DNA of 64,000 bases, from the NCBI RefSeq assembly GCF_903181435.1, contig NZ_CAEUHO010000001.1:2852001-2916000 (forward strand). Direction: 5' to 3'. A program made the translations under genes and the position numbers. The notes below the pieces were generated by a model that was given only the letters and a program-made list of their open reading frames with translations, was not told the origin of the DNA and made no database searches. The number at the start of each line of letters is the position of its first letter. Within the stretch, counting starts at the first letter, position 1. Source of the DNA: Bacteroides acidifaciens. GTDB lineage: Bacteria > Bacteroidota > Bacteroidia > Bacteroidales > Bacteroidaceae. Positions 1 through 64,000 of the stretch are shown in pieces.

Positions 1-889
1 AAGCAGTTACTGCAATAGCTGCCAACGGAAGTACATACAAGTACTTCAAACGTGCCCACGGATTTGATTTTTCTTTTAACATCATAGTGATACGTTTTTT
101 AAGTTTACTGTGATTAAAGCTGTTGGCCATAGAGTAGAGCCTTGTGCCAACGGCTTTTTTTATTAATAATAGTTGATATTCCTTCGCGTTTACTCCTTCA
201 TTAATAACCGTCTCGTCGGCTTCGTATTCATGGATATTCTGTAATTCCTGTTTGAGCAACCATGCACCGGGATTGAACCATTGGAAGAAAATACAAATAT
301 CCGCCAATAATAAATCTATGGAATGACGATGACGGATATGTGCCGCCTCGTGAATCAGAATTTCCCGCCCGTTCTCTTTCTGGTCTTTCTGGCTGATAAC
401 GATATACTTCATCCAACTGAACGGAGCTATCTCCTGCTCATGAACGACAAGCGTAATCCCGTTCTCTAATTTTTCCCGTTTACCGGAATGTATTAATCTG
501 AAAAGACAGAATAAAGAATATAGATTACGGCATGCAAGGAGTATTATGCCAGCCAAATAGACAAACAGTACAATTTCTATCCAAGAAAAAGAAGCAGTTT
601 CATTCACCGCCACTCCAGCCGCATCAACAGCGGTAGATTCCATTTCTGCCATCATCAACAACTGCTCGATGGTAAGCACCGTCTGTTGCACTTCAACCTG
701 GTGATTCGTTGTTACTTCGATAAAAGGGATGAGTAGTGACAGGAATAGCACTCCCAATAAAGCAACACGATTAAAGCGATGAAAAGTCTCCTTGCTAAGT
801 AATAACCGGAACAACAGGTAAAACAAAACAAGGCAGACGGATGATTTTAATATATAAATAAAGAATGCTCCCATAGTATAGATTGGCAT
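1..889 (-). CDS. BlaR1/MecR1-type M56 membrane metallopeptidase, cut by window edge
   Basis: Signal-sensing membrane peptidase expected to relieve repression by the neighbouring BlaI-type protein. I translated this frame by hand from the ATG at 889; it stays open to the window edge, so the C-terminus is missing. The N-terminus has hydrophobic segments (about residues 6-26 and 40-58), a third near 105-125, and then a cytoplasmic zinc-protease domain with the motif HEAAH followed downstream by EADE, the M56 arrangement. The gene follows the blaI-like gene after 46 bases, so the two are likely co-transcribed. In Bacteroidota such proteins often carry a C-terminal TonB-like or sensor domain, which cannot be seen here. 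What it senses is unknown; a beta-lactam role should not be assumed. Confidence 0.85.
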   Translation of the reverse strand, partial: MPIYTMGAFFIYILKSSVCLVLFYLLFRLLLSKETFHRFNRVALLGVLFLSLLIPFIEVTTNHQVEVQQTVLTIEQLLMMAEMESTAVDAAGVAVNETASFSWIEIVLFVYLAGIILLACRNLYSLFCLFRLIHSGKREKLENGITLVVHEQEIAPFSWMKYIVISQKDQKENGREILIHEAAHIRHRHSIDLLLADICIFFQWFNPGAWLLKQELQNIHEYEADETVINEGVNAKEYQLLLIKKAVGTRLYSMANSFNHSKLKKRITMMLKEKSNPWARLKYLYVLPLAAIAVTA

Positions 890-935
890 TTTATTAATTG
901 GTGTTTATTAAAATAGTGTCCATAGTGTTCCTTGA

Positions 936-1304
936 TTAGTCTTTCTTGTCTGCCTTCTCCACTTCCTGAATCAGTTGTTTCAACTCATCCAAAGAAATAT
1001 CTTCTTCTTTGACTAAAGAAGAGACAGCGCTTAAATAAGAATTATTAAAATACTTGCTAATCACATTCCGAAGCGTTCCCTTACGAAAATCTTCTTCGCT
1101 GACCACAGGATAATATTGATAGGTATTACCAAACGTATAGTGAGCCAGGAAACCTTTGTCTTCCAACCCACGCACGATAGTAGATAATGTATTGAAATGT
1201 GGCTTCGGTTCTTCATAGAAAACCAACATTTCTTTCACGAACAATGGACCTTTTTCCCAAAAAAAGCCCATGATTTCTTCCTCTTTTGCTGTTAATCCTT
1301 TCAT
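936..1304 (-). CDS. BlaI/MecI/CopY family transcriptional repressor
   Basis: A 122-residue winged-helix repressor. The N-terminal part (MKGLTAKEEEIMGFFWEKGP) and the recognition region around FNTLSTIVRGLEDKGFL match the BlaI family, and the acidic helical C-terminus fits its dimerisation and cleavage region. Length is normal for the family. It lies just upstream of a BlaR1-type peptidase gene, the usual regulator pair. The 85 bases ahead of its start hold several TAGTT/AACTA inverted repeats, which are good candidates for its own operator. Targets beyond its own operon cannot be read from the sequence. Confidence 0.88.
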   Translation of the reverse strand: MKGLTAKEEEIMGFFWEKGPLFVKEMLVFYEEPKPHFNTLSTIVRGLEDKGFLAHYTFGNTYQYYPVVSEEDFRKGTLRNVISKYFNNSYLSAVSSLVKEEDISLDELKQLIQEVEKADKKD

Positions 1305-1341
1305 ACTTGCAACATTATTTGCTGCAAATAACGAAAAGTTT

Positions 1342-1391
1342 TAGTTCATAAACTAATTTTTCTAGTTAAAGTAAACTAAAGCTTATAGTTT
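1342..1391 (-). promoter_or_regulatory. Candidate BlaI-type operator: clustered inverted repeats
   Basis: Three overlapping dyads lie between the upstream membrane-protein gene and the blaI-like gene. TAGTT-N4-AACTA is at 1342-1355, TAGTT-N6-AACTA at 1363-1378, and AAACTA-N7-TAGTTT at 1373-1391. BlaI-family repressors bind short dyads in their own promoters. Binding by this protein is inferred from position only. Confidence 0.5.
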
Positions 1392-1692
1392 ACCCGCATA
1401 ACTTATCAACAATGAAGTTGCCGATAAAGAACAAATCCCCCATAAAAACAATACTGAACACTAGAAAAGTAAAGCAAGTACTCCAGCGGACACCGCCTTC
1501 CTCTTCACCAAGTTTGATACGAAGCAGGGAACTATACAGGCAATCGCCCGCAATGAACAGTACAAATAGACTCGGTATCAAGTCACCCCATGACACCAGC
1601 CAAAGATTATCCCCCTTCCCCAACAGGAAGGTCAGCGCCACTGCCAACAAGAAAACAGAAGCATACTGCAAGTCTTTCCTCTTTGAATTCAT
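1390..1692 (-). CDS. Small hypothetical membrane protein
   Basis: A 100-residue protein from the ATG at 1692; an in-frame GTG at 1737 would add 15 residues, and no clear ribosome-binding site decides between them. Hydrophobic segments near residues 11-25, 34-50 and 73-95 suggest three membrane passes, separated by a short charged loop (KLGEEEGG). I recognise no family. It lies 85 bases upstream of the blaI-like gene on the same strand, so it could belong to that transcription unit or simply precede its promoter. Confidence 0.6.
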   Translation of the reverse strand: MNSKRKDLQYASVFLLAVALTFLLGKGDNLWLVSWGDLIPSLFVLFIAGDCLYSSLLRIKLGEEEGGVRWSTCFTFLVFSIVFMGDLFFIGNFIVDKLCG

Positions 1693-1776
1693 AGTGGTAA
1701 TATTTAAAGCCCTTTTCACAAAGATATTGAATCCCACCCAATAATCCTTATCAAAACCGCATAAAAATCCATCAGG

Positions 1777-1808
1777 TTTTGTTGAATCTAAGTTTATTGT
1801 TACTTTTG
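1777..1808 (+). promoter_or_regulatory. Bacteroides-type promoter for the DPP4-lipA genes
   Basis: A TTTTG -33 element (1777-1781) and a TACTTTTG -7 box (1801-1808, fitting TAnnTTTG) are 19 bases apart, the normal spacing for the Bacteroides primary sigma factor. The start codon at 1860 lies about 50 bases downstream. Confidence 0.65.
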
Positions 1809-1859
1809 CATGTACGAATAAAAACCAAAACTGAATTATAAAAGCAATAATAAAAGCAG

Positions 1860-4070
1860 ATGAAAAAAATCAGCATCACTTTATTACTCTGCCTTATCTG
1901 CCTGACCGGAATGGCACAAGGACAAAAGGCACTTGATTTAAAAGATATTACTTCCGGACGCTTCCGCCCGCAAAACATTCAGGGAGTCATCCCCACACCC
2001 GATGGTGAACACTACACACAGATGAACGCCGAAGGCACGCAAATCATCAAATACTCTTTCAAGACAGGTGAAAAGGTAGAGGTTATCTTCGACGTGAACA
2101 CTGCACGCGAATGTGACTTCAAGAACTTCGACAGTTACCAGTTCTCACCCGATGGTCAGAAACTACTGATTGCCACCAAGACGACTCCGATTTACCGGCA
2201 TTCCTATACAGCTGTACATTATATCTACCCTTTGAAACGAAATGATAAGGGCGTTACGACAAACAACATTATTGAACGGCTGTCTGACGGCGGACCCCAA
2301 CAGGTCCCCGTCTTTTCTCCGGACGGAACAATGATTGCTTTTGTCCGTGACAACAATATTTTTCTTGTGAAACTGCTTTATGGCAACAGTGAAAGCCAGG
2401 TAACGGAAGACGGCAAACAGAATTCTATCATCAACGGTATCCCGGACTGGGTGTACGAAGAAGAATTCAGTTTCAACCGCGCTTTGGAATTCAGTGCTGA
2501 CAATACACAGATTGCCTTTATCCGGTTCGATGAATCGGCGGTTCCTTCTTACACGTTCCCGGTATTTGCCGGTCAAGCCCCCCGTATCAATGCCCTCAAA
2601 GATTATCCGGGAGAATATACGTATAAGTATCCGAAAGCCGGTTATCCGAACTCTAAAGTAGAAGTACGCACGTATGATATCAAATCACACGTCACCCGTA
2701 CGATGAAACTTCCGCTGGACGCGGACGGATATATTCCCCGCATCCGTTTTACCAAAGATGCCAGTAAGCTGGCTATCATGACACTGAACCGTCATCAAGA
2801 CCGTTTCGACCTTTACTTTGCCGACCCTCGTTCTACACTCTGCAAACTGGTATTGCGTGACGAGTCTCCTTATTATATTAAAGAGAACACTTTCGATAAC
2901 ATCGAATTTTATCCCGAATACTTCAGCCTGCTCAGTGAACGTGATGGTTACAGCCACCTCTATTGGTATAGCATGGGAGGCAACCTCATTAAAAAGGTGA
3001 CAAACGGAAAGTTTGAAGTAAAAGACTTCCTGGGATATGACGAGGAAGACGGTTCTTTCTATTACACCAGCAATGAAGAAAGCCCGTTGCGCAAAGCCGT
3101 CTACAAGACAGACAAGAAAGGGAAAAAAAACAAACTCTCCCAGCAGGTAGGAACAAACACTCCGCTGTTCAGCAAATCAATGAAGTATTATATGAACAAG
3201 TTCACCAACCTGAACACTCCTATGGTGGTGACCTTGAACGATAATTCGGGTAAGACACTCAAGACATTGATTACAAATGACCAGTTGAAACAGACCCTAT
3301 CAGGATATGCAGTACCGCAGAAAGAATTCTTCACTTTCCAAACCACGGACGGCGTAACACTGAACGGATGGATGATGAAACCTGTAGATTTCTCCGCATC
3401 GAAGAAATATCCGGTACTGATGTATCAATACAGCGGCCCAGGTTCTCAACAAGTACTGGACACTTGGGGCATCAGTTGGGAAACATACATGGCAAGCCGC
3501 GGATTCATTGTTGTATGCGTGGACGGTCGCGGAACAGGCGGCCGAGGAGAGGCTTTTGAAAAGTGCACCTACTTGAAAATCGGAGTGAAAGAAGCTAGAG
3601 ACCAGGTGGAAACAGCTCTTTACCTCGGCAAACAACCTTACGTGGACAAAGACCGCATCGGTATTTGGGGATGGAGCTACGGCGGATACATGACTCTGAT
3701 GAGCATGAGCGAAGGAACTCCTGTATTCAAGGCAGGGGTGGCCGTTGCCGCACCGACCGACTGGCGTTTCTACGACACGGTTTATACGGAACGCTTCATG
3801 CGCACACCGAAAGAAAATGCCGAAGGCTATAAAGCGTCCTCCGCTTTCACCCGTGCCGACAAACTGCATGGCAACCTATTGCTTGTGCATGGTATGGCAG
3901 ATGACAATGTACACTTCCAGAACTGCACCGAGTATGCAGAACACTTAGTCCAACTCGGAAAGCAATTCGATATGCAGGTATATACCAACCGTAATCATGG
4001 AATATACGGTGGCAATACCCGCCAACACTTGTACACACGCTTGACTAACTTCTTCTTGAACAATTTGTAA
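1860..4070 (+). CDS. Dipeptidyl peptidase IV (S9 family prolyl peptidase)
   Basis: Periplasmic serine exopeptidase releasing X-Pro or X-Ala dipeptides. The 736-residue product has a signal peptide (cleavage near MAQG), an N-terminal beta-propeller containing the DWVYEEEF segment whose glutamates bind the substrate N-terminus, and a C-terminal alpha/beta-hydrolase domain. The nucleophile is Ser606 in GWSYGGY, the acid lies in the ADDNVHF pair (Asp681/682), and the histidine is His713 in NRNHGIYGG. Length is normal for bacterial DPP4. The stop codon overlaps the lipA start in TAATG, which suggests translational coupling. A good promoter lies upstream. Confidence in the DPP4 subfamily is high because of the double-Glu motif. 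Confidence 0.93.
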   Translation: MKKISITLLLCLICLTGMAQGQKALDLKDITSGRFRPQNIQGVIPTPDGEHYTQMNAEGTQIIKYSFKTGEKVEVIFDVNTARECDFKNFDSYQFSPDGQKLLIATKTTPIYRHSYTAVHYIYPLKRNDKGVTTNNIIERLSDGGPQQVPVFSPDGTMIAFVRDNNIFLVKLLYGNSESQVTEDGKQNSIINGIPDWVYEEEFSFNRALEFSADNTQIAFIRFDESAVPSYTFPVFAGQAPRINALKDYPGEYTYKYPKAGYPNSKVEVRTYDIKSHVTRTMKLPLDADGYIPRIRFTKDASKLAIMTLNRHQDRFDLYFADPRSTLCKLVLRDESPYYIKENTFDNIEFYPEYFSLLSERDGYSHLYWYSMGGNLIKKVTNGKFEVKDFLGYDEEDGSFYYTSNEESPLRKAVYKTDKKGKKNKLSQQVGTNTPLFSKSMKYYMNKFTNLNTPMVVTLNDNSGKTLKTLITNDQLKQTLSGYAVPQKEFFTFQTTDGVTLNGWMMKPVDFSASKKYPVLMYQYSGPGSQQVLDTWGISWETYMASRGFIVVCVDGRGTGGRGEAFEKCTYLKIGVKEARDQVETALYLGKQPYVDKDRIGIWGWSYGGYMTLMSMSEGTPVFKAGVAVAAPTDWRFYDTVYTERFMRTPKENAEGYKASSAFTRADKLHGNLLLVHGMADDNVHFQNCTEYAEHLVQLGKQFDMQVYTNRNHGIYGGNTRQHLYTRLTNFFLNNL

Positions 4071-4918
4071 TGGCGGATAGAGTACGTAAGCCCGAATGGC
4101 TGAAAATTAATATCGGTGCCAATGAACGGTACACCGAAACAAAACGGATAGTCGACTCCCACTGCCTGCATACCATATGCAGCAGCGGGCGTTGCCCTAA
4201 TATGGGAGAATGCTGGGGGAAAGGCACTGCCACCTTCATGATTGGCGGTGACATATGCACCCGCAGTTGTAAATTCTGTAATACGCAGACCGGACGCCCG
4301 CATCCGCTGGATACGAATGAGCCGACCCGTGTAGCAGAGTCCATCGCTTTAATGAAACTTGACCATGCAGTCATCACTTCCGTCGACCGGGACGACCTTC
4401 CCGATTTGGGAGCGGATCATTGGGCACGCACCATCCGTGAAATAAAACGCCTGAATCCTCAGACTACCATCGAAGTGCTGATACCCGATTTTCAAGGTAA
4501 AACGGAACTGGTAGACCTCGTGATAGACGCTTGTCCCGACATCATTTCACATAATATGGAAACTGTGCGCCGTATCAGTCCGCTGGTGCGCAGCGCAGCC
4601 AATTATGATACAAGCCTGCAAGTCATCGGACATATCTCTTCCAAAGGAGTCAAATCCAAAAGTGGCATCATGGTCGGCCTGGGCGAAACTCCCGAAGAAG
4701 TGGAAATATTAATGGATGATTTATTAGTAGTCGGCTGCCAGATTCTTACTATAGGACAATATCTGCAACCCAGTCATCGCCATTATCCCGTTGCAGAATA
4801 TGTGACTCCACAACAATTCGCAAAATACAAGACCATCGGTTTAGAAAAAGGATTTAACATCGTAGAGAGTGCTCCCCTTGTTCGTTCATCCTACCATGCA
4901 GAGAAACATATCCGTTAG
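4070..4918 (+). CDS. lipA: Lipoyl synthase (radical SAM)
   Basis: Inserts two sulfur atoms into protein-bound octanoyl groups, the last step of lipoate synthesis for 2-oxoacid dehydrogenases and the glycine cleavage system. At 282 residues it has both iron-sulfur motifs: the auxiliary cluster cysteines 37, 42 and 48 (CSSGRCPNMGEC) and the radical-SAM CxxxCxxC at 63, 67 and 70 (CTRSCKFC). The conserved C-terminal RSSY motif supplies the serine ligand. It begins on the last base of the DPP4 stop codon. Nothing is missing; the assignment is firm. Confidence 0.96.
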   Translation: MADRVRKPEWLKINIGANERYTETKRIVDSHCLHTICSSGRCPNMGECWGKGTATFMIGGDICTRSCKFCNTQTGRPHPLDTNEPTRVAESIALMKLDHAVITSVDRDDLPDLGADHWARTIREIKRLNPQTTIEVLIPDFQGKTELVDLVIDACPDIISHNMETVRRISPLVRSAANYDTSLQVIGHISSKGVKSKSGIMVGLGETPEEVEILMDDLLVVGCQILTIGQYLQPSHRHYPVAEYVTPQQFAKYKTIGLEKGFNIVESAPLVRSSYHAEKHIR

Positions 4919-4980
4919 CAAACAAAACACAGATACTATTTGTTTTATTAGTAAAACCGACAAATAAACATAAAGTAGAG

Positions 4981-6099
4981 ATGGAGCATAAAGGAATACT
5001 TTCTTCCGCTTTTAACATGTCACTGGGTTTTATCCCCGTTATTATTTCCATTTTATTGGGTGAATTTATAACGCAAGACACGGCTATTTACATCGGTACA
5101 GGAATAGGTATCGTAGGTATATATCTTTCCCTGAAACAAAAGGGGATATTAAATCCTAACTTTATCCTATATATAGCGACCGGAATGCTGGCACTATTAT
5201 CTTTAGCCGCACTTATCCCCGGTGATTATGTTCCGGGAGGCGCACTTCCCATCACATTGGAAGTCAGTATCCTCATTCCCATGCTGATACTTTATATGCA
5301 TAAAAAAAGGTTTATCAACCACTTCCTGAAACAGATAGGCTCCTGCAACAAACGCTTGTACGCACAAGGCGCGGAAGCTGCCGTCGTTTCGGCACGCATC
5401 GCTTTAACCTTTGGCGTACTGCATTTCATCATTATCAGCATCGTTGTTGTTTTCCAAGACCCACCGAGCAAAATGAGCGAGCTTATTCTCTATAAAATAC
5501 TTCCCCCTACTGTCTTCATTCTAAGTATCGTTTTCAATCAAATAGCTATCCATTTCTTTAACCATCTGATGTCTCACACAGAGTATGTCCCTATCGTCAA
5601 TACCAAAGGAGACGTGATTGGGAAAACACCCGCCATTGAGGCAATCAATTATAAGAATGCCTATATCAATCCGGTGATAAGAATTGCCGTGTCTACCCAC
5701 GGGATGCTATTTCTTTGCGACAGACCGTCAACAGCTATTCTGGAGAAAAATAAAGTAGACATTCCGATGGAATGTTATCTCCGTTACGGAGAGTCTCTGA
5801 CAGCAGGCGCTACCCGCTTGATGAACAATGCGCTTCCTCAGGTTAATGACATCAAACCCGAATTCAACATCGTCTATCACTTTGAAAATGAAGTGACCAA
5901 CCGGCTGATTTACCTGTTCATCGTCGACCTGGACGACGACTCCGTCCTCTGCACTCCCCGCTTTAAGAACAGCAAATTATGGAGTTTCAAACAGATTGAA
6001 GAAAACTTAGGCAAAGGCTTTTTCAGCAGTTGCTTCGAAGACGAGTACGAACATCTGAAAAATGTTATTTGTATAAGAGAAAAATACAAGGAATCTTAG
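4981..6099 (+). CDS. Membrane protein with Nudix-like C-terminal domain
   Basis: A 372-residue protein whose first half is strongly hydrophobic, with about six membrane segments (roughly residues 12-28, 36-50, 60-78, 88-105, 135-158 and 170-190). The second half is soluble. It starts with VPIVNTKGDVIGKTPAIEAI, which resembles the opening of YfcD/isopentenyl-isomerase-type Nudix proteins, and then has YLRYGESLTAGATRL where a Nudix box would fall. The usual REUxEE glutamates are absent, so catalysis is doubtful; it may bind a nucleotide or be a relic. The gene follows lipA by 62 bases and overlaps the convergent methylase gene by 35 bases. The family name is unknown to me, and the Nudix link is an inference. 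Confidence 0.7.
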   Translation: MEHKGILSSAFNMSLGFIPVIISILLGEFITQDTAIYIGTGIGIVGIYLSLKQKGILNPNFILYIATGMLALLSLAALIPGDYVPGGALPITLEVSILIPMLILYMHKKRFINHFLKQIGSCNKRLYAQGAEAAVVSARIALTFGVLHFIIISIVVVFQDPPSKMSELILYKILPPTVFILSIVFNQIAIHFFNHLMSHTEYVPIVNTKGDVIGKTPAIEAINYKNAYINPVIRIAVSTHGMLFLCDRPSTAILEKNKVDIPMECYLRYGESLTAGATRLMNNALPQVNDIKPEFNIVYHFENEVTNRLIYLFIVDLDDDSVLCTPRFKNSKLWSFKQIEENLGKGFFSSCFEDEYEHLKNVICIREKYKES

Positions 6100-6769
6100 A
6101 CAAATCGGGCACGTGACCTTTCCAGTCTTTCACTGTACGCGTCTGTATATATTCTCCTTCGCAAGTGATATTGGCAGCAATACACAGCTTTGTCTGCGGA
6201 CGGCAATTCTGTAGAATATCTTCCACCATTTTGTGATTCCGGTAAGGAGTCTCAATAAAAAGTTGCGTCTGGTTCTCGGCATAGACACGCTGTTCCAATG
6301 CCTTCAGTTTCTTTCCACGCTCTCCCGGTTCAATCGGCAGATAGCCGTGAAACGCAAAACTCTGACCGTTAAAGCCCGAACCCATCACGGAAAGAATGAT
6401 AGAAGAAGGTCCTACCAATGGAACAACTTTCAACTTTTTGCGTTGAGCAATAGCCACCACGTCCGCACCCGGGTCAGCAACAGCCGGACAACCTGCCTCA
6501 GAGATGACTCCCATTGAAGCACCGTTCATCAAAGGTTTCAGATAACCGGAAATATCCTCGGGCGAAGTATGTTTGTTCAACGGATAAAACGTCAGTGCGT
6601 CAATATCAATCTCCCGATCTACCTTTTTCAGGAAACGGCGGGCGGAACGAACATCTTCGACAATAAAATACCGGATACCGAAGATAATCTCCTTATTATA
6701 GGAAGGCAATACCTTTTCAATAGGTGTATCGCCTAAAGTCACGGGCAACAAATAAAGGGCAGTTTCCAC
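6065..6769 (-). CDS. RsmI-like tetrapyrrole methylase family SAM-dependent methyltransferase
   Basis: A 234-residue member of the tetrapyrrole-methylase superfamily, closest in pattern to RsmI, the 16S rRNA 2'-O-methyltransferase acting at C1402. Visible motifs are EAGCPAVADPGADVV (compare SDAGTPLISDPG in RsmI) and PLVGPSSIILSVMGSG followed by FHGYLP. It is shorter than classical RsmI, and the N-terminus starts directly with LYLLPVTLG. The start appears to be GTG at 6769. It is the last gene of the fabI-gldB series, with a 54-base gap after gldB. Its 3' end overlaps the convergent membrane-protein gene. The exact substrate is inferred. Confidence 0.82.
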   Translation of the reverse strand: METALYLLPVTLGDTPIEKVLPSYNKEIIFGIRYFIVEDVRSARRFLKKVDREIDIDALTFYPLNKHTSPEDISGYLKPLMNGASMGVISEAGCPAVADPGADVVAIAQRKKLKVVPLVGPSSIILSVMGSGFNGQSFAFHGYLPIEPGERGKKLKALEQRVYAENQTQLFIETPYRNHKMVEDILQNCRPQTKLCIAANITCEGEYIQTRTVKDWKGHVPDLSKIPCIFLLYK

Positions 6770-6772
6770 TTA

Positions 6773-6806
6773 TTAAATTGAGAATTGAGAATTAAAAATT
6801 GAGAAA
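6773..6806. repeat. Short tandem AATTGAGA-type repeat
   Basis: The gap between gldB and the methylase gene consists largely of three imperfect copies of the unit AATTGAGA, AT-rich and strand-biased. No promoter or terminator is evident, so the methylase is probably read through from gldB. Confidence 0.5.
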
Positions 6807-6823
6807 TAAGAAAGAGAAACGAT

Positions 6824-7831
6824 TCAAGAAGCCAAGTAGTTGGATTCATTCAGCATTTCGTGATAGTCGTTAAATTCCAAAAGGTCTTTCAACTTCATGT
6901 CTTTATGCTTTTTCATATATGCGGAAACGATTCTCGTACCTATCCATGTACCTATCAATGCAGGAGCCTGGACACCGAGCATTTCAACAGCCGGAGCAGG
7001 TTTCATATAATAACGAATCACCATCGGGTCACGCGCATGCAGGTGGTCATTGGAACAGACATACTCCCAAATAGCTTTTTCATTTTCCTTGCACCAGTCA
7101 TTTTCCTCTTTTGAATAACCCATCGCTTCACCACCGTCATTGTATCCCAATAAGTGCTGTGTCACATAATTGATTTTCCCGGCATGCATCATCAGGTCGA
7201 TAAGACAAGTCCCCTCGTGGTAATTCATGTCATAACGGCTTAAGAGATAGAACACGAAACAATCCGGTACAATCCGTTCGGGACGCATGGAACGGCATTG
7301 GTAATCGTAATAAAAACGTTTATAAAGCGGGTAATCCTCACCCATATATTTATCAAGGCTGATGCCAAGCAAAGAATCGACCAGAACAATGGATTCATTG
7401 AACGCAGATATTTGCGAATAGATAAACGGCACTTTTGTGTCGGGCACTTCCTTTTTCAGTTTCTTGAATCCCTTAGTCAGCTCCTTTTCCACTTCATCCA
7501 AATTAGGGAACTTAGCTTCCACGTCTCCCATCAGACGAACCAGTGTCGTATCCGAATAGAATTTTTGCAGGCGTTGTGAGATGGTATCATCCTTCACCGT
7601 GCCGATAGCCAGCACATCTTCAATCAGAATCTTCGTTGGCTGACGGTAATCCATCGACAACTTCTGCATAGCAGAAAAGCTGTTGGAGCGAACGTATTCG
7701 CTCAACAGCTTATCATATCTCAGAACAGAAATCTCTTCTTCCTTCTGCTCCATACCTTTTCCTGTGCTTAACCCACAGGCGGCGAAAAGCATACTTATTA
7801 ATATAATAAGAAGAGAAATCCGTAGTTTCAT
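6824..7831 (-). CDS. gldB: GldB-family lipoprotein
   Basis: A 335-residue lipoprotein (lipobox LFAAC, Cys19) related to GldB, which in gliding Bacteroidota is needed for motility. Gut Bacteroides do not glide, so here the role is probably in cell-envelope maintenance. The C-terminal segment ALIGTWIGTRIVSAYMKKHKD is the most typical part of the family, and the central region has the expected YHEGTCLIDLM stretch. The gene lies 6 bases after fabI and is surely co-transcribed with it. Length is normal. Its function in this organism is not known. Confidence 0.82.
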   Translation of the reverse strand: MKLRISLLIILISMLFAACGLSTGKGMEQKEEEISVLRYDKLLSEYVRSNSFSAMQKLSMDYRQPTKILIEDVLAIGTVKDDTISQRLQKFYSDTTLVRLMGDVEAKFPNLDEVEKELTKGFKKLKKEVPDTKVPFIYSQISAFNESIVLVDSLLGISLDKYMGEDYPLYKRFYYDYQCRSMRPERIVPDCFVFYLLSRYDMNYHEGTCLIDLMMHAGKINYVTQHLLGYNDGGEAMGYSKEENDWCKENEKAIWEYVCSNDHLHARDPMVIRYYMKPAPAVEMLGVQAPALIGTWIGTRIVSAYMKKHKDMKLKDLLEFNDYHEMLNESNYLAS

Positions 7832-7837
7832 AATTTA

Positions 7838-8695
7838 TTATCCGTAAATGATGTTACCATTATCATCCATGTACTCATCAAGTCCTTTCTCGTAAGTAGC
7901 CATGGCACGAAGGCTCATACCCACGCTGGAGAATCCGCCGTCGTGGAAGAGGTTCTGCATAGTCACCTTGCGGGTAAGGTCGGAGAACATTACGATACAA
8001 TAGTCGGCACACTCATCAGCAGTCGCATTTCCAAGCGGAGACATACGGTTGGCAAAGTCGAACAGTTTGTCCATACCCTTCACACCCGAACCGGCTGTTG
8101 TAAACGTAGGCGACTGGGAAATTGTGTTCACACGCACGCTGTGCTCGCGTCCGTAGATATAACCGAAACTACGTGCGATAGATTCCAGCAATGCTTTCGC
8201 ATCCGCCATATCGTTGTAGCCGTAGAAAGTACGCTGTGCAGCCACATAGCTCAATGCAACGATTGAACCGTAATCGGCAATAGCGTTCAGTTTCTTGGCA
8301 GCCTGAATCATTTTGTGGAATGACACGGCCGAAATATCCAATGTCTTATCCAACATTCCATAGTCAAGGTCATCGTAAGTACGTTTCTTGCGTACGTTGG
8401 GAGACATACCGATAGAATGGAGCACAAAATCAATTTGTCCACCCAGTATATCCATTGAGGTCTTGAATACATTTGTCAACTCCTCTACGTTGGTAGCGTC
8501 TGCCGGCACAATCTGGCAGTTCAGTTTTTCGGCCAAAGCATTGACTTCTCCCATACGGATAGCCATCGGAGTATTTGATAATGTAATAGTTGCACCTTCT
8601 TCTACAGCACGTTCAGCCACTTTCCAAGCAATAGACTGGTCATTCAACGCACCGAAGATAATACCTCTTTTTCCTTTCAACAAGTTGTAACTCAT
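7838..8695 (-). CDS. fabI: Enoyl-[acyl-carrier-protein] reductase (NADH)
   Basis: Reduces trans-2-enoyl-ACP in the final step of each fatty-acid elongation cycle, in the cytoplasm. The 285-residue sequence shows the FabI nucleotide-binding start (GKRGIIFGALNDQSIAW), the SNTP segment and the catalytic Tyr-x6-Lys pattern in GYNDMADAKALLE. Length is normal. First gene of a short leftward operon with gldB and the methylase. A TATCTTTG -7 box lies about 27 bases upstream of the start. FabI is the target of triclosan in many bacteria, but no resistance-related change can be read from the sequence alone. Confidence 0.95.
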   Translation of the reverse strand: MSYNLLKGKRGIIFGALNDQSIAWKVAERAVEEGATITLSNTPMAIRMGEVNALAEKLNCQIVPADATNVEELTNVFKTSMDILGGQIDFVLHSIGMSPNVRKKRTYDDLDYGMLDKTLDISAVSFHKMIQAAKKLNAIADYGSIVALSYVAAQRTFYGYNDMADAKALLESIARSFGYIYGREHSVRVNTISQSPTFTTAGSGVKGMDKLFDFANRMSPLGNATADECADYCIVMFSDLTRKVTMQNLFHDGGFSSVGMSLRAMATYEKGLDEYMDDNGNIIYG

Positions 8696-8721
8696 ATCTT
8701 TTAATAGTTAAATTTTGTGCA

Positions 8722-8729
8722 AAGATAGT
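8722..8729 (-). promoter_or_regulatory. -7 box of the fabI promoter
   Basis: TATCTTTG on the minus strand matches the Bacteroides -7 consensus TAnnTTTG and sits about 27 bases upstream of fabI. No convincing -33 element is seen. Confidence 0.5.
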
Positions 8730-8833
8730 ATCTTTCCGCATAAAATCATGAGAAGTGCGCAAATAATAGACAGAAATGACAAAAAATACACGTATTCTAT
8801 CAATTAGTCCACATCCCTTTGGGGGTTCGCTCC

Positions 8834-8841
8834 TATCTTTG
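8834..8841 (+). promoter_or_regulatory. -7 box of the first GH28 gene
   Basis: TATCTTTG on the plus strand, 72 bases ahead of the GH28 start codon. The region between it and the fabI promoter is a divergent intergenic region. No -33 TTTG lies at the correct spacing. Confidence 0.45.
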
Positions 8842-8913
8842 CATTCGATAATGTCCAACGAAATACCATTGAAAACAATAGATGTATAACCCTATAGAAA
8901 ATTAGATTACTAA

Positions 8914-10533
8914 ATGAACACATTGACAAAAAGACTCTTTTGGATAGCTATATGCTGTTTGCCGTTTATCGCAGGATGTAAACCGCAAAGCGGGAATGCG
9001 ACAAGTGAAAACGCAATAAGCGATGCCCTTTACCAAAATTTACCTTTTGAAATGCCGAAAGTACAACAGCCGGCTTTTCCTGCTTATGAGGTAAGCATTG
9101 TGGATTTCGGAGCCAAAGGGGACGGTTTGTTCCTGAATACGAAAGCCATCAACGATGCTATCAAGAACGTGAACCAACACGGTGGTGGCAAAGTGATTAT
9201 CCCGGAAGGTATCTGGCTGACAGGCCCCATCGAATTGCTGAGTAATGTGAATCTTTATACAGAACAGAATTCACTGGTGCTCTTCACCGGAGATTTCGAA
9301 GCATATCCTATCATCGCCACTTCTTTTGAAGGGCTCGAAACCCGTCGTTGCCAGTCACCGATTTCGGCACGCAACGCGGAGAATATCGCTATCACGGGAT
9401 ACGGCACATTCGACGGAAACGGTGATTGCTGGCGTCCGGTGAAAAAGGGCAAACTGACCGCTTCGCAATGGAAGAAGTTAGTAAATTCAGGCGGTGTTCT
9501 CGATGAGAAGCAAGAGATATGGTATCCCACAGCGGGTTCGCTGAAGGGAGCTATGGCTTGTAAAGACTTTAACGTGCCCGAAGGCATCAATACGGATGAA
9601 GAATGGGCTGAAATCCGTCCATGGCTGCGCCCGGTGCTGCTCAGTATCGTAAAAAGCAAGAAAGTATTGCTGGAAGGCGTGACTTTCAAAAACTCTCCGA
9701 GCTGGTGTCTGCACCCGTTGTCCTGCGAAGATTTTACCGTAAATAATATCATGGTTATCAATCCCTGGTATTCTCAGAATGGTGATGCCATCGACTTGGA
9801 ATCTTGCAAGAACGCGCTGATTATCAACAGTGTGTTTGATGCGGGAGACGATGCTATCTGTATCAAATCGGGTAAGGACGAAGACGGTCGCCGTCGCGGT
9901 GAACCTTGCCAGAATGTGATTGTGAAGAATAATACGGTATTGCACGGACATGGCGGATTCGTTGTAGGCAGCGAAATGTCCGGCGGTGTGAAGAATATCT
10001 ATGTGGAAGATTGCACATTCATGGGGACTGATGTAGGTTTGCGCTTCAAGAGTACCCGCGGACGTGGCGGTGTAGTGGAAAACATCTACATCAATAACAT
10101 CAATATGATTAACATCCCGAACGAACCGTTATTGTTCGACCTCTTCTATGGTGGAAAAGGTGCAGGTGAAGAATCGGAAGAAGATTTGCTGAACCGTATG
10201 AAAACAGCCATCCCACCGGTAACGGAAGAGACTCCGGCGTTCCGCAACATTCATATTTCAAATATTGCGTGCAGAGGTTCGGGACGTGCGATGTTCTTCA
10301 ACGGTCTGCCGGAAATGCCGATTAGCAATATCACCGTTAAAAACGTTGTGATGACGGAAGCTACGGATGGAGTTGTCATCAGCCAGGTAGACGGAGTCAC
10401 TTTGGAGAATATTCATGTAGAGTCTTCAAAAGGAAACAATATCCTGAATGTCAAAAATGCAAAGAACCTGACCGTAGATGGAAAGGTTTATGAAGAATTT
10501 GGAGCAAAAGGCGAGATTTTAAGTCTCAAATAA
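8914..10533 (+). CDS. Glycoside hydrolase family 28 lipoprotein (polygalacturonase-like)
   Basis: A right-handed beta-helix glycosidase expected to hydrolyse galacturonic-acid linkages of pectin. The 539-residue product has a lipoprotein signal (Cys22 in FIAGC), so it is membrane anchored. The usual GH28 start VDFGAKGDG and AINDAIKNVNQHGGG is followed by the catalytic aspartates in NGDAIDLES and DAGDDAICIKSG, the GHGGFVVGSEMSGG histidine motif, and LRFKSTRGRGG. All key residues are present. It has its own promoter and terminator. Lipidation and the neighbouring DUF4861 and GH43 genes suggest it trims a rhamnogalacturonan-type backbone. The exact linkage is inferred. Confidence 0.92.
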   Translation: MNTLTKRLFWIAICCLPFIAGCKPQSGNATSENAISDALYQNLPFEMPKVQQPAFPAYEVSIVDFGAKGDGLFLNTKAINDAIKNVNQHGGGKVIIPEGIWLTGPIELLSNVNLYTEQNSLVLFTGDFEAYPIIATSFEGLETRRCQSPISARNAENIAITGYGTFDGNGDCWRPVKKGKLTASQWKKLVNSGGVLDEKQEIWYPTAGSLKGAMACKDFNVPEGINTDEEWAEIRPWLRPVLLSIVKSKKVLLEGVTFKNSPSWCLHPLSCEDFTVNNIMVINPWYSQNGDAIDLESCKNALIINSVFDAGDDAICIKSGKDEDGRRRGEPCQNVIVKNNTVLHGHGGFVVGSEMSGGVKNIYVEDCTFMGTDVGLRFKSTRGRGGVVENIYINNINMINIPNEPLLFDLFYGGKGAGEESEEDLLNRMKTAIPPVTEETPAFRNIHISNIACRGSGRAMFFNGLPEMPISNITVKNVVMTEATDGVVISQVDGVTLENIHVESSKGNNILNVKNAKNLTVDGKVYEEFGAKGEILSLK

Positions 10534-10588
10534 AGTTCAGTAAGAAAAGAAAACCACAATATCATTATATAGAGTAAAAAGCTCAAAT

Positions 10589-10633
10589 AGCAGACTATTT
10601 TATCTTCAAAAGATAGACGGTCTGCTTTTTTTT
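10589..10633 (+). terminator. Rho-independent terminator after the first GH28 gene
   Basis: AGCAGAC (10589-10595) pairs with GTCTGCT (10620-10626), with an inner ATCTT/AAGAT helix, followed by a run of T. The -7 box of the next gene starts five bases after the T-run. Confidence 0.8.
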
Positions 10634-10637
10634 CAGT

Positions 10638-10645
10638 TACTTTTG
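10638..10645 (+). promoter_or_regulatory. -7 box of the DUF4861 gene
   Basis: TACTTTTG matches TAnnTTTG and lies immediately downstream of the preceding terminator, 38 bases before the start codon. Where the -33 element should be there is only terminator sequence. Confidence 0.5.
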
Positions 10646-10683
10646 CAGGGAGAAATACGACGTATTATATCAGCCTTAGAATC

Positions 10684-11925
10684 ATGAAGAAGAATCTTTT
10701 TATATTTGCTTTCCTTTTAGGCAGTTTTAGCCTGCCGACTTGGGCTCAGAAACAGGAGAAGACCATTACAGTAGAGGTGCACAATAATTGGAACCAAGCA
10801 AAAACGGATGCTCCGGTTGTCGTCAATCTGTGCGAACTGCACGCGGATTTCAAAATAAAATCGGCTGTTGTTATGGAAGGGACGAATGAAATTCCTTCTC
10901 AACTTGATGATTTGAACAGGGACAGAAAGATGGATGAACTTGCCTTTGTAACCAATCTTCCTGCCCATGGCAAAAAGACTTTTCAAGTGACGCTTTCTTC
11001 GGAAAAGAGTACAAAGACTTACCCTGAACGAGTATATGCCAATATGTTCATTGCTGATTTCCGAAAAGGAAAGCATCAAAGGGTACAGGCTATTACCGTT
11101 CCCGGAACTAGCAATATATATAGCATGGTACGTCCTCACGGTCCGGTTTTGGAATCGGAACTGGTAGGTTATCGTCTCTACTTCAATGAAAAACAGACAC
11201 CTGATATTTACGGTAAATTCAATAAAGGGTTGGAAATCAAAGAATCGCAGTTCTATCCTACGGATGCACAGTTAGCCAAAGGATTCGGTGACGATGTGCT
11301 TCGTGTATTCGACAGTTGCGGCCCGGGTGCGTTGAAAGGTTGGGACGGACAGAAAGCAACCCATATCACCCCGGTAGAAACCCGTACGGAACGTATCATC
11401 TCTTACGGGCCGGTGCGTGCGATTGCTGAAATTGAAGTAACCGGATGGCAGTATCAGGGTGCAGAACTCGATATGATGACGCGTTACACGCTTTATGCCG
11501 GACATCGTGACCTTCACATCGAAACATTCTTCGACGAGCCGCTCGATAAAGAGATTTTCTGCACAGGTGTGCAGGACATCGTAGGTGCTTCCAAATCATT
11601 CTCCGACCATAAAGGCTTGGTAGGAAGCTGGGGTACGGACTGGCCTGTAAACGACACGGTGAAGTACGCAAAAGAAACCGTAGGGTTGGGAACTTGTATT
11701 CCTCAGCGTTATGTGAAATCTGAGGAAAAAGACAAGGCAAACTTCCTCTATACAATCACCGCTCCGGGAAACAATTACTTCCAATATCATACGACTTTCA
11801 CTTCCATGAAGGAAACCTTCGGATATAAGACACCGGAAGCATGGTTCGCATATCTTCGCGAATGGAAAGAAGAACTGGCTCATCCTGTGACAGTGAAAGT
11901 AAAAGACAGCCGTGCTGCCAAATAA
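10684..11925 (+). CDS. DUF4861 family secreted protein, pectin-locus associated
   Basis: A 413-residue secreted protein with a clear signal peptide ending near TWAQ. I recognise the DUF4861 family from the N-terminal EVHNNWNQAKTDAPVVVNL, from RPHGPVLESELVGYRLYFNEKQTPDIYGKF, and from the central GWDGQKATHITPVETRTERIISYGPVRAI. Members are common in Bacteroides pectin and rhamnogalacturonan loci next to GH28, GH43 and GH105 genes, where an enzymatic role on the glycan is suspected. I do not know an established activity. It has its own -7 box and a strong terminator. Confidence 0.8.
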   Translation: MKKNLFIFAFLLGSFSLPTWAQKQEKTITVEVHNNWNQAKTDAPVVVNLCELHADFKIKSAVVMEGTNEIPSQLDDLNRDRKMDELAFVTNLPAHGKKTFQVTLSSEKSTKTYPERVYANMFIADFRKGKHQRVQAITVPGTSNIYSMVRPHGPVLESELVGYRLYFNEKQTPDIYGKFNKGLEIKESQFYPTDAQLAKGFGDDVLRVFDSCGPGALKGWDGQKATHITPVETRTERIISYGPVRAIAEIEVTGWQYQGAELDMMTRYTLYAGHRDLHIETFFDEPLDKEIFCTGVQDIVGASKSFSDHKGLVGSWGTDWPVNDTVKYAKETVGLGTCIPQRYVKSEEKDKANFLYTITAPGNNYFQYHTTFTSMKETFGYKTPEAWFAYLREWKEELAHPVTVKVKDSRAAK

Positions 11926-12003
11926 AGATAACCACACCACTAAATAAGGTAGAATACAAATACAACTAAACAAAAATTACGAGGTTTCTACCAATTTTTA
12001 TAC

Positions 12004-12044
12004 GACTCTGCACAATTATTACTCCCTGTGCAGAGTCTTTTTTT
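12004..12044 (+). terminator. Rho-independent terminator after the DUF4861 gene
   Basis: A 10-bp stem, GACTCTGCAC (12004-12013) with GTGCAGAGTC (12028-12037), followed by seven or more T. A TACCTTTG -7 box follows at once (12046-12053). Confidence 0.88.
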
Positions 12045-12045
12045 C

Positions 12046-12053
12046 TACCTTTG
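12046..12053 (+). promoter_or_regulatory. -7 box of the GH43 gene
   Basis: TACCTTTG fits TAnnTTTG, 56 bases before the GH43 start. As with the preceding gene, it abuts the upstream terminator, and no TTTG -33 element is visible. Confidence 0.5.
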
Positions 12054-12109
12054 CCATCGTAAGACAAGCCAACGAATCATTTATATAAAACTATTAATCT
12101 ACCTATATC

Positions 12110-13786
12110 ATGAAACGATTGACACAGACTTTAGTTCTCTGCCTGCTGACTGCCTTCCCGGCATTGGCGCAGAAAAACTATGTATCCGAAGTATGGGTTT
12201 CCGACCTCGGAAACGGCAAATACAAAAATCCGGTTCTCTATGCCGATTACTCCGACCCCGACGCTTGCCGCGTGGGTGATGATTTTTATATGACTTCATC
12301 CAGTTTCAACTGTCTGCCGGGATTACAAATACTACATTCCAAAGATTTGGTGAACTGGACGATTATCGGCGCGGCAGTGCCTAACGCCCTCACTCCTATC
12401 GAAACGCCGGAACGCCCGGAACATGGTAATCGTGTATGGGCTCCCGCTATCCGCCATCACGACGGTGAATTCTATATCTTTTGGGGTGACCCCGACCAAG
12501 GAGCTTTCATGGTGAAAGCCAAAGACCCGAAAGGCCCGTGGAGCGAACCTGTCTTAGTTAAGGCAGGAAAAGGAATCATCGACACCTGCCCGTTTTGGGA
12601 TGAGGACGGAAAAGTATATATGGTACACGCATACGCAGGAAGCCGTGCCGGACTGAAAAGTGTAATCACCATCTGTGAGCTGAACGCAGAGGCTACGAAA
12701 GCTATCACTCCTTCACGTATCATATTCGACGGTCACGAAGCGCATCAGACTTGCGAAGGCCCCAAAATGTATAAGAGAAATGACTATTACTATATTTTCC
12801 ATCCGGCAGGTGGCGTACCGACAGGCTGGCAGGTGGTTTTACGTTCCAAGAACATCTACGGCCCTTACGAATGGAAAACCGTACTCGCACAAGGCAACTC
12901 TCCCGTCAACGGTCCCCATCAGGGAGCATGGGTAGACACTCCTACGGGCGAAGACTGGTTCCTTCACTTTCAAGATGTAGGCGCTTACGGCCGTATCATG
13001 CACTTGCAACCGATGAAATGGGTGAACGACTGGCCTGTTATCGGCATTGATAAAGACGGTGACGGCTGCGGTGAACCTGTATTGACTTACAAGAAACCGA
13101 ATGTAGGTAAAACATATCCCGTCTGCACTCCGCAGGAAAGTGATGAATTCGACGGCTACACGTTGTCCCCACAGTGGCAATGGCACGCCAACATTAATGA
13201 AAAATGGGCATATTATGCAGGAGACAAGAGTTATGTCAGATTATACTCTTATCCGGTGGTAGAAGATTATAAGAACCTGTGGGATGTAGCTAACCTCTTA
13301 TTACAGAAAACTCCTTCCGACAATTTCACCGCAACAATGAAACTCACGTTCACTCCTAATCAAAAGAATAAAGGCGAGCGAACCGGGCTTGTCGTTATGG
13401 GCAGGGATTATGCCGGACTGGTTTTAGAAAATACAGACAAAGGGCTTGTTTTGTCGCAAGTAGAGTGTAAAAGGGCGGACAAGGGAAAACCGGAAGAAGT
13501 GAAAGCTGCCGTTGACCTTTCCCAGAACACGGTTTATCTGAAGGTACGTTTCAGTTGTGACGGAAAGAAAATCAAAGCCAGCGAAGGCGGACACGACCTT
13601 ATTGTGATGTGTAATTTCAGTTATAGCCTCGACGGAAAGAAATTTGAATCACTCGGTGCTCCTTTCCAGGCAAGAGAAGGACAATGGATTGGCGCTAAAG
13701 TCGGTATGTTCTGCACGCGTCCGGCTATTAAAACGAATGACGGCGGTTGGGCAGACGTGGATTGGTTCCGCATTACGAAGAAGTAA
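12110..13786 (+). CDS. Glycoside hydrolase family 43 (arabinofuranosidase/xylosidase-like) with C-terminal beta-sandwich
   Basis: A 558-residue secreted glycosidase with a signal peptide (cleavage near ALAQ). The five-bladed propeller occupies about residues 38-345. It shows the base aspartate in YSDPDACR, the second acidic residue in IDTCPFWDEDG, and the acid Glu in CEGPKMYKRNDYYY. Residues about 350-558 form a concanavalin-like C-terminal domain (ESDEFDGYTLSPQWQW, LVVMGRDYAGLVLE) as in the larger GH43 subfamilies. Likely removes arabinofuranose side chains from pectin, judging from the GH28 and DUF4861 neighbours; xylosidase activity is the alternative. It has its own promoter and a strong terminator. 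Confidence 0.9.
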   Translation: MKRLTQTLVLCLLTAFPALAQKNYVSEVWVSDLGNGKYKNPVLYADYSDPDACRVGDDFYMTSSSFNCLPGLQILHSKDLVNWTIIGAAVPNALTPIETPERPEHGNRVWAPAIRHHDGEFYIFWGDPDQGAFMVKAKDPKGPWSEPVLVKAGKGIIDTCPFWDEDGKVYMVHAYAGSRAGLKSVITICELNAEATKAITPSRIIFDGHEAHQTCEGPKMYKRNDYYYIFHPAGGVPTGWQVVLRSKNIYGPYEWKTVLAQGNSPVNGPHQGAWVDTPTGEDWFLHFQDVGAYGRIMHLQPMKWVNDWPVIGIDKDGDGCGEPVLTYKKPNVGKTYPVCTPQESDEFDGYTLSPQWQWHANINEKWAYYAGDKSYVRLYSYPVVEDYKNLWDVANLLLQKTPSDNFTATMKLTFTPNQKNKGERTGLVVMGRDYAGLVLENTDKGLVLSQVECKRADKGKPEEVKAAVDLSQNTVYLKVRFSCDGKKIKASEGGHDLIVMCNFSYSLDGKKFESLGAPFQAREGQWIGAKVGMFCTRPAIKTNDGGWADVDWFRITKK

Positions 13787-13810
13787 AAAAGAGTAACCAA
13801 ATACTAAAAA

Positions 13811-13852
13811 GACGCCCCTGCACCATGAAAATCTTGCAAGGGCGTCTTTTCT
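13811..13852. terminator. Bidirectional-looking terminator after the GH43 gene
   Basis: GACGCCC (13811-13817), extended to 11 bp with one mismatch, pairs with GGGCGTC near 13840-13846. A run of A lies on the left and a T-run on the right. Confidence 0.85.
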
Positions 13853-14089
13853 TTTCTATCTTTGTGGACATCAAGGCCGGCCACGATTCTGTCTTTGTCC
13901 ATATTTGAGATTTTTTAGTTACACTCCTTAAATATAGGACATTCGTAACAATTAAACGAAGTATGAAGCAGAGTTTGTGCGCTGGCCTCGGTTTTTATTG
14001 TGCCGGTGTAGAAAAAATCGATTTTTCTATATAATTTTGTAAACGAAGAGATTTTGAATTACAGGATTAACAATAAAACTAAGAGTTCA
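13853..14089. other. Intergenic region upstream of the phosphatase gene
   Basis: No gene is visible. Two -7-like boxes occur, TATCTTTG at 13857-13864 and TAATTTTG at 14032-14039; the second is well placed for the phosphatase. A GGCCGGCC palindrome lies near 13875. A small RNA from the first box cannot be excluded but is not supported. Confidence 0.4.
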
Positions 14090-14740
14090 ATGAAGAAACT
14101 AGCAATATTCGATTTGGATGGTACATTACTGAATACTATCGCCGACCTGGCACACAGTACCAACTATGCTTTAAATAAATTAGGATACCCCACACACGAT
14201 GTGGAAAAGTATAACTTCATGGTAGGAAATGGTATCAACAAACTCTTTGAACGTGCATTGCCCGAAGGAGAAAAGACAGAAGAGAATGTACTCCGGGTTA
14301 GAAAAGAGTTCGTTCCTTACTATGATGTCCACAATGCAGATGACAGCCGCCCTTATCCGGGTATCTCAGAACTTTTATCTTATTTACAATCCGCAGGTAT
14401 CCAACTTGCCGTAGCTTCCAACAAGTATCAGACAGCTACCGAGAAACTGGTTGCCCATTATTTCCCCGAAATCCGCTTCACTGCCGTTTTCGGTCAACGG
14501 GAAGGGGTAAATGTCAAGCCTGACCCAACAATCGTCTTTGATATTTTGAAATTAGCGAATGTAGAAAAAGAAGATGTCCTCTATGTCGGTGATTCGGGAG
14601 TCGATATGCAAACAGCAGCTAATGCAGGTGTGACAGCTTGTGGCGTAACATGGGGCTTCCGCCCACGGACAGAATTGGAAGAGTTTAGTCCGGCATATAT
14701 AGTGGATACAGCCGAAGAGATTAAAAGGCTAATAATCTAG
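14090..14740 (+). CDS. Phosphoglycolate phosphatase-type HAD hydrolase
   Basis: A 216-residue haloacid-dehalogenase phosphatase of the Gph type, cytoplasmic, removing phosphate from 2-phosphoglycolate or similar small substrates. Motif I is FDLDGTLLNT, motif II lies around LAVASNK, the lysine motif is in KPDPT, and motif III/IV is VLYVGDSGVDMQTAANAG. I place the start at the ATG at 14090, directly before KKLAIFDLDG; a longer version from a TTG at 14054 would add 12 polar residues with no family match. It marks the end of the conserved block before the accessory island. The substrate is inferred from family only. Confidence 0.88.
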   Translation: MKKLAIFDLDGTLLNTIADLAHSTNYALNKLGYPTHDVEKYNFMVGNGINKLFERALPEGEKTEENVLRVRKEFVPYYDVHNADDSRPYPGISELLSYLQSAGIQLAVASNKYQTATEKLVAHYFPEIRFTAVFGQREGVNVKPDPTIVFDILKLANVEKEDVLYVGDSGVDMQTAANAGVTACGVTWGFRPRTELEEFSPAYIVDTAEEIKRLII

Positions 14741-15187
14741 TGCACAGCAGAATATACGAAAAAATATCAATTCAACGAATATGAGCCACGAAGAAATCGC
14801 TCTTGCAAATAACTCATACTTGGTTATTATCTATGATGAATCTGAATAAAATCACCAATTATGCCCATATTCTCAATTTTAGATAATTTATTGGTTTCCC
14901 GCAGCACCAATAAAAAAGGCGCGGAAACTATTACGATATTATTTTGTGAAAGGCTCTGGTAAGCCTGCAATCAAATAATAAGTAATAGCTCCACGCCCAT
15001 TGAGAGATATATAACAAAATTATATACAACATAGATGTGGAGACAGTCGTTCCAGAATAAAAAAATCAAAATCATTTCTAGTATAGCCTTACACTTCTTC
15101 ACATACCGGCATATTCATCCCTTTAACTGCTTTTTATACCATAAGAACTGTAATATCAAGAATTGTCTATAACAACATACTAAAAAA
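14741..15187. other. Gene-free region at the left edge of the accessory island
   Basis: About 450 AT-rich bases with stops in every frame. The only recognisable content is a 57-bp copy of the end of the AAA-ATPase/nuclease gene (15069-15125). The rest resembles decayed DNA without an identifiable origin. No tRNA or other obvious integration target was seen. Confidence 0.5.
15069..15125 (-). pseudogene. Remnant of the 3' end of an AAA-ATPase/PD-(D/E)XK gene (left direct repeat)
   Basis: Read on the minus strand this encodes only KGMNMPVCEEV and a stop codon, matching the last residues (KGMDMPVCEEV) of the intact gene ending at 29509. The match runs 57 bases with three differences and includes about 20 bases past the stop codon, so it is DNA-level homology, not just protein conservation. 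Upstream of the remnant the frame is closed. It is in direct orientation with the copy at 29489-29545, 14,420 bases away. Confidence 0.75.
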
Positions 15188-15218
15188 CCTAGAGTGTGGC
15201 ATTCAAGCACACTCTAGG
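15182..15218 (-). terminator. Terminator of the long leftward fimbria/PepSY gene series
   Basis: A perfect 11-bp stem, CCTAGAGTGTG (15188-15198) with CACACTCTAGG (15208-15218), and a 9-base loop. On the minus strand it is followed by six T, so it ends leftward transcription. It is the first clear terminator downstream of the genes beginning at 26187. Confidence 0.85.
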
Positions 15219-15279
15219 TATCTCACTACTGCATAATTACTTCAAAATCAACTCACCTACACTATTTTATCTATACCGT

Positions 15280-15465
15280 TTACATATATCTTATCGCTAC
15301 AAGGCATGCCACCAGTACGAGAAGGACAACATTTGCACACAGGCTCGTACATAGTATATATATCATGGATTGTAGCTTATGCAAATCGATTTCCATCTTC
15401 GTGTCATCTTTACTTGCCGTAAGGACGTTATACAACACATCCATCTGTTCTTTTTCTTCTATCAT
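15280..15465 (-). CDS. Small membrane-anchored hypothetical protein
   Basis: A 61-residue protein from the ATG at 15465 (a GTG at 15471 would add two residues). A charged N-terminal half (IEEKEQMDVLYNVLTASKDDTKMEIDLHKLQ) is followed by one membrane segment (about residues 37-58). It starts 9 bases after the HU-like gene stop and lies just before the terminator, so it is the last gene of the series. No family recognised. The tight spacing and clean hydrophobic segment argue that it is real. Confidence 0.6.
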   Translation of the reverse strand: MIEEKEQMDVLYNVLTASKDDTKMEIDLHKLQSMIYILCTSLCANVVLLVLVACLVAIRYM

Positions 15466-15474
15466 AGCCACAGA

Positions 15475-15777
15475 TTATTTGTTCGTGCCATTGTTCTTGC
15501 CGACAGGTCTGCTGCCGATCTCCAATCCTGTCCCCGGAACAAACCTCACCACTTTCTTGGCGGGTATCCTCATGCTTCCTCCCGTATACGGGTTATGGCC
15601 GTTACGTGCCGGACGTTCCTTGACAGCGAACGAACCGAATCCAGGAATCAGGATTTTCTCCTCCTTGTGCATCGCCTCCGTGATGACTTTCAGCACGGCG
15701 TTTACCGCCGTTTCCGATTCTTTCACACTCATACCGCCTGCGGCAGCCACATTACTTACAAATTCTTTCTTGTTCAT
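15475..15777 (-). CDS. HU-family DNA-binding protein
   Basis: A 100-residue HU/IHF-type DNA-bending protein. The N-terminal helices (MNKKEFVSNVAAAGGMSVKE) and the beta-arm region (ILIPGFGSFAVKERPARNGHNPYTGG followed by MRIPAKKVVRFVPGTGL) are standard, with a short polar tail. It sits inside the fimbria/PepSY gene series, not with housekeeping genes, so it may serve the locus, for example by assisting DNA inversion or local chromatin architecture. That is inference; it could also be a general nucleoid protein carried along. Confidence 0.9.
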   Translation of the reverse strand: MNKKEFVSNVAAAGGMSVKESETAVNAVLKVITEAMHKEEKILIPGFGSFAVKERPARNGHNPYTGGSMRIPAKKVVRFVPGTGLEIGSRPVGKNNGTNK

Positions 15778-15814
15778 TGGATTCGTTTTTACGTGATACT
15801 TTGTTTTCTGTTAT

Positions 15815-16159
15815 TCAATACTTCGGATTGGCGCCCCATGCGTTCAGTTTCTTTTCACCGTCCAGACAGAAAAGATAGAGCAGATAAATCCCTCCCGCGA
15901 CCGGAACAAGGGATATCAACAGCATCCAGCCGCTTTTGCCTCTGTCGTGGAGCCGGCGTACGGAAACAGCTAGTGAAGGGAGCAATACACCCAGTCCGTA
16001 AACCATACTGATCCACGGCAATTTTATCAATGTGCCGATAATGCCTAATAAAACCATGACACACATGTTTACCAGCATAAACATCCAGTACTCCTTACGA
16101 CGTGCGCGTCCACCGAAGTCTGCGTAATGTTCTCTTATTACTCTCAAATACCAGTTCAT
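15815..16159 (-). CDS. DUF805 family inner-membrane protein
   Basis: A 114-residue membrane protein of the DUF805 (YhaH-like) family. The start YADFGGRARRKEYWMFML, the central LAVSVRRLHDRGKSGWMLLI and the C-terminal YLLYLFCLDGEKKLNAWGANP are the family's recognisable parts. Four hydrophobic segments fit the known topology. The function of the family is unknown. It lies between the last PepSY-like gene and the HU-like gene, with gaps of 27 and 37 bases, so co-transcription is likely. Confidence 0.88.
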   Translation of the reverse strand: MNWYLRVIREHYADFGGRARRKEYWMFMLVNMCVMVLLGIIGTLIKLPWISMVYGLGVLLPSLAVSVRRLHDRGKSGWMLLISLVPVAGGIYLLYLFCLDGEKKLNAWGANPKY

Positions 16160-16186
16160 ATTCTTTTATTTTAGCTTAACATGTGA

Positions 16187-16699
16187 TTAAAATCTTTCTT
16201 CTCTGATGAACCCGCCGTCAATCGAATAGATCAGTTCCAGACCGTTTCCGATGGATATCTCATAGCCTCCCGCTTCACGTTCGGCCTCGTAAATTCCGGC
16301 ACCGGGATAGCGCACTGCGATATCCGCAACAATCGTTTCAGGCACGATGCCTTCGGGCAGAAATGTATATTTGCAGTCAACGCTCTTCCAGTCCCCGGAC
16401 TCGTAGAATTCGATCTCGGTGCCGTTGCTCAGCCGGACCTCGTACTCCTTTTGCCCGTTATCCCGGTCGCGTTCCGCATACACGAGACTTTGTTCCGGGA
16501 AATAGGTTTCAATGAAGTTTCGCGCTTTTTCCGGTAGCTTTCTATAAGAGATCTCATCACTACAGCCGGTAAGGCAGAGCAGTGCCAGCACTAATGCTGA
16601 CAAAAGCAACTGATATTTGCCGATCTTCTTTCCGTTGTGCTTGCCGCAGCGGGCAAAAGCATTTGTTGTTTCTTTTTTTGTTAAATTGTTCAGTTCCAT
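16187..16699 (-). CDS. PepSY-like lipoprotein (PF11396 type)
   Basis: A 170-residue lipoprotein with an unusually long polar N-terminus before the hydrophobic core and lipobox (CLTGC, Cys near residue 46). The mature part has the PepSY-like pattern: LPEKARNFIETYFPEQSLVYAERD, then EYEVRLSNGTEIEFYESGDWKSVDCK, and a second half-repeat from PETIVADIAVRYPGAGIYEAER. Such proteins are periplasmic or surface exposed, and their function is poorly known. It is the third of three PepSY-like genes in a row. Confidence 0.8.
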   Translation of the reverse strand: MELNNLTKKETTNAFARCGKHNGKKIGKYQLLLSALVLALLCLTGCSDEISYRKLPEKARNFIETYFPEQSLVYAERDRDNGQKEYEVRLSNGTEIEFYESGDWKSVDCKYTFLPEGIVPETIVADIAVRYPGAGIYEAEREAGGYEISIGNGLELIYSIDGGFIREERF

Positions 16700-16764
16700 A
16701 TATTTTTAAGTTATCGGTTTGTCTGGTCCGGAACCTGCCGGAGTGCAGTCTCCGTTGGATTCCT

Positions 16765-18045
16765 TTAAAATATCGTTCCATCGGCTTTCACACGCAGTTC
16801 TACTTCCCGGTTGCCGCTCTCCAGCTCAATGAGGTAGTATTCTTGTTGCGGGGTCTGCACATATTCCATGTCGTCGATTTCGAAGGTGGCCCATTGCGAT
16901 GCGGCTATGGCATCCTTCACCGCCTGGGGCAGCGCGTTCGGACGGATGTCCCACTCCGTGTAGACCCATTGGTTGCGTCCGTTGAAATATACCTCCTTCT
17001 CAAGGTATTCGTGGAATATCTCCACTTCCAGCAATCCGTCGTCATAGTCGTACTCTACGATGCGTGCACCGGGATATTTCTGATGGATAAACGATGATAT
17101 CTCGACATTCACCATCTGGCCGTTGCCTTGTCCCGGATTGCCTCCCGCCTGCACAAGGGTAAGCGTTCCCTCCGGTGTAATGTCTACTTTGACATCGCCG
17201 TAGCGCGATTCGAGGTCGTAGCGGTAGAACTCGCTGTCGGGAGTTTTGTAGTGGTCGATGTCGTCGATCCGGTAGGTAACATAGTCGCTGGCTTGCAGCG
17301 CGGCGGCGACAGCCTGGGGTATCGTGTTTTTATCTTTAATCTCTGTCTTCGTATACTTCCATACGCCGTTTCCGGCGAAAAGCAGTTCGCGCCGCACCTG
17401 TCCGTCGATGATTTCAACCTCAGTCATGTCGCGCTCGCGGTCGATGTCGGTGATTCTAGCTCCAGGATAGTTGTCGCGGATGTATTGTTCGATGTTTCCG
17501 GAAGGTTTCGAAGGTATATAGTCGGAGTAATCGTAGTCGTTGCCCGAGTCTGTCACTTGCTTCACCAATACACCGTTGTCGGCGTAGTAGAGGTCCACTT
17601 CCGTTTCCCGCCCGTTCTCCTTTTTCTCCACTTCGATGACGTAGATGGTCTCCACGCCGTCACGCTCAAGTTTGTCCACATCGTCTATTTCCCAAGGGGC
17701 GTTGGCGTATTCGCTGCCGTTGAATGCCTGACGGACGGCGTCCGGAAGTGATGTGAAAGGAATATCAGTTTCCGTCATATACCATACGCCGCCATTGTCG
17801 AACCATGCGGCAAGATCGTTTTCCGTGTCTGGGACGGCACGTGTGGCGGGCATGGAGAAGACAGCCACCACATAGTCGCCTTTAGTCAGCCAGCGGACAT
17901 TGCTTGCTCCCGGGTATTTGGTTTCAAGTGCTATCTGCGCCAGCCGGCTCACATCGTTTGTGCCCCCTGCGGGAGCTTCCTCATTTTCACAGGCGGCGAG
18001 GGTAAGCACCACGCCTGCCGCCATCGTCTTTAATAAATTTTTCAT
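16765..18045 (-). CDS. Lipoprotein with three tandem PepSY-like repeats
   Basis: A 426-residue lipoprotein (lipobox LTLAAC, Cys19). It consists of three repeats at about residues 30-165, 175-295 and 305-426. Each has a KYPGA or NYPGA motif, then a line ending in W.YTETDI or WKYTKTEI, a proline-rich turn such as LPDAVRQA or LPQAVKDA, and an IDDxD/IDDMEY strand. This is a tripled version of the single-domain neighbours. Single PepSY-like proteins usually have one or two domains, so the triplication is notable. The gene appears visibly richer in G+C than the flanking AT-rich island DNA. Role unknown; a ligand-binding or chaperone role for surface fibres is possible. Confidence 0.8.
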   Translation of the reverse strand: MKNLLKTMAAGVVLTLAACENEEAPAGGTNDVSRLAQIALETKYPGASNVRWLTKGDYVVAVFSMPATRAVPDTENDLAAWFDNGGVWYMTETDIPFTSLPDAVRQAFNGSEYANAPWEIDDVDKLERDGVETIYVIEVEKKENGRETEVDLYYADNGVLVKQVTDSGNDYDYSDYIPSKPSGNIEQYIRDNYPGARITDIDRERDMTEVEIIDGQVRRELLFAGNGVWKYTKTEIKDKNTIPQAVAAALQASDYVTYRIDDIDHYKTPDSEFYRYDLESRYGDVKVDITPEGTLTLVQAGGNPGQGNGQMVNVEISSFIHQKYPGARIVEYDYDDGLLEVEIFHEYLEKEVYFNGRNQWVYTEWDIRPNALPQAVKDAIAASQWATFEIDDMEYVQTPQQEYYLIELESGNREVELRVKADGTIF

Positions 18046-18240
18046 ACCTGTTGAATGTTTTTTAATAACTATAAATGAAATTTGCCTTGATAAAGGTTCT
18101 GTTTTAAAAAGGGAGGAGGGTTAGACGTCCCTGAATTGTCTCCCCTAAAAGTATCTGTCCGATCCAGGGCACGTTCATCTCCGCCTAATCCTCCTCCAAT
18201 CTGAAATTGAGTTAAGGTCCGTAATGACGCTTCATTCCGG

Positions 18241-18696
18241 TCAATCGTCGTACCCTATCACGTTGAACCGGCTGTCGAACTTGATTTCAAGTCCACCGGA
18301 AAGCTCAATTTCCCACGTATAAGGGTTGCGTTCGATTTCCTTGATGAACTGTCCGCGGAATAACTCGTTCTTTGCCACGAAGTCGGCAATCGGCTTCGGA
18401 ACAATGCTTGCGGGAACAGGAGAATACTTCCGCTCCACGCTTTCCCAAGAACCGTCGGCGCGAAAGTCCACTTCCGTGCGGTCGGTGTAGGTTGCTTCGT
18501 ATTCCACAGTCATTATTTTGTGGTCCGCTACGACGTAAGCGAGCGTAAGATCCTTGAAATGAGTTGTCAGGAACTCTTGAGCGGCTTTCGGAAGACGTTC
18601 GAAACTGATTGCCTCCTCACGCCCGTCGGCATGTGCCGCCTGGGTGCCTAATAGCAACAGTGCGGCAGCCATGAAAAACATTCTTGTTCTTTTCAT
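18241..18696 (-). CDS. PepSY-like secreted protein
   Basis: A 151-residue exported protein with a standard signal peptide (AAHADG cleavage region) and no lipobox, unlike the other two. The mature part shows ISFERLPKAAQEFLTTHFKDLTLAYV, then VEYEATYTDRTEVDFRADGSWESVERKY and a terminal EIELSGGLEIKFDSRFNVIG, the two half-repeats of the PepSY-like family. It lies 44 bases downstream of the large fimbrillin-like gene. A 195-base gap without recognisable signals follows before the next PepSY-like gene. Confidence 0.8.
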   Translation of the reverse strand: MKRTRMFFMAAALLLLGTQAAHADGREEAISFERLPKAAQEFLTTHFKDLTLAYVVADHKIMTVEYEATYTDRTEVDFRADGSWESVERKYSPVPASIVPKPIADFVAKNELFRGQFIKEIERNPYTWEIELSGGLEIKFDSRFNVIGYDD

Positions 18697-18740
18697 AATT
18701 TAAAATGAATTGATTATTGAATATTGGGGTGACAGTTACT

Positions 18741-21689
18741 TTAGTATTCTCTAACAGGTAATATGGCATTGCAGTCGGACGTTCCGTCATAGTATCTTAC
18801 GCAGATATGAGGTTGCGCGTTTTCGCCAAAACCAAAGTGGAGTGCACTCGCCCTACCAGTTGTCCAGTGCAAATCCGCCATCCAATAGACTCCTCTCAAA
18901 GCAGTATCGTAAATCTTAGGTGATTGCTGGTTTTCCCATCTATGTACGTTTGAGAATCCGGTGGAGGGTAAGAAAATGGTTTCCCAATCTTGTGCACCTC
19001 TTCTGACTCTGAATCTTGCACCATACTCTTTTATATATTCAGCTTGACTACGAATCTGCGCATTCCAGTAGCTAAGGTCGCCGTATGTCATGTCGCTCAT
19101 TCCTGATGTCAGGAACTGTTCAAAGGCTCTTCCCGGAGGCACTGCGTATCCTCTTGGCGAAGGGTCATAAATTGTCTTCACAACTCTACCCGCAGAAGCA
19201 TCATCATTCAATAACGGGTTGTTGTTCCATCTGTTGCGGTATTTATCGCTCTCCCAGTACCATGGCCATTGTCCCTGCCCGTTTGTGCCACTTGGGGCAT
19301 ATATTTCTTCGGGGTATTGCAGGACTTCCCACGTGTTAACGTATTTTAGTAGTACCTTGAAAAATTTACTTGAAAATCTATTCCCCCAATAGACTGTCTT
19401 CTGAGGAACTGGGGTCAAGTAGCTCGAGCTATCTACGTATGTACCACCAGGGATGGGTATAGGACGTCCCCACTGATAAATGAGAGTATTGCCGGGCTTT
19501 CGTTCGCGGAACTCCTGACGTTGCAGCGTGATTATTTTTTCAGTCCCTATCCTCGAGGTGAAACGTAGCTTTATGGTACGACGACTGTATGTCCTTGAGT
19601 CGCCTGTGCAATGACCCAACGGCATTCCCATCATCCGATAAGAGTTGTTGCTGTTGTCATAGATCGTGATATCCGAAAGAGGATTTCCATAATCATTATG
19701 TTTATCCTCCAGACCATAGGGAGTAACCCAAATATGCCAAGACCAAAGGATTTCACCATTATAGGAAAGCGCAGAAATTACAGCGTTTCCCTGCTTTATG
19801 TTATTTGGATTCACATAGAATTTTATATAAGTTCCCAGATGGTATTGAACATTGGTTACCAGATTAGGTGCGTCCTGCCAGAATAATTCAACGTCTCGTA
19901 ACGCTGCGCTGTTATTATGTATCAACGCCTGTTTTACAGGAGCATTCGTAGCATCCCTCAAAGGATTTCTGATACTAGCGTGGGTCTGTTGGGGAATGTA
20001 GGACCTGGTGTTTAAAGAGCCATTTTTGAAAGAATTGCCAAATTTTATTGGGAACATATACCAGCCAGGTCCGTTGACGATATAGCAGTTTGCCGTTGAC
20101 TCAGCCTCCCTCCCTCCTAAAGTGGAAAGATCATAAGGAGCGTTCTGAGTACCAACCGACGGCCGATATTGAAGAGTTTCATCCTCGATGTTGTACCATT
20201 GTCTTTCCACTACATACTTCGCACTTGCAGTAATTTTACCCTTCGTGCCATCATTTCCAGCCGGAATCACCTTGGTTAGTCCAAACGTATTCAAGATATT
20301 GCTGGAGCCTGCTATGGTCGGATCAAGCCAAGTCTTGCCATCATCCGTCGAGTACTCATAGTTCCAGTCGACTGCTGTTTTTTCGTTCGGTTTTCCTCTA
20401 GGGTTGCTGTAGCAGCGAACACCAATATCTTGCGTCGAAAGGTTGAAGTCAAGGTTGTAGATACCTCCCGTATTATCCACCTCAAAGGTATAGTCCCATT
20501 CAGGATTAGGTACGCTTTCAGAGTTGGAAATAGTATATGTGTAGGTATTGTTCTGGAACCAACCGGCCGTAGTAGGTGAGGTAAGGTCGAGCGTGAAAGT
20601 ACGATCTTGCGTTTGGTTTTTCGGACGGAAAACTATTTCCAGTCGTATCTGATCACCGCCTTTATTGACATTTTGCGGAATCATGAAAAAGTAGCCGCCA
20701 TCGATAAGGTCGGTGTTCGCCGTGATAGTCTTCCCGGTAGCGTTTTGATACAGGGTGATCGTTCCTTTGTTGCGACGAGCTAAAATGTTGTTTGATGTAG
20801 CACTTTGGGGATTGTAATCCGCTTCCATATATGCGTTCAGAATCTTGAGGCTTTTCAAAGTGCCTTCGAAAAAATTCGTACCATGTGTCTTGATTCTGAT
20901 TGCAGCCAAGATGTGCTTGAATGTCAGGCTCACGGGCTGGCCGTTATTACGCGCAGGGACGTCAGAGTATGCATACACCACGTCCTGCGAATCAGTAGGC
21001 CTGATGGTCGCTTTTTGTGAGAGTGTTAATACAGGTCCTGGCTGATTCGTTTCTTTTTTGGCGGTTATGGTGAAGTTGGTGTTTCCGATCGCAGTACTAT
21101 GCGGCGCATAAGCGTAGAATCTCACCCTGCCTGTGGTGGGCCATGTGACACCTGTCGCCCAGCTCTTGCCTTGCTCTACCTTGAGGTTATTCATTAAGTC
21201 GAAGTTCTTCGACGCATCAAAGGCTCCATCATAAGACACTGCGAACATACCGAATGTGCTGTGGAAGTTCGTTCCGTCTACCTTGACACCACGCGTAGCC
21301 GGTGAGTTTTCAGGTTCTTCCGTTCCTGCCAATCTTGCTGCTTCTACAGCTCTTGCCATTTCTTCCTGCATCTCTTCCGTCATTCTTTCACAGTCGATTC
21401 CGTTGCTAACGTGCGTATGCAGGTAGAGAGGCTCCCCGTCCGGAGTCTCATAGTCCAGCTTCACCACGGAGGCGCTGTCTGCACTTGGTCCGTCTACAGC
21501 AGAACGGGTCTGCGACAAATCATCCCAGCCGTCAGTCTGTTGCACAGGATTGAAACAGATGGTATCCCAGTTAGGGCGACCCTCCATGATCTCATCGTCA
21601 TCACAGGCGGCAAACAACATGACTGCTATGAATGCCCCCGCCATACAAAAACGATTCAGCGAGTGTAAAAAGATTCTTCTCTTATTCAT
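18741..21689 (-). CDS. Large fimbrillin-family lipoprotein with C-terminal lectin-like domain (tip adhesin candidate)
   Basis: A 982-residue lipoprotein (lipobox MLFAAC) starting at the ATG at 21689. Residues about 120-400 have the Mfa/fimbrillin-like pattern (FGMFAVSYDG, VRFYAYAPHS, VSLTFKHILAAIRIKTHGTNF, YFMIPQNV). The middle carries Ig-like sandwich sequence. The last 150 residues (DPSPRGYAVPPGRAFEQFL, LPSTGFSN, GVYWMADLHW, NAILPVREY) resemble the C-type-lectin-like domains found at the ends of Bacteroidota surface proteins. Fused length and order suggest a fimbrial tip adhesin: an anchor or assembly domain followed by a ligand-binding head. It follows the 415-residue fimbrillin gene. The ligand is unknown. 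Confidence 0.8.
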   Translation of the reverse strand: MNKRRIFLHSLNRFCMAGAFIAVMLFAACDDDEIMEGRPNWDTICFNPVQQTDGWDDLSQTRSAVDGPSADSASVVKLDYETPDGEPLYLHTHVSNGIDCERMTEEMQEEMARAVEAARLAGTEEPENSPATRGVKVDGTNFHSTFGMFAVSYDGAFDASKNFDLMNNLKVEQGKSWATGVTWPTTGRVRFYAYAPHSTAIGNTNFTITAKKETNQPGPVLTLSQKATIRPTDSQDVVYAYSDVPARNNGQPVSLTFKHILAAIRIKTHGTNFFEGTLKSLKILNAYMEADYNPQSATSNNILARRNKGTITLYQNATGKTITANTDLIDGGYFFMIPQNVNKGGDQIRLEIVFRPKNQTQDRTFTLDLTSPTTAGWFQNNTYTYTISNSESVPNPEWDYTFEVDNTGGIYNLDFNLSTQDIGVRCYSNPRGKPNEKTAVDWNYEYSTDDGKTWLDPTIAGSSNILNTFGLTKVIPAGNDGTKGKITASAKYVVERQWYNIEDETLQYRPSVGTQNAPYDLSTLGGREAESTANCYIVNGPGWYMFPIKFGNSFKNGSLNTRSYIPQQTHASIRNPLRDATNAPVKQALIHNNSAALRDVELFWQDAPNLVTNVQYHLGTYIKFYVNPNNIKQGNAVISALSYNGEILWSWHIWVTPYGLEDKHNDYGNPLSDITIYDNSNNSYRMMGMPLGHCTGDSRTYSRRTIKLRFTSRIGTEKIITLQRQEFRERKPGNTLIYQWGRPIPIPGGTYVDSSSYLTPVPQKTVYWGNRFSSKFFKVLLKYVNTWEVLQYPEEIYAPSGTNGQGQWPWYWESDKYRNRWNNNPLLNDDASAGRVVKTIYDPSPRGYAVPPGRAFEQFLTSGMSDMTYGDLSYWNAQIRSQAEYIKEYGARFRVRRGAQDWETIFLPSTGFSNVHRWENQQSPKIYDTALRGVYWMADLHWTTGRASALHFGFGENAQPHICVRYYDGTSDCNAILPVREY

Positions 21690-22018
21690 ACGTTGTATCA
21701 ATTATTATAATTATTGTTTTCATTCTGATGGCACACCGGTATAGCGGCGGCTCGGGTGTCAAGCAGACAACATGCAGGGATGCTGGCGGCTCGAATGCCA
21801 AGCAGATGGTGCTGCTTGGCGGCAGCTTCAAAATATATCCGCTGCCTGTAGTAGTAACCGGGAAGGGACAGAACGTCCGGCTTTCACCTCGGTACGCTCC
21901 CCAAATGGACTCGCAGAAACGATATACCTATGTCATCGAGACCTTTCCGCAACCCCATAGTCGGTCCAACCCCGCCCGGTCTAAAATTGCTTAAGATTAT
22001 TTACTTTAAATGTATGGA
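21690..22018 (-). other. Structured intergenic region between the two fimbrillin-like genes
   Basis: A 329-base gap with no supported gene on either strand. It is more G+C-rich than its neighbours and contains a perfect hairpin, CCAAGCAG (21798-21805) with CTGCTTGG (21812-21819), plus a nearby direct repeat of a GCGGCTCG..GTCAAGCAGA-type unit at about 21745 and 21787. It could tune expression of the tip gene relative to the stalk gene by attenuation or RNA processing. No T-run follows the hairpin on the minus strand, so it is not a classical terminator. Confidence 0.45.
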
Positions 22019-23266
22019 TTACATAGGCATCGTGGTGTTACCGCCCTCTGTCCACGGTTCAACAGAAACCTCGAAGTTGATCTGACCACCTTCATGCTCT
22101 TCTCCACCGTCACCACCATCTGGTAGTTCAATATCCGGGTCAACCGGAGTAGTCGGGTCAACAGCACCGGAACCGTTAGTAAAATCGAGTAGGAAAGTAT
22201 ACTTCATGCCTTGCTCCAACTTAAATGAAATAGGAATCATTGCCAGACCGTATTTATTTTCTGAACCTACAATATATTTTATATTACCACTTGTATCAGT
22301 CATAGTTACCTTACAAATAACGGAAAGATATGTTCCCTTAGGAGCATTTGTTGGATCGTATTTAGTTGTACCTTGCTCTTGAGCAGACTCAACTGTCGGG
22401 AACAGCATGAATGACTCGGCTTCAGGCAGGACTGATTTCCAGCTAGCATCCAAAGTAGTAGGTATTGCGTTCTCATGCCAACGAATCCAAGCGTCTCCTG
22501 AAGGATCAGTTCCCTCCTTCTCATGAGACCATGTACCGGTAAAATTAGAATGTGCCGTGCCTTCTGGTACATCTGCAACATTATACACCCAAGTTCCATA
22601 TTGGTACAGACCTTTTATACGCGCACCCAGCACTTCCACTGTTCGACCATTACCATGTTTGTCGTTCTTAGCTTGTATTTCAACCTTTGATAAAAGGTGC
22701 TTAAAATTTAGTTTTACGGCACCATCTCCCTCTTTACCCTCATAGAAAGCGGCACAGATATCATGCATCGGATGATCTTTTGTAACTGTTGCTCCATCAC
22801 CATTATATTGTGTATATTTGCCATCAGCGTCCATGTAATGTGGACCATTATGGATTTGCGCGTCCTTGAGGAATGGATATTTGTTGCCTGTAACTCCTTC
22901 ATCACCTGCAACTGGTTCCTTGAAGTAGGCATTTGACGAGCCGTGAACTGCGAAAAATCTCAAAGCTTTGTCTTTCTTCTTCCAATTGTAAATTCTGTCT
23001 GTTACCCAGTTACCATCTACTTTATTCACATTTTCAGGACCAAAGTAGTGTTTATTCTCCCAGTCATAGCAGACAACCTTGAACGTAGATATGTTGTCTC
23101 CAGTAGTCGTATTGTTACGCGTGACAGGCGCTTTGTCCAAGATAGTTCTAAAAGTGATAGCACTACCGTTGCTATCAAGAGCAGAAGAATCGTTGATAAC
23201 CTCATCCTGAGAACAGGAAGTCATTGCAATGGCTGCTAAAGCCGCTAAATAAAAACTTTTTTTCAT
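22019..23266 (-). CDS. Fimbrillin-family lipoprotein (major stalk subunit candidate)
   Basis: A 415-residue lipoprotein starting at the ATG at 23266 (lipobox IAMTSC). Typical fimbrillin features are the N-terminal SAITFRTILDKAPVTR, the FKVVCYDWENKHYFGPENV strand region, LNFKHLLSKVEIQAKN near the middle, and the final ISFKLEQGMKYTFLLDFTNGSGA followed by an acidic spacer and a terminal FEVSVEPWTEGG strand. A terminal strand of this type usually serves donor-strand assembly in type V fimbriae. It lies downstream of DUF5119 after a 270-base gap. No promoter could be identified in that gap. Confidence 0.85.
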   Translation of the reverse strand: MKKSFYLAALAAIAMTSCSQDEVINDSSALDSNGSAITFRTILDKAPVTRNNTTTGDNISTFKVVCYDWENKHYFGPENVNKVDGNWVTDRIYNWKKKDKALRFFAVHGSSNAYFKEPVAGDEGVTGNKYPFLKDAQIHNGPHYMDADGKYTQYNGDGATVTKDHPMHDICAAFYEGKEGDGAVKLNFKHLLSKVEIQAKNDKHGNGRTVEVLGARIKGLYQYGTWVYNVADVPEGTAHSNFTGTWSHEKEGTDPSGDAWIRWHENAIPTTLDASWKSVLPEAESFMLFPTVESAQEQGTTKYDPTNAPKGTYLSVICKVTMTDTSGNIKYIVGSENKYGLAMIPISFKLEQGMKYTFLLDFTNGSGAVDPTTPVDPDIELPDGGDGGEEHEGGQINFEVSVEPWTEGGNTTMPM

Positions 23267-23536
23267 ATTATAACACAAATAATTGTTTAAATCCGGTTTA
23301 AACGGATTGGGATTAAATAACTAATAATTTATCAAACATTTGTTTTAGTTTCTACCCATAGGTAGGTGATCCGATTGTGTGACTTGCGTCCAGATTCGTT
23401 GTCTGTCCGGATTCCGGCAAAAGTGGCGGAACGCTTGTCGTTCACATCCACAAGTTTCATTACGGCATTTTTTTTTCATACCTTTGAAAAAATTAATAAT
23501 TAACTTATATATGATAGCTTGAAAATTGAATGCTTG

Positions 23537-24487
23537 CTACATCGGGATCTCAATCTCATCACCGTCCATCCAGTCGCCCACGTCCGGGTTGAAACCGCCA
23601 CCGTTTGTAATCGGCTTCGGAAGCTCCAGACCGTCAATCACGATCTCCACATTACATTGGTCGGTTGCCCCATGCACCTGGTCGGTGACGTTGAACGTCT
23701 GATAGAATCTGCTGCCATCCGCCAATATGGCATAGATGGTCAGTTGGTGCGGATTATCCAACGTGGGGCAATGACCGAACACGTGGAAGTTTGACGTGAT
23801 GGTGGATTCCATATCCGAGTTTCCTGGGAACGACATCGTCACCAGCTCCTTGGTAAGTTCGCCACTTCCTGCCAGCAGTCCGCCCGCCATACTTGAAAGC
23901 GCCCCGCTTATGTCACGTGCATATTTCAGGTTGGTGACGTTAAGCACCTTTACCGTGTAGTTGCAGAGCTTTCTTTCAGGATAGAGCGTGATTTTATAGC
24001 TTTGGGTAGGGTCGGTGAGGTATATTCCCATCTCGCCGGCACTCCACAGCCTGTCGGGTGTGTATGCCGCACGCTCGTTTTCCGTACCTTCTGCTCTAGG
24101 CGGCTCACTTCCGCGCACTCCCAGGAAGGAAAGCAGCGAAGTAGTGACGGTACGCACTTCAAACGTCTCCCAGCGACCTGTGCCTTGAAGCTGGTTCGTC
24201 TCCGAGTCGCTGTTGATACCGACTACATTGTAGCGTCCCAGCGGCACGGAAATCTTGCCGCCATTCTTGCCTGCGAACTGAAAACGTTCGGCTGCTCCTC
24301 CTTCTTCGGGAACAAAGTATATGTCCATTGTCGTCGGATCAGCGTCAGGCGCGTTCTTCCAGTCGAAGACAACCTCCACATCCACAAAGTGACGATGGTC
24401 GTAGCACAGCTCTTTGTGCTCGCACGAGCTGAAAAGCAGTCCTGCCGTAAGCGACAATATACTTGCTATCCTTTTTATCTTTTTCAT
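23537..24487 (-). CDS. DUF5119 family lipoprotein (fimbria-associated)
   Basis: A 316-residue lipoprotein (lipobox LLFSSC) with the DUF5119 start CEHKELCYDHRHFVDVEVVFDWKNAPDA and MDIYFVPEEGG, followed by GRYNVVGINSDSE and a long beta-rich domain ending in VEIVIDGLELPKPI. DUF5119 proteins accompany fimbrillin genes in Bacteroides and resemble Mfa2-type anchors, which regulate fibre length and fix it to the outer membrane. Its ATG overlaps the stop of the upstream DUF3575 gene (ATGA), so the two are translationally coupled. Confidence 0.85.
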   Translation of the reverse strand: MKKIKRIASILSLTAGLLFSSCEHKELCYDHRHFVDVEVVFDWKNAPDADPTTMDIYFVPEEGGAAERFQFAGKNGGKISVPLGRYNVVGINSDSETNQLQGTGRWETFEVRTVTTSLLSFLGVRGSEPPRAEGTENERAAYTPDRLWSAGEMGIYLTDPTQSYKITLYPERKLCNYTVKVLNVTNLKYARDISGALSSMAGGLLAGSGELTKELVTMSFPGNSDMESTITSNFHVFGHCPTLDNPHQLTIYAILADGSRFYQTFNVTDQVHGATDQCNVEIVIDGLELPKPITNGGGFNPDVGDWMDGDEIEIPM

Positions 24488-26187
24488 TGTTTCCCTCCTT
24501 TCTTCTCATTGTAGTTACCGCGTCCTATCAGCCACACGAGGGATACTTCTGCCTTGGTGGGTCCGAACCAGTGGCGTTGCTTGGTCTGCTCCCATACGTA
24601 GTGTGTGTCAACAGGATTATATTTCCTGTATTCACCTGTCAGATAGCCTACACCGACACCGAAGTCGAGATTCAGCCTACGTGCAACAGGAAGCGAATAA
24701 CCGTATTCGATACCCACGCCATAAGATGGCTTATCCAGCAACTTTCCGCCCGGCTTGCCACCCATGTAGCCTTTTCCTCCCAACTCTACATCGTAGGTCA
24801 GTGCTTGCAGGTAGAGCCCGAGATGGTGACCCTCGAATGCTTTTTGTTTGGCGCGTTTGCCTAAATACTTGCGAACATCAAGTTCGCCACCGTAAATTCT
24901 CCAGTAGTTGTGGGCACGGTCGTTTTTCCACCATGCGTGCATCCATGAAGCACCTATCGTCCAGCCACGACCCAAATAAAATTCTGCTCCTACATTAGGT
25001 ACAAGCGCTGCGTCATAAAGCAGATTGCTCTTGACCGCCATCTGGAACGGCTTGCGCACACGTTCTTCCGCTTCCACCGATATTTTTCTCGCCATTGCAG
25101 CTGCTTCGGCTGCTTCAGCGGCAGCACGTTTTGCCTTCTCGGCTGCGGCACGTGCACGCTCCACGGCTTCATCGGCCTGTGCCTGTGTCTTGGCTACAAC
25201 CGCTTCGGCATTCACCCTCGCCACATGGTCGGCAGGAACGTCGCCTATGACAGCAAGCACCTCCTCGGCATTGCGACGCGCTTCGGCTGCTTCCGCAAAG
25301 GCTTCATCGGCAGCTGCGATGGCTGCATCCGCTGCGTTCTGCGCCCTGTCTGCCGCCACCGAGGCACGGGTTGCCGCCGCAAGAATAACGTCCGCCTGCT
25401 CCTGAGTGATTTTTTTGCCTTCTACAAACGTCTCTTTCGCTGCTGCTACCGCCTCAGCAGCGGCAGCCACGGCAATACCCGCCTCATGTTCCGCAAGTGC
25501 GGCTGCTGCAAGAGCCTTGTCGGCCGAAACATTCGCCTTGAACGAAAAGTCGGTAGCCTGAGCGATGCTCACACTATGATCGGGGATGGTATCGTACTCG
25601 CACACCACACTGACACTTGACCCACGCAGTTCGGGGAAAAAGTGCTTGAACATATAATTCCACGCCTTCCCTCCACGAAGCACACTCAACTGTCGCTTAC
25701 GACTGTCGACCACCTTTTTATTTTTGAATACCCACTCGGGGGTATTGTGCAGAATATTGAGAACCTCTTCTTTATAAGGCATCTGTGAGGCAGTCACCAA
25801 TCTGATAAGCCCGTCCCAATCCACACCTTGAGAGTTTAATGAAACAAGAGAATCTGCTAGTGGGACTTCACGGATAAAATAATTCCGAATAACCGTACCA
25901 CGATCTAAACTCAAACGTTCATTGATACTACTGGACCCTTCCGGAGAAGCACCAGATTCCAGACGCAACTGACGGAAAACAATCGCAGTATCACCCCTAA
26001 GCTTTCTTAGCAACTCCACGGCACCCGACAGCGATGCCGCATTATTCCGGTACGACGGCTCCAGTTCTGAGCGCCCCGTTCGGAAATAAATTCTCGAGGA
26101 TAGCGTATCAGCACACGAGAATTCCTGTCCCGAGACTGATTCCAAAGCGAGAATCATCACCATTAATACTACTAATACTTTTCTCAT
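24484..26187 (-). CDS. DUF3575 outer-membrane protein with internal Ala-rich coiled coil
   Basis: A 567-residue exported protein (signal peptide cleaved near SVSGQ), first gene of the fimbrial series. Residues about 30-180 form an OmpA-like region (IYFRTGRSELEPSYRNN, LESGASPEGSSSINERLSLDRG) as in the DUF3868/DUF3575 family. Residues about 220-380 are an alanine/glutamate-rich, presumably coiled-coil insertion. Residues 380-567 are the DUF3575 barrel (MAVKSNLLYDAALVPNVGAEFYL, GYSLPVARRLNLDFGVGVGYLTGEYRKY, HWFGPTKAEVSLVWLIG). The coiled coil is not part of usual family members and could span the periplasm or bind peptidoglycan. The upstream 40 bases lead directly to the left inverted repeat of the proposed switch. 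Confidence 0.85.
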   Translation of the reverse strand: MRKVLVVLMVMILALESVSGQEFSCADTLSSRIYFRTGRSELEPSYRNNAASLSGAVELLRKLRGDTAIVFRQLRLESGASPEGSSSINERLSLDRGTVIRNYFIREVPLADSLVSLNSQGVDWDGLIRLVTASQMPYKEEVLNILHNTPEWVFKNKKVVDSRKRQLSVLRGGKAWNYMFKHFFPELRGSSVSVVCEYDTIPDHSVSIAQATDFSFKANVSADKALAAAALAEHEAGIAVAAAAEAVAAAKETFVEGKKITQEQADVILAAATRASVAADRAQNAADAAIAAADEAFAEAAEARRNAEEVLAVIGDVPADHVARVNAEAVVAKTQAQADEAVERARAAAEKAKRAAAEAAEAAAMARKISVEAEERVRKPFQMAVKSNLLYDAALVPNVGAEFYLGRGWTIGASWMHAWWKNDRAHNYWRIYGGELDVRKYLGKRAKQKAFEGHHLGLYLQALTYDVELGGKGYMGGKPGGKLLDKPSYGVGIEYGYSLPVARRLNLDFGVGVGYLTGEYRKYNPVDTHYVWEQTKQRHWFGPTKAEVSLVWLIGRGNYNEKKGGKQ

Positions 26188-26227
26188 TTATAATATTATC
26201 TAATTTATTTCTTTAATATATATACTG

Positions 26228-26249
26228 CTCTATTCTATATAGAGCGGCA
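26228..26249. repeat. Left inverted repeat of the proposed invertible segment
   Basis: A 22-bp sequence exactly repeated in inverted orientation at 27496-27517. With the G at 26227 its core is GCTCTAT-N5-ATAGAGC, two short arms around an asymmetric spacer, as in tyrosine-recombinase core sites, followed by CGGCA. It lies 40 bases upstream of the first fimbrial gene. Confidence 0.75.
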
Positions 26250-26396
26250 AAACGAACATTTGTTTATAATCCACTGATTTACAAAAACTTGCTTATTAAC
26301 TGAAGAGTTGTTTGTTTCATTACTATGACAAACTAATAAAAAAATGTTTTTTTTACATATAATAGCATGTTATTTAGCTGTTTATGTGGGAAAATG

Positions 26397-26419
26397 CTGA
26401 AACAATGCTGAAACAATTA
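26397..26419 (+). repeat. Tandem 11-bp repeat upstream of the AraC gene
   Basis: Two adjacent copies of AATGCTGAAAC, starting about 45 bases ahead of the AraC start codon. AraC-type proteins often bind such paired direct half-sites, so this could be an autoregulatory site. The link is positional only. Confidence 0.4.
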
Positions 26420-26440
26420 AAGACATAAAATAATAAACTT

Positions 26441-27328
26441 ATGGATAAGAACCATTCATTACATTATTTCACAGAACATCGTAATTGTAAACATTATCTT
26501 TCTAAGGTGAATACCGGATTTGTTTACAGAGAGTTTGAGGCGGAGACGGAGTTTGTACTGGATAGCTCCACTCATCACTTGCTTATTTTTATGGAGGGCA
26601 GTTGCTTCATTGATTGTAACCGTTTTACAAACAGACTTTTCTCCGGCGGAGAGATGGTGTTAATACCAATGTCGGCAACGTTTGTCGGAAAGGTTGAGAA
26701 GCGGTTGCGCTTCATAGATATGTGTTTTGAAACACCTTTAAGTTATTGTGACAAGATGGTAATACAGAGTTACTCTCATTTCAGATCAAAGATATGCTAT
26801 ACTTTCCGTTCCTTGCCGGTGCGCAAACCTTTACCGGAGTTTTGCAACATGTTGGCATACTGTCTGGACAGCGGTTTTTCTTGCGAACAGTTCCATGAAA
26901 TGAAACACAGAGAATTATTCTTTTATTTGAGGGGATATTACTCAAAGGAGGAAATAACCGAACTGCTATACCCGATAGTGGACCGATCAATGGATTTCAA
27001 AGTTTTCGTGTGCAAGAACTTCAGCAGGGTGGATTCACTTGATGAGCTTGTCAAACTTTCTAATATGAGCAAGAGGACTTTTTTTCGTAAATTCAAGGCT
27101 GCATTTAATACAACTGCATATCAGTGGATGCTGAAACAAACGGTGAATACTATCATAGATGAATTCTCAAAACCGGATGCTGTTCTCAATGAAGTAGCCG
27201 AAAGACTAGGCTTCCATTCAATAAGCAACTTTAGTAATTTCTGTAAACGGAATACTGGCTATACACCGACGGAACTTATACAAAAATGCCGAAACAATGA
27301 GATTGTGAAAGAAGATATAGGATGCTAA
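26441..27328 (+). CDS. AraC-family transcriptional regulator
   Basis: A 295-residue regulator. The N-terminal half (about residues 1-190) is a cupin-like sensing domain (HHLLIFMEGSCFIDCNRF, LFSGGEMVLIPMSATFVG). The C-terminal 100 residues hold two helix-turn-helix motifs: LDELVKLSNMSKRTFFRKFKAAF, then VLNEVAERLGFHSISNFSNFCKRNTGYTP. It lies divergent from the fimbrial gene series and inside the proposed invertible segment, so its orientation would change with the switch. It probably controls the fimbrial operon, itself, or both. No exact TAnnTTTG box was found in the 190 bases upstream. The ligand is unknown. Confidence 0.88.
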   Translation: MDKNHSLHYFTEHRNCKHYLSKVNTGFVYREFEAETEFVLDSSTHHLLIFMEGSCFIDCNRFTNRLFSGGEMVLIPMSATFVGKVEKRLRFIDMCFETPLSYCDKMVIQSYSHFRSKICYTFRSLPVRKPLPEFCNMLAYCLDSGFSCEQFHEMKHRELFFYLRGYYSKEEITELLYPIVDRSMDFKVFVCKNFSRVDSLDELVKLSNMSKRTFFRKFKAAFNTTAYQWMLKQTVNTIIDEFSKPDAVLNEVAERLGFHSISNFSNFCKRNTGYTPTELIQKCRNNEIVKEDIGC

Positions 27329-27448
27329 GGGTTAGTAAAATATGCGGGATTTATTCCCAAATCAGTGAGAAGGAATAAATCCCAAAATGGCAATATTTAT
27401 AAAGTGAAAATGTCTCTTTTTTGCAACTGATAATTGAAAAAAAACATC

Positions 27449-27456
27449 TATCTTTG
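27449..27456 (+). promoter_or_regulatory. Outward-facing promoter inside the invertible segment (currently orphan)
   Basis: TATCTTTG is a perfect -7 consensus. The nearest TTTG upstream (27420-27423) is 25 bases away, somewhat longer than the usual 19-21. It lies after the AraC gene and reads rightward through the right inverted repeat toward the end of a gene on the opposite strand, so it has no obvious target in this orientation. Confidence 0.55.
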
Positions 27457-27495
27457 CAGCCGGAATGATAAACAAATGGAAGCCGTTTTCCCACA

Positions 27496-27517
27496 TGCCG
27501 CTCTATATAGAATAGAG
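27496..27517. repeat. Right inverted repeat of the proposed invertible segment
   Basis: Exact reverse complement of 26228-26249 over 22 bases. Outside the match the flanks differ, so the repeat is sharply bounded on its outer side. Confidence 0.75.
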
Positions 27518-27582
27518 TTGGATGCAAAATTAGTATTTTTTGCTTTTGTAGTCAAGACCCGTTCCTGAAAATTCGTGTTAAA

Positions 27583-28791
27583 TTAAATATCTGACACTTG
27601 TTCGTTTACCTTGTCCACTATGTTGTGGTCGAAATCTTTCAGATATATCCTTGTTGTTTTCTCAGTTGTATGTCCGAGTCCCTCACTGATGACTGCGGCC
27701 GGTGTTCCCATTTCTTTAGCGAGAGTAGCCCATGTATGGCGCGCGACATAGGTAGTCAGCGTAGTATCTATGCCGCAGAGTTTTCCGAGGTGTTTGAGAT
27801 TTCTGTTTACACGTTCCAATACCTGCCTATACTGGTTGTGGAGCTCCCATTCGTCTTCCCCCAACAGGACAGGGAAAATATAGGGTGAGTGCGAATCGTA
27901 TTTGGCAATCAATATGTCCAGTTGCGGTGTAATCCCCACTTGCAACCACTGGCCGGTTTTACGTCTGAAGTAACCGATGGCACCGTTGCTCAGACTGCTT
28001 TTCTTTAAATAGATGACATCTACAAAAGGCATCCCCCTGCAGAAATAGCTGAACATGAAAATATCCCTTGCGAACTCGAGGTGCGGAGATTGTGAGAGAT
28101 CAGTATGGTAAAGTCTTTGGAGCTCTGTACGTTTCAAGGCACGCTTGACGGTTTTGCGGGGTTTTGAACGCACATTACCGAAAGGATCGACATCCGTCAC
28201 ACGGTATCCTTCGTTTTTTGCCTGCCGGTATACCGACTTCAGGTTGCGCATATAGTAACATACCGTGTTGGGGCTTACACCGCGTTTATACAGGAACACC
28301 TCGTAGTCGCTGACAAAACGGGTATCGATTTCAAGTATGCTTACCTTACGGCTACCGACAAATTCGGCTACTGAGGCACGTGTGTGCTGCAAAGCCGCTT
28401 CCATACCGAAGCGCTTCAACGCATGCTTGCAGGTGATCTGAAGGTCCATATAGTGCAGAAGTCCCAGTTTATCACGGTCAATGTCATACCTCATAACGAT
28501 GTCCGAAACGGTGTAAGGCTTCCGGCGCGCTTCCAGTGTTGCGATATAGTTGTCCAAATCACCCTGTATCTGTCTGAGCTCCCGGTTTAACTTACCGACT
28601 TCTCTTTTACTGCGTACAGCTTTGGAGATAAAGCGAACGCCTTGCTTCCGGGAGTCAAATTCATCCTCGAGAAGTTTATAAGAGGTGTAGATAAGTTTTT
28701 TCTGACGCCGATGTATGAGTTGGAACACCAGTGGGTAAGCACCGTTCTTGAGAACACGGTAGCGGTTCAAAATTAATTTAACTGTTGCCAT
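27583..28791 (-). CDS. Tyrosine site-specific recombinase (phage-integrase family)
   Basis: A 402-residue integrase of the Bacteroides type: an N-terminal arm-binding domain (about 1-90), a SAM-like core-binding domain (about 105-200) and the catalytic domain (about 215-395). Visible catalytic residues are Arg252 (CRGMPFVD), Lys near 278 (RRKTGQ), Arg351 (YVARHTWAT), His374 (EGLGH) and Tyr383 (TRIYL). The usual first histidine of HxxR is replaced, as in many Bacteroides relatives. Proximity to the inverted repeats (66 bases) suggests it inverts the AraC segment; integrating the whole island is the alternative. A TATTTTTG -7 box lies about 26 bases upstream of its start. Confidence 0.92.
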   Translation of the reverse strand: MATVKLILNRYRVLKNGAYPLVFQLIHRRQKKLIYTSYKLLEDEFDSRKQGVRFISKAVRSKREVGKLNRELRQIQGDLDNYIATLEARRKPYTVSDIVMRYDIDRDKLGLLHYMDLQITCKHALKRFGMEAALQHTRASVAEFVGSRKVSILEIDTRFVSDYEVFLYKRGVSPNTVCYYMRNLKSVYRQAKNEGYRVTDVDPFGNVRSKPRKTVKRALKRTELQRLYHTDLSQSPHLEFARDIFMFSYFCRGMPFVDVIYLKKSSLSNGAIGYFRRKTGQWLQVGITPQLDILIAKYDSHSPYIFPVLLGEDEWELHNQYRQVLERVNRNLKHLGKLCGIDTTLTTYVARHTWATLAKEMGTPAAVISEGLGHTTEKTTRIYLKDFDHNIVDKVNEQVSDI

Positions 28792-28816
28792 TTCTGTACT
28801 TTTAAAATTTGAGCGG

Positions 28817-28824
28817 CAAAAATA
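28817..28824 (-). promoter_or_regulatory. -7 box of the recombinase gene
   Basis: TATTTTTG on the minus strand fits TAnnTTTG and lies about 26 bases upstream of the recombinase start. It overlaps a GAGCGGCAAAA sequence shared with the left inverted repeat, which could allow self-regulation. Confidence 0.45.
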
Positions 28825-29110
28825 ATATTAAAAGTGACGACAGTCTGTTTTATGTTGAAACTGAAAAATATTTCAGATATTTACATACCTATATAATATA
28901 TAATAATAACTACCCTTGCCGCAAATAAGAAACAAGAAGTAGGGAAAATTGGTTCTGTCCATTTGGCTTTATTATCACATATCATCATAGTCTAATCATT
29001 AACGCTTAATGAACTGCAATAAAGCCACCGTTCATTTTCATTATAACTAACTGACAATCAAAGATTATACTACTATAATCAATAGATTTCCAATAAGACA
29101 TCTCTATCGT

Positions 29111-29190
29111 TTCACTCTAGTGAACAGGCTTATGCACTCTAGTGCACAAGTCTATTCACTCAAGTGAAACGATCTGTTCACTAGAGTGGA
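29111..29190. repeat. Array of four palindromes with exact 22-bp period
   Basis: Four 14-bp dyads start at 29111, 29133, 29155 and 29177. The arms are TTCACT/AGTGAA (copies 1 and 3), TGCACT/AGTGCA (copy 2) and TTCACT/AGTGGA (copy 4, one mismatch). The centres are CT, CT, CA and AG. A constant 22-bp spacing is about two helical turns, so bound dimers would sit on one face of the DNA. No flanking gene explains the array. Confidence 0.75.
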
Positions 29191-29328
29191 ATAATACCGA
29201 TAAAGGCAGGAAAAAACAATAATACCAATTACAAAAGATATGTTATCTATCGACTTAACATACAAACTACGGTTATATTGCCTTCTACATATTAGCTACT
29301 TGAAACAAAGACAAGCATAATATGCAGC

Positions 29329-29479
29329 ATGAGAAATGCGAAATAGAGTATGAGAAATACCTTCTTTAAAGGCATTTTATAGCTATAAACTATGAGAAAT
29401 ACATGTAAACATTTTAATTCTCATAATTTATACATCTAATTATCAATTAAATACAATTCTTTATGAGAATATGAGAAAT
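29329..29479. repeat. Dispersed ATGAGAAAT repeats
   Basis: ATGAGAAAT occurs at 29329, 29350, 29392 and 29471, with a truncated copy near 29463. Two copies are followed by TGCGAAAT within 15 bases. All are on the same strand, between the palindrome array and the end of the ATPase gene. Confidence 0.5.
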
Positions 29480-29488
29480 GATTTTGCG

Positions 29489-29545
29489 AAATCGTTTCTA
29501 GTATTGCCTTACACTTCTTCACATACCGGCATATCCATCCCTTTA
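29489..29545. repeat. Right 57-bp direct repeat (end of the intact ATPase gene)
   Basis: Direct repeat of 15069-15125 with three differences. It covers the last 12 codons of the ATPase gene, its stop codon and about 20 bases beyond. Confidence 0.75.
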
Positions 29546-31260
29546 TACACTACCACAATCTTGTGCAATTTCGTAGTGCCAACAGCTCGTTTCACAGTCT
29601 CCGTTTCTGCATAGCGGTTAGCTTGTTCGATAGCTTCCTGCCGCAATTCATCCACACGGCTTTCAGAGTCCTTGTATTTTGCATACTTCAATTCTATAAT
29701 ATAACTATGCGTCATGTCGGAATAGATATCCAACAAGGGACATAGGAATATATCGACATAGCCTGCTTGCGTGTCTTGCTCGGAGATAGGACGGTAAAAG
29801 CGGTTCTGCGCTGTCATGGCAAGGGTGAAGCCATGGACGAAAAATTCACCTTTCTGTTTGTCACGTTGGGAAGCGTAACGTTTCAGGCAGTCGGCAATGT
29901 AGCCGAAATAGGCTTTCCATTCGCCATCGTAGGCAAGTCGACTAGAAAGTTCGTTCTTCTCGTAGCTGCTGAAACTCAAGTCTGCATCATTGTATGTATT
30001 CAGCAAATAAGTATAGAGTTGCTCCTGAACCACTTGATTAGGGATGGTCAACTTAGTCTTTCCCTTATGTAATCCGCTAATGGTGAGCATACCGAAATAA
30101 TAGAGTAAACTCACAAAGTTGTCAGGATTGGTGATGCTGACAGCAGGGAAGCCTTTCTTCAACTCTCCCGTGATATAGCCTTGACTTACTAAAGTCTGGA
30201 CGACAGAAGCATCATGTGCAAACTCCTTGTCCTTGCGGATAAGCATACGCAATTTTTCATAATCGATACGGATATTATCTTCTACCATATCCCGTGGCGC
30301 CCTACCACTCATAATATAGTTTTTAACAAAATAGAGCACCATATTAGAATTATACATCGTGGTATCACCGTAACATTCTTGAGCAAAACAATAGTTGTCA
30401 TACCACGGCTTCATTATTCCTATCAGTTCATCTACAGTATGCTTGAAAGGACTGTTTGTTGAATAGTAAGTCAGCATTTCGCGCACTTCCTCTTCAGTGA
30501 ACCCCATCATTTCGTTAAATTCGGATGTAAGCGAATAATTAGTACCGATATTGAACCCACTAGTCAAATCATCCATTGTTACAGGGCTTACGCCCGTTAT
30601 GAAACAGCGTTTGATGCTGGAATAGGTTCCTGCCTTAATCTTATTGAAGAAGGCGCGGAGATAACCTTCACCATGTGTTTCATTGGTATAGCGGTGCAAG
30701 CTTTCGGGGTCGGCAAGTATGGCATTGGTGAAATGGTCGTACTCGTCAATAAACAGATAAATATCCCGACCGGCACGCTCACACTCATGATAAAGAAAGT
30801 CGAGCTGATTGACTGCCCCATCCTTTTCATCCAACCTCTCTTTGATACCTTGCGGCAGAAGGTCGGCATAGACTTCGCAGAAATAGTCAAAACAGATTTG
30901 GCAATGCGCATCCAGTCCTTCACGGTAGTTACTCAGTTCACCGACAATTCCGGAGAAATTGAGATAAAGCACCAGATAACTATTACGGTCACGCGTGGGA
31001 TACTTACCTATATATAAGTCTCCGAAGAGTTCATCGAATTTGTCTTTAGTACGCACATCATAATAATGTTGTAGCACATTCAGCGTCAGGCTTTTTCCGA
31101 AACGTCGGGGGCGCATGAAGAAAAAGAAACGGTCTGCCTGTTCTATCAGAGGTATGAAATGGGTTTTGTCAACATAATAATAGTCTTCACGGCGAATTAA
31201 TGCGAAGTTCATCATACCGTAGGGAATGCGCTTTCTGTCCGGAAATAAATATTTTTCCAT
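29509..31260 (-). CDS. AAA-ATPase-like protein with C-terminal PD-(D/E)XK nuclease domain
   Basis: A 583-residue protein of the AAA-ATPase-like/PDDEXK family that is present in many copies in Bacteroides. The start GMMNFALIRREDYYYVDKT is typical. The P-loop is RPRRFGKS (residues 50-57) and the Walker B-like segment is IYLFIDEYDHF. The middle contains FITGVSPVTMDDLTSGFNIGTN. The C-terminal nuclease-like fold has VDIFLCPLLDIY..HSYIIELKYAK with the D..ExK signature. Function is unknown; mobility-related or defence roles are suggested for the family. It lies at the right end of the accessory island, and its last codons are duplicated at the left end. Confidence 0.88.
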   Translation of the reverse strand: MEKYLFPDRKRIPYGMMNFALIRREDYYYVDKTHFIPLIEQADRFFFFMRPRRFGKSLTLNVLQHYYDVRTKDKFDELFGDLYIGKYPTRDRNSYLVLYLNFSGIVGELSNYREGLDAHCQICFDYFCEVYADLLPQGIKERLDEKDGAVNQLDFLYHECERAGRDIYLFIDEYDHFTNAILADPESLHRYTNETHGEGYLRAFFNKIKAGTYSSIKRCFITGVSPVTMDDLTSGFNIGTNYSLTSEFNEMMGFTEEEVREMLTYYSTNSPFKHTVDELIGIMKPWYDNYCFAQECYGDTTMYNSNMVLYFVKNYIMSGRAPRDMVEDNIRIDYEKLRMLIRKDKEFAHDASVVQTLVSQGYITGELKKGFPAVSITNPDNFVSLLYYFGMLTISGLHKGKTKLTIPNQVVQEQLYTYLLNTYNDADLSFSSYEKNELSSRLAYDGEWKAYFGYIADCLKRYASQRDKQKGEFFVHGFTLAMTAQNRFYRPISEQDTQAGYVDIFLCPLLDIYSDMTHSYIIELKYAKYKDSESRVDELRQEAIEQANRYAETETVKRAVGTTKLHKIVVVYKGMDMPVCEEV

Positions 31261-31402
31261 TACTTTATACTTTAAAGAAATGAGTACTCTGTAAATGACA
31301 GAAACAAAGATAATCTCTTTCTGCCATTCTCACAAACAAAAGCACTTCCTTTTTGGGATACTCTTTCACAAAGGGAAGGATTATTCCTCACATGATTTGT
31401 TT

Positions 31403-31825
31403 TTATTTCGTAAACACAATCTCCCCTTTACGTCCCCCACCGCGAAGAAACAATTCATAAATATTATTACCTGAATCTTTTACTTCAAGAATATCCAGTT
31501 CTGTTGTTTTAGTTTGTTCACCACGGACAATCGTCTTAAGGATAGCGTCCGACTTCTTTCCGGTCGAAAGTCCGCCTTTCCATGTCAACAGATATTGTTT
31601 GCCTTCGGCAATATTGGTTATGGCAACTTTCTCAGAAAATGCGGTTACAGACCAGTTATTCGGCTGTTCCAGTTCCACCGTAATGTCCCAGGTGAAATGG
31701 GGACTTACATCTGTGTCTGTTCCTTCCGTTAGAAGTTCCTCTTTACTGCATGATGTGATAAAAACACATAGCAACAGTATGGCGGTTATTGTTCTCCAAA
31801 GCATATTCAATTGTACGGTCATCAT
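31403..31825 (-). CDS. Hypothetical lipoprotein next to the PL9 gene
   Basis: A 140-residue lipoprotein (lipobox VFITSC). The mature part is beta-strand-rich (FTWDITVELEQPNNWSVTAFSEKVAITNI, YLLTWKGGLSTGKKS, NNIYELFLRGGGRKGEIVFTK) without a recognised domain. It lies 33 bases downstream of the PL9 gene on the same strand and may be the last gene of the GH28-PL9 unit. A surface or periplasmic accessory role in the pectin locus is possible. Confidence 0.65.
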   Translation of the reverse strand: MMTVQLNMLWRTITAILLLCVFITSCSKEELLTEGTDTDVSPHFTWDITVELEQPNNWSVTAFSEKVAITNIAEGKQYLLTWKGGLSTGKKSDAILKTIVRGEQTKTTELDILEVKDSGNNIYELFLRGGGRKGEIVFTK

Positions 31826-31858
31826 CGTTTTACTATTTTTATAAGTCTGTATATTCCA

Positions 31859-33400
31859 TTATCTGACTATTTTCAGTTTAGCAATTCCACCATTATCTGA
31901 TGTCGCTTTTAAGTCTATCTCCCCGCTATATGAGGACAAGTCTATCTGCCCTTCGGATAATGAGCACTCTTTTCCATTGACATAAAACCGGGTGAATGCT
32001 TCTGCTCCGATACCTACTACCCTGGCTATATTTCCTTCAACAAGGATAGCGGCTTCTTCCAGCCAGTCGTAAGTAGTATCTTCATTTCCTTTCCCAGCAA
32101 AACAGCCGAGCCCGGCATTATACAATTTACCATTCGCCTTTAACCGCAGAAAATCTATCTCCGGGAGACTTCCGTCTGCTTTACGTGAGAAGGTAAGTTG
32201 GCCAGCGTCCAAACTGATAAAATCATCATCTGTCACAGTCATTTCTACCGGAAGAAAAGAGTTATTGGTAATCTCACATTCCGCCTGATTGACATCTACG
32301 ATATGTTTCCCCGATGACCTCGGTTTATGAGACAAGTTGTTCTTTATAATATGTCCATATCCCGGCACGTCAACAGCTTCCGATACAGTCTTCCTGTTCA
32401 GCATACAGAAATTAGAAGGATTCTGATACCCTGTATTATTATGCCAGGCTATTCCGCCCAAATGATGATTCGCATAAAAACCTTTATTCTTGTTCATATA
32501 CGCCAAGCAGTACTGAACCACATGCATAGGAATCACACTCGGAGCTTTCGGACTATCACTCATACCATAACCGCCCGACTTAAATCCGGTGCCGTCGCCC
32601 GCCTTTACTCCCTCTTTCGTATATCCATTCAAGAAAGACCAGCAATTCTCGATTGTAAAAGGCGCCTGACAGTTTATCAAATCAAATCCGTCATCGCTAT
32701 TATACCAAGCACGGCATCCTCGAAACACATTGCCTGTATATTGGGGAGAAGTGAGATGTCCACCGAATCCGTCGACGTTTCCACCTTTACCGCCGTCGGA
32801 TATAGGGTCATAATTATTATACGCATCACAATTCAGTATCAGATTATCTTTGCCTGTCACTATATAAAAACCGATAGCCATGCCGTCATGCATCGACAAA
32901 TGCTCATAAATATTATTGCTTCCGCCTTCATTACGAAAACATTCGGACTGGGTATGACCTACGATAGTCACTTGCGTACCTATGACTTCTATATTTCTGA
33001 AATGCAAATAAGAGCCACTCACATAAAACACAATGACACGCTCATTTTCCGGTTTTACCTCTGAAAGGTCAAATACGGGACGTTCATTCTTATAACCGGA
33101 ATAACAGATACGCTTATCAACCCCTGTCCCACTCTTCGACATCTTAAATACCCGGCTCCAAGTCGTGCTGCCTGCCGTATAATGTTCCATTATTTCGGCT
33201 TCCGACACTTTGTATGTCCCTTGCCGTATATAAACCGTATCTCCGGCTACAACTTTCGATTGAGCTTTGCCCAATGTGGCAAAGGGTTTGTCAATCGTTC
33301 CGCTGTTCGAATCGCTTCCATTGGTGGCTACAAAATAGTTCGTTGCCGAAAGAGAAAAGAGATACCCTATGAAAAAAAGAAAAAGGCTGATGCGTTTCAT
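31859..33400 (-). CDS. Polysaccharide lyase family 9, probable rhamnogalacturonan-I lyase
   Basis: A 513-residue secreted beta-helix lyase. The mature start ATNYFVATNGSDSNSGTIDKPFATLGKAQ is the DUF1565-like opening of PL9 enzymes. The core carries the conserved acidic calcium-site region (NYDPISDGGKGGNVDGFGGH, NSDDGFDLINC) and the lysine in GDGTGFKSGG that fits the catalytic base. The C-terminal 80 residues form a small beta domain. Family PL9 contains pectate and rhamnogalacturonan-I lyases; the surrounding PL11, GH105 and CE12 genes favour RG-I. It is 12 bases downstream of the GH28 gene. Confidence 0.85.
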   Translation of the reverse strand: MKRISLFLFFIGYLFSLSATNYFVATNGSDSNSGTIDKPFATLGKAQSKVVAGDTVYIRQGTYKVSEAEIMEHYTAGSTTWSRVFKMSKSGTGVDKRICYSGYKNERPVFDLSEVKPENERVIVFYVSGSYLHFRNIEVIGTQVTIVGHTQSECFRNEGGSNNIYEHLSMHDGMAIGFYIVTGKDNLILNCDAYNNYDPISDGGKGGNVDGFGGHLTSPQYTGNVFRGCRAWYNSDDGFDLINCQAPFTIENCWSFLNGYTKEGVKAGDGTGFKSGGYGMSDSPKAPSVIPMHVVQYCLAYMNKNKGFYANHHLGGIAWHNNTGYQNPSNFCMLNRKTVSEAVDVPGYGHIIKNNLSHKPRSSGKHIVDVNQAECEITNNSFLPVEMTVTDDDFISLDAGQLTFSRKADGSLPEIDFLRLKANGKLYNAGLGCFAGKGNEDTTYDWLEEAAILVEGNIARVVGIGAEAFTRFYVNGKECSLSEGQIDLSSYSGEIDLKATSDNGGIAKLKIVR

Positions 33401-33412
33401 GGTTTGATGGAA

Positions 33413-34876
33413 TTACTTGTAATTAATCTCAATCTTGCTGTCTATATTATCCGTTTGCTGCAATCTGCTCTTATCTTTCACAGTCAAACGGATATCCTGC
33501 AACTGGAAATTCTTTCCATACGTTATTTTTCCGACAGATTCGACTTCTGCGTCAATGTTGGACAGATAGAAGTTCTCGATACGATGATTTTCATTCCAGC
33601 CCGAGGCAGAGATGAAACGTTTCGCTCCGTCTGCTTTCACATGCGAGAAATATACATTGCGGAAATAAGGATAGCCTTTTTCCTTCGGTTCAACAGGAGT
33701 CAGCATCGTAGTCCAGTGTGCGGGGATTTCTTTTCCTTCGTACTCTTTGGGTAAGGCAGAATAGCTATATTTCGGGTTCCAGTTCAAGTCGACAGCCAGG
33801 ATACGGGTTACGCTATCAGCCTCAACACGCGTCATATAAATATTCTCAACCGTTCCGCCACGGTTCATGGACGATTTCAAGCGTAGGGCAGTGCCCGTGC
33901 CACAGGCTTTGAGGTCATATGCCAGTACGTTACGGATAGAGCCGGAAGTTTCACTTCCGCAAGTCAGTAATCCTGCGCCTTTGCGGGCGATGCAGTTGCG
34001 GACTACCACATTCTCCGTAGGACGGTTCACACGCAAACCGTCTGCATCACGACCTGCCTTGATACAGATATTGTCATCATTGCAATCTACGTCACAGTTT
34101 TCTATCAGAATATTGGTAGACGAGTCAATGTCGATGCCGTCCGTGCTCGGGCCGTGTCCGCCTACATTATTATTAATGGTAAGTCCGCTCACCGAACAAT
34201 GGTCTGAATAGAGTATTTGGCAAGCCCAAAATCCGGTACGTACCAATGTAAAGTCCTTCAGAGTGACATGCTTGCTATTGGAAACGAGGATTCCCCGTAC
34301 CCGCTTGCAGTCGTAGTCCACAATCCAGCGCAAGTTCTTTTTTTCGTACTCTTCGCGCATTGTCCAGTATTTATCCCAAAACACCTTTCCACGGCAATCA
34401 ATAAAGCCTTCGCCCGTCAGGGCGGCATTTTCCGCATCCATGATATTGATAACAGCCGAAGGCCAGGTCATCTCAATACCGGCGATACGGGAAGGAAATT
34501 CCGGATAATCCTCTATGTCCTCACTTGCGAGTAAGGTTGTGCCTTTGCTAAGATGCAGGTTTACTCCGCTCTTGATAAACAGGGCGCCTATCTTATAATA
34601 TCCCGGGGCAATAGTCACCGTTCCCCCACCCTGCCGGTGACAAGCGTCAATGGCAGCTTGAATGGCGCGGGTGCTAAACGTAGAGGTGTCATTCCGTAGT
34701 CCGAACTTCCCGGCATCCCATGCTGTGTTTCCCGGAGTTGTTTGCGCTCCTACCTGATTAGCCCACGACAAATCCGGTTTGGCGGACACACTTCCCCAAT
34801 CATAAGCGGGAGCTGTCTTTTTCGGAGCCGTAAAGCCAATCAATGCAACTAGTACAATAGATAAAAGATATTTCAT
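33413..34876 (-). CDS. Glycoside hydrolase family 28 (second copy)
   Basis: A 487-residue secreted beta-helix glycosidase starting at the ATG at 34876. It has FGLRNDTSTFSTRAIQAAIDACHRQGGG, the catalytic aspartates in STDGIDIDSS and CNDDNICIKAG, and LRLKSSMNRGG. Where most GH28 proteins have a GHG histidine motif, this one has GAGLLTCGSETSG, so the usual histidine is alanine; the copy at 8914-10533 keeps it. Such a change is known to me for some exo-acting or rhamnogalacturonan-directed clades, but the effect here is uncertain. It heads the leftward unit with PL9 and shares a divergent promoter region with PL11. Confidence 0.88.
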   Translation of the reverse strand: MKYLLSIVLVALIGFTAPKKTAPAYDWGSVSAKPDLSWANQVGAQTTPGNTAWDAGKFGLRNDTSTFSTRAIQAAIDACHRQGGGTVTIAPGYYKIGALFIKSGVNLHLSKGTTLLASEDIEDYPEFPSRIAGIEMTWPSAVINIMDAENAALTGEGFIDCRGKVFWDKYWTMREEYEKKNLRWIVDYDCKRVRGILVSNSKHVTLKDFTLVRTGFWACQILYSDHCSVSGLTINNNVGGHGPSTDGIDIDSSTNILIENCDVDCNDDNICIKAGRDADGLRVNRPTENVVVRNCIARKGAGLLTCGSETSGSIRNVLAYDLKACGTGTALRLKSSMNRGGTVENIYMTRVEADSVTRILAVDLNWNPKYSYSALPKEYEGKEIPAHWTTMLTPVEPKEKGYPYFRNVYFSHVKADGAKRFISASGWNENHRIENFYLSNIDAEVESVGKITYGKNFQLQDIRLTVKDKSRLQQTDNIDSKIEINYK

Positions 34877-34900
34877 AATTACTTCTTTTTGTTCACATTG

Positions 34901-34908
34901 CAAAATTA
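34901..34908 (-). promoter_or_regulatory. -7 box of the GH28-PL9 unit
   Basis: TAATTTTG on the minus strand, 24 bases before the GH28 start. Its mirror-image partner for PL11 is at 35047-35054. Confidence 0.5.
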
Positions 34909-34931
34909 TCGCATATCATACAAGAGGACAT

Positions 34932-35000
34932 GGACGGATGTACGTAAAAGATAGAAATTTATGTAGAGTGGACAATTAATAGGGACGGATGCACAATTGT
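34932..35000. promoter_or_regulatory. Candidate HTCS-binding sites in the GH28/PL11 divergent region
   Basis: GGACGGATGTACGTAAAAG (34932-34950) and GGACGGATGCACAATTGT (34983-35000) repeat a GGACGGATG.AC core. They resemble the GGACGATTGTACGCAAAT site ahead of the fimbrillin-like genes near 57000. Placement between two divergent pectin genes fits binding by one of the HTCS regulators. Confidence 0.45.
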
Positions 35001-35046
35001 ATATAGTCTTTGTACATTTCTCCATTACATACATTTAAAAAAGGAG

Positions 35047-35054
35047 TAATTTTG
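35047..35054 (+). promoter_or_regulatory. -7 box of the PL11 gene
   Basis: TAATTTTG on the plus strand, 49 bases before the PL11 start. Confidence 0.5.
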
Positions 35055-35103
35055 CAAGAGAATAAAAAGAATAATAGGAAAAGTCCAAACCGATAAGACA
35101 AAT

Positions 35104-37005
35104 ATGAGAAAAATTACAATCTATCTATTGTGCCTGTTCCTGTCAGTGCCTATGATGACAATGACGGCACAGCCCGGTTATAACTACTCTAAGTTACAGC
35201 GGGAAAAACTGAACCGTGGCGTAATTGCTATCCGTGAAAACCCTTCGGAAGTAGTCGTTTCATGGAGATACCTGTCTTCCGACCCGATAAAGAGCGGATT
35301 CAATGTGTATAGGGACGGGAAGAAAATAACAGATACGCCTGTCACGGTGAGCACGATGTTTCGCGACAAGAACAGTAGCCGGAAAGCGGCTGTTTACGAA
35401 GTACGCCCTGTGGTAAAAGGAAAGGAGACGCATCATATTGACGGCAAATATACGCTTCCGGCGGACGCACCGCTCGGATATCTGGATATTCCTTTGCAAA
35501 AGCCGGAAGACGGGACGACACCGGCGGGAGACACTTACTCTTACACTCCCAACGACGCTTCTATCGGCGACGTGGATGGTGACGGTGAATACGAGATTAT
35601 CCTGAAATGGGACCCGAGCAATTCACATGACAATTCGCACGATGGTTATACCGGTGAAGTATATATAGATTGTTACCGTCTCAACGGCGAACGTTTGTGG
35701 CGTATCAACTTAGGCAAGAATATACGTGCCGGAGCCCACTATACCCAATTTATGGTATATGACCTTGACGGTGACGGCAAAGCGGAAATTGCGATGCGCA
35801 CGTCAGACGGGACAATCGACGGAAAAGGGAAAATGATAGGAAATCCCGATGCGGATTATCGCGAAGCGGGCACTTTTGATAAAAAAAGAGACAGGCTCGT
35901 CAATCAAGGACGTATTTTGACAGGCAAGGAATACTTAACCGTATTCTCCGGTCTTACAGGGGAAGCGCTGCACACCGTTGATTATATTCCCGAACGCGGC
36001 AATCCGAAGGACTGGGGAGATAACCGTGCCAATCGCAGCGACCGTTTCCTGGCTTGCGTGGCTTATCTGGACGGGATTTATCCGAGTGTGGTGATGTGCC
36101 GCGGATATTATACCCGTACCGTACTGGCTGCTTTCGACTGGAACGGGAAAGAGCTGAAAAACCGTTGGGTATTCGACAGCAATAATCCCGGATGCGAAGA
36201 TTACGCCGGACAGGGAAACCATAACTTGCGGGCAGGCGACGTGGACGGTGACGGATGCGATGAGATTATCTACGGTTCATGCGCCATCGACCACGACGGC
36301 AAAGGGCTTTACTCTACCAAAATGGGGCACGGAGACGCCATTCACCTGACGCATTTCGACCCTTCACGCAAAGGTCTGCAAGTGTGGGACTGCCACGAGA
36401 ACAAACGGGATGGAAGCACATACAGGGATGCGGCAACCGGAGAAATATTGCTGCAAATAAAGAGTAACACCGATGTAGGGCGTTGCATGGCGGCTGACAT
36501 CGACCCGACGCATCCGGGCGTAGAAATGTGGTCGGGAGATTCGCAAGGAATCCGGAATGTAAAAGGAGAAATCATTGCTCCTAGAATGAGAAATATGCCG
36601 ATGAATATGGCAGTATGGTGGGATGGAGACTTGCTGCGTGAGATGCTGGATAAAAACGTTATCACCAAATATGACTGGGAAAACAAGAAGTTTGTCCAGC
36701 TTGCCAAATTCGAAGGAGCCCTTTCCAACAATGGAACCAAGGCAAACCCGTGCCTGCAAGGGGATATTATAGGCGACTGGCGGGAAGAAGTATTACTCCG
36801 TTCCGAGGACAACACTTCACTACGGTTGTATGTATCGACTATCCCGACCGAATACCGGTTCCACACTTTCCTTGAAGAACCGATATACCGAATCAGTATC
36901 GCTACCCAAAACGTAGGTTACAACCAGCCGACGCAGCCCGGATTCTATTTCGGTGCGGAGCTGATAAAAAAGAAAGGTACTTTCAGAGGTTATCAGTTCA
37001 AATAA
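35104..37005 (+). CDS. Polysaccharide lyase family 11, rhamnogalacturonan lyase
   Basis: A 633-residue secreted lyase that cleaves the rhamnose-galacturonic acid backbone of RG-I by beta-elimination. After the signal peptide (about residues 1-22) comes a small beta domain (about 30-120), then an eight-bladed propeller with repeated calcium-binding DVDGDGEYEI, DLDGDGKAEI and DVDGDGCDEI motifs. The sequence closes with GDIIGDWREEVLLR and TFLEEPIYRISIATQNVGYNQPTQPGFY, both typical of PL11 (YesW-like). Length is normal. It is transcribed away from the GH28-PL9 unit and followed by a terminator that abuts the HTCS promoter. Confidence 0.94.
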   Translation: MRKITIYLLCLFLSVPMMTMTAQPGYNYSKLQREKLNRGVIAIRENPSEVVVSWRYLSSDPIKSGFNVYRDGKKITDTPVTVSTMFRDKNSSRKAAVYEVRPVVKGKETHHIDGKYTLPADAPLGYLDIPLQKPEDGTTPAGDTYSYTPNDASIGDVDGDGEYEIILKWDPSNSHDNSHDGYTGEVYIDCYRLNGERLWRINLGKNIRAGAHYTQFMVYDLDGDGKAEIAMRTSDGTIDGKGKMIGNPDADYREAGTFDKKRDRLVNQGRILTGKEYLTVFSGLTGEALHTVDYIPERGNPKDWGDNRANRSDRFLACVAYLDGIYPSVVMCRGYYTRTVLAAFDWNGKELKNRWVFDSNNPGCEDYAGQGNHNLRAGDVDGDGCDEIIYGSCAIDHDGKGLYSTKMGHGDAIHLTHFDPSRKGLQVWDCHENKRDGSTYRDAATGEILLQIKSNTDVGRCMAADIDPTHPGVEMWSGDSQGIRNVKGEIIAPRMRNMPMNMAVWWDGDLLREMLDKNVITKYDWENKKFVQLAKFEGALSNNGTKANPCLQGDIIGDWREEVLLRSEDNTSLRLYVSTIPTEYRFHTFLEEPIYRISIATQNVGYNQPTQPGFYFGAELIKKKGTFRGYQFK

Positions 37006-37066
37006 GTAACACATCAAATTAGTATCGTGTTACAAAGTATTAGCACAAACCACGAATACACATCTC

Positions 37067-37104
37067 TTGCCCTTGGTATATCTACTATACAAAGGGCAAA
37101 TTTG
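37067..37104 (+). terminator. Terminator after PL11
   Basis: TTGCCCTT (37067-37074) pairs with AAGGGCAA (37092-37099), extended by an inner GTATA/TATAC helix. A short TTTG sequence follows, which also serves as the -33 element of the HTCS promoter. Confidence 0.75.
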
Positions 37105-37133
37105 TTTAAAATCCGAAGAAATAACTATCTTTG
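37101..37133 (+). promoter_or_regulatory. Promoter of the first HTCS gene
   Basis: -33 TTTG (37101-37104) and -7 TATCTTTG (37126-37133), 21 bases apart: a full consensus match. The -7 box covers the more upstream possible start at 37131, which rules that start out in favour of the ATG at 37161. Confidence 0.75.
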
Positions 37134-37160
37134 CCTGCATATAACACATATAAATCCACT

Positions 37161-40100
37161 ATGAAAAAGAATACATGGCTTATATTCTCGCTTTTATTTC
37201 TTTATCTGTATCCACTGTCCGCTTCTGTCGAAATCCGTTCGAACAAGCTGACTACCGGAGACGGGTTGGCTAATAATTCTATCCGCTACATGATGCAGGA
37301 TAGTAAAGGATTTATCTGGTTGGGGACTCTCAACGGATTAAGTTATTATGACGGTAACTCTTTCGTCAATATCTATCCGGACATCAATAATCCGCTTTCC
37401 CTCGCCGACTCCCGCATCCGCAGCATGGAAGAAGACCCGAACGGCTTTATGTGGATTTCGACGATTTCCTCATTTATCAGTTGCTATGATTTGCGTCACG
37501 GCTGTTTCGTTGACTTCACAGGCAAGGGGGAGTATAAGGAGAACTATTCCAAATTCATCATCGCTTCCGACAATTCCATCTGGTTATGGCACAATCAGAA
37601 CGGATGCCGCCGAATCGTTTATCAGGATGGCAAATTTTCATCGCAAGCGTACAAAAAAGAATCGGGCACTCTGCCGTCCGACAGGGTACAGTTCGTCCTG
37701 GAAAGTGCCAAAGGAGAAGTATGGATTGGTACAGACAAGGGACTGTTGAAGTATCACAACGGACAGATAGCCAACCTAGACCCGCAAGGACAAAAATGGG
37801 AACATATCAACTCGTATGACCAATATACCTGTATCATCACCAATAAGAATGAAATCTACCGTCACACTTATTCTGCGGACAAACTGGAAAAGGTAGCGTC
37901 ACTGGCGGAAAGTTTCGATGATGCAAGCCACGTCACAGGCAGCTTCCTCTTACAAGACAAATGGGTATTGTTCACAGCCAACGGCAGCTATATATTGGAT
38001 ATCCCCACCGGAAAACTAAGCCGCTATTCCGAACTGAACATCAAGAACGGTGCCGTCACCCGCGACAACAAGAAAAACGTATGGGTACACAACTATACCG
38101 GAGATATCTGGTATGTCAACATAACCACGGGGGAAATCAAACCTTTCCGGTTCCTTTCTTCCAAACATATCGGGTACATTGACGTGGAACGTTACAGCAT
38201 CGTGCATGACTCACGGGATATTCTTTGGATATCGACTTACGGCAACGGACTTTATGCTTATGAGTTATCGACCGGCAATTTGCAGCACTTCACCTTTGAA
38301 GTCAACCAGTCCAGCCATATCAACTCCAATTATCTCCAGTTTGTAATGGAAGACCGTTCCGGCGGCATTTGGGTAAGCTCCGAGTTTTCGGGATTATCCC
38401 ATCTGGAGATTCTGAACAAAGGCACGCAACGCCTTCACCCCAGCGGTGAAAACAGTTCCGACCGCTCCAATACCATCCGTATGCTCTTCCAGGCTCAAAA
38501 CGGTAGTATCTACATGGCAAACCGCATGGGCAGCCTCTACGAATACAACCCTACCCTGACCAAGATAATCCGGCAGGAAGACTTCACACACAATGTATAT
38601 AGCATGAATGAGGACTCCGAAGGCAACCTGTGGTTGGGAATGAGAGGAATAGGACTCCGTATCGGCGCAAACAAGTGGTACAGGAACGACAGTAAAAACC
38701 CTCATTCACTATCCAACGACCAGGTTTACTCTATCTATCGGGACAAAAAAGGGCGTATGTGGCTGGGGACTTTCGGCGGCGGACTGAACCTGGCGGTAAA
38801 GACAGCCAATGGTTACGAGTTCAAGCATTTCTTGCAGGATAATTACGGCGAGAAGCGTATCCGCGTCATCGAAGAGGACAAGAACGGGCGCATGTGGGTA
38901 GGAACCAATAACGGTATCTACATCTTCCACCCCGATTCACTGATTGCTTCGCCCAAGAATTATGTGATATACAATCATGCCAACGGCACATTTCCCAGCA
39001 ACGAGATACGTTGCCTGATGAACGACGATAAAGGCAATATGTGGATTGGGACTTCCGGCGCCGGATTTGCGGTCTGCCGTCCGGAAGACAATTATCAACA
39101 TCTGACGTTCGACTGTTATGATATAAAAGACGGATTATCCAATGCCGTGGTGCAGTCTATTGTCCAGGACAAAGACAATAAGATGTGGATTGCCACCGAA
39201 TACGGAATCTCCCGCTTCACTCCGGCAACCAGACAAATCGAGAATCATTTCTTTTCCTCTTATACTTTAGGAAATGTATATAGCGAGAACACTGCCTGCG
39301 TCAGCAACAACGGTTATCTGCTGTTCGGAACGAACTACGGGCTGGTGGTACTGGATGCCAACAAGATAGAGAACCTCGACAAACCTGCTTCCGTCATCTT
39401 CACCGGACTTCAAATCAACGGCGCGCATATGCTTCCGGGCGTAGAAGATTCGCCTTTGCAGGAAGCAATGCCTTATATCAACGAACTGAATCTGAAATAT
39501 TATCAGAGTTCGTTCGTTATCTCTTTCTCCACTTTCAACTATCTCGACGGCATATCCAAATACTCTTACTGCCTTCCGCCCTACGATACGGAATGGAGTT
39601 CGCCTTCCAGCCTGAACTTTGCCGGTTACCGGAACTTGCCACCGGGCAAATATGAACTTCACGTGAGAGCCTGTAATGCCGCCGGTATTTGGGGAGAAGA
39701 AAATATCATGGAGATTGTGATAGCACCACCCTTCTGGAAGACCGGTTGGGCGTATCTGATTTATGCGATTCTGATTGCCATAGCAGGTTATTTCAGTTTC
39801 CGCATTATCCGGAACTTCAATGCCTTGCGCAACCGTATTGCCGTAGAGAAGCAGTTGACAGACTACAAGCTGGAATTCTTTACCAACATTTCCCACGAAT
39901 TCCGCACTCCGCTGACGCTGATTCAAGGTGCTTTGGAGAGAATCGTCAATATGGGGAATCATTCCAAGGATATGCAGCACTCGCTAAAGATTATGGACAA
40001 GAGCACGAAACGGATGTTGCGGCTTATCAACCAGCTACTGGAGTTTAGGAAGATGCAGAAAAACAAGCTCGCCCTTTCACTGGAAGAGACGGATATTATC

Positions 40101-41507
40101 GCTTTCTGCTATGAAATATTCCTTAGTTTCAAAGACGTAAGCGAATCTAAAAACATGGATTTCCGTTTCGAGCCTTCACAGAACTCTTATAAGATGCCTG
40201 TCGATAAGGGAAATCTCGACAAGGTGATTTATAACCTGCTCTCCAATGCCTTTAAATATACTCCTTCCAACGGCAAGATTGTATTCAAGGTAGACGTGCA
40301 GGAACAGAAGAAACAACTCTGCATCCAGGTGACAGACACAGGACTGGGCATTCCGAAAGAGAAACGTGCGGAACTGTTCAATCGTTTTATGCAAAGCAGT
40401 TTCTCACACAGCAGTGTGGGCGTAGGTCTGCATCTGACCTACGGGCTGGTCAATATGCACAAAGGAACGATTTCTTATAATGAGAACGAAGGCGGCGGCT
40501 CTATCTTCACAGTCGAACTGCCAACCGATGCCGGTGTCTACGAAGAAAAGGATTTCCTTGTCCCCAACCAGCTATTGATTGAGGAAGAAGAACAACGCCA
40601 CAAGGAACTTGCCACAGACGAAAAGGCGGACGAAAAGACAGGCGAAGAGCCGGCTACTCCTACTGAACCATTGAACAAGCGGAAAGTATTAATCATTGAG
40701 GATGACAACGATGTCCGCGAGTTCTTGAAAGAGGAAATCGGACAGTATTTCGAAGTAGTGGCGGAAGCGGACGGTATCAGCGGATTCGAGCGTGCGCAGA
40801 CTTATGATGCGGACTTGATTATCTGTGATGTATTGATGCCGGGCATGACCGGATTCGAAGTGACCAAGAAACTAAAGAACGAGTTTGCCACCAGCCACAT
40901 CCCTATCATTCTGCTGACCGCCCTCAACATGGAAGAAAAGTATCTGGAAGGTATTGAATCCGGTGCGGACGCTTATATTACCAAGCCGTTCAGCATCTCT
41001 CTGCTACTGGCGAGAATCTCCAAACTGATAGAGCAACGGGACAAGCTACGCGAGAAATTCTCCAACGAGCCGGGAATGGTTCATGCGGCTATCTGTACGA
41101 ACAACAAAGACAGCAAATTCCTTGCGAAGCTGAATGATATGCTGAACGAGCATATGGTAGAAACGGAATTTTCCGTAGATGACTATGCCAATCTTATGGG
41201 ATTGGGACGTACCGTGTTTTATAAAAAAGTACGCGGTGTCACGGGATATTCGCCGAACGAATACCTGCGCGTCATCCGCATGAAGAAAGCTGCAGAGTTA
41301 TTGTTGACCGAGGATTTGACCGTTTCCGAGATTTCGTACAAGGTAGGTATCAACGACCCTTATTATTTCAGCAAGTGTTTCAAGAACCAGTTCGGGATTG
41401 CTCCCTCTGTTTATCAGAAGAACGGTGGTAAAGCTCCGGCTTCTATTGATACATCGGACGATACGGAGCAATCTGCCAAGGAAGAGAGCAATGAAACGGA
41501 TGCCTGA
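37161..41507 (+). CDS. Hybrid two-component system regulator (HTCS), first copy
   Basis: A 1,448-residue one-protein signalling system of the Bacteroides type: signal peptide, a periplasmic double propeller of Reg_prop repeats (GFIWLGTLNGLSYYDG, MWLGTFGGGLNLA, MWVGTNNGIYIF) and a Y_Y_Y domain ending near residue 860. A membrane segment (WAYLIYAILIAIAGYFSF) follows, then a histidine kinase with His912 in NISHEFRTPLT and an ATPase domain (NLLSNAFKYTPSNG). A receiver domain (Asp1223 in ICDVLMPG) and an AraC-type output domain (GRTVFYKKVRGVTGYSPNEYLRVIRMKKAAELL) end the protein. All key residues are present. It sits between PL11 and the GH2-esterase-SusCD genes, which it probably activates on sensing an RG-I oligosaccharide. 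Confidence 0.95.
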   Translation: MKKNTWLIFSLLFLYLYPLSASVEIRSNKLTTGDGLANNSIRYMMQDSKGFIWLGTLNGLSYYDGNSFVNIYPDINNPLSLADSRIRSMEEDPNGFMWISTISSFISCYDLRHGCFVDFTGKGEYKENYSKFIIASDNSIWLWHNQNGCRRIVYQDGKFSSQAYKKESGTLPSDRVQFVLESAKGEVWIGTDKGLLKYHNGQIANLDPQGQKWEHINSYDQYTCIITNKNEIYRHTYSADKLEKVASLAESFDDASHVTGSFLLQDKWVLFTANGSYILDIPTGKLSRYSELNIKNGAVTRDNKKNVWVHNYTGDIWYVNITTGEIKPFRFLSSKHIGYIDVERYSIVHDSRDILWISTYGNGLYAYELSTGNLQHFTFEVNQSSHINSNYLQFVMEDRSGGIWVSSEFSGLSHLEILNKGTQRLHPSGENSSDRSNTIRMLFQAQNGSIYMANRMGSLYEYNPTLTKIIRQEDFTHNVYSMNEDSEGNLWLGMRGIGLRIGANKWYRNDSKNPHSLSNDQVYSIYRDKKGRMWLGTFGGGLNLAVKTANGYEFKHFLQDNYGEKRIRVIEEDKNGRMWVGTNNGIYIFHPDSLIASPKNYVIYNHANGTFPSNEIRCLMNDDKGNMWIGTSGAGFAVCRPEDNYQHLTFDCYDIKDGLSNAVVQSIVQDKDNKMWIATEYGISRFTPATRQIENHFFSSYTLGNVYSENTACVSNNGYLLFGTNYGLVVLDANKIENLDKPASVIFTGLQINGAHMLPGVEDSPLQEAMPYINELNLKYYQSSFVISFSTFNYLDGISKYSYCLPPYDTEWSSPSSLNFAGYRNLPPGKYELHVRACNAAGIWGEENIMEIVIAPPFWKTGWAYLIYAILIAIAGYFSFRIIRNFNALRNRIAVEKQLTDYKLEFFTNISHEFRTPLTLIQGALERIVNMGNHSKDMQHSLKIMDKSTKRMLRLINQLLEFRKMQKNKLALSLEETDIIAFCYEIFLSFKDVSESKNMDFRFEPSQNSYKMPVDKGNLDKVIYNLLSNAFKYTPSNGKIVFKVDVQEQKKQLCIQVTDTGLGIPKEKRAELFNRFMQSSFSHSSVGVGLHLTYGLVNMHKGTISYNENEGGGSIFTVELPTDAGVYEEKDFLVPNQLLIEEEEQRHKELATDEKADEKTGEEPATPTEPLNKRKVLIIEDDNDVREFLKEEIGQYFEVVAEADGISGFERAQTYDADLIICDVLMPGMTGFEVTKKLKNEFATSHIPIILLTALNMEEKYLEGIESGADAYITKPFSISLLLARISKLIEQRDKLREKFSNEPGMVHAAICTNNKDSKFLAKLNDMLNEHMVETEFSVDDYANLMGLGRTVFYKKVRGVTGYSPNEYLRVIRMKKAAELLLTEDLTVSEISYKVGINDPYYFSKCFKNQFGIAPSVYQKNGGKAPASIDTSDDTEQSAKEESNETDA

Positions 41508-41586
41508 AAAAATACGCGATAACCGGCACATAATAGTATTTCATTCCCCTTTTCAACGGGGAATGTGTACTATTATCCGAAATTGT

Positions 41587-41683
41587 GTACAAATACCCGT
41601 CCCGATTTTTTCAGCGGAAGATAAAAATTACATCCTTTCCGTACGGTAGTATAGGCGTATTTTCTTTCAATGTACTTCCTTTG
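41587..41683 (+). promoter_or_regulatory. Putative HTCS-controlled promoter of the GH2 gene
   Basis: GTACAAATACCCG (41587-41599) and a later TTTCCGTACG/GCGTA block are shared in order and spacing with the region ahead of susC. The -7-like box is TTCCTTTG (41676-41683), identical to that of susC and weaker than consensus, as expected for an activated promoter. Confidence 0.55.
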
Positions 41684-41710
41684 CAGCAGAACATTATTTA
41701 ATTGATTATC

Positions 41711-44674
41711 ATGAAACACAAATTATCTCTTTTTGTATTTCTGCTGGCTGCACTGCCTTTCATCAACGGTCAGGCATCCGAACGCCAAAAATACAATTTC
41801 AATAGCGAATGGAAGTTACAGGTAGGAGACTTTCAAAAGGCTAAAGACGCTAAATTTGACGACAGTAAATGGAAACAAGTAACTTTGCCTCATGCCTTCA
41901 ATGAAGATGAAGCATTCAAGCTTTCCATCGAACAACTGACGGATACGGTGGTGTGGTATCGTAAAAGTTTCCGGATACCGGGGCTGAAAAGTAACCAAAA
42001 GGTATTCATCGAATTCGAGGGAGTACGCCAGCGTGGAGACTTTTATCTGAACGGGCATAACCTGGGCAGACACGAAAACGGTGTAATGGCGGTAGGGTTC
42101 GACCTGACTCCGTATATCAAAGAAGGGGAAAATGTGATTGCCGTACGCACCGATAATAATTGGATGTACAGGGAAGAGGGTACAAACTCCAAATTCCAGT
42201 GGAACGACCGTAACTTCAATGCCAATTACGGTGGTATCCCCAAGAATGTATTCCTTTATGTGACTGATAATGTATATCAGACTCTTCCTTTATACAGCAA
42301 TCTGAAAACGACAGGTGTATATGTATACGCCAAGGATATCGACGTGAAAGGACGCAAGGCGACGATTCATGCCGAGTCGGAAGTAAGAAATGACAGCAAG
42401 GCACCCCGGCAGTTCAGTTATCAAGTGACGGTACTTGATGCGGACGGCAAGCTAATGAAAACTTTTCAAGGGGATAAGGTGACTTTGAAAGCCGGAGAGA
42501 CAAAGACGGTAAAAGCTTCCGCACCTGTCGGCGGACTTCATTTCTGGAGTTGGGGATACGGTTATCTGTACACGGTAAAAACAGCATTGAAAGATGAAAA
42601 CAACCAAGTATTCGATGAAGTAAGTACCCGTACAGGATTCCGCAAGACACGCTTTGCCGAGGGTAAGATTTGGCTGAACGACCGTATTATCCAAATGAAA
42701 GGATATGCGCAACGCACCAGCAACGAATGGCCGGCAGTAGGTTTGTCCGTACCTGCCTGGTTGAGCGATTACTCCAATGACTTGATGGTGAAAAGCAACG
42801 CGAATCTGGTTCGCTGGATGCACGTCACCCCATGGAAACAGGATGTGGAATCTTGCGACCGTGTGGGGTTGATACAGGCAATGCCTGCCGGAGACGCTGA
42901 AAAAGACCGTGAAGGACGCCAATGGGAACAACGGGTGGAACTGATGCGCGACGCGATTATCTACAACCGTAACAATCCGAGTATCCTGTTCTACGAATGT
43001 GGCAACAAGGCTATCAGTCGCGAGCACATGATAGAAATGAAGGCTGTCCGTGATAAGTATGACCCGTTCGGCGGACGTGCTATCGGTTCGCGCGAAATGC
43101 TGGACATTCGCGAAGCGGAATATGGCGGCGAGATGCTGTATATCAACAGAAGTGAGCATCACCCGATGTGGGCGACCGAATATTGCCGCGACGAAGGTCT
43201 GAGAAAATACTGGGACGAATACAGCTATCCTTTCCACAAGGAAGGTGACGGCCCGCTTTATAAAGGCAGACCGGCTACCGACTACAACCGTAATCAGGAC
43301 GAACTTGCCATTACCATGATAGCACGTTGGTATGATTACTGGCGCGAACGTCCCGGAACAGGCAACAGGGTCAGCTCCGGTGGTACTAAGATTATCTTCT
43401 CCGATACCAACACCCATTACCGGGGTGCGGAAAACTACCGCAGAAGCGGAGTGACGGACGCTATGCGCATCGAGAAAGACGCTTTTTTCGCACATCAGGT
43501 AATGTGGAACGGCTGGGTGGATACGGAAGCAGACCAGACATACATCATCGGTCACTGGAACTATCCTGGCAATACGGTAAAACCCGTACATGTGGTATCT
43601 ACCGGAGAAGAGGTGGAACTTTTCCTGAACGGTGAATCACTGGGTAAGGGCAAACGGCAATATAATTTCCTCTTCACTTTCGATAAAGTTCCCTTCAAAC
43701 CGGGGAAACTGGAAGCTGTCAGCTATAACAAGGCAGGAAAAGAAATCAGCCGTTATGCAATCCATACAGCCGGTGAAGCTGCCAAATTAAAACTTACCGC
43801 TATCCAAAATCCCGAAGGATTCCATGCAGACGGTGCGGATATGGCATTGATACAGGTGGAAGTGGTGGATAAAGACGGAAGACGTTGCCCGCTGGATAAC
43901 CGTACGGTTCAGTTCACGCTCGGCGGCAATGCCGAATGGCGCGGCGGTATTGCGCAAGGCGAAAACAATCATATCCTCGATACGAATCTTCCGGTAGAAT
44001 GTGGCATCAACCGCGCACTCATCCGCAGTACGACCACTGCCGGAAAGGTGACTCTGACCGCACAAGCGGAAGGACTTCCCGCCGCTACCCTCACTTTGGA
44101 AACAGTGCCCGTGAAAGTGACTGAAGGTTTAAGCGGTTATCTTCCTCAGACTACTTTGAAAGGCAGACTGGATAGAGGTGAAACGCCTTCTACCCCTTCC
44201 TATAAAGATAGTAAAAAGGGAGTACGCATCGTTTCGGCAAAAGCGGGAGCCAACAACCGAGATGCGGAAAAGAGCTTCGACGACATCGAACTGACCGAAT
44301 GGAAAAATGACGGTAAACTCAGCACTGCATGGATTACCTATACACTGGAAAGGGAAGCCGAAATAGATGATATATGTATCAAGCTGCAAGGATGGCGCTC
44401 ACGCAGTTATCCGCTGGAAGTGTACGCAGGAAATACTCTGATTTGGAGCGGTAACACGGAAAAGAGCCTGGGATATATTCATCTCGATGTAGAAAAACCG
44501 GTACGCGCCAATACGATTACCATTCGTCTGAAAGGAAATACGAGTGATAAAGACGCTTTCGGACAGATAATCGAAGTGGAAGCCAAAGCTGCCAATAAAA
44601 TGGAACTGGAAAAGAGCAGTAGCAGGAACCAGTTAAGAATCATCGAGGTAGAGTTTCTCGAAACTATCAGATAA
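41711..44674 (+). CDS. Glycoside hydrolase family 2 (beta-galactosidase-like), unusual active site
   Basis: A 987-residue secreted GH2 protein starting at the ATG at 41711. The order is an N-terminal sugar-binding domain (WKQVTLPHAFN, FYLNGHNLGRHENG), an Ig-like domain, a TIM barrel (TGFRKTRFAEGKIWLNDR to about 600), and C-terminal beta domains, the last resembling a galactose-binding module. The candidate nucleophile Glu is in MWATEYCRD. At the acid/base site most members have GNE; here it reads YECGNKA, with Lys433 in place of Glu. In a pectin locus GH2 would trim galactan or modified galacturonate side chains. The change may alter mechanism or abolish activity. Confidence 0.85.
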   Translation: MKHKLSLFVFLLAALPFINGQASERQKYNFNSEWKLQVGDFQKAKDAKFDDSKWKQVTLPHAFNEDEAFKLSIEQLTDTVVWYRKSFRIPGLKSNQKVFIEFEGVRQRGDFYLNGHNLGRHENGVMAVGFDLTPYIKEGENVIAVRTDNNWMYREEGTNSKFQWNDRNFNANYGGIPKNVFLYVTDNVYQTLPLYSNLKTTGVYVYAKDIDVKGRKATIHAESEVRNDSKAPRQFSYQVTVLDADGKLMKTFQGDKVTLKAGETKTVKASAPVGGLHFWSWGYGYLYTVKTALKDENNQVFDEVSTRTGFRKTRFAEGKIWLNDRIIQMKGYAQRTSNEWPAVGLSVPAWLSDYSNDLMVKSNANLVRWMHVTPWKQDVESCDRVGLIQAMPAGDAEKDREGRQWEQRVELMRDAIIYNRNNPSILFYECGNKAISREHMIEMKAVRDKYDPFGGRAIGSREMLDIREAEYGGEMLYINRSEHHPMWATEYCRDEGLRKYWDEYSYPFHKEGDGPLYKGRPATDYNRNQDELAITMIARWYDYWRERPGTGNRVSSGGTKIIFSDTNTHYRGAENYRRSGVTDAMRIEKDAFFAHQVMWNGWVDTEADQTYIIGHWNYPGNTVKPVHVVSTGEEVELFLNGESLGKGKRQYNFLFTFDKVPFKPGKLEAVSYNKAGKEISRYAIHTAGEAAKLKLTAIQNPEGFHADGADMALIQVEVVDKDGRRCPLDNRTVQFTLGGNAEWRGGIAQGENNHILDTNLPVECGINRALIRSTTTAGKVTLTAQAEGLPAATLTLETVPVKVTEGLSGYLPQTTLKGRLDRGETPSTPSYKDSKKGVRIVSAKAGANNRDAEKSFDDIELTEWKNDGKLSTAWITYTLEREAEIDDICIKLQGWRSRSYPLEVYAGNTLIWSGNTEKSLGYIHLDVEKPVRANTITIRLKGNTSDKDAFGQIIEVEAKAANKMELEKSSSRNQLRIIEVEFLETIR

Positions 44675-44679
44675 ATCAG

Positions 44680-44720
44680 TTTTCAACAGGTATTAGTTTT
44701 TTCAACAGGTATTAGTTTTT
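44680..44720 (+). repeat. Tandem 20-bp repeat ahead of the esterase gene
   Basis: TTTCAACAGGTATTAGTTT occurs twice head to tail, with a third partial TTTCCAACA, in the 67-base gap between GH2 and the esterase. The second copy contains no clear ribosome-binding site. It may be slippage DNA in a leader. Confidence 0.6.
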
Positions 44721-44741
44721 CCAACATATCATATTTCTATC

Positions 44742-45620
44742 ATGAAGAATTTTATAATCCTTTTAATATTTGCATGCAGTTGTAACTGTATGGCAGGCAA
44801 CAATGAGCCTGCACACGTGATCATCACCGCCGGACAATCGAACACGGATGGACGCGTACCCAACGACCGCTTGCCGGATTATATCAAAGCTATGGCAACG
44901 GACACGGCTTTCACTACCGGCGCTTACAAGTATTGCAGAATTGCGCAGAACCGTACAGACGGAAAGTTCCGCCCTTTTTGGCCTAAAAGTAAAAGAAGAG
45001 CCAAGCCTACCACTTGGGGATATGACGCTATCACTTATTATTGGCTGGAACAACTGTGGCAGGAACCTTTCTACGTTATCAAATGGGCAATCGGCGGAAC
45101 TTCTATCGAGCCTTCCGCCACTTCGGACAAATCGGTTCACTGGTCGGCAAATCCTGAATGGCTGGCGAATAACGTGGCGACCAGCCAGAAAGGGCGTTCA
45201 TTGCTCCTGTCTTTTATCAATGACATAGACGGCTGCATTGACCATACATTATCCAAGTTGAAAAACGGTTATCAGATTGACGCATTCCTATGGCACCAGG
45301 GAGAAAGTGACCATGCTTATGGAGATAAATATTACGAGAACCTGAAAGCGGTAGTGACCTATGTGCGCAATCATTTAAGCGAGAAGACCGGAAAAGATTA
45401 TTCCAAGCTTCCGTTTATCTTCGGTACGGTAGCCAGAAAGAACAAACAGTATGGCAGTGAGGTTGAAGACGCCATGAAACGCTTCGCCAAAGAGGATAAG
45501 AATGCCTATCTGATAGACATGTCCGACGCGGAATTAATGGGCGACCGATTGCATTTCAACCAAAATTCGGCCGAATATTTAGGCAAGCAGATGTACGAAC
45601 GGATAAAGGCACTTCGCTGA
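44742..45620 (+). CDS. SGNH-type carbohydrate acetylesterase (sialate O-acetylesterase-like/CE6-like)
   Basis: A 292-residue secreted esterase with a signal peptide (cleavage near CMAGN). The catalytic serine is in ITAGQSNTDGR, the oxyanion region in KWAIGGTSIEPS, and the second block is FLWHQGESDHAYGD. The Asp/His pair lies in MGDRLHFN. This order is that of the SASA/DUF303 and CE6 families, which remove acetyl groups from sugars. Placed between GH2 and SusC in an RG-I locus, it likely deacetylates galacturonate or side-chain sugars after or during import. It is probably co-transcribed with GH2. Confidence 0.85.
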   Translation: MKNFIILLIFACSCNCMAGNNEPAHVIITAGQSNTDGRVPNDRLPDYIKAMATDTAFTTGAYKYCRIAQNRTDGKFRPFWPKSKRRAKPTTWGYDAITYYWLEQLWQEPFYVIKWAIGGTSIEPSATSDKSVHWSANPEWLANNVATSQKGRSLLLSFINDIDGCIDHTLSKLKNGYQIDAFLWHQGESDHAYGDKYYENLKAVVTYVRNHLSEKTGKDYSKLPFIFGTVARKNKQYGSEVEDAMKRFAKEDKNAYLIDMSDAELMGDRLHFNQNSAEYLGKQMYERIKALR

Positions 45621-45652
45621 AATGGCTATATTGTACTTTCATAGGGGGTAGC

Positions 45653-45748
45653 GTACAAATACCGGGTGTGTTTTTCTGCAATCAGTATGAAAATACATCT
45701 TTTCCGTACGAATACTTGAGCGTAATTTCTTCTAATACGCTTCCTTTG
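45653..45748 (+). promoter_or_regulatory. Putative HTCS-controlled promoter of susC
   Basis: GTACAAATACCGGG (45653-45666) and TTTTCCGTACG near 45700 match the region upstream of GH2. The -7-like box is TTCCTTTG (45741-45748). The shared layout suggests control by the same regulator. Confidence 0.55.
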
Positions 45749-45825
45749 CAGAGGAAGTCAGACAAACAGTAAACCGTGTCTGCATCTTCCGTTATTTACT
45801 AATTTAATCACTTAGAGATATTAAC

Positions 45826-48800
45826 ATGAAAAACATTTTGCATGGAAATGGCAGTTTGGGAAGAAAGATACAATATCTTCTTCTGACAACTCTGTTCGTA
45901 GTACAATCTGCCCTGTCGTTTGCACAGAACCGGACGGTGACAGGTGTAGTGGTAGATGAGAAAGATGAACCGATTATCGGTGCAAACGTCATGGTGAAAG
46001 GAACCGCCAAAGGTACCATTACCGATTTAGACGGAAAATTCGTACTCTCCGCTCCCAAAGGTTCCAAACTGCTGGAAGTATCCTTTATCGGATATAATAC
46101 TCAAACTGTAACAATCACTGACAAAACGCTCCAAATCAAGCTGACGGAATCTGCTATCGCGTTGGACGAGGTGGTGGCTATCGGATACGGTAGTGCCAAG
46201 AAAGGAAACGTGACCGGTGCTATTGCCAAAGTGAACGCCGAAAAGCTGGAAGATCGGGCATCGACAAACATCGCCTCCTCTCTGCAAGGACAACTGGCAG
46301 GTGTGGAAGTGCGCAGCACGACCGGCGAACCGGGTTCCGAATTGCAGATTCGTGTGCGTGGAGCCGCTTCTATCAATGCGGACGCCACTCCTTTATATGT
46401 AGTGGACGGTATTCCCGTTGATGACCTCGGCAGCCTCAACCCCGGGGATATACAATCTATCGAAGTCTTGAAAGATGCTTCGTCATCCGCTATTTATGGT
46501 TCGCGAGGTGCTAACGGTGTAGTTTTGATTACTACCAAGCAAGCCGGTGCGGATGATAAGGTCAGAGTGCAGTTCCAGGCTTCATTCGGTATTCAGTCAT
46601 TGGAGAGAAAAGTAGATGTGCTGTCACCGGAAGAATGGATTGAATTCCGTACCGCTTATAATAATAACAGATATATTTCCCAATATGGAAGCAAGGGGGC
46701 AACTATTGAAGATGATTACAACACCCGCCTGGCAATGATTGGGGGCAAAGAAAGCTATTACTTCCTGAACGACCCCCGCTGGACAGAACCCGGTTATGGA
46801 AATCTCCGGCTAATTGACTGGCAGGACGAGTTCTTCCGCCTGGCTCCGATACAGAATTATCAATTATCTCTTTCAAGCGGTCGCGGCAATACCAAATATC
46901 GTGTATCAATGGGATATACAGACCAACAGGGTATTGCTATCGAGAGTAACTATAAACGTCTGAATTTCCGTGCCAATGTAGAGTCTAAAATATTCAACCG
47001 GATTACTGTCGGAGTGAATTTGGCTCCTTCAGCCAATTGGAGTGACGGTGGACGTGTAGACGGCAAAGACCGCCAGGCGACTAACGTATTGACTATGGCT
47101 CCGCTGGCCGAACCGGAAGAAGGTATCTATACAGGTGCAGGCTCACGTCGCTATTATCGTTGGACAAGTTCCAGCAAGGTAAGCCCGATTGCTTATATGG
47201 AAGAGGTGACTAATCACGGTGAAAGTGTCCGCCTCAATTCGGCAGCCTATGTTAAAGCGGACATATGGAACGGGCTCAAAGCAGAAGTCACCGGTTCATA
47301 TAATTTCAGCAGTACTCAAAGCCGTTCGTTTATTCCAAGCAGTGTCACCAAATACAGAACTGACAGTGAAGGATACAAAACTACTGCAAACCGCACGGAA
47401 GCGCGTAGCAATAGATTCCTTCTTCAGTCTATCCTGCATTATGGCAAAACATTCGGCAGACATACCATCGGTGCAATGGCAGGTTACTCAATGGAAAGTT
47501 CCAACGGTTCTTCCAGCAGATTAAGTGCTACCCAGTTCCCGGACAATTCACTGGAGGTATTCGATATGGCAGATGTTGTATTGACTGCCGCATCAGCATC
47601 CATATCCACTCCTTCCCGACTGATGTCTTACTTCGGACGTGTACAATACGAATATGACGACCGTTACCTGTTGACAGCAAGTATCCGCCGCGATGGTTCT
47701 TCCCGTTTCGGTAAAGCGAACCGATGGGGCGTATTCCCTGCCGTTTCCGGTGCTTATCGTATTTCAAACGAGAAGTTCTGGCCGAAAGACTTCGTTATGA
47801 ATTCATTGAAGTTGCGTGCCAGTTGGGGAGCAAATGGTAACAACTCCATTCCAACCAATACAGCCCTTGCTAAGTTAAGCAGCGCCAATTATTCATCCGG
47901 TACTATCATCAACGGTTTTGCACCGACTTCTCTCGCCAATCCCGACCTCGGCTGGGAAAAGACTGAAAGTTGGAACGTTGCTTTCGATATGGGATTATTC
48001 AAGAACCGTATCTTTATTTCTGCCGACTATTATGTAAAAACAACTAAAGACTTGCTGTATCAAGTGAGTGTTCCCGCATTGCTCGGCTTCACCAAGGCAT
48101 GGGGAAATATTGGTTCTATCCGCAACAAAGGTTTCGAACTGGAAGTGACGACACAGAATCTTACAGGAAAGTTGAAGTGGACTACTTCTCTGAACGTTTC
48201 TTACAATCAGAATAAGGTACTTAGTTTGGGAGATGACAACAGCACAGTATTTACAGGATACGACGGAACAACGCAAGTATTTATGGTGGGACAGCCTTTA
48301 AGGTCTTTTTATATGTATGATGCTGTCGGGGTTTACCAAACACAGGCTGACTTAAAGAAATATCCTGTAATGCAAAACACCAAAGTGGGTGACGTTCGCT
48401 ATCGGGACACAAACGGTGACGGAGTTATCAATGACGGCGACCGTACCTTAATGGGTAAACCCGACCCGGACTATACTTTCGGTATGACAAATACCTTCAA
48501 GTACAAGAACTTTGACCTATCTATCCTGATTACAGGACAAACGGGCGGACATATCTACGGAGTGCTGGGACGTGCAATGGACAAACCGGGTATGGGAGCC
48601 AACGGTAACGTACTTTCACACTGGAAAAATATGTGGAAATCGGAAACCGAACCGGGCGACGGTAAAACTCCGGGTATCGACAATGCAAATACAGGACAGT
48701 TCTACGACAGCCGCTGGCTATATGATACCGACTTTATCAAAATAAAGAACGTCACATTAGGCTATCGCCTTCCATTCAAAAAGAACTTCATACAAAATGC

Positions 48801-48957
48801 ACGTGTTTATTTATCAGGCGAAAATCTCCTGATGTGGGACAAGTACGAGGGTGGTTTCTCACCGGAAGCGAACAACGGCGGTTCGAGCGGTGACTATGAT
48901 TACGGTTCATATCCGCAAGCACGGGTTATTACTTTAGGAGTTAATGTTACATTCTAA
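45826..48957 (+). CDS. SusC/RagA-family TonB-dependent outer-membrane transporter
   Basis: A 1,043-residue outer-membrane importer for pectin oligosaccharides, working with the SusD lipoprotein of the next gene. After the signal peptide (about 1-34) comes a carboxypeptidase-like domain (TVTGVVVDEKDEPIIGANVMVKGT), the TonB-box region LDEVVAIGYG, and a plug domain (LQIRVRGAASINADATPLYVVDGIPVDD, IEVLKDASSSAIYGSRGANGVVLITTK). A 22-strand barrel ends in ARVITLGVNVTF. No residues are missing. The downstream susD is 15 bases away. The SusC family is specific to Bacteroidota. Confidence 0.95.
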   Translation: MKNILHGNGSLGRKIQYLLLTTLFVVQSALSFAQNRTVTGVVVDEKDEPIIGANVMVKGTAKGTITDLDGKFVLSAPKGSKLLEVSFIGYNTQTVTITDKTLQIKLTESAIALDEVVAIGYGSAKKGNVTGAIAKVNAEKLEDRASTNIASSLQGQLAGVEVRSTTGEPGSELQIRVRGAASINADATPLYVVDGIPVDDLGSLNPGDIQSIEVLKDASSSAIYGSRGANGVVLITTKQAGADDKVRVQFQASFGIQSLERKVDVLSPEEWIEFRTAYNNNRYISQYGSKGATIEDDYNTRLAMIGGKESYYFLNDPRWTEPGYGNLRLIDWQDEFFRLAPIQNYQLSLSSGRGNTKYRVSMGYTDQQGIAIESNYKRLNFRANVESKIFNRITVGVNLAPSANWSDGGRVDGKDRQATNVLTMAPLAEPEEGIYTGAGSRRYYRWTSSSKVSPIAYMEEVTNHGESVRLNSAAYVKADIWNGLKAEVTGSYNFSSTQSRSFIPSSVTKYRTDSEGYKTTANRTEARSNRFLLQSILHYGKTFGRHTIGAMAGYSMESSNGSSSRLSATQFPDNSLEVFDMADVVLTAASASISTPSRLMSYFGRVQYEYDDRYLLTASIRRDGSSRFGKANRWGVFPAVSGAYRISNEKFWPKDFVMNSLKLRASWGANGNNSIPTNTALAKLSSANYSSGTIINGFAPTSLANPDLGWEKTESWNVAFDMGLFKNRIFISADYYVKTTKDLLYQVSVPALLGFTKAWGNIGSIRNKGFELEVTTQNLTGKLKWTTSLNVSYNQNKVLSLGDDNSTVFTGYDGTTQVFMVGQPLRSFYMYDAVGVYQTQADLKKYPVMQNTKVGDVRYRDTNGDGVINDGDRTLMGKPDPDYTFGMTNTFKYKNFDLSILITGQTGGHIYGVLGRAMDKPGMGANGNVLSHWKNMWKSETEPGDGKTPGIDNANTGQFYDSRWLYDTDFIKIKNVTLGYRLPFKKNFIQNARVYLSGENLLMWDKYEGGFSPEANNGGSSGDYDYGSYPQARVITLGVNVTF

Positions 48958-48972
48958 TAAAAGAAAGAAACT

Positions 48973-50577
48973 ATGAAACTATATAAATATCTTATAAGTG
49001 GAGGATTGGCTCTGACATTAGCACTGTCCTCATGTGAAAGCTGGTTGGAAGTAGAGCCGAACGACACGCGTACTACGGATTATTTCTATTCAACTCCCGG
49101 TGAAATGGAACAAGCACTGATTGGTATCTACAACGGTCTGCTCCCTATTTCGGACTATTCTTGGCTTATGTCTGAAGTTCGTTCGGACAATGCATGGACG
49201 GATAAAACAACGGATAAACAACGCGATTATATCGATATAGGAACGTTCAATCCGAATATTTCTACAATCAGTACACTTTCGAGTGCTTGGAATGATTTGT
49301 ACGAGATTGTAGCGCGTGCGAATATGTTCCTTAGCAAAACAGAAGGAGTTACTTTCTCTTCAGAAGCTATCAAAGACCAGTTTATCGGCGAAGCCAAATT
49401 CCTGAGAGCACTCGCTTATTTCGACTTAGTACGTTACTTCGGACGTATCCCTATCGTACTGGAGCCGGTATCCGTCAATGAAGCAATGGCTATCAAGCAA
49501 TCGGAGCCCGTGGAAATTTATGAAACAGCAATTGTCCCGGACTTGGAAGATGCGGTAAAGAAACTGGTAGATACTCCACTGAATTATCAAGGAAACGGCG
49601 CTTCAGCCGGACGCGCTACACTGGCTGCCGCAAAGTCCTTATTAGGTCGTGTCTATCTGACAATGGCGGGATACCCCGTACAGGATACATCTAAAAAAGC
49701 ACTAGCCGAACAATTATTCAGTGAAGTGATTGACTATGCCTTTGCCAACAATAAATATTGGGCTAGTACGTCCGATGAATGGATTAAGGTATGGATTAGC
49801 GACAATGATAATAAATATCATATTTTCGAAATCCAGTATATTGCAGCCAAAAACTACGGCAACCCTATGGTCTTCAATTCCGTACCGGCAGTCAACGACT
49901 CTTACACGAATATAGCAATGTCCGGAAACAGAATATGGTGTGAAAGCCAGTTGGACGCTATCTTCAAGCAAACCAACGAAGAAGGAGCGTTCATTGACAA
50001 ACGTTGTGCCGGAACTATCAACACAACAGAGTTTATTGATGAGGACGGTACCCCTTATACGGGTGGTGACTTCTTCCTCAAATTCTTCGAGCATAAGATG
50101 AAACGTAAACTTTTGGGATATGAGGATATTGACGGTCAGATTGCCGATCGTACTTATTTCCCTATCAATTATCCGCTCATCCGTCTGGAAGATGTCATGT
50201 TGATGTATGCTGAAATCGTAGGACCCACCGATAAAGGCAAAGAAATGGTGAATAAGATTCGGGAACGTGCCGGACTGGATGCTTTGGATAATGACATCAC
50301 AATTGAGAATTTCACAGATTCTGTAGACATTGAACGTCGCCGTGAATTGGCATCCGAAGGAATCCGCTGGCATGACCTGGTTCGTCAAAACCGATATGTA
50401 TCCGTATTACAGGATATGTTCAAACGCAATGGCTCTGATGCAAATGGCGTTATTACCAAACCGGAGACATACGAAATGTACAAACAGGTCACTAAAGACT
50501 CATACATCTATCCGATACCCGATTCGCAGATGAAGGTAAAAGAAGGATTGTATGAACAGAACAAAGGATATAATTAA
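48973..50577 (+). CDS. SusD/RagB-family surface glycan-binding lipoprotein
   Basis: A 534-residue lipoprotein (lipobox ALSSC, Cys21) that closes over the SusC barrel and binds the oligosaccharide. It has the family's N-terminal LEVEPNDTRTTDYFYSTPGEMEQALIGIYNGL, the TPR-like helices (FIGEAKFLRALAYFDLVRYFGRIPIV) and the C-terminal RLEDVMLMYAEI, KIRERAGLDAL, and RRRELASEGIRWHDLVR motifs. Length is normal. A strong terminator follows. Confidence 0.95.
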   Translation: MKLYKYLISGGLALTLALSSCESWLEVEPNDTRTTDYFYSTPGEMEQALIGIYNGLLPISDYSWLMSEVRSDNAWTDKTTDKQRDYIDIGTFNPNISTISTLSSAWNDLYEIVARANMFLSKTEGVTFSSEAIKDQFIGEAKFLRALAYFDLVRYFGRIPIVLEPVSVNEAMAIKQSEPVEIYETAIVPDLEDAVKKLVDTPLNYQGNGASAGRATLAAAKSLLGRVYLTMAGYPVQDTSKKALAEQLFSEVIDYAFANNKYWASTSDEWIKVWISDNDNKYHIFEIQYIAAKNYGNPMVFNSVPAVNDSYTNIAMSGNRIWCESQLDAIFKQTNEEGAFIDKRCAGTINTTEFIDEDGTPYTGGDFFLKFFEHKMKRKLLGYEDIDGQIADRTYFPINYPLIRLEDVMLMYAEIVGPTDKGKEMVNKIRERAGLDALDNDITIENFTDSVDIERRRELASEGIRWHDLVRQNRYVSVLQDMFKRNGSDANGVITKPETYEMYKQVTKDSYIYPIPDSQMKVKEGLYEQNKGYN

Positions 50578-50608
50578 GCGCAGCAGATTAATTTGTTTGA
50601 AGGTTAGT

Positions 50609-50651
50609 AGTAAAAGTCCTCGGGCGGTAGCTTTGAGGACTTTTACTTGTA
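50609..50651 (+). terminator. Terminator of the SusC/SusD operon
   Basis: A perfect 13-bp stem, AGTAAAAGTCCTC (50609-50621) with GAGGACTTTTACT (50635-50647), and a 13-base loop. The T-run is within the stem and short after it. Confidence 0.8.
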
Positions 50652-50674
50652 TATACAAAAAAGTTCCGGCAATG

Positions 50675-50705
50675 TTGTTTATTTGCCTGCCATCAAGTAT
50701 CTTTG
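50675..50705 (+). promoter_or_regulatory. Promoter of the small DUF3791 pair
   Basis: TTG (50675-50677) and TATCTTTG (50698-50705), 20 bases apart; the start codon is 25 bases further on. Confidence 0.6.
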
Positions 50706-50729
50706 TTCATAAACTGAATTTTAACGCTT

Positions 50730-50978
50730 ATGTGTAAACAACCGGATATCCTAGAAAGTGAAAAGATTCACTTTGCAGTCATGGCTATAGAAGCTGGAGC
50801 ACGAGAAATGGGAATTTTTCCTATGGAAATGCGCCGACGTTTAGAAAAAATGAACCTAATTAAACGTCTTCTATTAGACAATTACGAGGTGATGCACACG
50901 CAAAGCCTAAAACATGTAGGCGAGGATGTGGCCGAGGCTTTGAAAAACTGGGAGGCACAGGAGGGCAGTAAGATATGA
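50730..50978 (+). CDS. DUF3791-like small protein
   Basis: An 82-residue soluble helical protein. The segment FAVMAIEAGAREMGIFPMEMRRRLEKMNLIKRLLLDNYEVMHTQSLKHVGEDV fits the DUF3791 pattern, in which a YEVLHTQS-type motif follows a helix pair. Such genes occur in pairs or with DUF3990 partners in gut bacteria and have been suspected to be toxin-antitoxin-like, which is not established. It has its own promoter and is set between two halves of the pectin locus. The next gene, 16 bases on, is similar in size and possibly related. Confidence 0.65.
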   Translation: MCKQPDILESEKIHFAVMAIEAGAREMGIFPMEMRRRLEKMNLIKRLLLDNYEVMHTQSLKHVGEDVAEALKNWEAQEGSKI

Positions 50979-50994
50979 AAAGAAAGCTTTATAT

Positions 50995-51201
50995 ATGAGA
51001 GAACAAGTACTGTGGAGAAAAATCAGTCGCATCATCCTATTATTATCAACCCGATTAGAGATAAGCCCGGAACGGGCATTAAATCTGTTTTATGAAACAA
51101 ATGTATGCGCCATGTTACACGATTCCCGCTACGGTCTGCATCTAATGAGTGATACCTATATTATAAATGATGTATTACGTGAATTGCAAGATAGGCAGTA
51201 A
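50995..51201 (+). CDS. Second DUF3791-like small protein
   Basis: A 68-residue protein: ILLLSTRLEISPERALNLFYETNVCAMLHDSRYGLHLMSDTYIINDVLREL. It resembles DUF3791 members that contain an ALxLFYxT helix followed by a YGLHLMSDxYI segment. Closely linked to the preceding small gene (16 bases), so the two are probably translated from one message. A strong hairpin terminator follows. Function unknown; a paired toxin-antitoxin or regulator module is conceivable. Confidence 0.65.
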   Translation: MREQVLWRKISRIILLLSTRLEISPERALNLFYETNVCAMLHDSRYGLHLMSDTYIINDVLRELQDRQ

Positions 51202-51241
51202 TCTTAATGTCTATAAAAAATGAGAAGTCAGCCATTATTCA

Positions 51242-51288
51242 AAGAGGGGGAAAATTGCCTGCAATGCAACTTTCCCCCTCTTCTTTTT
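51242..51288. terminator. Convergent terminator
   Basis: A 12-bp stem, AAGAGGGGGAAA (51242-51253) with TTTCCCCCTCTT (51271-51282), followed by CTTTTT. It lies between the plus-strand DUF3791 pair and the convergent minus-strand genes and could serve both. Confidence 0.85.
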
Positions 51289-51307
51289 AACAGATTTATC
51301 TATCCTG

Positions 51308-52081
51308 TTATTTTCCTATAACACCAGCCCAGTCTTTCGCAAAGCGGAAACTACCGATATTTCCCTTGAAACCACTACGGTTTCTAAATGAAATAGCTTT
51401 CAGACCGGCTTTCAAAGCACCTTCTTCACCAACTGCCACCGCATCGGCTTTCGGTTCATTCTGACCTAATTCGGGGTCAACGAATAAAGAAACCTCGTTC
51501 TTGTCATAATCAACTTTCAATACGAGCAGATGCGTTGTATTATAATCATATACCATAGGAGCCTCGTTGCGTTCTTTCAGCAAGCCGACAGCAAATTTGA
51601 TTTTATCATTTCCTTCGCGTCCGACATATACCTGTCCACGATTTCCGCCGCCGACATAACTGGCACTTACTGCCAAAAAGTCTGCCAAATTGCTTGAACC
51701 GACTTTAGCAAAATTCACCAGACAAGCCAGATAATAAGTTCCTTTGGAATACATCTTCCCTGATTCAACTAAGGAATACGCACTGATGCGGGAACCTTTC
51801 ACACCTTGTGGAAAACCAAAATTAATAGATAATCCCGCTTCATTATACCCTGCATAAGACAGAGCCTTTCCGACAGTAGGACTTACCGCTCCTTCTACCG
51901 GTTTGGCTGTAAAGCCGCCGCACCAGGTATCTACGTTAATAGGAGCCCGTTTATCATCATAAACCGTTTTCTCCAAAGTATCACCTACCTTATAACCTTT
52001 CAACAGGTCATTCTTCAAAACTTGCGCCTGGCTTCCCAATGCAAGTACCGCCAACGCCATTGATACAAATACTTTTCTCAT
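51308..52081 (-). CDS. Secreted hypothetical protein, likely jelly-roll/concanavalin-like
   Basis: A 257-residue exported protein (signal peptide cleaved near SQAQ). The mature part is beta-rich (GLSINFGFPQGVKGSRISAYSLV, GTYYLACLVNF, THLLVLKVDYDKNEVSLFVDPELGQ, ISFRNRSGFKGNIGSFRFAKDW), and the segment VLKVDYDKNEVSLFVDP is typical of concanavalin-A-like jelly rolls. No catalytic motif is recognised. It is the last gene of the minus-strand pectin unit, 42 bases after CE12, so it may bind or support processing of pectin fragments. Confidence 0.65.
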   Translation of the reverse strand: MRKVFVSMALAVLALGSQAQVLKNDLLKGYKVGDTLEKTVYDDKRAPINVDTWCGGFTAKPVEGAVSPTVGKALSYAGYNEAGLSINFGFPQGVKGSRISAYSLVESGKMYSKGTYYLACLVNFAKVGSSNLADFLAVSASYVGGGNRGQVYVGREGNDKIKFAVGLLKERNEAPMVYDYNTTHLLVLKVDYDKNEVSLFVDPELGQNEPKADAVAVGEEGALKAGLKAISFRNRSGFKGNIGSFRFAKDWAGVIGK

Positions 52082-52123
52082 AATTCCTCTTCTATTTTAT
52101 GTTTTTAATCCGCGTTATTTATA

Positions 52124-53410
52124 TTAATTACCGTCCGGTTTCTCTATCTCCGTAAACGGGCAAAGATTCCATTTGAAGTCTTCGAATCTGTCGGGACGAG
52201 CAGGATTGAATCCTTTATAATCCTTTTTCAAGAACTTCACCGCATCCAAATCAGCTTTCTTCATACCTTCAATAATACATTTAGCCAGTTCATAAGCACC
52301 GAAAGTATTGGAGTGGGAATTATCTTTCAGTTCCTTTGTCTGTCCCGGATAAGTATTGGCTGGATAATGCACGAACGCATGTTTAGAGCCGTCTTCACCC
52401 ATTGCTTCATAAAGCGTACGACTGATTTCATTCAAATCAATCAAAGGTACGTTTTCTTTTTCTGCCAACCAACGAATCGCATCGGGATAATCAAGGTGAG
52501 TGTTCATTATCTTGCCATTCTTGTCGAAGCGACGGCGTTGCGTCGGAGTCACTAATACAGGATACGCACCTCTGGAACGTGCTTCATCAATATAAATTTT
52601 CAGATTATACATGAAAGAATAGAAAGCTCCTTTACCGGGACCTTTCTGCTTCTGGTCGTTGTGCCCGAACTCCATAAAGAGATAATCGCCTTTCTTCATC
52701 TGTGTCAGGGCTTTTTTCAAACGTCCGGCACCAATAAAGGTATTAGCGGATTCTCCGGATTCGGCATAATTGGCAATAGCTATCCCGTCGGTGAACCAAC
52801 GTGGGAACATTTGTCCCCAGGCAGCCCAAGGTTCGTTGTCATAATCCACTACGGTGGAGTTGCCGCAAAGGAAAATGGTGGGAACTTTATCTGTACGTTC
52901 AATAACCAAGGAAGTTATGCGCGGAGCATCACCGTTGAATTCGAGTGTCAGCTTTTCATCCCAGTTCAACTTATTCTTTTCACGCGGTTTGATTTTGACT
53001 TTTTGCTTCCCGTTGATATACATATTCCGTTTGTTGACAGTGAAAGATTCAACAAGCGTTTCTCCTTTCTTAGTTGGAAGATTCTCTATAAACAGACGGC
53101 GGGATTCGGCACGTACCGTAGTATTTCCGGCTGAATCCTTGCTGCCAAGAGTGACGGTTACTTTATAGTTACCGTCGGGAACATTGACGGAGAAGAAGAA
53201 AGGTTGGTTGCTTTTTCCGTCCCATGCCGGTTGCAGGTCGTATCCGTAACCCTGTTCTTCGTTGAACAAGGTTCCAGACGTCACTTTAGTATATCCCTCT
53301 TTTACTTTCTTGTCGGAAGTAAAGTCGAATTTATAGACTTGTGCCTGTACAAAAGAGTGGCCAACTAATAATAAGATATTTATAAAAAGAATTATCCTTT
53401 TCATTATCAT
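52124..53410 (-). CDS. Rhamnogalacturonan acetylesterase (CE12, SGNH)
   Basis: A 428-residue secreted esterase removing acetyl groups from RG-I. The first part (about residues 25-165) is a galactose-binding-like beta domain (YKFDFTSDKKVKEGYTKVTSGTLF). The SGNH domain follows, with block I serine in FLCGNSTVVDYDNEPWAAWGQ, block III in EFGHNDQK, and block V Asp/His in KDNSHSNTFGAYE. Start ATGs at 53410 and 53404 are equally possible (two residues apart). It is downstream of three fimbrillin-like genes and probably co-transcribed. Confidence 0.9.
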   Translation of the reverse strand: MIMKRIILFINILLLVGHSFVQAQVYKFDFTSDKKVKEGYTKVTSGTLFNEEQGYGYDLQPAWDGKSNQPFFFSVNVPDGNYKVTVTLGSKDSAGNTTVRAESRRLFIENLPTKKGETLVESFTVNKRNMYINGKQKVKIKPREKNKLNWDEKLTLEFNGDAPRITSLVIERTDKVPTIFLCGNSTVVDYDNEPWAAWGQMFPRWFTDGIAIANYAESGESANTFIGAGRLKKALTQMKKGDYLFMEFGHNDQKQKGPGKGAFYSFMYNLKIYIDEARSRGAYPVLVTPTQRRRFDKNGKIMNTHLDYPDAIRWLAEKENVPLIDLNEISRTLYEAMGEDGSKHAFVHYPANTYPGQTKELKDNSHSNTFGAYELAKCIIEGMKKADLDAVKFLKKDYKGFNPARPDRFEDFKWNLCPFTEIEKPDGN

Positions 53411-53425
53411 ACAAATATTATAGAA

Positions 53426-55030
53426 TTAGAATCCCAAGAAGAAACGATAAGTGTAGCTATTCGTCTTTATACCTCCCGTTCCTGCCGAGCCAGCGGTCTT
53501 TGAATAAGTAACAATATACATATTCTTATTATTTCGCTCTGTACTACTCCAATAGGTAGCAGATATATCCATTATGTTATCCGATACTTTAATCAGTTTA
53601 GAATTCAACTTAGTCTCTAAAGAATTTTCTTTATCTTGCAAAGCAATAAGTTCTCCACTAGAAGGTACATACCAACCTGTAGAAACAGGTGGTGCCGGAA
53701 AATCATTCTCACAATCATTCTGATAACTGAAACATTCAAAATCAGTTTTGAATTCATTGTAATACAAATCTAAGATTTCCGAGTTATTATATCCTAAAAA
53801 ACGAAGCGGCTTATTCTTACTACTTTCGTTCGTATCATAATATCCTGTTATTGCAACATATGAAGAAGCAAACGGAGTTGTTACAAACCAGTCATGCATA
53901 CTTTTAGTCAAAGCAGGAGAGAATTTGCCTGTCTCTGTGTAAAGACTTAAAACTAATCCATGAACACAATTAGGATGTGAACGAAGTAATGCATCATTTT
54001 CGGCTGTATAGGGAGTCCCTACAACATCTTTATATAATACGGAAGGCATTGGATTTCCTACCCAACAAACTACTCCAATACAATTATCTTTGGAAGGTTC
54101 TCCTTCACTGCCACTTACCACACTGCCATCCGCATAATAATAATCACCTACCTGTAGATGATGTGTCACCTCTTTATATCCACCATCAACAACAAAACGT
54201 TTATACTTTCCTTCTTTCATCTTTTCCGCCGTATCAAGCGTACATTGCTTGTCATTGTAATGACCGATAATCTGATTCTCCGATGACGGTTTTCTTAATA
54301 AACGGTATTCATCCTGCTTTGCATCATAATAAGGAGCTATTTTATTTCCTTCGCCCACATTGTCAAGATAGAAAGCTACATCAACAGGCATGGCAACATA
54401 AGGAATTTCTTCCGGCATTGCCACTCCTTCGGCATCCGTAAAGATATAACGGGTGGAAGGCAGCTTCACAACCACCAGACTCATACGGTGCGTCAACTGA
54501 AAGCTTAATGAGTAGTTTCCGTTCTCACCAATCAATGCGGTTGCATTTGAGGTCATCAAATCCTGTTTCGCATACGCTTTTTGGTCACTCTGCTCCGTAG
54601 TCAGTTCCCAGGCGGCTACCAGAGGAGCAAAGAAATCATCGCCTGCCAAATCTGTCTTACCGCTCATATCCGGTTGATAAGGGTAATAAGCATAGAAAGT
54701 CACTCCCGCCAGGCGCTCATCATACAATATCGGTTTGCCCGACCAACTCGAACCATTGAAAGTAAAAGGCATATTATTGATTTCGTCCAATATCGCACCG
54801 TCTTTCACGGCAAACAATCCGATTTGGTCGCCCTGAGTAAAGGTCGTGACGAATCCCGTATCTTCCGTACGTGTAGACGGTTCATTGCTAATCAGACCTG
54901 TGTCAGTCACATTTAGTACAATTCCGTTCTGTGCATTTCCCGGAACTTCTTCTTCATTCTGAGAACAACCAGCCCAACTGAACAACAGGATTGCCAGCAA
55001 AGCTACTTGTATAAGTTTATATTGTTTCAT
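53426..55030 (-). CDS. Fimbrillin-like lipoprotein with C-terminal lectin-like domain
   Basis: A 534-residue lipoprotein (lipobox SWAGC, Cys22). The first 300 residues show the fimbrillin pattern (FVTTFTQGDQIGLFAVKDG, VTFYAYYPYQPDMSG, LSFQLTHRMSLVVVKLPS). The last 200, with GWYVPSSGELIALQD and DISATYWSSTERNN..YIVTYSK, resemble the DUF1566/lectin-like domain of Bacteroidota surface proteins. It lies in a rhamnogalacturonan locus, not in a fimbrial one, so I suspect a surface glycan-binding protein that uses a fimbrillin scaffold. It follows the other two fimbrillin-like genes, 21 bases after the 295-residue one. Confidence 0.78.
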   Translation of the reverse strand: MKQYKLIQVALLAILLFSWAGCSQNEEEVPGNAQNGIVLNVTDTGLISNEPSTRTEDTGFVTTFTQGDQIGLFAVKDGAILDEINNMPFTFNGSSWSGKPILYDERLAGVTFYAYYPYQPDMSGKTDLAGDDFFAPLVAAWELTTEQSDQKAYAKQDLMTSNATALIGENGNYSLSFQLTHRMSLVVVKLPSTRYIFTDAEGVAMPEEIPYVAMPVDVAFYLDNVGEGNKIAPYYDAKQDEYRLLRKPSSENQIIGHYNDKQCTLDTAEKMKEGKYKRFVVDGGYKEVTHHLQVGDYYYADGSVVSGSEGEPSKDNCIGVVCWVGNPMPSVLYKDVVGTPYTAENDALLRSHPNCVHGLVLSLYTETGKFSPALTKSMHDWFVTTPFASSYVAITGYYDTNESSKNKPLRFLGYNNSEILDLYYNEFKTDFECFSYQNDCENDFPAPPVSTGWYVPSSGELIALQDKENSLETKLNSKLIKVSDNIMDISATYWSSTERNNKNMYIVTYSKTAGSAGTGGIKTNSYTYRFFLGF

Positions 55031-55051
55031 CTTCGCTTCAAATTTTGAATA

Positions 55052-55939
55052 TTATTCCTTATCAGTTCCTTCCACTTCCTCATCATCACCATCCCACGAA
55101 ACAGAATCTTTCTCTATGGTCACTTTCAGTCCCGGCTTACCAACTCCTACATTGTATGTATATTGGTGTCCGCCTTCCAAGATTCCCTCTCCATTGCCCG
55201 GTGTATGCCCGAAAGTCCTGCCGTCTTTCAACACAACCTTAAAGAACAACTTACTGGACATATCTTGTGGAATCGTCAACAACTGGAAAGAATAGGCATA
55301 TCCCTCTCTAGCGTTTAACAGATAAGGTTTCATCACTGCCGTTCCGGCACCTGCGACCGATTGCAATTTACCCTCTGTCATTGTCCCCTTTGTCACTGCA
55401 TTTACAGTAAAGACAACGCCATTCAAATCTTCTTCGGACACCGTATCGCCGTCACCCTTCACGTTGATAATCAGTTTTACCGTTCCATGACGGAATTTAA
55501 GCTTCCGTTCGCTACGGAATTTCATCTTCTCATAGGCATAAAGAAAATCCGAGTTTTGATAGGCTTCATCAGTAGTCTGGTCGGCGGCTACCGCCCATTC
55601 AGTCAATAAGGTTTCCGAAGAAGGATACCAGGCAAACAAAGTTTCTTCCTCTGTGGTCGTGTACCAATAAAGAGGGTCGTTATTCTTGGCACTCATTTCT
55701 CCCGACTGAGAAACCTCATACAGTTTCTGTGAGAAACCGTCATAAAGGGAAACGGATTCTCCCCCGTTCCACTCAGTCTTTTCACCGATACCGCGTGTGA
55801 AAGTCATACCGGACTTTTCCGCTGTCAACTCCAGCGGATATTTATTATTCTGAAACTCGTCTTCCACTACATTGGTACATGCTCCGAAGAAGCCTGCCAC
55901 CGCCAATAAGCTGCCGAGCCATAAGTCTTGTCTTTTCAT
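55052..55939 (-). CDS. Fimbrillin-like lipoprotein (pectin locus)
   Basis: A 295-residue lipoprotein (lipobox FFGAC, Cys21) with fimbrillin-type features: NKYPLELTAEKSGMTFTRG, WNGGESVSLYDG, LFAWYPSSE, LKFRHGTVKLIINVKG and FQLLTIPQDMSSKLFFKVVLKDGR. It ends in a strand (LKVTIEKDSVSWDGDDEEVEG) typical of family members. Located between two similar genes in the deacetylase/GH105 unit. Likely a surface-exposed glycan-handling or assembly protein; whether it polymerises is unknown. Confidence 0.75.
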   Translation of the reverse strand: MKRQDLWLGSLLAVAGFFGACTNVVEDEFQNNKYPLELTAEKSGMTFTRGIGEKTEWNGGESVSLYDGFSQKLYEVSQSGEMSAKNNDPLYWYTTTEEETLFAWYPSSETLLTEWAVAADQTTDEAYQNSDFLYAYEKMKFRSERKLKFRHGTVKLIINVKGDGDTVSEEDLNGVVFTVNAVTKGTMTEGKLQSVAGAGTAVMKPYLLNAREGYAYSFQLLTIPQDMSSKLFFKVVLKDGRTFGHTPGNGEGILEGGHQYTYNVGVGKPGLKVTIEKDSVSWDGDDEEVEGTDKE

Positions 55940-55969
55940 ATCGTTCCTTTTTGAATCCTTATCACTCGT

Positions 55970-56932
55970 TTATTCAGTAACCGAAGCTGTCACATCTTTA
56001 TCATCTTCGACTATCCAATCTTCAATCTCCGCTTTGGTGATTGTCATTGCCGGATTTTCGAATGTCACATTATAAGGATAAGCATGTCCGCTCTCCAAAT
56101 TCTGAACAGGCATATATTGAGTATATGTCTCATCATTCATCCTTACTTCCAGCAATACTTCCGCCGGCATATCCTGCGGGAAGAGAATAATAGACGCAGT
56201 CATTTCACCTTCTGCCGGTTTAGTAATATCCATACTCAATTCAGAGTTAGGGGTAGCGACGCCCTTGGCAACAGCCTCACCGGTAGTCACGTTGAAAGTT
56301 CCTTCGAGTTGCAGGCTTTTCAGATAGACTTTCATATTGTTCAGTGTGGCACCGTTGGTTGCCTTGAACTTCAGTATTATCTTGGTCATTTTGTGTGAGA
56401 AGTCAAATGTAACGGGAGCTTCGGCACGAATCCCGGTAGCCTTCGCGAATAAGAAGTCTATTTGAGGCTGTTTGTCCGCAGTCTGGTCTGAGCCGCTTAT
56501 CGTTTTTGCTATCACACCTTCCGTACCCGGCAAAGTTCCATTCTCACCCTGATAAGGATAATAAGCATTCAAGGTAAACTCACCTTCTCCTTTCAAACGG
56601 ATATTATTGTCTGTCGAACCTTCATTCACAACACGAAACGCATTTCCGTTTTCATTGCGGTACTGGATATTAATATAGGTGTCCACTGCGTTAAGCGTCG
56701 CATTATCCTCGTCCGCTTCAACAGTCACTCCGATACGGTCGTCCGTCCCCCACGCCGCACCGACAGCACGGAATTTCTGAACATTGTCCAACACTTCGTC
56801 GATATTTCCAAAAATTTCGATGGGCTTATAAGCGCGGTCTGCTTTTCCCGATTCTTCGTCACTGCAAGCTGAGAAAGCTAATGACACTAGCATAGCGGCT
56901 GCTAAATACATGTTTTTCATTGATGTCTTCAT
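55970..56932 (-). CDS. Fimbrillin-like lipoprotein, first of three (pectin locus)
   Basis: A 320-residue lipoprotein (lipobox AFSAC). Fimbrillin features include RAVGAAWGTDDRIGVTVE, EFTLNAYYPYQG, VTFDFSHKMTKIILKFKATNGATL and ASIILFPQDMPAEVLLEVRMND, ending with EIEDWIVEDD. A second ATG twelve bases downstream (56920) would also serve as start. It heads the fimbrillin-CE12 unit, whose 160-base upstream gap has a GTACGCAAATACC site similar to the one ahead of the deacetylase gene. Confidence 0.75.
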   Translation of the reverse strand: MKTSMKNMYLAAAMLVSLAFSACSDEESGKADRAYKPIEIFGNIDEVLDNVQKFRAVGAAWGTDDRIGVTVEADEDNATLNAVDTYINIQYRNENGNAFRVVNEGSTDNNIRLKGEGEFTLNAYYPYQGENGTLPGTEGVIAKTISGSDQTADKQPQIDFLFAKATGIRAEAPVTFDFSHKMTKIILKFKATNGATLNNMKVYLKSLQLEGTFNVTTGEAVAKGVATPNSELSMDITKPAEGEMTASIILFPQDMPAEVLLEVRMNDETYTQYMPVQNLESGHAYPYNVTFENPAMTITKAEIEDWIVEDDKDVTASVTE

Positions 56933-56978
56933 TTTAAGTTATTGTTCTTTTGATTTTTTACTTCCGCAAATGTAGACG

Positions 56979-57019
56979 TACTTATTGAAGTACACAATGG
57001 ACGATTGTACGCAAATACC
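56979..57019. promoter_or_regulatory. Candidate HTCS site upstream of the fimbrillin-like genes
   Basis: GTAC..ACAAT and ATTGTAC arms surround a GGACG core, followed by GCAAATACC to 57019. The arrangement (dyad plus CAAATAC on one side) is repeated at 59293-59320. Confidence 0.55.
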
Positions 57020-57092
57020 TTGGCAATTATCCATTCAAGGGAAGTAAGCCCGCCGGAGTATAATTACCTAGGGAGAAGTGTATATTATTCTA

Positions 57093-58229
57093 TTATTTCA
57101 GCTTGTACACTTCCGTCCCGGCAAGCAGGAAACAACCTACACCGTAATCCTCAAAGTCGGGTACACTCTTATAAGTAACAGGCTGCCCGTCTTTAGGCTC
57201 CTTACCCGTGCCCTGTACATATCCCAGGAATCCGTTCGGATGAACGGCATCTCTCACCATTGCATTCCATGCCTTTAAAGCAACCGGAAGATACTCCTTT
57301 CGGTCAAGCAGTCCGTTGCGAACTCCCCAAACCATTCCGTAGACAAACAGTGCCGTGCCGGAAGTCTCTTTCCCGCCGAAGTTCGTAGGGTCATGAAGGC
57401 TGACATTCCAGAAACCGTCTTCACGCTGGCACTTCTTCAATGCCTTGCTCATGGTCAGGAAGTCGTTAATATAGTCCTGACGGTGTTTCTCGTCAGCAGG
57501 GATTTCATCCAGTACACGTACCAAGGCGGCATATACCCAGCCGTTCCCGCGGCTCCAGTAACAATCCTCGCCATTCGGCTCCTTATATGGCGGGTTAAAA
57601 TCCTGGTCGCGCCACCACAGACCGTCTTTGGGGTTGAACATACCCGTCTCGTCGTGCTGGCTGCGTGTATAATAATACATGTCCCACATCTTGTCATAGT
57701 ATTTCTGCTCTCCGGTCATTTTGCCGAACTTGGCGAAGATAGGCATTGCCATTTGTACGGCGTCAATCCACCACCAGTCATTTACTTGCGGAGTGTTCAC
57801 CACCATGTCGATGCTCGCCTTGATATTCCGAATCATGTTCGGGTCGGACGGACATATATTATACAGGTCGATATAAGTTTGTCCGCAGCAGTGGTCGTCC
57901 GCGTTGCGGGTGGTGTTGCCGTTTCTCATTCCCCATTTGTGGAAGTCCGCCCAGTCGTAGGCATAGCGATAATAATCTTCGTGCGGATAAATGCCATATA
58001 AAGACATCAGTCCTTCATAATATACACCGCGTGTCCATATATTGCTGGGGCGTACACGGCCATAAAAACTGGGGATGGTATAGTCAGCATACTTCTTCAT
58101 AAAGTAACCGTTCACTTTCTTCATTACCGCCAACGTTTCTTTTTGGTCGGGTAATGTCTGAGCATTCACACTGACAGAACCTGTCAAGATGAAAAAGAAT
58201 AATAGTACGAAAATATTCTTCATGGACAT
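57093..58229 (-). CDS. GH105 unsaturated rhamnogalacturonyl hydrolase
   Basis: A 378-residue exported (alpha/alpha)6-barrel enzyme that removes the unsaturated galacturonate left on fragments by PL9 and PL11 lyases. The signal peptide ends near VNAQ. Typical motifs are RVRPSNIWTRGVYYEGLMSLY, the aspartate in NADDHCCGQTYIDLY, NDWWWIDAVQMAMPIFAKFG, WWRDQDFNPPYKEPNGEDCYWSRGNGWVYAALVRVL and HDPTNFGGKETSGTALFVYGM. The start could be 58229 or 58223. It follows the deacetylase gene by 7 bases, so the two form one operon. Confidence 0.94.
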   Translation of the reverse strand: MSMKNIFVLLFFFILTGSVSVNAQTLPDQKETLAVMKKVNGYFMKKYADYTIPSFYGRVRPSNIWTRGVYYEGLMSLYGIYPHEDYYRYAYDWADFHKWGMRNGNTTRNADDHCCGQTYIDLYNICPSDPNMIRNIKASIDMVVNTPQVNDWWWIDAVQMAMPIFAKFGKMTGEQKYYDKMWDMYYYTRSQHDETGMFNPKDGLWWRDQDFNPPYKEPNGEDCYWSRGNGWVYAALVRVLDEIPADEKHRQDYINDFLTMSKALKKCQREDGFWNVSLHDPTNFGGKETSGTALFVYGMVWGVRNGLLDRKEYLPVALKAWNAMVRDAVHPNGFLGYVQGTGKEPKDGQPVTYKSVPDFEDYGVGCFLLAGTEVYKLK

Positions 58230-58236
58230 TCTTGGA

Positions 58237-59208
58237 TTATTTATATTTAAAACTTACTTTGATTTTCCCTGCATACGGATTGAAATCGAAAAGGACTTTC
58301 TCTCCTGAGATATGTGCCGGCAGTGGCTTCCTGCCTTGTTTCACGAATACTTCCCCTACTCCTTTACATTCAATCACCATTGTCAACGGTTCTGTAAACA
58401 GTTTCTTGTCTACTGTCATTTCAGGAGTAATCGTCAAGCCTTTCTTTGTTTCCGATACTTTCAACCGAATATCGTCTCTCTCCCTTATATAAGCGGCCAC
58501 TTCACGGAACGTACCTACCCAAATCTTATCTTCCAGGCTTTTCACCTTGTCCAAATGTTCCCAAAACAGGGACGGTTCCTTAAAAGCATCATATCCGTAA
58601 TTGATTCCATGCGTCATGCCTACTCCCCATTCCCCTTTTTTCATCAAATCATCCAACCATTTGGCAAATCGTTGGGGAGTCGATTTGCTACCGATTGAAA
58701 TCTGCCTGGTACGTGTTCCGACCCTGTTTTTGGAAGCCAGTTCCACGATTTCATCGGTTTTATAATTATAGGGATAGCAGTAAGTGACAGGCATCGCACC
58801 TATATTGGCAAAAATCGCACTGTCATTCTTTTCTATTTCCGTCTTCACCTGTTCCAACGTCAGTCGTTTCGCATTCTTATGTGTCCAGCTATGGTTGGAA
58901 ATCTCGTGTCCGTTCTTTGCCATTTTCCTCAGTTCGCCCCAAGTCATCCGGGGTAATTTGGACGATGCCCCTTGTTCCGTATAATAGCCGCATATCCAAA
59001 ATGTCCCCCTAAAGCCACGCTTTTCCAATTCCGGCGCAGCTACCGTGGAATGTTCCGCCAAACCGTCATCAAAAGTATAGGAGATAGCGCAAGTCTTGTC
59101 CTGCCTGTATTTGGCGACATAGACTTTCCAGTCCGCTGCCGACAAGGTAGTACCGGTACAGAAAATGCAGAAGAAAGAAACTAGGATAAAGAAAGAAAGA
59201 GTTTTCAT
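58237..59208 (-). CDS. Polysaccharide deacetylase (NodB/CE4-like)
   Basis: A 323-residue exported metal-dependent deacetylase. The NodB domain covers about residues 35-220: SYTFDDGLAEHS supplies the catalytic base and metal aspartate, and NHSWTHKNAKRL the two metal histidines. The C-terminal 100 residues form a beta domain without a recognised fold. Presence in this locus suggests action on acetylated pectin side chains. The 143-base upstream gap carries a 21-bp perfect dyad that may bind a regulator. Confidence 0.88.
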   Translation of the reverse strand: MKTLSFFILVSFFCIFCTGTTLSAADWKVYVAKYRQDKTCAISYTFDDGLAEHSTVAAPELEKRGFRGTFWICGYYTEQGASSKLPRMTWGELRKMAKNGHEISNHSWTHKNAKRLTLEQVKTEIEKNDSAIFANIGAMPVTYCYPYNYKTDEIVELASKNRVGTRTRQISIGSKSTPQRFAKWLDDLMKKGEWGVGMTHGINYGYDAFKEPSLFWEHLDKVKSLEDKIWVGTFREVAAYIRERDDIRLKVSETKKGLTITPEMTVDKKLFTEPLTMVIECKGVGEVFVKQGRKPLPAHISGEKVLFDFNPYAGKIKVSFKYK

Positions 59209-59292
59209 GGTTCTATCAAATGATTAAATATATGGATACAAAAATCTAGTGACGCACTATTTACTTTGCAAAAATAGGCGTACTTCCTCTCT

Positions 59293-59320
59293 TGTACAAT
59301 AGACTATTGTACACAAATAC
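59293..59320. promoter_or_regulatory. Perfect dyad plus CAAATAC, candidate HTCS operator
   Basis: Ten-base arms TGTACAATAG and CTATTGTACA flank a single A (59293-59313), followed by CAAATAC to 59320. It lies between the divergently... oriented deacetylase promoter and the end of the second HTCS gene, on a 143-base gap with no other regulator site. The same layout is seen ahead of the fimbrillin-like genes. Confidence 0.6.
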
Positions 59321-59351
59321 AAGGAAAATTATCCAATATGTAATATTATCG

Positions 59352-62300
59352 CTATGAATCCGATTCCTGTGGCTCCGAAGAAGCGGCATCCGTATTCACC
59401 CCACGCTGATAAACAGACGGTGCTACGCCGAACTGCGCCTTAAAACATTTGCTGAAATAGAACGGGTCGCTGATACCAACTTTATAGGATACTTCCGCAA
59501 CAGTCAGGTTATCTTCCGAGAGCAGCAGTTCCGCCGCTTTCTTCATCCGCACCACACGCAAGTATTCATTCGGCGAATATCCGGTCACACCGCGCAGCTT
59601 CCGGTAGAAGACCGTTCGTCCCAACTTCATAAGCTGCGCAAACTCGTCAATAGAAAATTCAGGACGGGCGAGGTTCTGTTCAAGGATAGCAGCCAACCGG
59701 TCGGCAAATTCCTTATCCCGGTCGGTAGTGCACATGGCAGGACGCACGATACCCGGTTCGCTGGAGAACTTCTCACGCAGTTTGTCGCGTTGCTCTATCA
59801 AACGGAACACACGTGCCAATAGCAGTTTTACGCTGAATGGCTTTGCGATATAGGCGTCCGCTCCCGCTTCGATACCTTCCAAATGTTTTTCCGGTGAGCT
59901 TAATGCAGTCAGCAGGATGATAGGGATATGGCTTGTATCGAAATCCGATTTCAGTTTCCGGGTTACTTCAAATCCTGTCATTCCCGGCATAAGCACATCG
60001 CAGATTATCAGGTCTGCTTCGGACGTACGCGCTTTCTCAAAGCCGGATGTTCCGTCGGCAGCCACTTCTACTTCAAAATAGTCTCCCACTTCTTCTTTCA
60101 GGAATTCACGGATATCGTTGTCGTCCTCAATAATCAGGACTTTCCGTTTGTTCAAAGGAGCAGGCAGCTTTTCCGGGTCGGGAAGTTCTTCCGAGAGTTG
60201 CAATAAATGATGCGCCTGTCCGTCCGCTTCTTTCAGCAATACGTTGCCGGGAATCAAAAAGTCTTTCTCCGCATAAACCGCCTTGTCCGTCGGGATACAT
60301 ACGGTAAATACGGAACCGCCGCCTTCGTTGTCCTTATATTCAATCGTACCCTTATGCACCGATACCAGTTCGTGGCTCAAATGCAGACCTACACCGATAC
60401 TGTCACCGGAGAAGTTGCTCTGCATAAAGCGCTTGAACAGTTCATTCTGTTTCTCTTTGGGGATACCGACTCCCGTATCCGAAACTTGAATCTGCAATGT
60501 TTTCCGGGCTTCGTCCACGTTCACCGAAAGGATGATAGTGCCGTTGGAAGGCGTATATTTGAATGCATTGGAAAGCAGGTTGTAAGTCACCTTATCCAGA
60601 TTTCCCTTGTCGATGAACATCTTATAGGAAGGCACGGAAGGCAGGAAACGGAAATTCATGTTCTTCTGTTCCGCCACGTCGCCGAAGCTCAGGAATATTT
60701 CATAAAGGAACGAGATTACATCGGTTTCTTCCAGAGAAAGTGCCAGTTTATTGTTCTGCATCTTTCTGAATTCCAACAACTGGTTGATAAGCCTCAACAT
60801 ACGTTGCGTGCTCTTATCCATCGTCTTCAACGGATATATAAGTTCGCGCGGAATATCCGTGACGCGCTGTATTTTCTCCAGTGCTCCCTGAATCAATGTA
60901 AGCGGGGTACGGAATTCGTGGGAGATATTGGTGAAGAACACCAGTTTATATTCGGTCAACTGCTTTTCCACATTGATGCGGTTGCGCAGCCCATTAAAGT
61001 TGCGGACAATGCGGAAAGCAAAATATAAGGCTACAATCAACAGCAATACATAACACAGCATCGCCCAGGTAGTCTTCCAAAATGGCGGGACAACCACAAT
61101 CTTCAATGTAGTCTCGCTATCGTTCCAAATGCCCGACCCGTTGCTCGATTTGACATGAAGCACATATGTCCCCGGATTCAAGTATTTGAAAGAAGCGAAA
61201 TTCAAAGGAGAAGGCGCACTCCAACCCTGGTCGTAGTTCTCCAGCCAGTACATATACTTCGTATGTCCGCTATCGGAATAATCAAAGGTAGAGAAGTCTA
61301 TCAGAAATGAGTTCTGAAAATATTTCAAAGTGATTTCATCCGAATAGGCAAGTGACTGCTTCAAGGGAGAATCTTCCATTTGCGGATTCATCTGGGTTCC
61401 GTTGACATACAAGTCGGTGAAGACCACCGGAGAAAAACTCTCACTATCCTGTATCTTTTCGGGGTCGATGACAATCAGACCGTAGTTTGTTCCAAACAAT
61501 AACTTTCCGTCTTCGCGCATGCAGGCACTATTCTCGCTGTACACATTCCCCAAGGTATAGGAAGAGAAGAAATAATTCTCGAAAGAATGATTGGCCGGGT
61601 TAAACTTGGAGATACCATACTCGGTAGCCACCCAGATATTTCCGTTCTTGTCTCCGAGAATAGATTGAATCACATCGTTGACCAGTCCTTCGGAAGTGCC
61701 GTAATGCTCATACTTCAAAGAGTTGTAATTATCCTGAGGCTCACAAAGATTCAGTCCCGAACCGGATGTGCCAATCCACATACGTCCTTTCGTATCCCGG
61801 TAGATGCACTTGATTTCGTTACTGCAAAACTTGCCGTTCGTGTAGCTGAACAGGTGATAATTATCAGAATCGGCAATCAATGAATCGGGATGAAAGATGC
61901 AGATGCCTTCGCTGGTTCCTACCCAAACCATCCCGTTCTCGTCTTCCTCTATCACGCGCACCATTCGCAATCCGAATGTCTGCTGGAAGAAGTGACGGAA
62001 TTTATACTTGCCGTCCGGCGTAGGTTCTGCCAGTTCAAGCCCGCCGCCGAATGTCCCTATCCACATACGTTCTTTGCGGTCGCGGTAAATCGCAAAGACA
62101 TTATTGTCGGACAAAGCCGTGAGGTCGGAAGGATTATTATAATACCAGGTATCCCCTACTTTCAGTCCGTTTCCACGGGTTCCCGTCCACATTCGCCCTT
62201 GCCCGTCCTCGGCAATAGCATAAATATTGGAATGGAAATATTGATTGGTCATCTTCGAGCGGAGATTGGAATCGAAGGTGTAAAGCCCCCCTTTACGTGT

Positions 62301-63656
62301 ACCGACACAGATATCACCGTTCGACATTTTAGTGAGCATACGGATGGTGTTCGAACGGTCAAACAAATCACGGGATTCGGGATAGATACGGGAAGTTCCT
62401 TCATTCAAGACGGAAATGCGGGATAAGCCCGAATACTCGGAAGCTACCCAGATACCACCGGCACGGTCTTCCATGACATAAAGCAGGAAGTCCGAACTGA
62501 TATGGCTTTGGTCATTTATATTGGCAACGAAGTGTTCCAGTTTGTCTTCGGCGGTATTATAGGCGAAAAGACCGTTACCGTAGGTCGAAATCCAGATAAT
62601 TCCGCGGGAGTCATGGACGATGTGATAACGTTCGAAGTCGATGTAGCTTATCTTGTCCTGCGGAATCAACTGGAAATCCTTGATTTCTCCTGTTTCGGCA
62701 AGTACATAGGTAAGGTGTCCCGTATGGTTGTATATCCAATAGTCACCGTGATTGTCACGTATCAGTTCGCCTTTCTTGATGTCCATGCGGGAATCCGCCT
62801 GAACGTCACCGGTGTTAAAATCGTACGTATATACTCCGGTAGTAGTCAGAATGACCCATTTATCCTTTAGCAGAAAGTTGCCGGTGGGCGAAGTCTTTCC
62901 CGCGACAACGGCAAGAGAAGCTTGTTTCTGCATCTTTTGGGTGGCAGACTGATAAAGATAGATGTCCCCGTCGGCAGTCAGGAAATACATATCATCTTTG
63001 TAAGCCAGGGAAGAAGTGAAATGGATTAGACGGTCTTCTATCCGGTATTGTCCGTTGGTGACAGAGACTAGGCCGCATTGCGTTCCAATCCAAATGCGAC
63101 CGCTGGCATCCTCATTAACAAATTTCACCCTGTTGTCCGGCAGATTGCCACGTTCGGTTCTGAATACGGTAGAGGTCATTCCGCCATCCGGTTGATGGTT
63201 CATTTGGCGACAGCCGTTTCCCGAATGGTGCAGCCACACATCTCCGTTGGCGGCTACGAATACTTTCGAATAGTTCTGTCTCGACTCGCCACACCCGGTA
63301 TAATCAATAAAACGGGCACGTTGCAAATCGTAACAGCTATATAATTCCGGTGTGGTGGAAATCCACAGGAAACCGTCTTTATCTTCGGTCAGGTCATAAA
63401 TCCGGTTGTCTGCCAAAGAAACCATGTCTCCGGCTTCCGGACGGAAGGTAAGGAAAGAGTTGCCGTCATAACGGCTTAGCCCGTTCAAGGTAGCCAGCCA
63501 CAGGAAGCCTTTGCTATCCTGGTAAATGTACCGGACAGAGTTATTGGGAAGACCGTCACTGGTTCTCATTTGTGTGGAACGGAGTTCTATTGCACCATAA
63601 GCATTCAGCACAAAACAAACGAGAAAGAGGAAGAGTGAAAGGTGTCTTTGAGTCAT
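59352..63656 (-). CDS. Hybrid two-component system regulator (HTCS), second copy
   Basis: A 1,434-residue paralogue of the first HTCS with the same domain order: signal peptide (start chosen at the ATG at 63656, MTQRHLSLFLFLV; a more upstream start would add a second hydrophobic region not seen in the paralogue), Reg_prop propellers, a Y_Y_Y domain, one membrane segment (WAMLCYVLLLIVALYFAF), a kinase with His913 in NISHEFRTPLT, a receiver domain with Asp1220 in ICDVLMPG, and an AraC-type domain (GRTVFYRKLRGVTGYSPNEYLRVVRMKKAAELL). Long stretches match the first copy, so duplication is likely. It lies upstream of the deacetylase-GH105 and fimbrillin-CE12 genes and probably controls them. Confidence 0.95.
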   Translation of the reverse strand: MTQRHLSLFLFLVCFVLNAYGAIELRSTQMRTSDGLPNNSVRYIYQDSKGFLWLATLNGLSRYDGNSFLTFRPEAGDMVSLADNRIYDLTEDKDGFLWISTTPELYSCYDLQRARFIDYTGCGESRQNYSKVFVAANGDVWLHHSGNGCRQMNHQPDGGMTSTVFRTERGNLPDNRVKFVNEDASGRIWIGTQCGLVSVTNGQYRIEDRLIHFTSSLAYKDDMYFLTADGDIYLYQSATQKMQKQASLAVVAGKTSPTGNFLLKDKWVILTTTGVYTYDFNTGDVQADSRMDIKKGELIRDNHGDYWIYNHTGHLTYVLAETGEIKDFQLIPQDKISYIDFERYHIVHDSRGIIWISTYGNGLFAYNTAEDKLEHFVANINDQSHISSDFLLYVMEDRAGGIWVASEYSGLSRISVLNEGTSRIYPESRDLFDRSNTIRMLTKMSNGDICVGTRKGGLYTFDSNLRSKMTNQYFHSNIYAIAEDGQGRMWTGTRGNGLKVGDTWYYNNPSDLTALSDNNVFAIYRDRKERMWIGTFGGGLELAEPTPDGKYKFRHFFQQTFGLRMVRVIEEDENGMVWVGTSEGICIFHPDSLIADSDNYHLFSYTNGKFCSNEIKCIYRDTKGRMWIGTSGSGLNLCEPQDNYNSLKYEHYGTSEGLVNDVIQSILGDKNGNIWVATEYGISKFNPANHSFENYFFSSYTLGNVYSENSACMREDGKLLFGTNYGLIVIDPEKIQDSESFSPVVFTDLYVNGTQMNPQMEDSPLKQSLAYSDEITLKYFQNSFLIDFSTFDYSDSGHTKYMYWLENYDQGWSAPSPLNFASFKYLNPGTYVLHVKSSNGSGIWNDSETTLKIVVVPPFWKTTWAMLCYVLLLIVALYFAFRIVRNFNGLRNRINVEKQLTEYKLVFFTNISHEFRTPLTLIQGALEKIQRVTDIPRELIYPLKTMDKSTQRMLRLINQLLEFRKMQNNKLALSLEETDVISFLYEIFLSFGDVAEQKNMNFRFLPSVPSYKMFIDKGNLDKVTYNLLSNAFKYTPSNGTIILSVNVDEARKTLQIQVSDTGVGIPKEKQNELFKRFMQSNFSGDSIGVGLHLSHELVSVHKGTIEYKDNEGGGSVFTVCIPTDKAVYAEKDFLIPGNVLLKEADGQAHHLLQLSEELPDPEKLPAPLNKRKVLIIEDDNDIREFLKEEVGDYFEVEVAADGTSGFEKARTSEADLIICDVLMPGMTGFEVTRKLKSDFDTSHIPIILLTALSSPEKHLEGIEAGADAYIAKPFSVKLLLARVFRLIEQRDKLREKFSSEPGIVRPAMCTTDRDKEFADRLAAILEQNLARPEFSIDEFAQLMKLGRTVFYRKLRGVTGYSPNEYLRVVRMKKAAELLLSEDNLTVAEVSYKVGISDPFYFSKCFKAQFGVAPSVYQRGVNTDAASSEPQESDS

Positions 63657-63811
63657 AATAGATTCCAAGATTAATAATAAATGTTGGACAAAAATAATCA
63701 AGATAGTTGGAATAAGAAAGAAACACTCCATTAAAATGGCATGAGGAGAATGCTTGTATTTCCTACCAAACATTCCCCTACACTATCAATTCAACCTAAT
63801 TACTAGAAAAA

Positions 63812-64000
63812 TCAATCCATATGAAACACTTCCGGCAAAGGAATGGATACCGGCGAATTGTCCGGATTCACTTCCATGATGTCCGCCATGTAATCCCACC
63901 ATTTCTGTACAATCTCCGTATTGCCCAAATCCTGTGAACCTGCATCCCCTTCCGTCTTTTGGAAGGCGAAAAGGATATTCGTCTCCTTGTCCCAGTAAAT
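63812..64000 (-). CDS. rhaM: L-rhamnose mutarotase, cut by window edge
   Basis: Interconverts alpha and beta L-rhamnose so that rhamnose freed from RG-I can enter catabolism. Translating the minus strand from the edge gives an open frame ending in TGA at 63812; it includes YWDKETNILFAFQKTEGDAG, QDLGNTEIVQKWWDYMADIM and PDNSPVSIPLPEVFHMD. This is the C-terminal half of the small RhaM/RhaU family, including the conserved WWxYMADIM segment. The N-terminus lies outside the window. It lies upstream of the second HTCS on the same strand, with a 155-base gap. Confidence 0.88.
   Translation of the reverse strand: MYWDKETNILFAFQKTEGDAGSQDLGNTEIVQKWWDYMADIMEVNPDNSPVSIPLPEVFHMD

Follow-up and report, generated by a model that had tools for sequence, protein, structure and literature searches.

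An AraC-family regulator gene enclosed by inverted repeats, with a tyrosine recombinase gene on one side and a fimbrial gene series on the other, raises the question of whether fimbriae in Bacteroides acidifaciens are controlled by inverting a DNA segment that carries a regulator as well as a promoter. The locus was studied within a stretch of 64 kb (hereafter, the window) and compared with related loci. On this basis, it very probably provides phase variation of a type V fimbrial operon: the adjacent recombinase would invert a cassette made up of araC and an outward promoter.

Organization of the locus

The features of the locus are listed in Table 1. An initial annotation of this DNA had described 22-bp inverted repeats around a complete AraC-type gene, which was confirmed here: the two copies agree at 22/22 positions, with 1246 nt between the arms. 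It had also assigned the core GCTCTAT-N5-ATAGAGC to each repeat; this core is complete in the left copy, but the right copy differs at the outermost arm base. With up to three mismatches allowed, the repeat occurred only in these two copies in the 64-kb window (mean of 0.00 in 100 shuffles), and a multi-site or shufflon arrangement with more than two sites was not observed. Including its repeats, the segment measures 1290 bp and contains a complete 295-aa gene, rather than being of the short, gene-free intergenic type. For a rough background estimate, 465 random 0.88-kb intervals from the fetched loci were examined, and one of them was bracketed at the repeat score of the cassettes.

Table 1. 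Features of the araC segment and its surroundings in the window
Feature	Position	Strand	Evidence or remark
Large fimbrillin-like protein (Mfa_like_1), 986 aa	18741..21701	-	Pfam PF13149, E 4e-19
Fimbrillin-like protein (Mfa_like_1)	22019..23278	-	Pfam PF13149, E 1e-9
DUF5119 protein of the fimbrial operon	23537..24487	-	Pfam PF17145, E 1e-53
DUF3575 protein, leads the fimbrial operon	24484..26187	-	Pfam PF12099, E 8e-40
Left inverted repeat, fimbria side	26228..26249	+	Presumed recombination site CTCTATTCTATATAGAGCGGCA; exact 22-bp match
TGAAACA tandem (11-bp period) preceding araC	26394..26416	+	Candidate operator
AraC-family regulator, 295 aa	26441..27328	+	Pfam HTH_18 (E 9e-16) and HTH_AraC, both above cut-off
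Bacteroides -7-like element TATCTTTG	27449..27456	+	Past the araC stop, outward toward the recombinase
Right inverted repeat, recombinase side	27496..27517	-	Exact 22-bp match to the left copy
Tyrosine recombinase (presumed invertase), 402 aa	27583..28791	-	Pfam Arm-DNA-bind_5, Phage_int_SAM_5, Phage_integrase

The positions of the neighbouring genes were likewise as first annotated, with the recombinase just past the right repeat (65 bases away) and the fimbrial series starting 40 bases past the left one. These 40 bases, which end at the first fimbrial start codon, suggest that the operon promoter would lie in the segment or very near it. The operon itself combines two Mfa_like_1 genes with a DUF5119 and a DUF3575 gene in one series, and was thus assigned to the type V (Mfa/Fim) fimbrial operons; judging from its length, the 986-aa fimbrillin-like protein is possibly the tip subunit. 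In an alignment of 20 recombinases, the window protein contains R252, K278, R351, H374, and Y383, which we take to be the catalytic residues of a tyrosine recombinase, and has Y348 where many members have His. The locus therefore contains two elements of an inversion switch, a pair of inverted sites with identical spacers and an adjacent recombinase with its catalytic residues. Upstream of the recombinase gene, an AAA-ATPase_like/PDDEXK_9 gene is located at 29509-31260. No family was matched in an Rfam scan of the window, and sigma-70 promoter and terminator scans of the same DNA gave nothing above shuffles.

Distribution of araC cassettes in relatives

The relatives were a non-random sample, selected because their AraC or their recombinase resembled that of the window. 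AraC homologues were taken from whole genomes and from genomes of named species, and 60 homologue regions were fetched from many more matching places. A later AraC search gave 12 places, of which the 8 outside G001 were fetched, and a ninth fetched region, L168, was left out of the analysis; the recombinase search gave 37 places, from which 20 regions were fetched. In the first pass, 10 of the 30 loci picked on AraC similarity alone were bracketed by inverted repeats of at least 18 bp, and L049 and L050 were picked because repeats had already been seen there in that pass.

One rule was applied to 94 distinct AraC-homologue genes, with loci present under two identifiers merged by protein sequence. 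Both repeats and a recombinase were found at 19 genes, repeats only at 0, a recombinase only at 2, and neither at 73. Thus, every repeat-bracketed araC (19/19) has a recombinase within 3.5 kb, and none of the 73 araC genes without a recombinase is bracketed. The two recombinase-only cases (L038 and L039) are second araC genes located beyond a recombinase that has a bracketed cassette of its own. They lie outside the repeats, across the recombinase from the cassette (L038:12484-13350 and L039:11927-12787), and the same order is seen in L200. Under a looser rule, the araC of L135, an 8-kb contig with no recombinase, is bracketed by an 18-of-20 repeat.

In total, 24 cassettes including the window were collected, each spanning 1180-1432 bp and together representing about six repeat types. 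Four of them (L200, L204, L205, and L208) were added by the recombinase search; neither these nor the window are counted among the 94 genes. L204 and L205 are nearly the same sequence (98.5% identity), and L049 and L109 are close paralogues in one genome. The recombinase is located outside the repeats in all 24 cassettes; in L167, 3.1 kb and two genes separate it from the cassette. A DUF3575 gene is found on the far side of the segment in 18 of the 24. A FimA-type fimbrillin was detected by Pfam in four cassettes (L033, L038, L039, and, by a narrow margin over the cut-off, L167), and a protein of similar appearance in L200 is a candidate. B. fragilis strain S82 also has a cassette (L059). The full regulator gene within the segment, which had been singled out as the less usual feature of the locus, is indeed present but is no one-off, as it recurs in Bacteroidales. 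Two further arrangements were observed around related recombinases: at L208:3521-6270, a third, imperfect repeat copy adjoins the recombinase beyond an ATPase-like gene, and a larger segment might also invert there; at L202:7355-8097, a perfect 44-bp inverted repeat, its copies about 650 bp apart, comes after a window-related recombinase.

Recombination sites and recombinase clades

The arm motif of the repeats follows the clades of the recombinase tree. Clade A (the window, L051, and L031-L039) has the arm CTCTAT..ATAGAG, clade B (L045, L049, L065, L066, and L109) has CTCTCT..AGAGAG, and clade C (L042 and L110) has CATCTGT..ACAGAT; L050 and L167 have arm motifs of their own. Among the four cassettes outside the tree, the clade-A motif recurs in L200 and the clade-C motif in L208; L204/L205 have another one. 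The spacers are identical between the two copies of a locus, with one mismatch in L110, and different between loci. The first catalytic Arg is replaced by Gln in 10 of the 20 aligned recombinases, namely L031-L039 and L050 (QGM versus RGM), and is kept in the window and in the other aligned recombinase clades.

Inversion between closely related loci

When the window repeat was searched with up to three mismatches in 158 genomes of the same genus, 0 matches were obtained, and hence no allelic locus was available for comparing orientation. The comparison of orientation between genomes was therefore made in relatives. The segments of L065 (a metagenome-assembled genome, JAQYTJ010000024.1) and L066 (B. 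xylanisolvens XB1A, NC_021017.1) are 97.7% identical over 1199 bp and have opposite relative orientations, with recombinase flanks that are 98.7% identical over 3074 bp. The 100 bp inside each repeat match at 91% and 98% when swapped and at 42-44% as placed, where four control arms give 42-48%. Outside the repeats, the adjoining 100 bp stay on their own side, with 92% identity on the recombinase side and 73% on the fimbrial side. On the fimbrial side, L066 contains an N run and is rearranged, which limits the alignment of this flank to about 100 bp (the 73% above); a DUF3575 piece (92%, 685 bp) aligns beside the N run on a strand other than expected. This pair represents an inversion with its breakpoint at the repeats, in clade B of the cassette family.

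A second comparison gave a similar picture at greater distance. L045 and L065 share the fimbrial flank (76% over 5354 bp) and the recombinase flank (85% over 1370 bp), and the segment is again reversed (73% over 1206 bp); their 100-bp arms, at 56-61% swapped and 45-47% as placed, are too diverged to decide. Across the collection, 23 of the 24 cassettes are oriented as in the window and L065 alone is inverted. None of the 12 cassettes with clade-A repeats is inverted, and L065, the inverted one, is a clade-B locus from a metagenome assembly. The initial reading of the locus as an inversion switch is supported by this clade-B relative with a different repeat type, and the same behaviour may be expected of the window. 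The opposite outcome, in which inverted relatives would be absent and the repeats conserved at araC genes without a recombinase, was not what the survey returned.

Promoter-like element and phase of the window

The promoter that had been placed within the segment would correspond to TATCTTTG, a -7-like outward element recognized here as a motif; the Bacteroides promoter consensus is TAnnTTTG, as cited in PMC4747536. The element runs in the direction of araC, and inversion would turn it toward the fimbrial operon. Outward copies of TAnnTTTG at the araC 3' end were found in 11 of 19 cassettes (2.6 expected), but the opposite strand there also has copies in 7 of 19 (2.6 expected); at the other segment end, outward copies were found in 0/19 (5.2 expected). 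A sharper motif, TTTGCA, was chosen after viewing the sequences, and its counts were refined post hoc; it is directed outward past araC in 17 of 19 cassettes against 1.5 expected, and outward at the other end in 0/19. It is also present in L200, L204, L205, and L208, is replaced by TTTTGTA in L038 and L051, and was not seen in L167 on inspection by eye. Measured from the outer edge of the repeat, the motif begins at 62-65 nt in all cassettes with clade-A repeats but one, or 11 of 12 (65 in the window, 62 in L200); in L051 it begins at 71 nt.

At the window element, no clear -33 element was found at the usual spacing, which would fit an activator-dependent promoter. Since the element aims away from the fimbrial operon, the window is probably in the OFF phase.

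AraC regulator and its fixed counterparts

The regulator has the C-terminal AraC HTH domain of its family. Its AlphaFold model (mean pLDDT of 85.4, with residues 1-22 below 50) shows a strand-rich N-terminal part, with strands at about 26-96, followed by the HTH domain. Residues 11-96 gave a weak profile match to a PDB cupin (E 0.006), and the N-terminal part may be cupin-like. A protein search returned 17 homologues with identities of 97, 85, 72, 70% and lower, and no relative was found in viral contigs searched with the AraC profile. Of 20 cassettes, 12 have the tandem TGAAACA repeat in their upstream part, compared with 0.01 expected from shuffles, as counted with an expression composed after inspecting the alignment. 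This tandem is a candidate autoregulatory operator of araC.

Homologous AraC genes are also found in fixed Bacteroidales loci, upstream of DUF3575 genes, with no recombinase within 3.5 kb and no repeats. Of the araC genes lacking both repeats and recombinase, 33 stand within 2 kb of a fimbrial gene, and 31 of these 33 are upstream of that gene and co-directional with it, the exceptions being L115 and L122; L048, L074, and L111, where the DUF3575 gene is more than 2 kb from araC, were left out of this count. This fixed order is the one that inversion of a cassette would create. A TTTG[CT] motif is present in 22 of 25 fixed araC-DUF3575 gaps, as a raw count. On an AraC tree of 52 genes, 32 of them without a recombinase, the invertible label requires 6 changes, compared with about 16 when labels are shuffled, which indicates that conversions between fixed and invertible forms occurred several times, in a direction not given by the tree. 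Four genes labelled as fixed on this tree (L053, L055, L056, and L060) are Parabacteroides homologues with no recombinase and no fimbrial query match nearby.

Proposed switch and alternative explanations

In the proposed mechanism, the neighbouring tyrosine recombinase would invert the 1.29-kb segment between the two sites. As the segment now lies, araC and the promoter would face the recombinase gene and no promoter would face the operon (OFF). After inversion, recombinase, araC, promoter, and fimbrial operon would follow one another in one direction (ON), with AraC probably activating the promoter of the segment.

The near-palindromic cores and the shared orientation of 23 of 24 cassettes could also be explained if the repeats were fixed AraC operators, with no inversion and the recombinase as an unrelated neighbour. 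Operators, however, would need neither an arm motif that follows the recombinase clade nor spacers that match within a locus; the repeats are absent from all 73 araC genes with no recombinase within 3.5 kb, and the TGAAACA tandem is a better operator candidate. The opposite orientations of the clade-B pair already contradict fixed operators for that clade, and for the window we consider them highly improbable. The bracketing of one gene beside an integrase-like gene, and the presence of cassettes at different fimbrial operons, might instead suggest that the repeats are the ends of an araC-bearing mobile element and the recombinase its integrase. This is hardly credible, as the recombinase lies outside the repeats throughout the 24 cassettes and opposite orientations at one place represent inversion. 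Both explanations were rejected.

The other alternatives accept inversion and concern what it does at present. The switch may have inverted formerly and now be locked OFF, or be too biased for any role, in the window lineage; the prevailing orientation, with 12 of 12 clade-A-repeat cassettes OFF, and the loss of the first catalytic Arg from nine clade-A recombinases (L031-L039) would agree with this. The window recombinase nevertheless retains Arg252 and the other catalytic residues, and the window repeats are identical over 22 bp although spacers vary between loci. A strong bias also has a precedent in the promoter IVp-I of B. fragilis, which is controlled by BF2766 and is described in the consulted sections of PMC4747536 as OFF both in culture and in the majority of faecal samples but still invertible. 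In addition, each of six promoter-only fimbrial switches identified here carries a promoter-like motif facing away from its operon, although three carry one facing the operon as well. A locked switch is therefore judged distinctly unlikely. Somewhat less unlikely, but still improbable, is that inversion mainly switches the regulator, with araC read through from the recombinase transcript and AraC acting on other genes or on recombination. In the ON orientation (L065), recombinase and araC are co-directional, and an AraC gene between the sites could affect synapsis; the near-constant distance of the outward motif from the repeat and the fixed araC loci point instead to the fimbrial operon as the target. 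We therefore retain inversion of the araC-promoter cassette as the most probable control of the fimbrial operon.

A broader interpretation can be offered tentatively, as possible rather than probable: the cassettes may form a recurrent, separate class of switch in Bacteroidales, in which a fixed, operon-leading araC was repeatedly made invertible by gaining sites and a dedicated recombinase. A signal acting through AraC would then gate the ON state, making fimbriae dependent on both orientation and cue, and AraC might in addition favour one direction of inversion.

Relation to known invertible systems

Fimbria-related inversions and gene-carrying inversions are known in Bacteroides, and the araC-carrying form may be new. 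A phase-variable, fimbria-related surface-protein locus of B. fragilis was reportedly described by Weinacht et al. in 2004. According to the available text of PMC12632263, a phase-variable B. fragilis locus matched an N-terminally sequenced fimbrial protein, and the authors were then unable to show true fimbriae. The B. fragilis Tsr19 and BF2766 promoters resemble the window in having a tyrosine recombinase beside inverted repeats and a TAnnTTTG promoter aimed at a surface-structure operon, but the portions of these reports that were available mention no regulator gene in the segment of such Tsr-type inversions (PMC12632263, PMC4747536). Larger inversions carrying genes also occur in Bacteroides (excerpts of PMC12632263 and PMC8375218); these move surface or uptake genes, whereas the window segment would move an activator gene with the promoter of its target. 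In gut communities, certain inverton groups are enriched for nearby fimbrillin-family genes and site-specific integrases, according to a survey whose main text, as far as available, does not contain the word AraC (PMC11892184).

The promoter-only fimbrial switches identified here (L206, L207, L209, L210, L211, and L217) are similar to the window in their related recombinase, inverted repeats, and adjoining DUF3575 gene. Unlike the window, they measure 198-674 bp, with no ORF longer than 67 aa and no regulator. Outside Bacteroidales, the fimS element of E. coli likewise inverts beside surface-appendage genes, but is about 300 bp and promoter-only; the Salmonella hin and Providencia stuartii fimbrial segments enclose a complete gene as in the window, although that gene is the recombinase rather than an AraC regulator (all from the consulted part of PMC5903667). 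Among the matches listed in a full-text literature search, which covered sources other than older primary reports and in part only excerpts, no description of an AraC gene in an invertible fimbrial segment was found.

The inverting unit appears to be a small circuit consisting of a promoter and a regulator gene. Gene-containing segments of this kind are easily missed in surveys of intergenic invertible regions, and the PhaseFinder survey was limited to such regions, according to the part of a review that was available (PMC11868660). The strong OFF bias in the genomes analysed here raises the question of whether the ON state occurs mainly in the host. The presence of fixed and invertible versions together provides a way to study how a steadily regulated operon turns phase-variable. 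If the proposed mechanism is true, fimbrial expression in these bacteria would be set by a heritable switch and by a signal read by AraC, both carried on the same piece of DNA.
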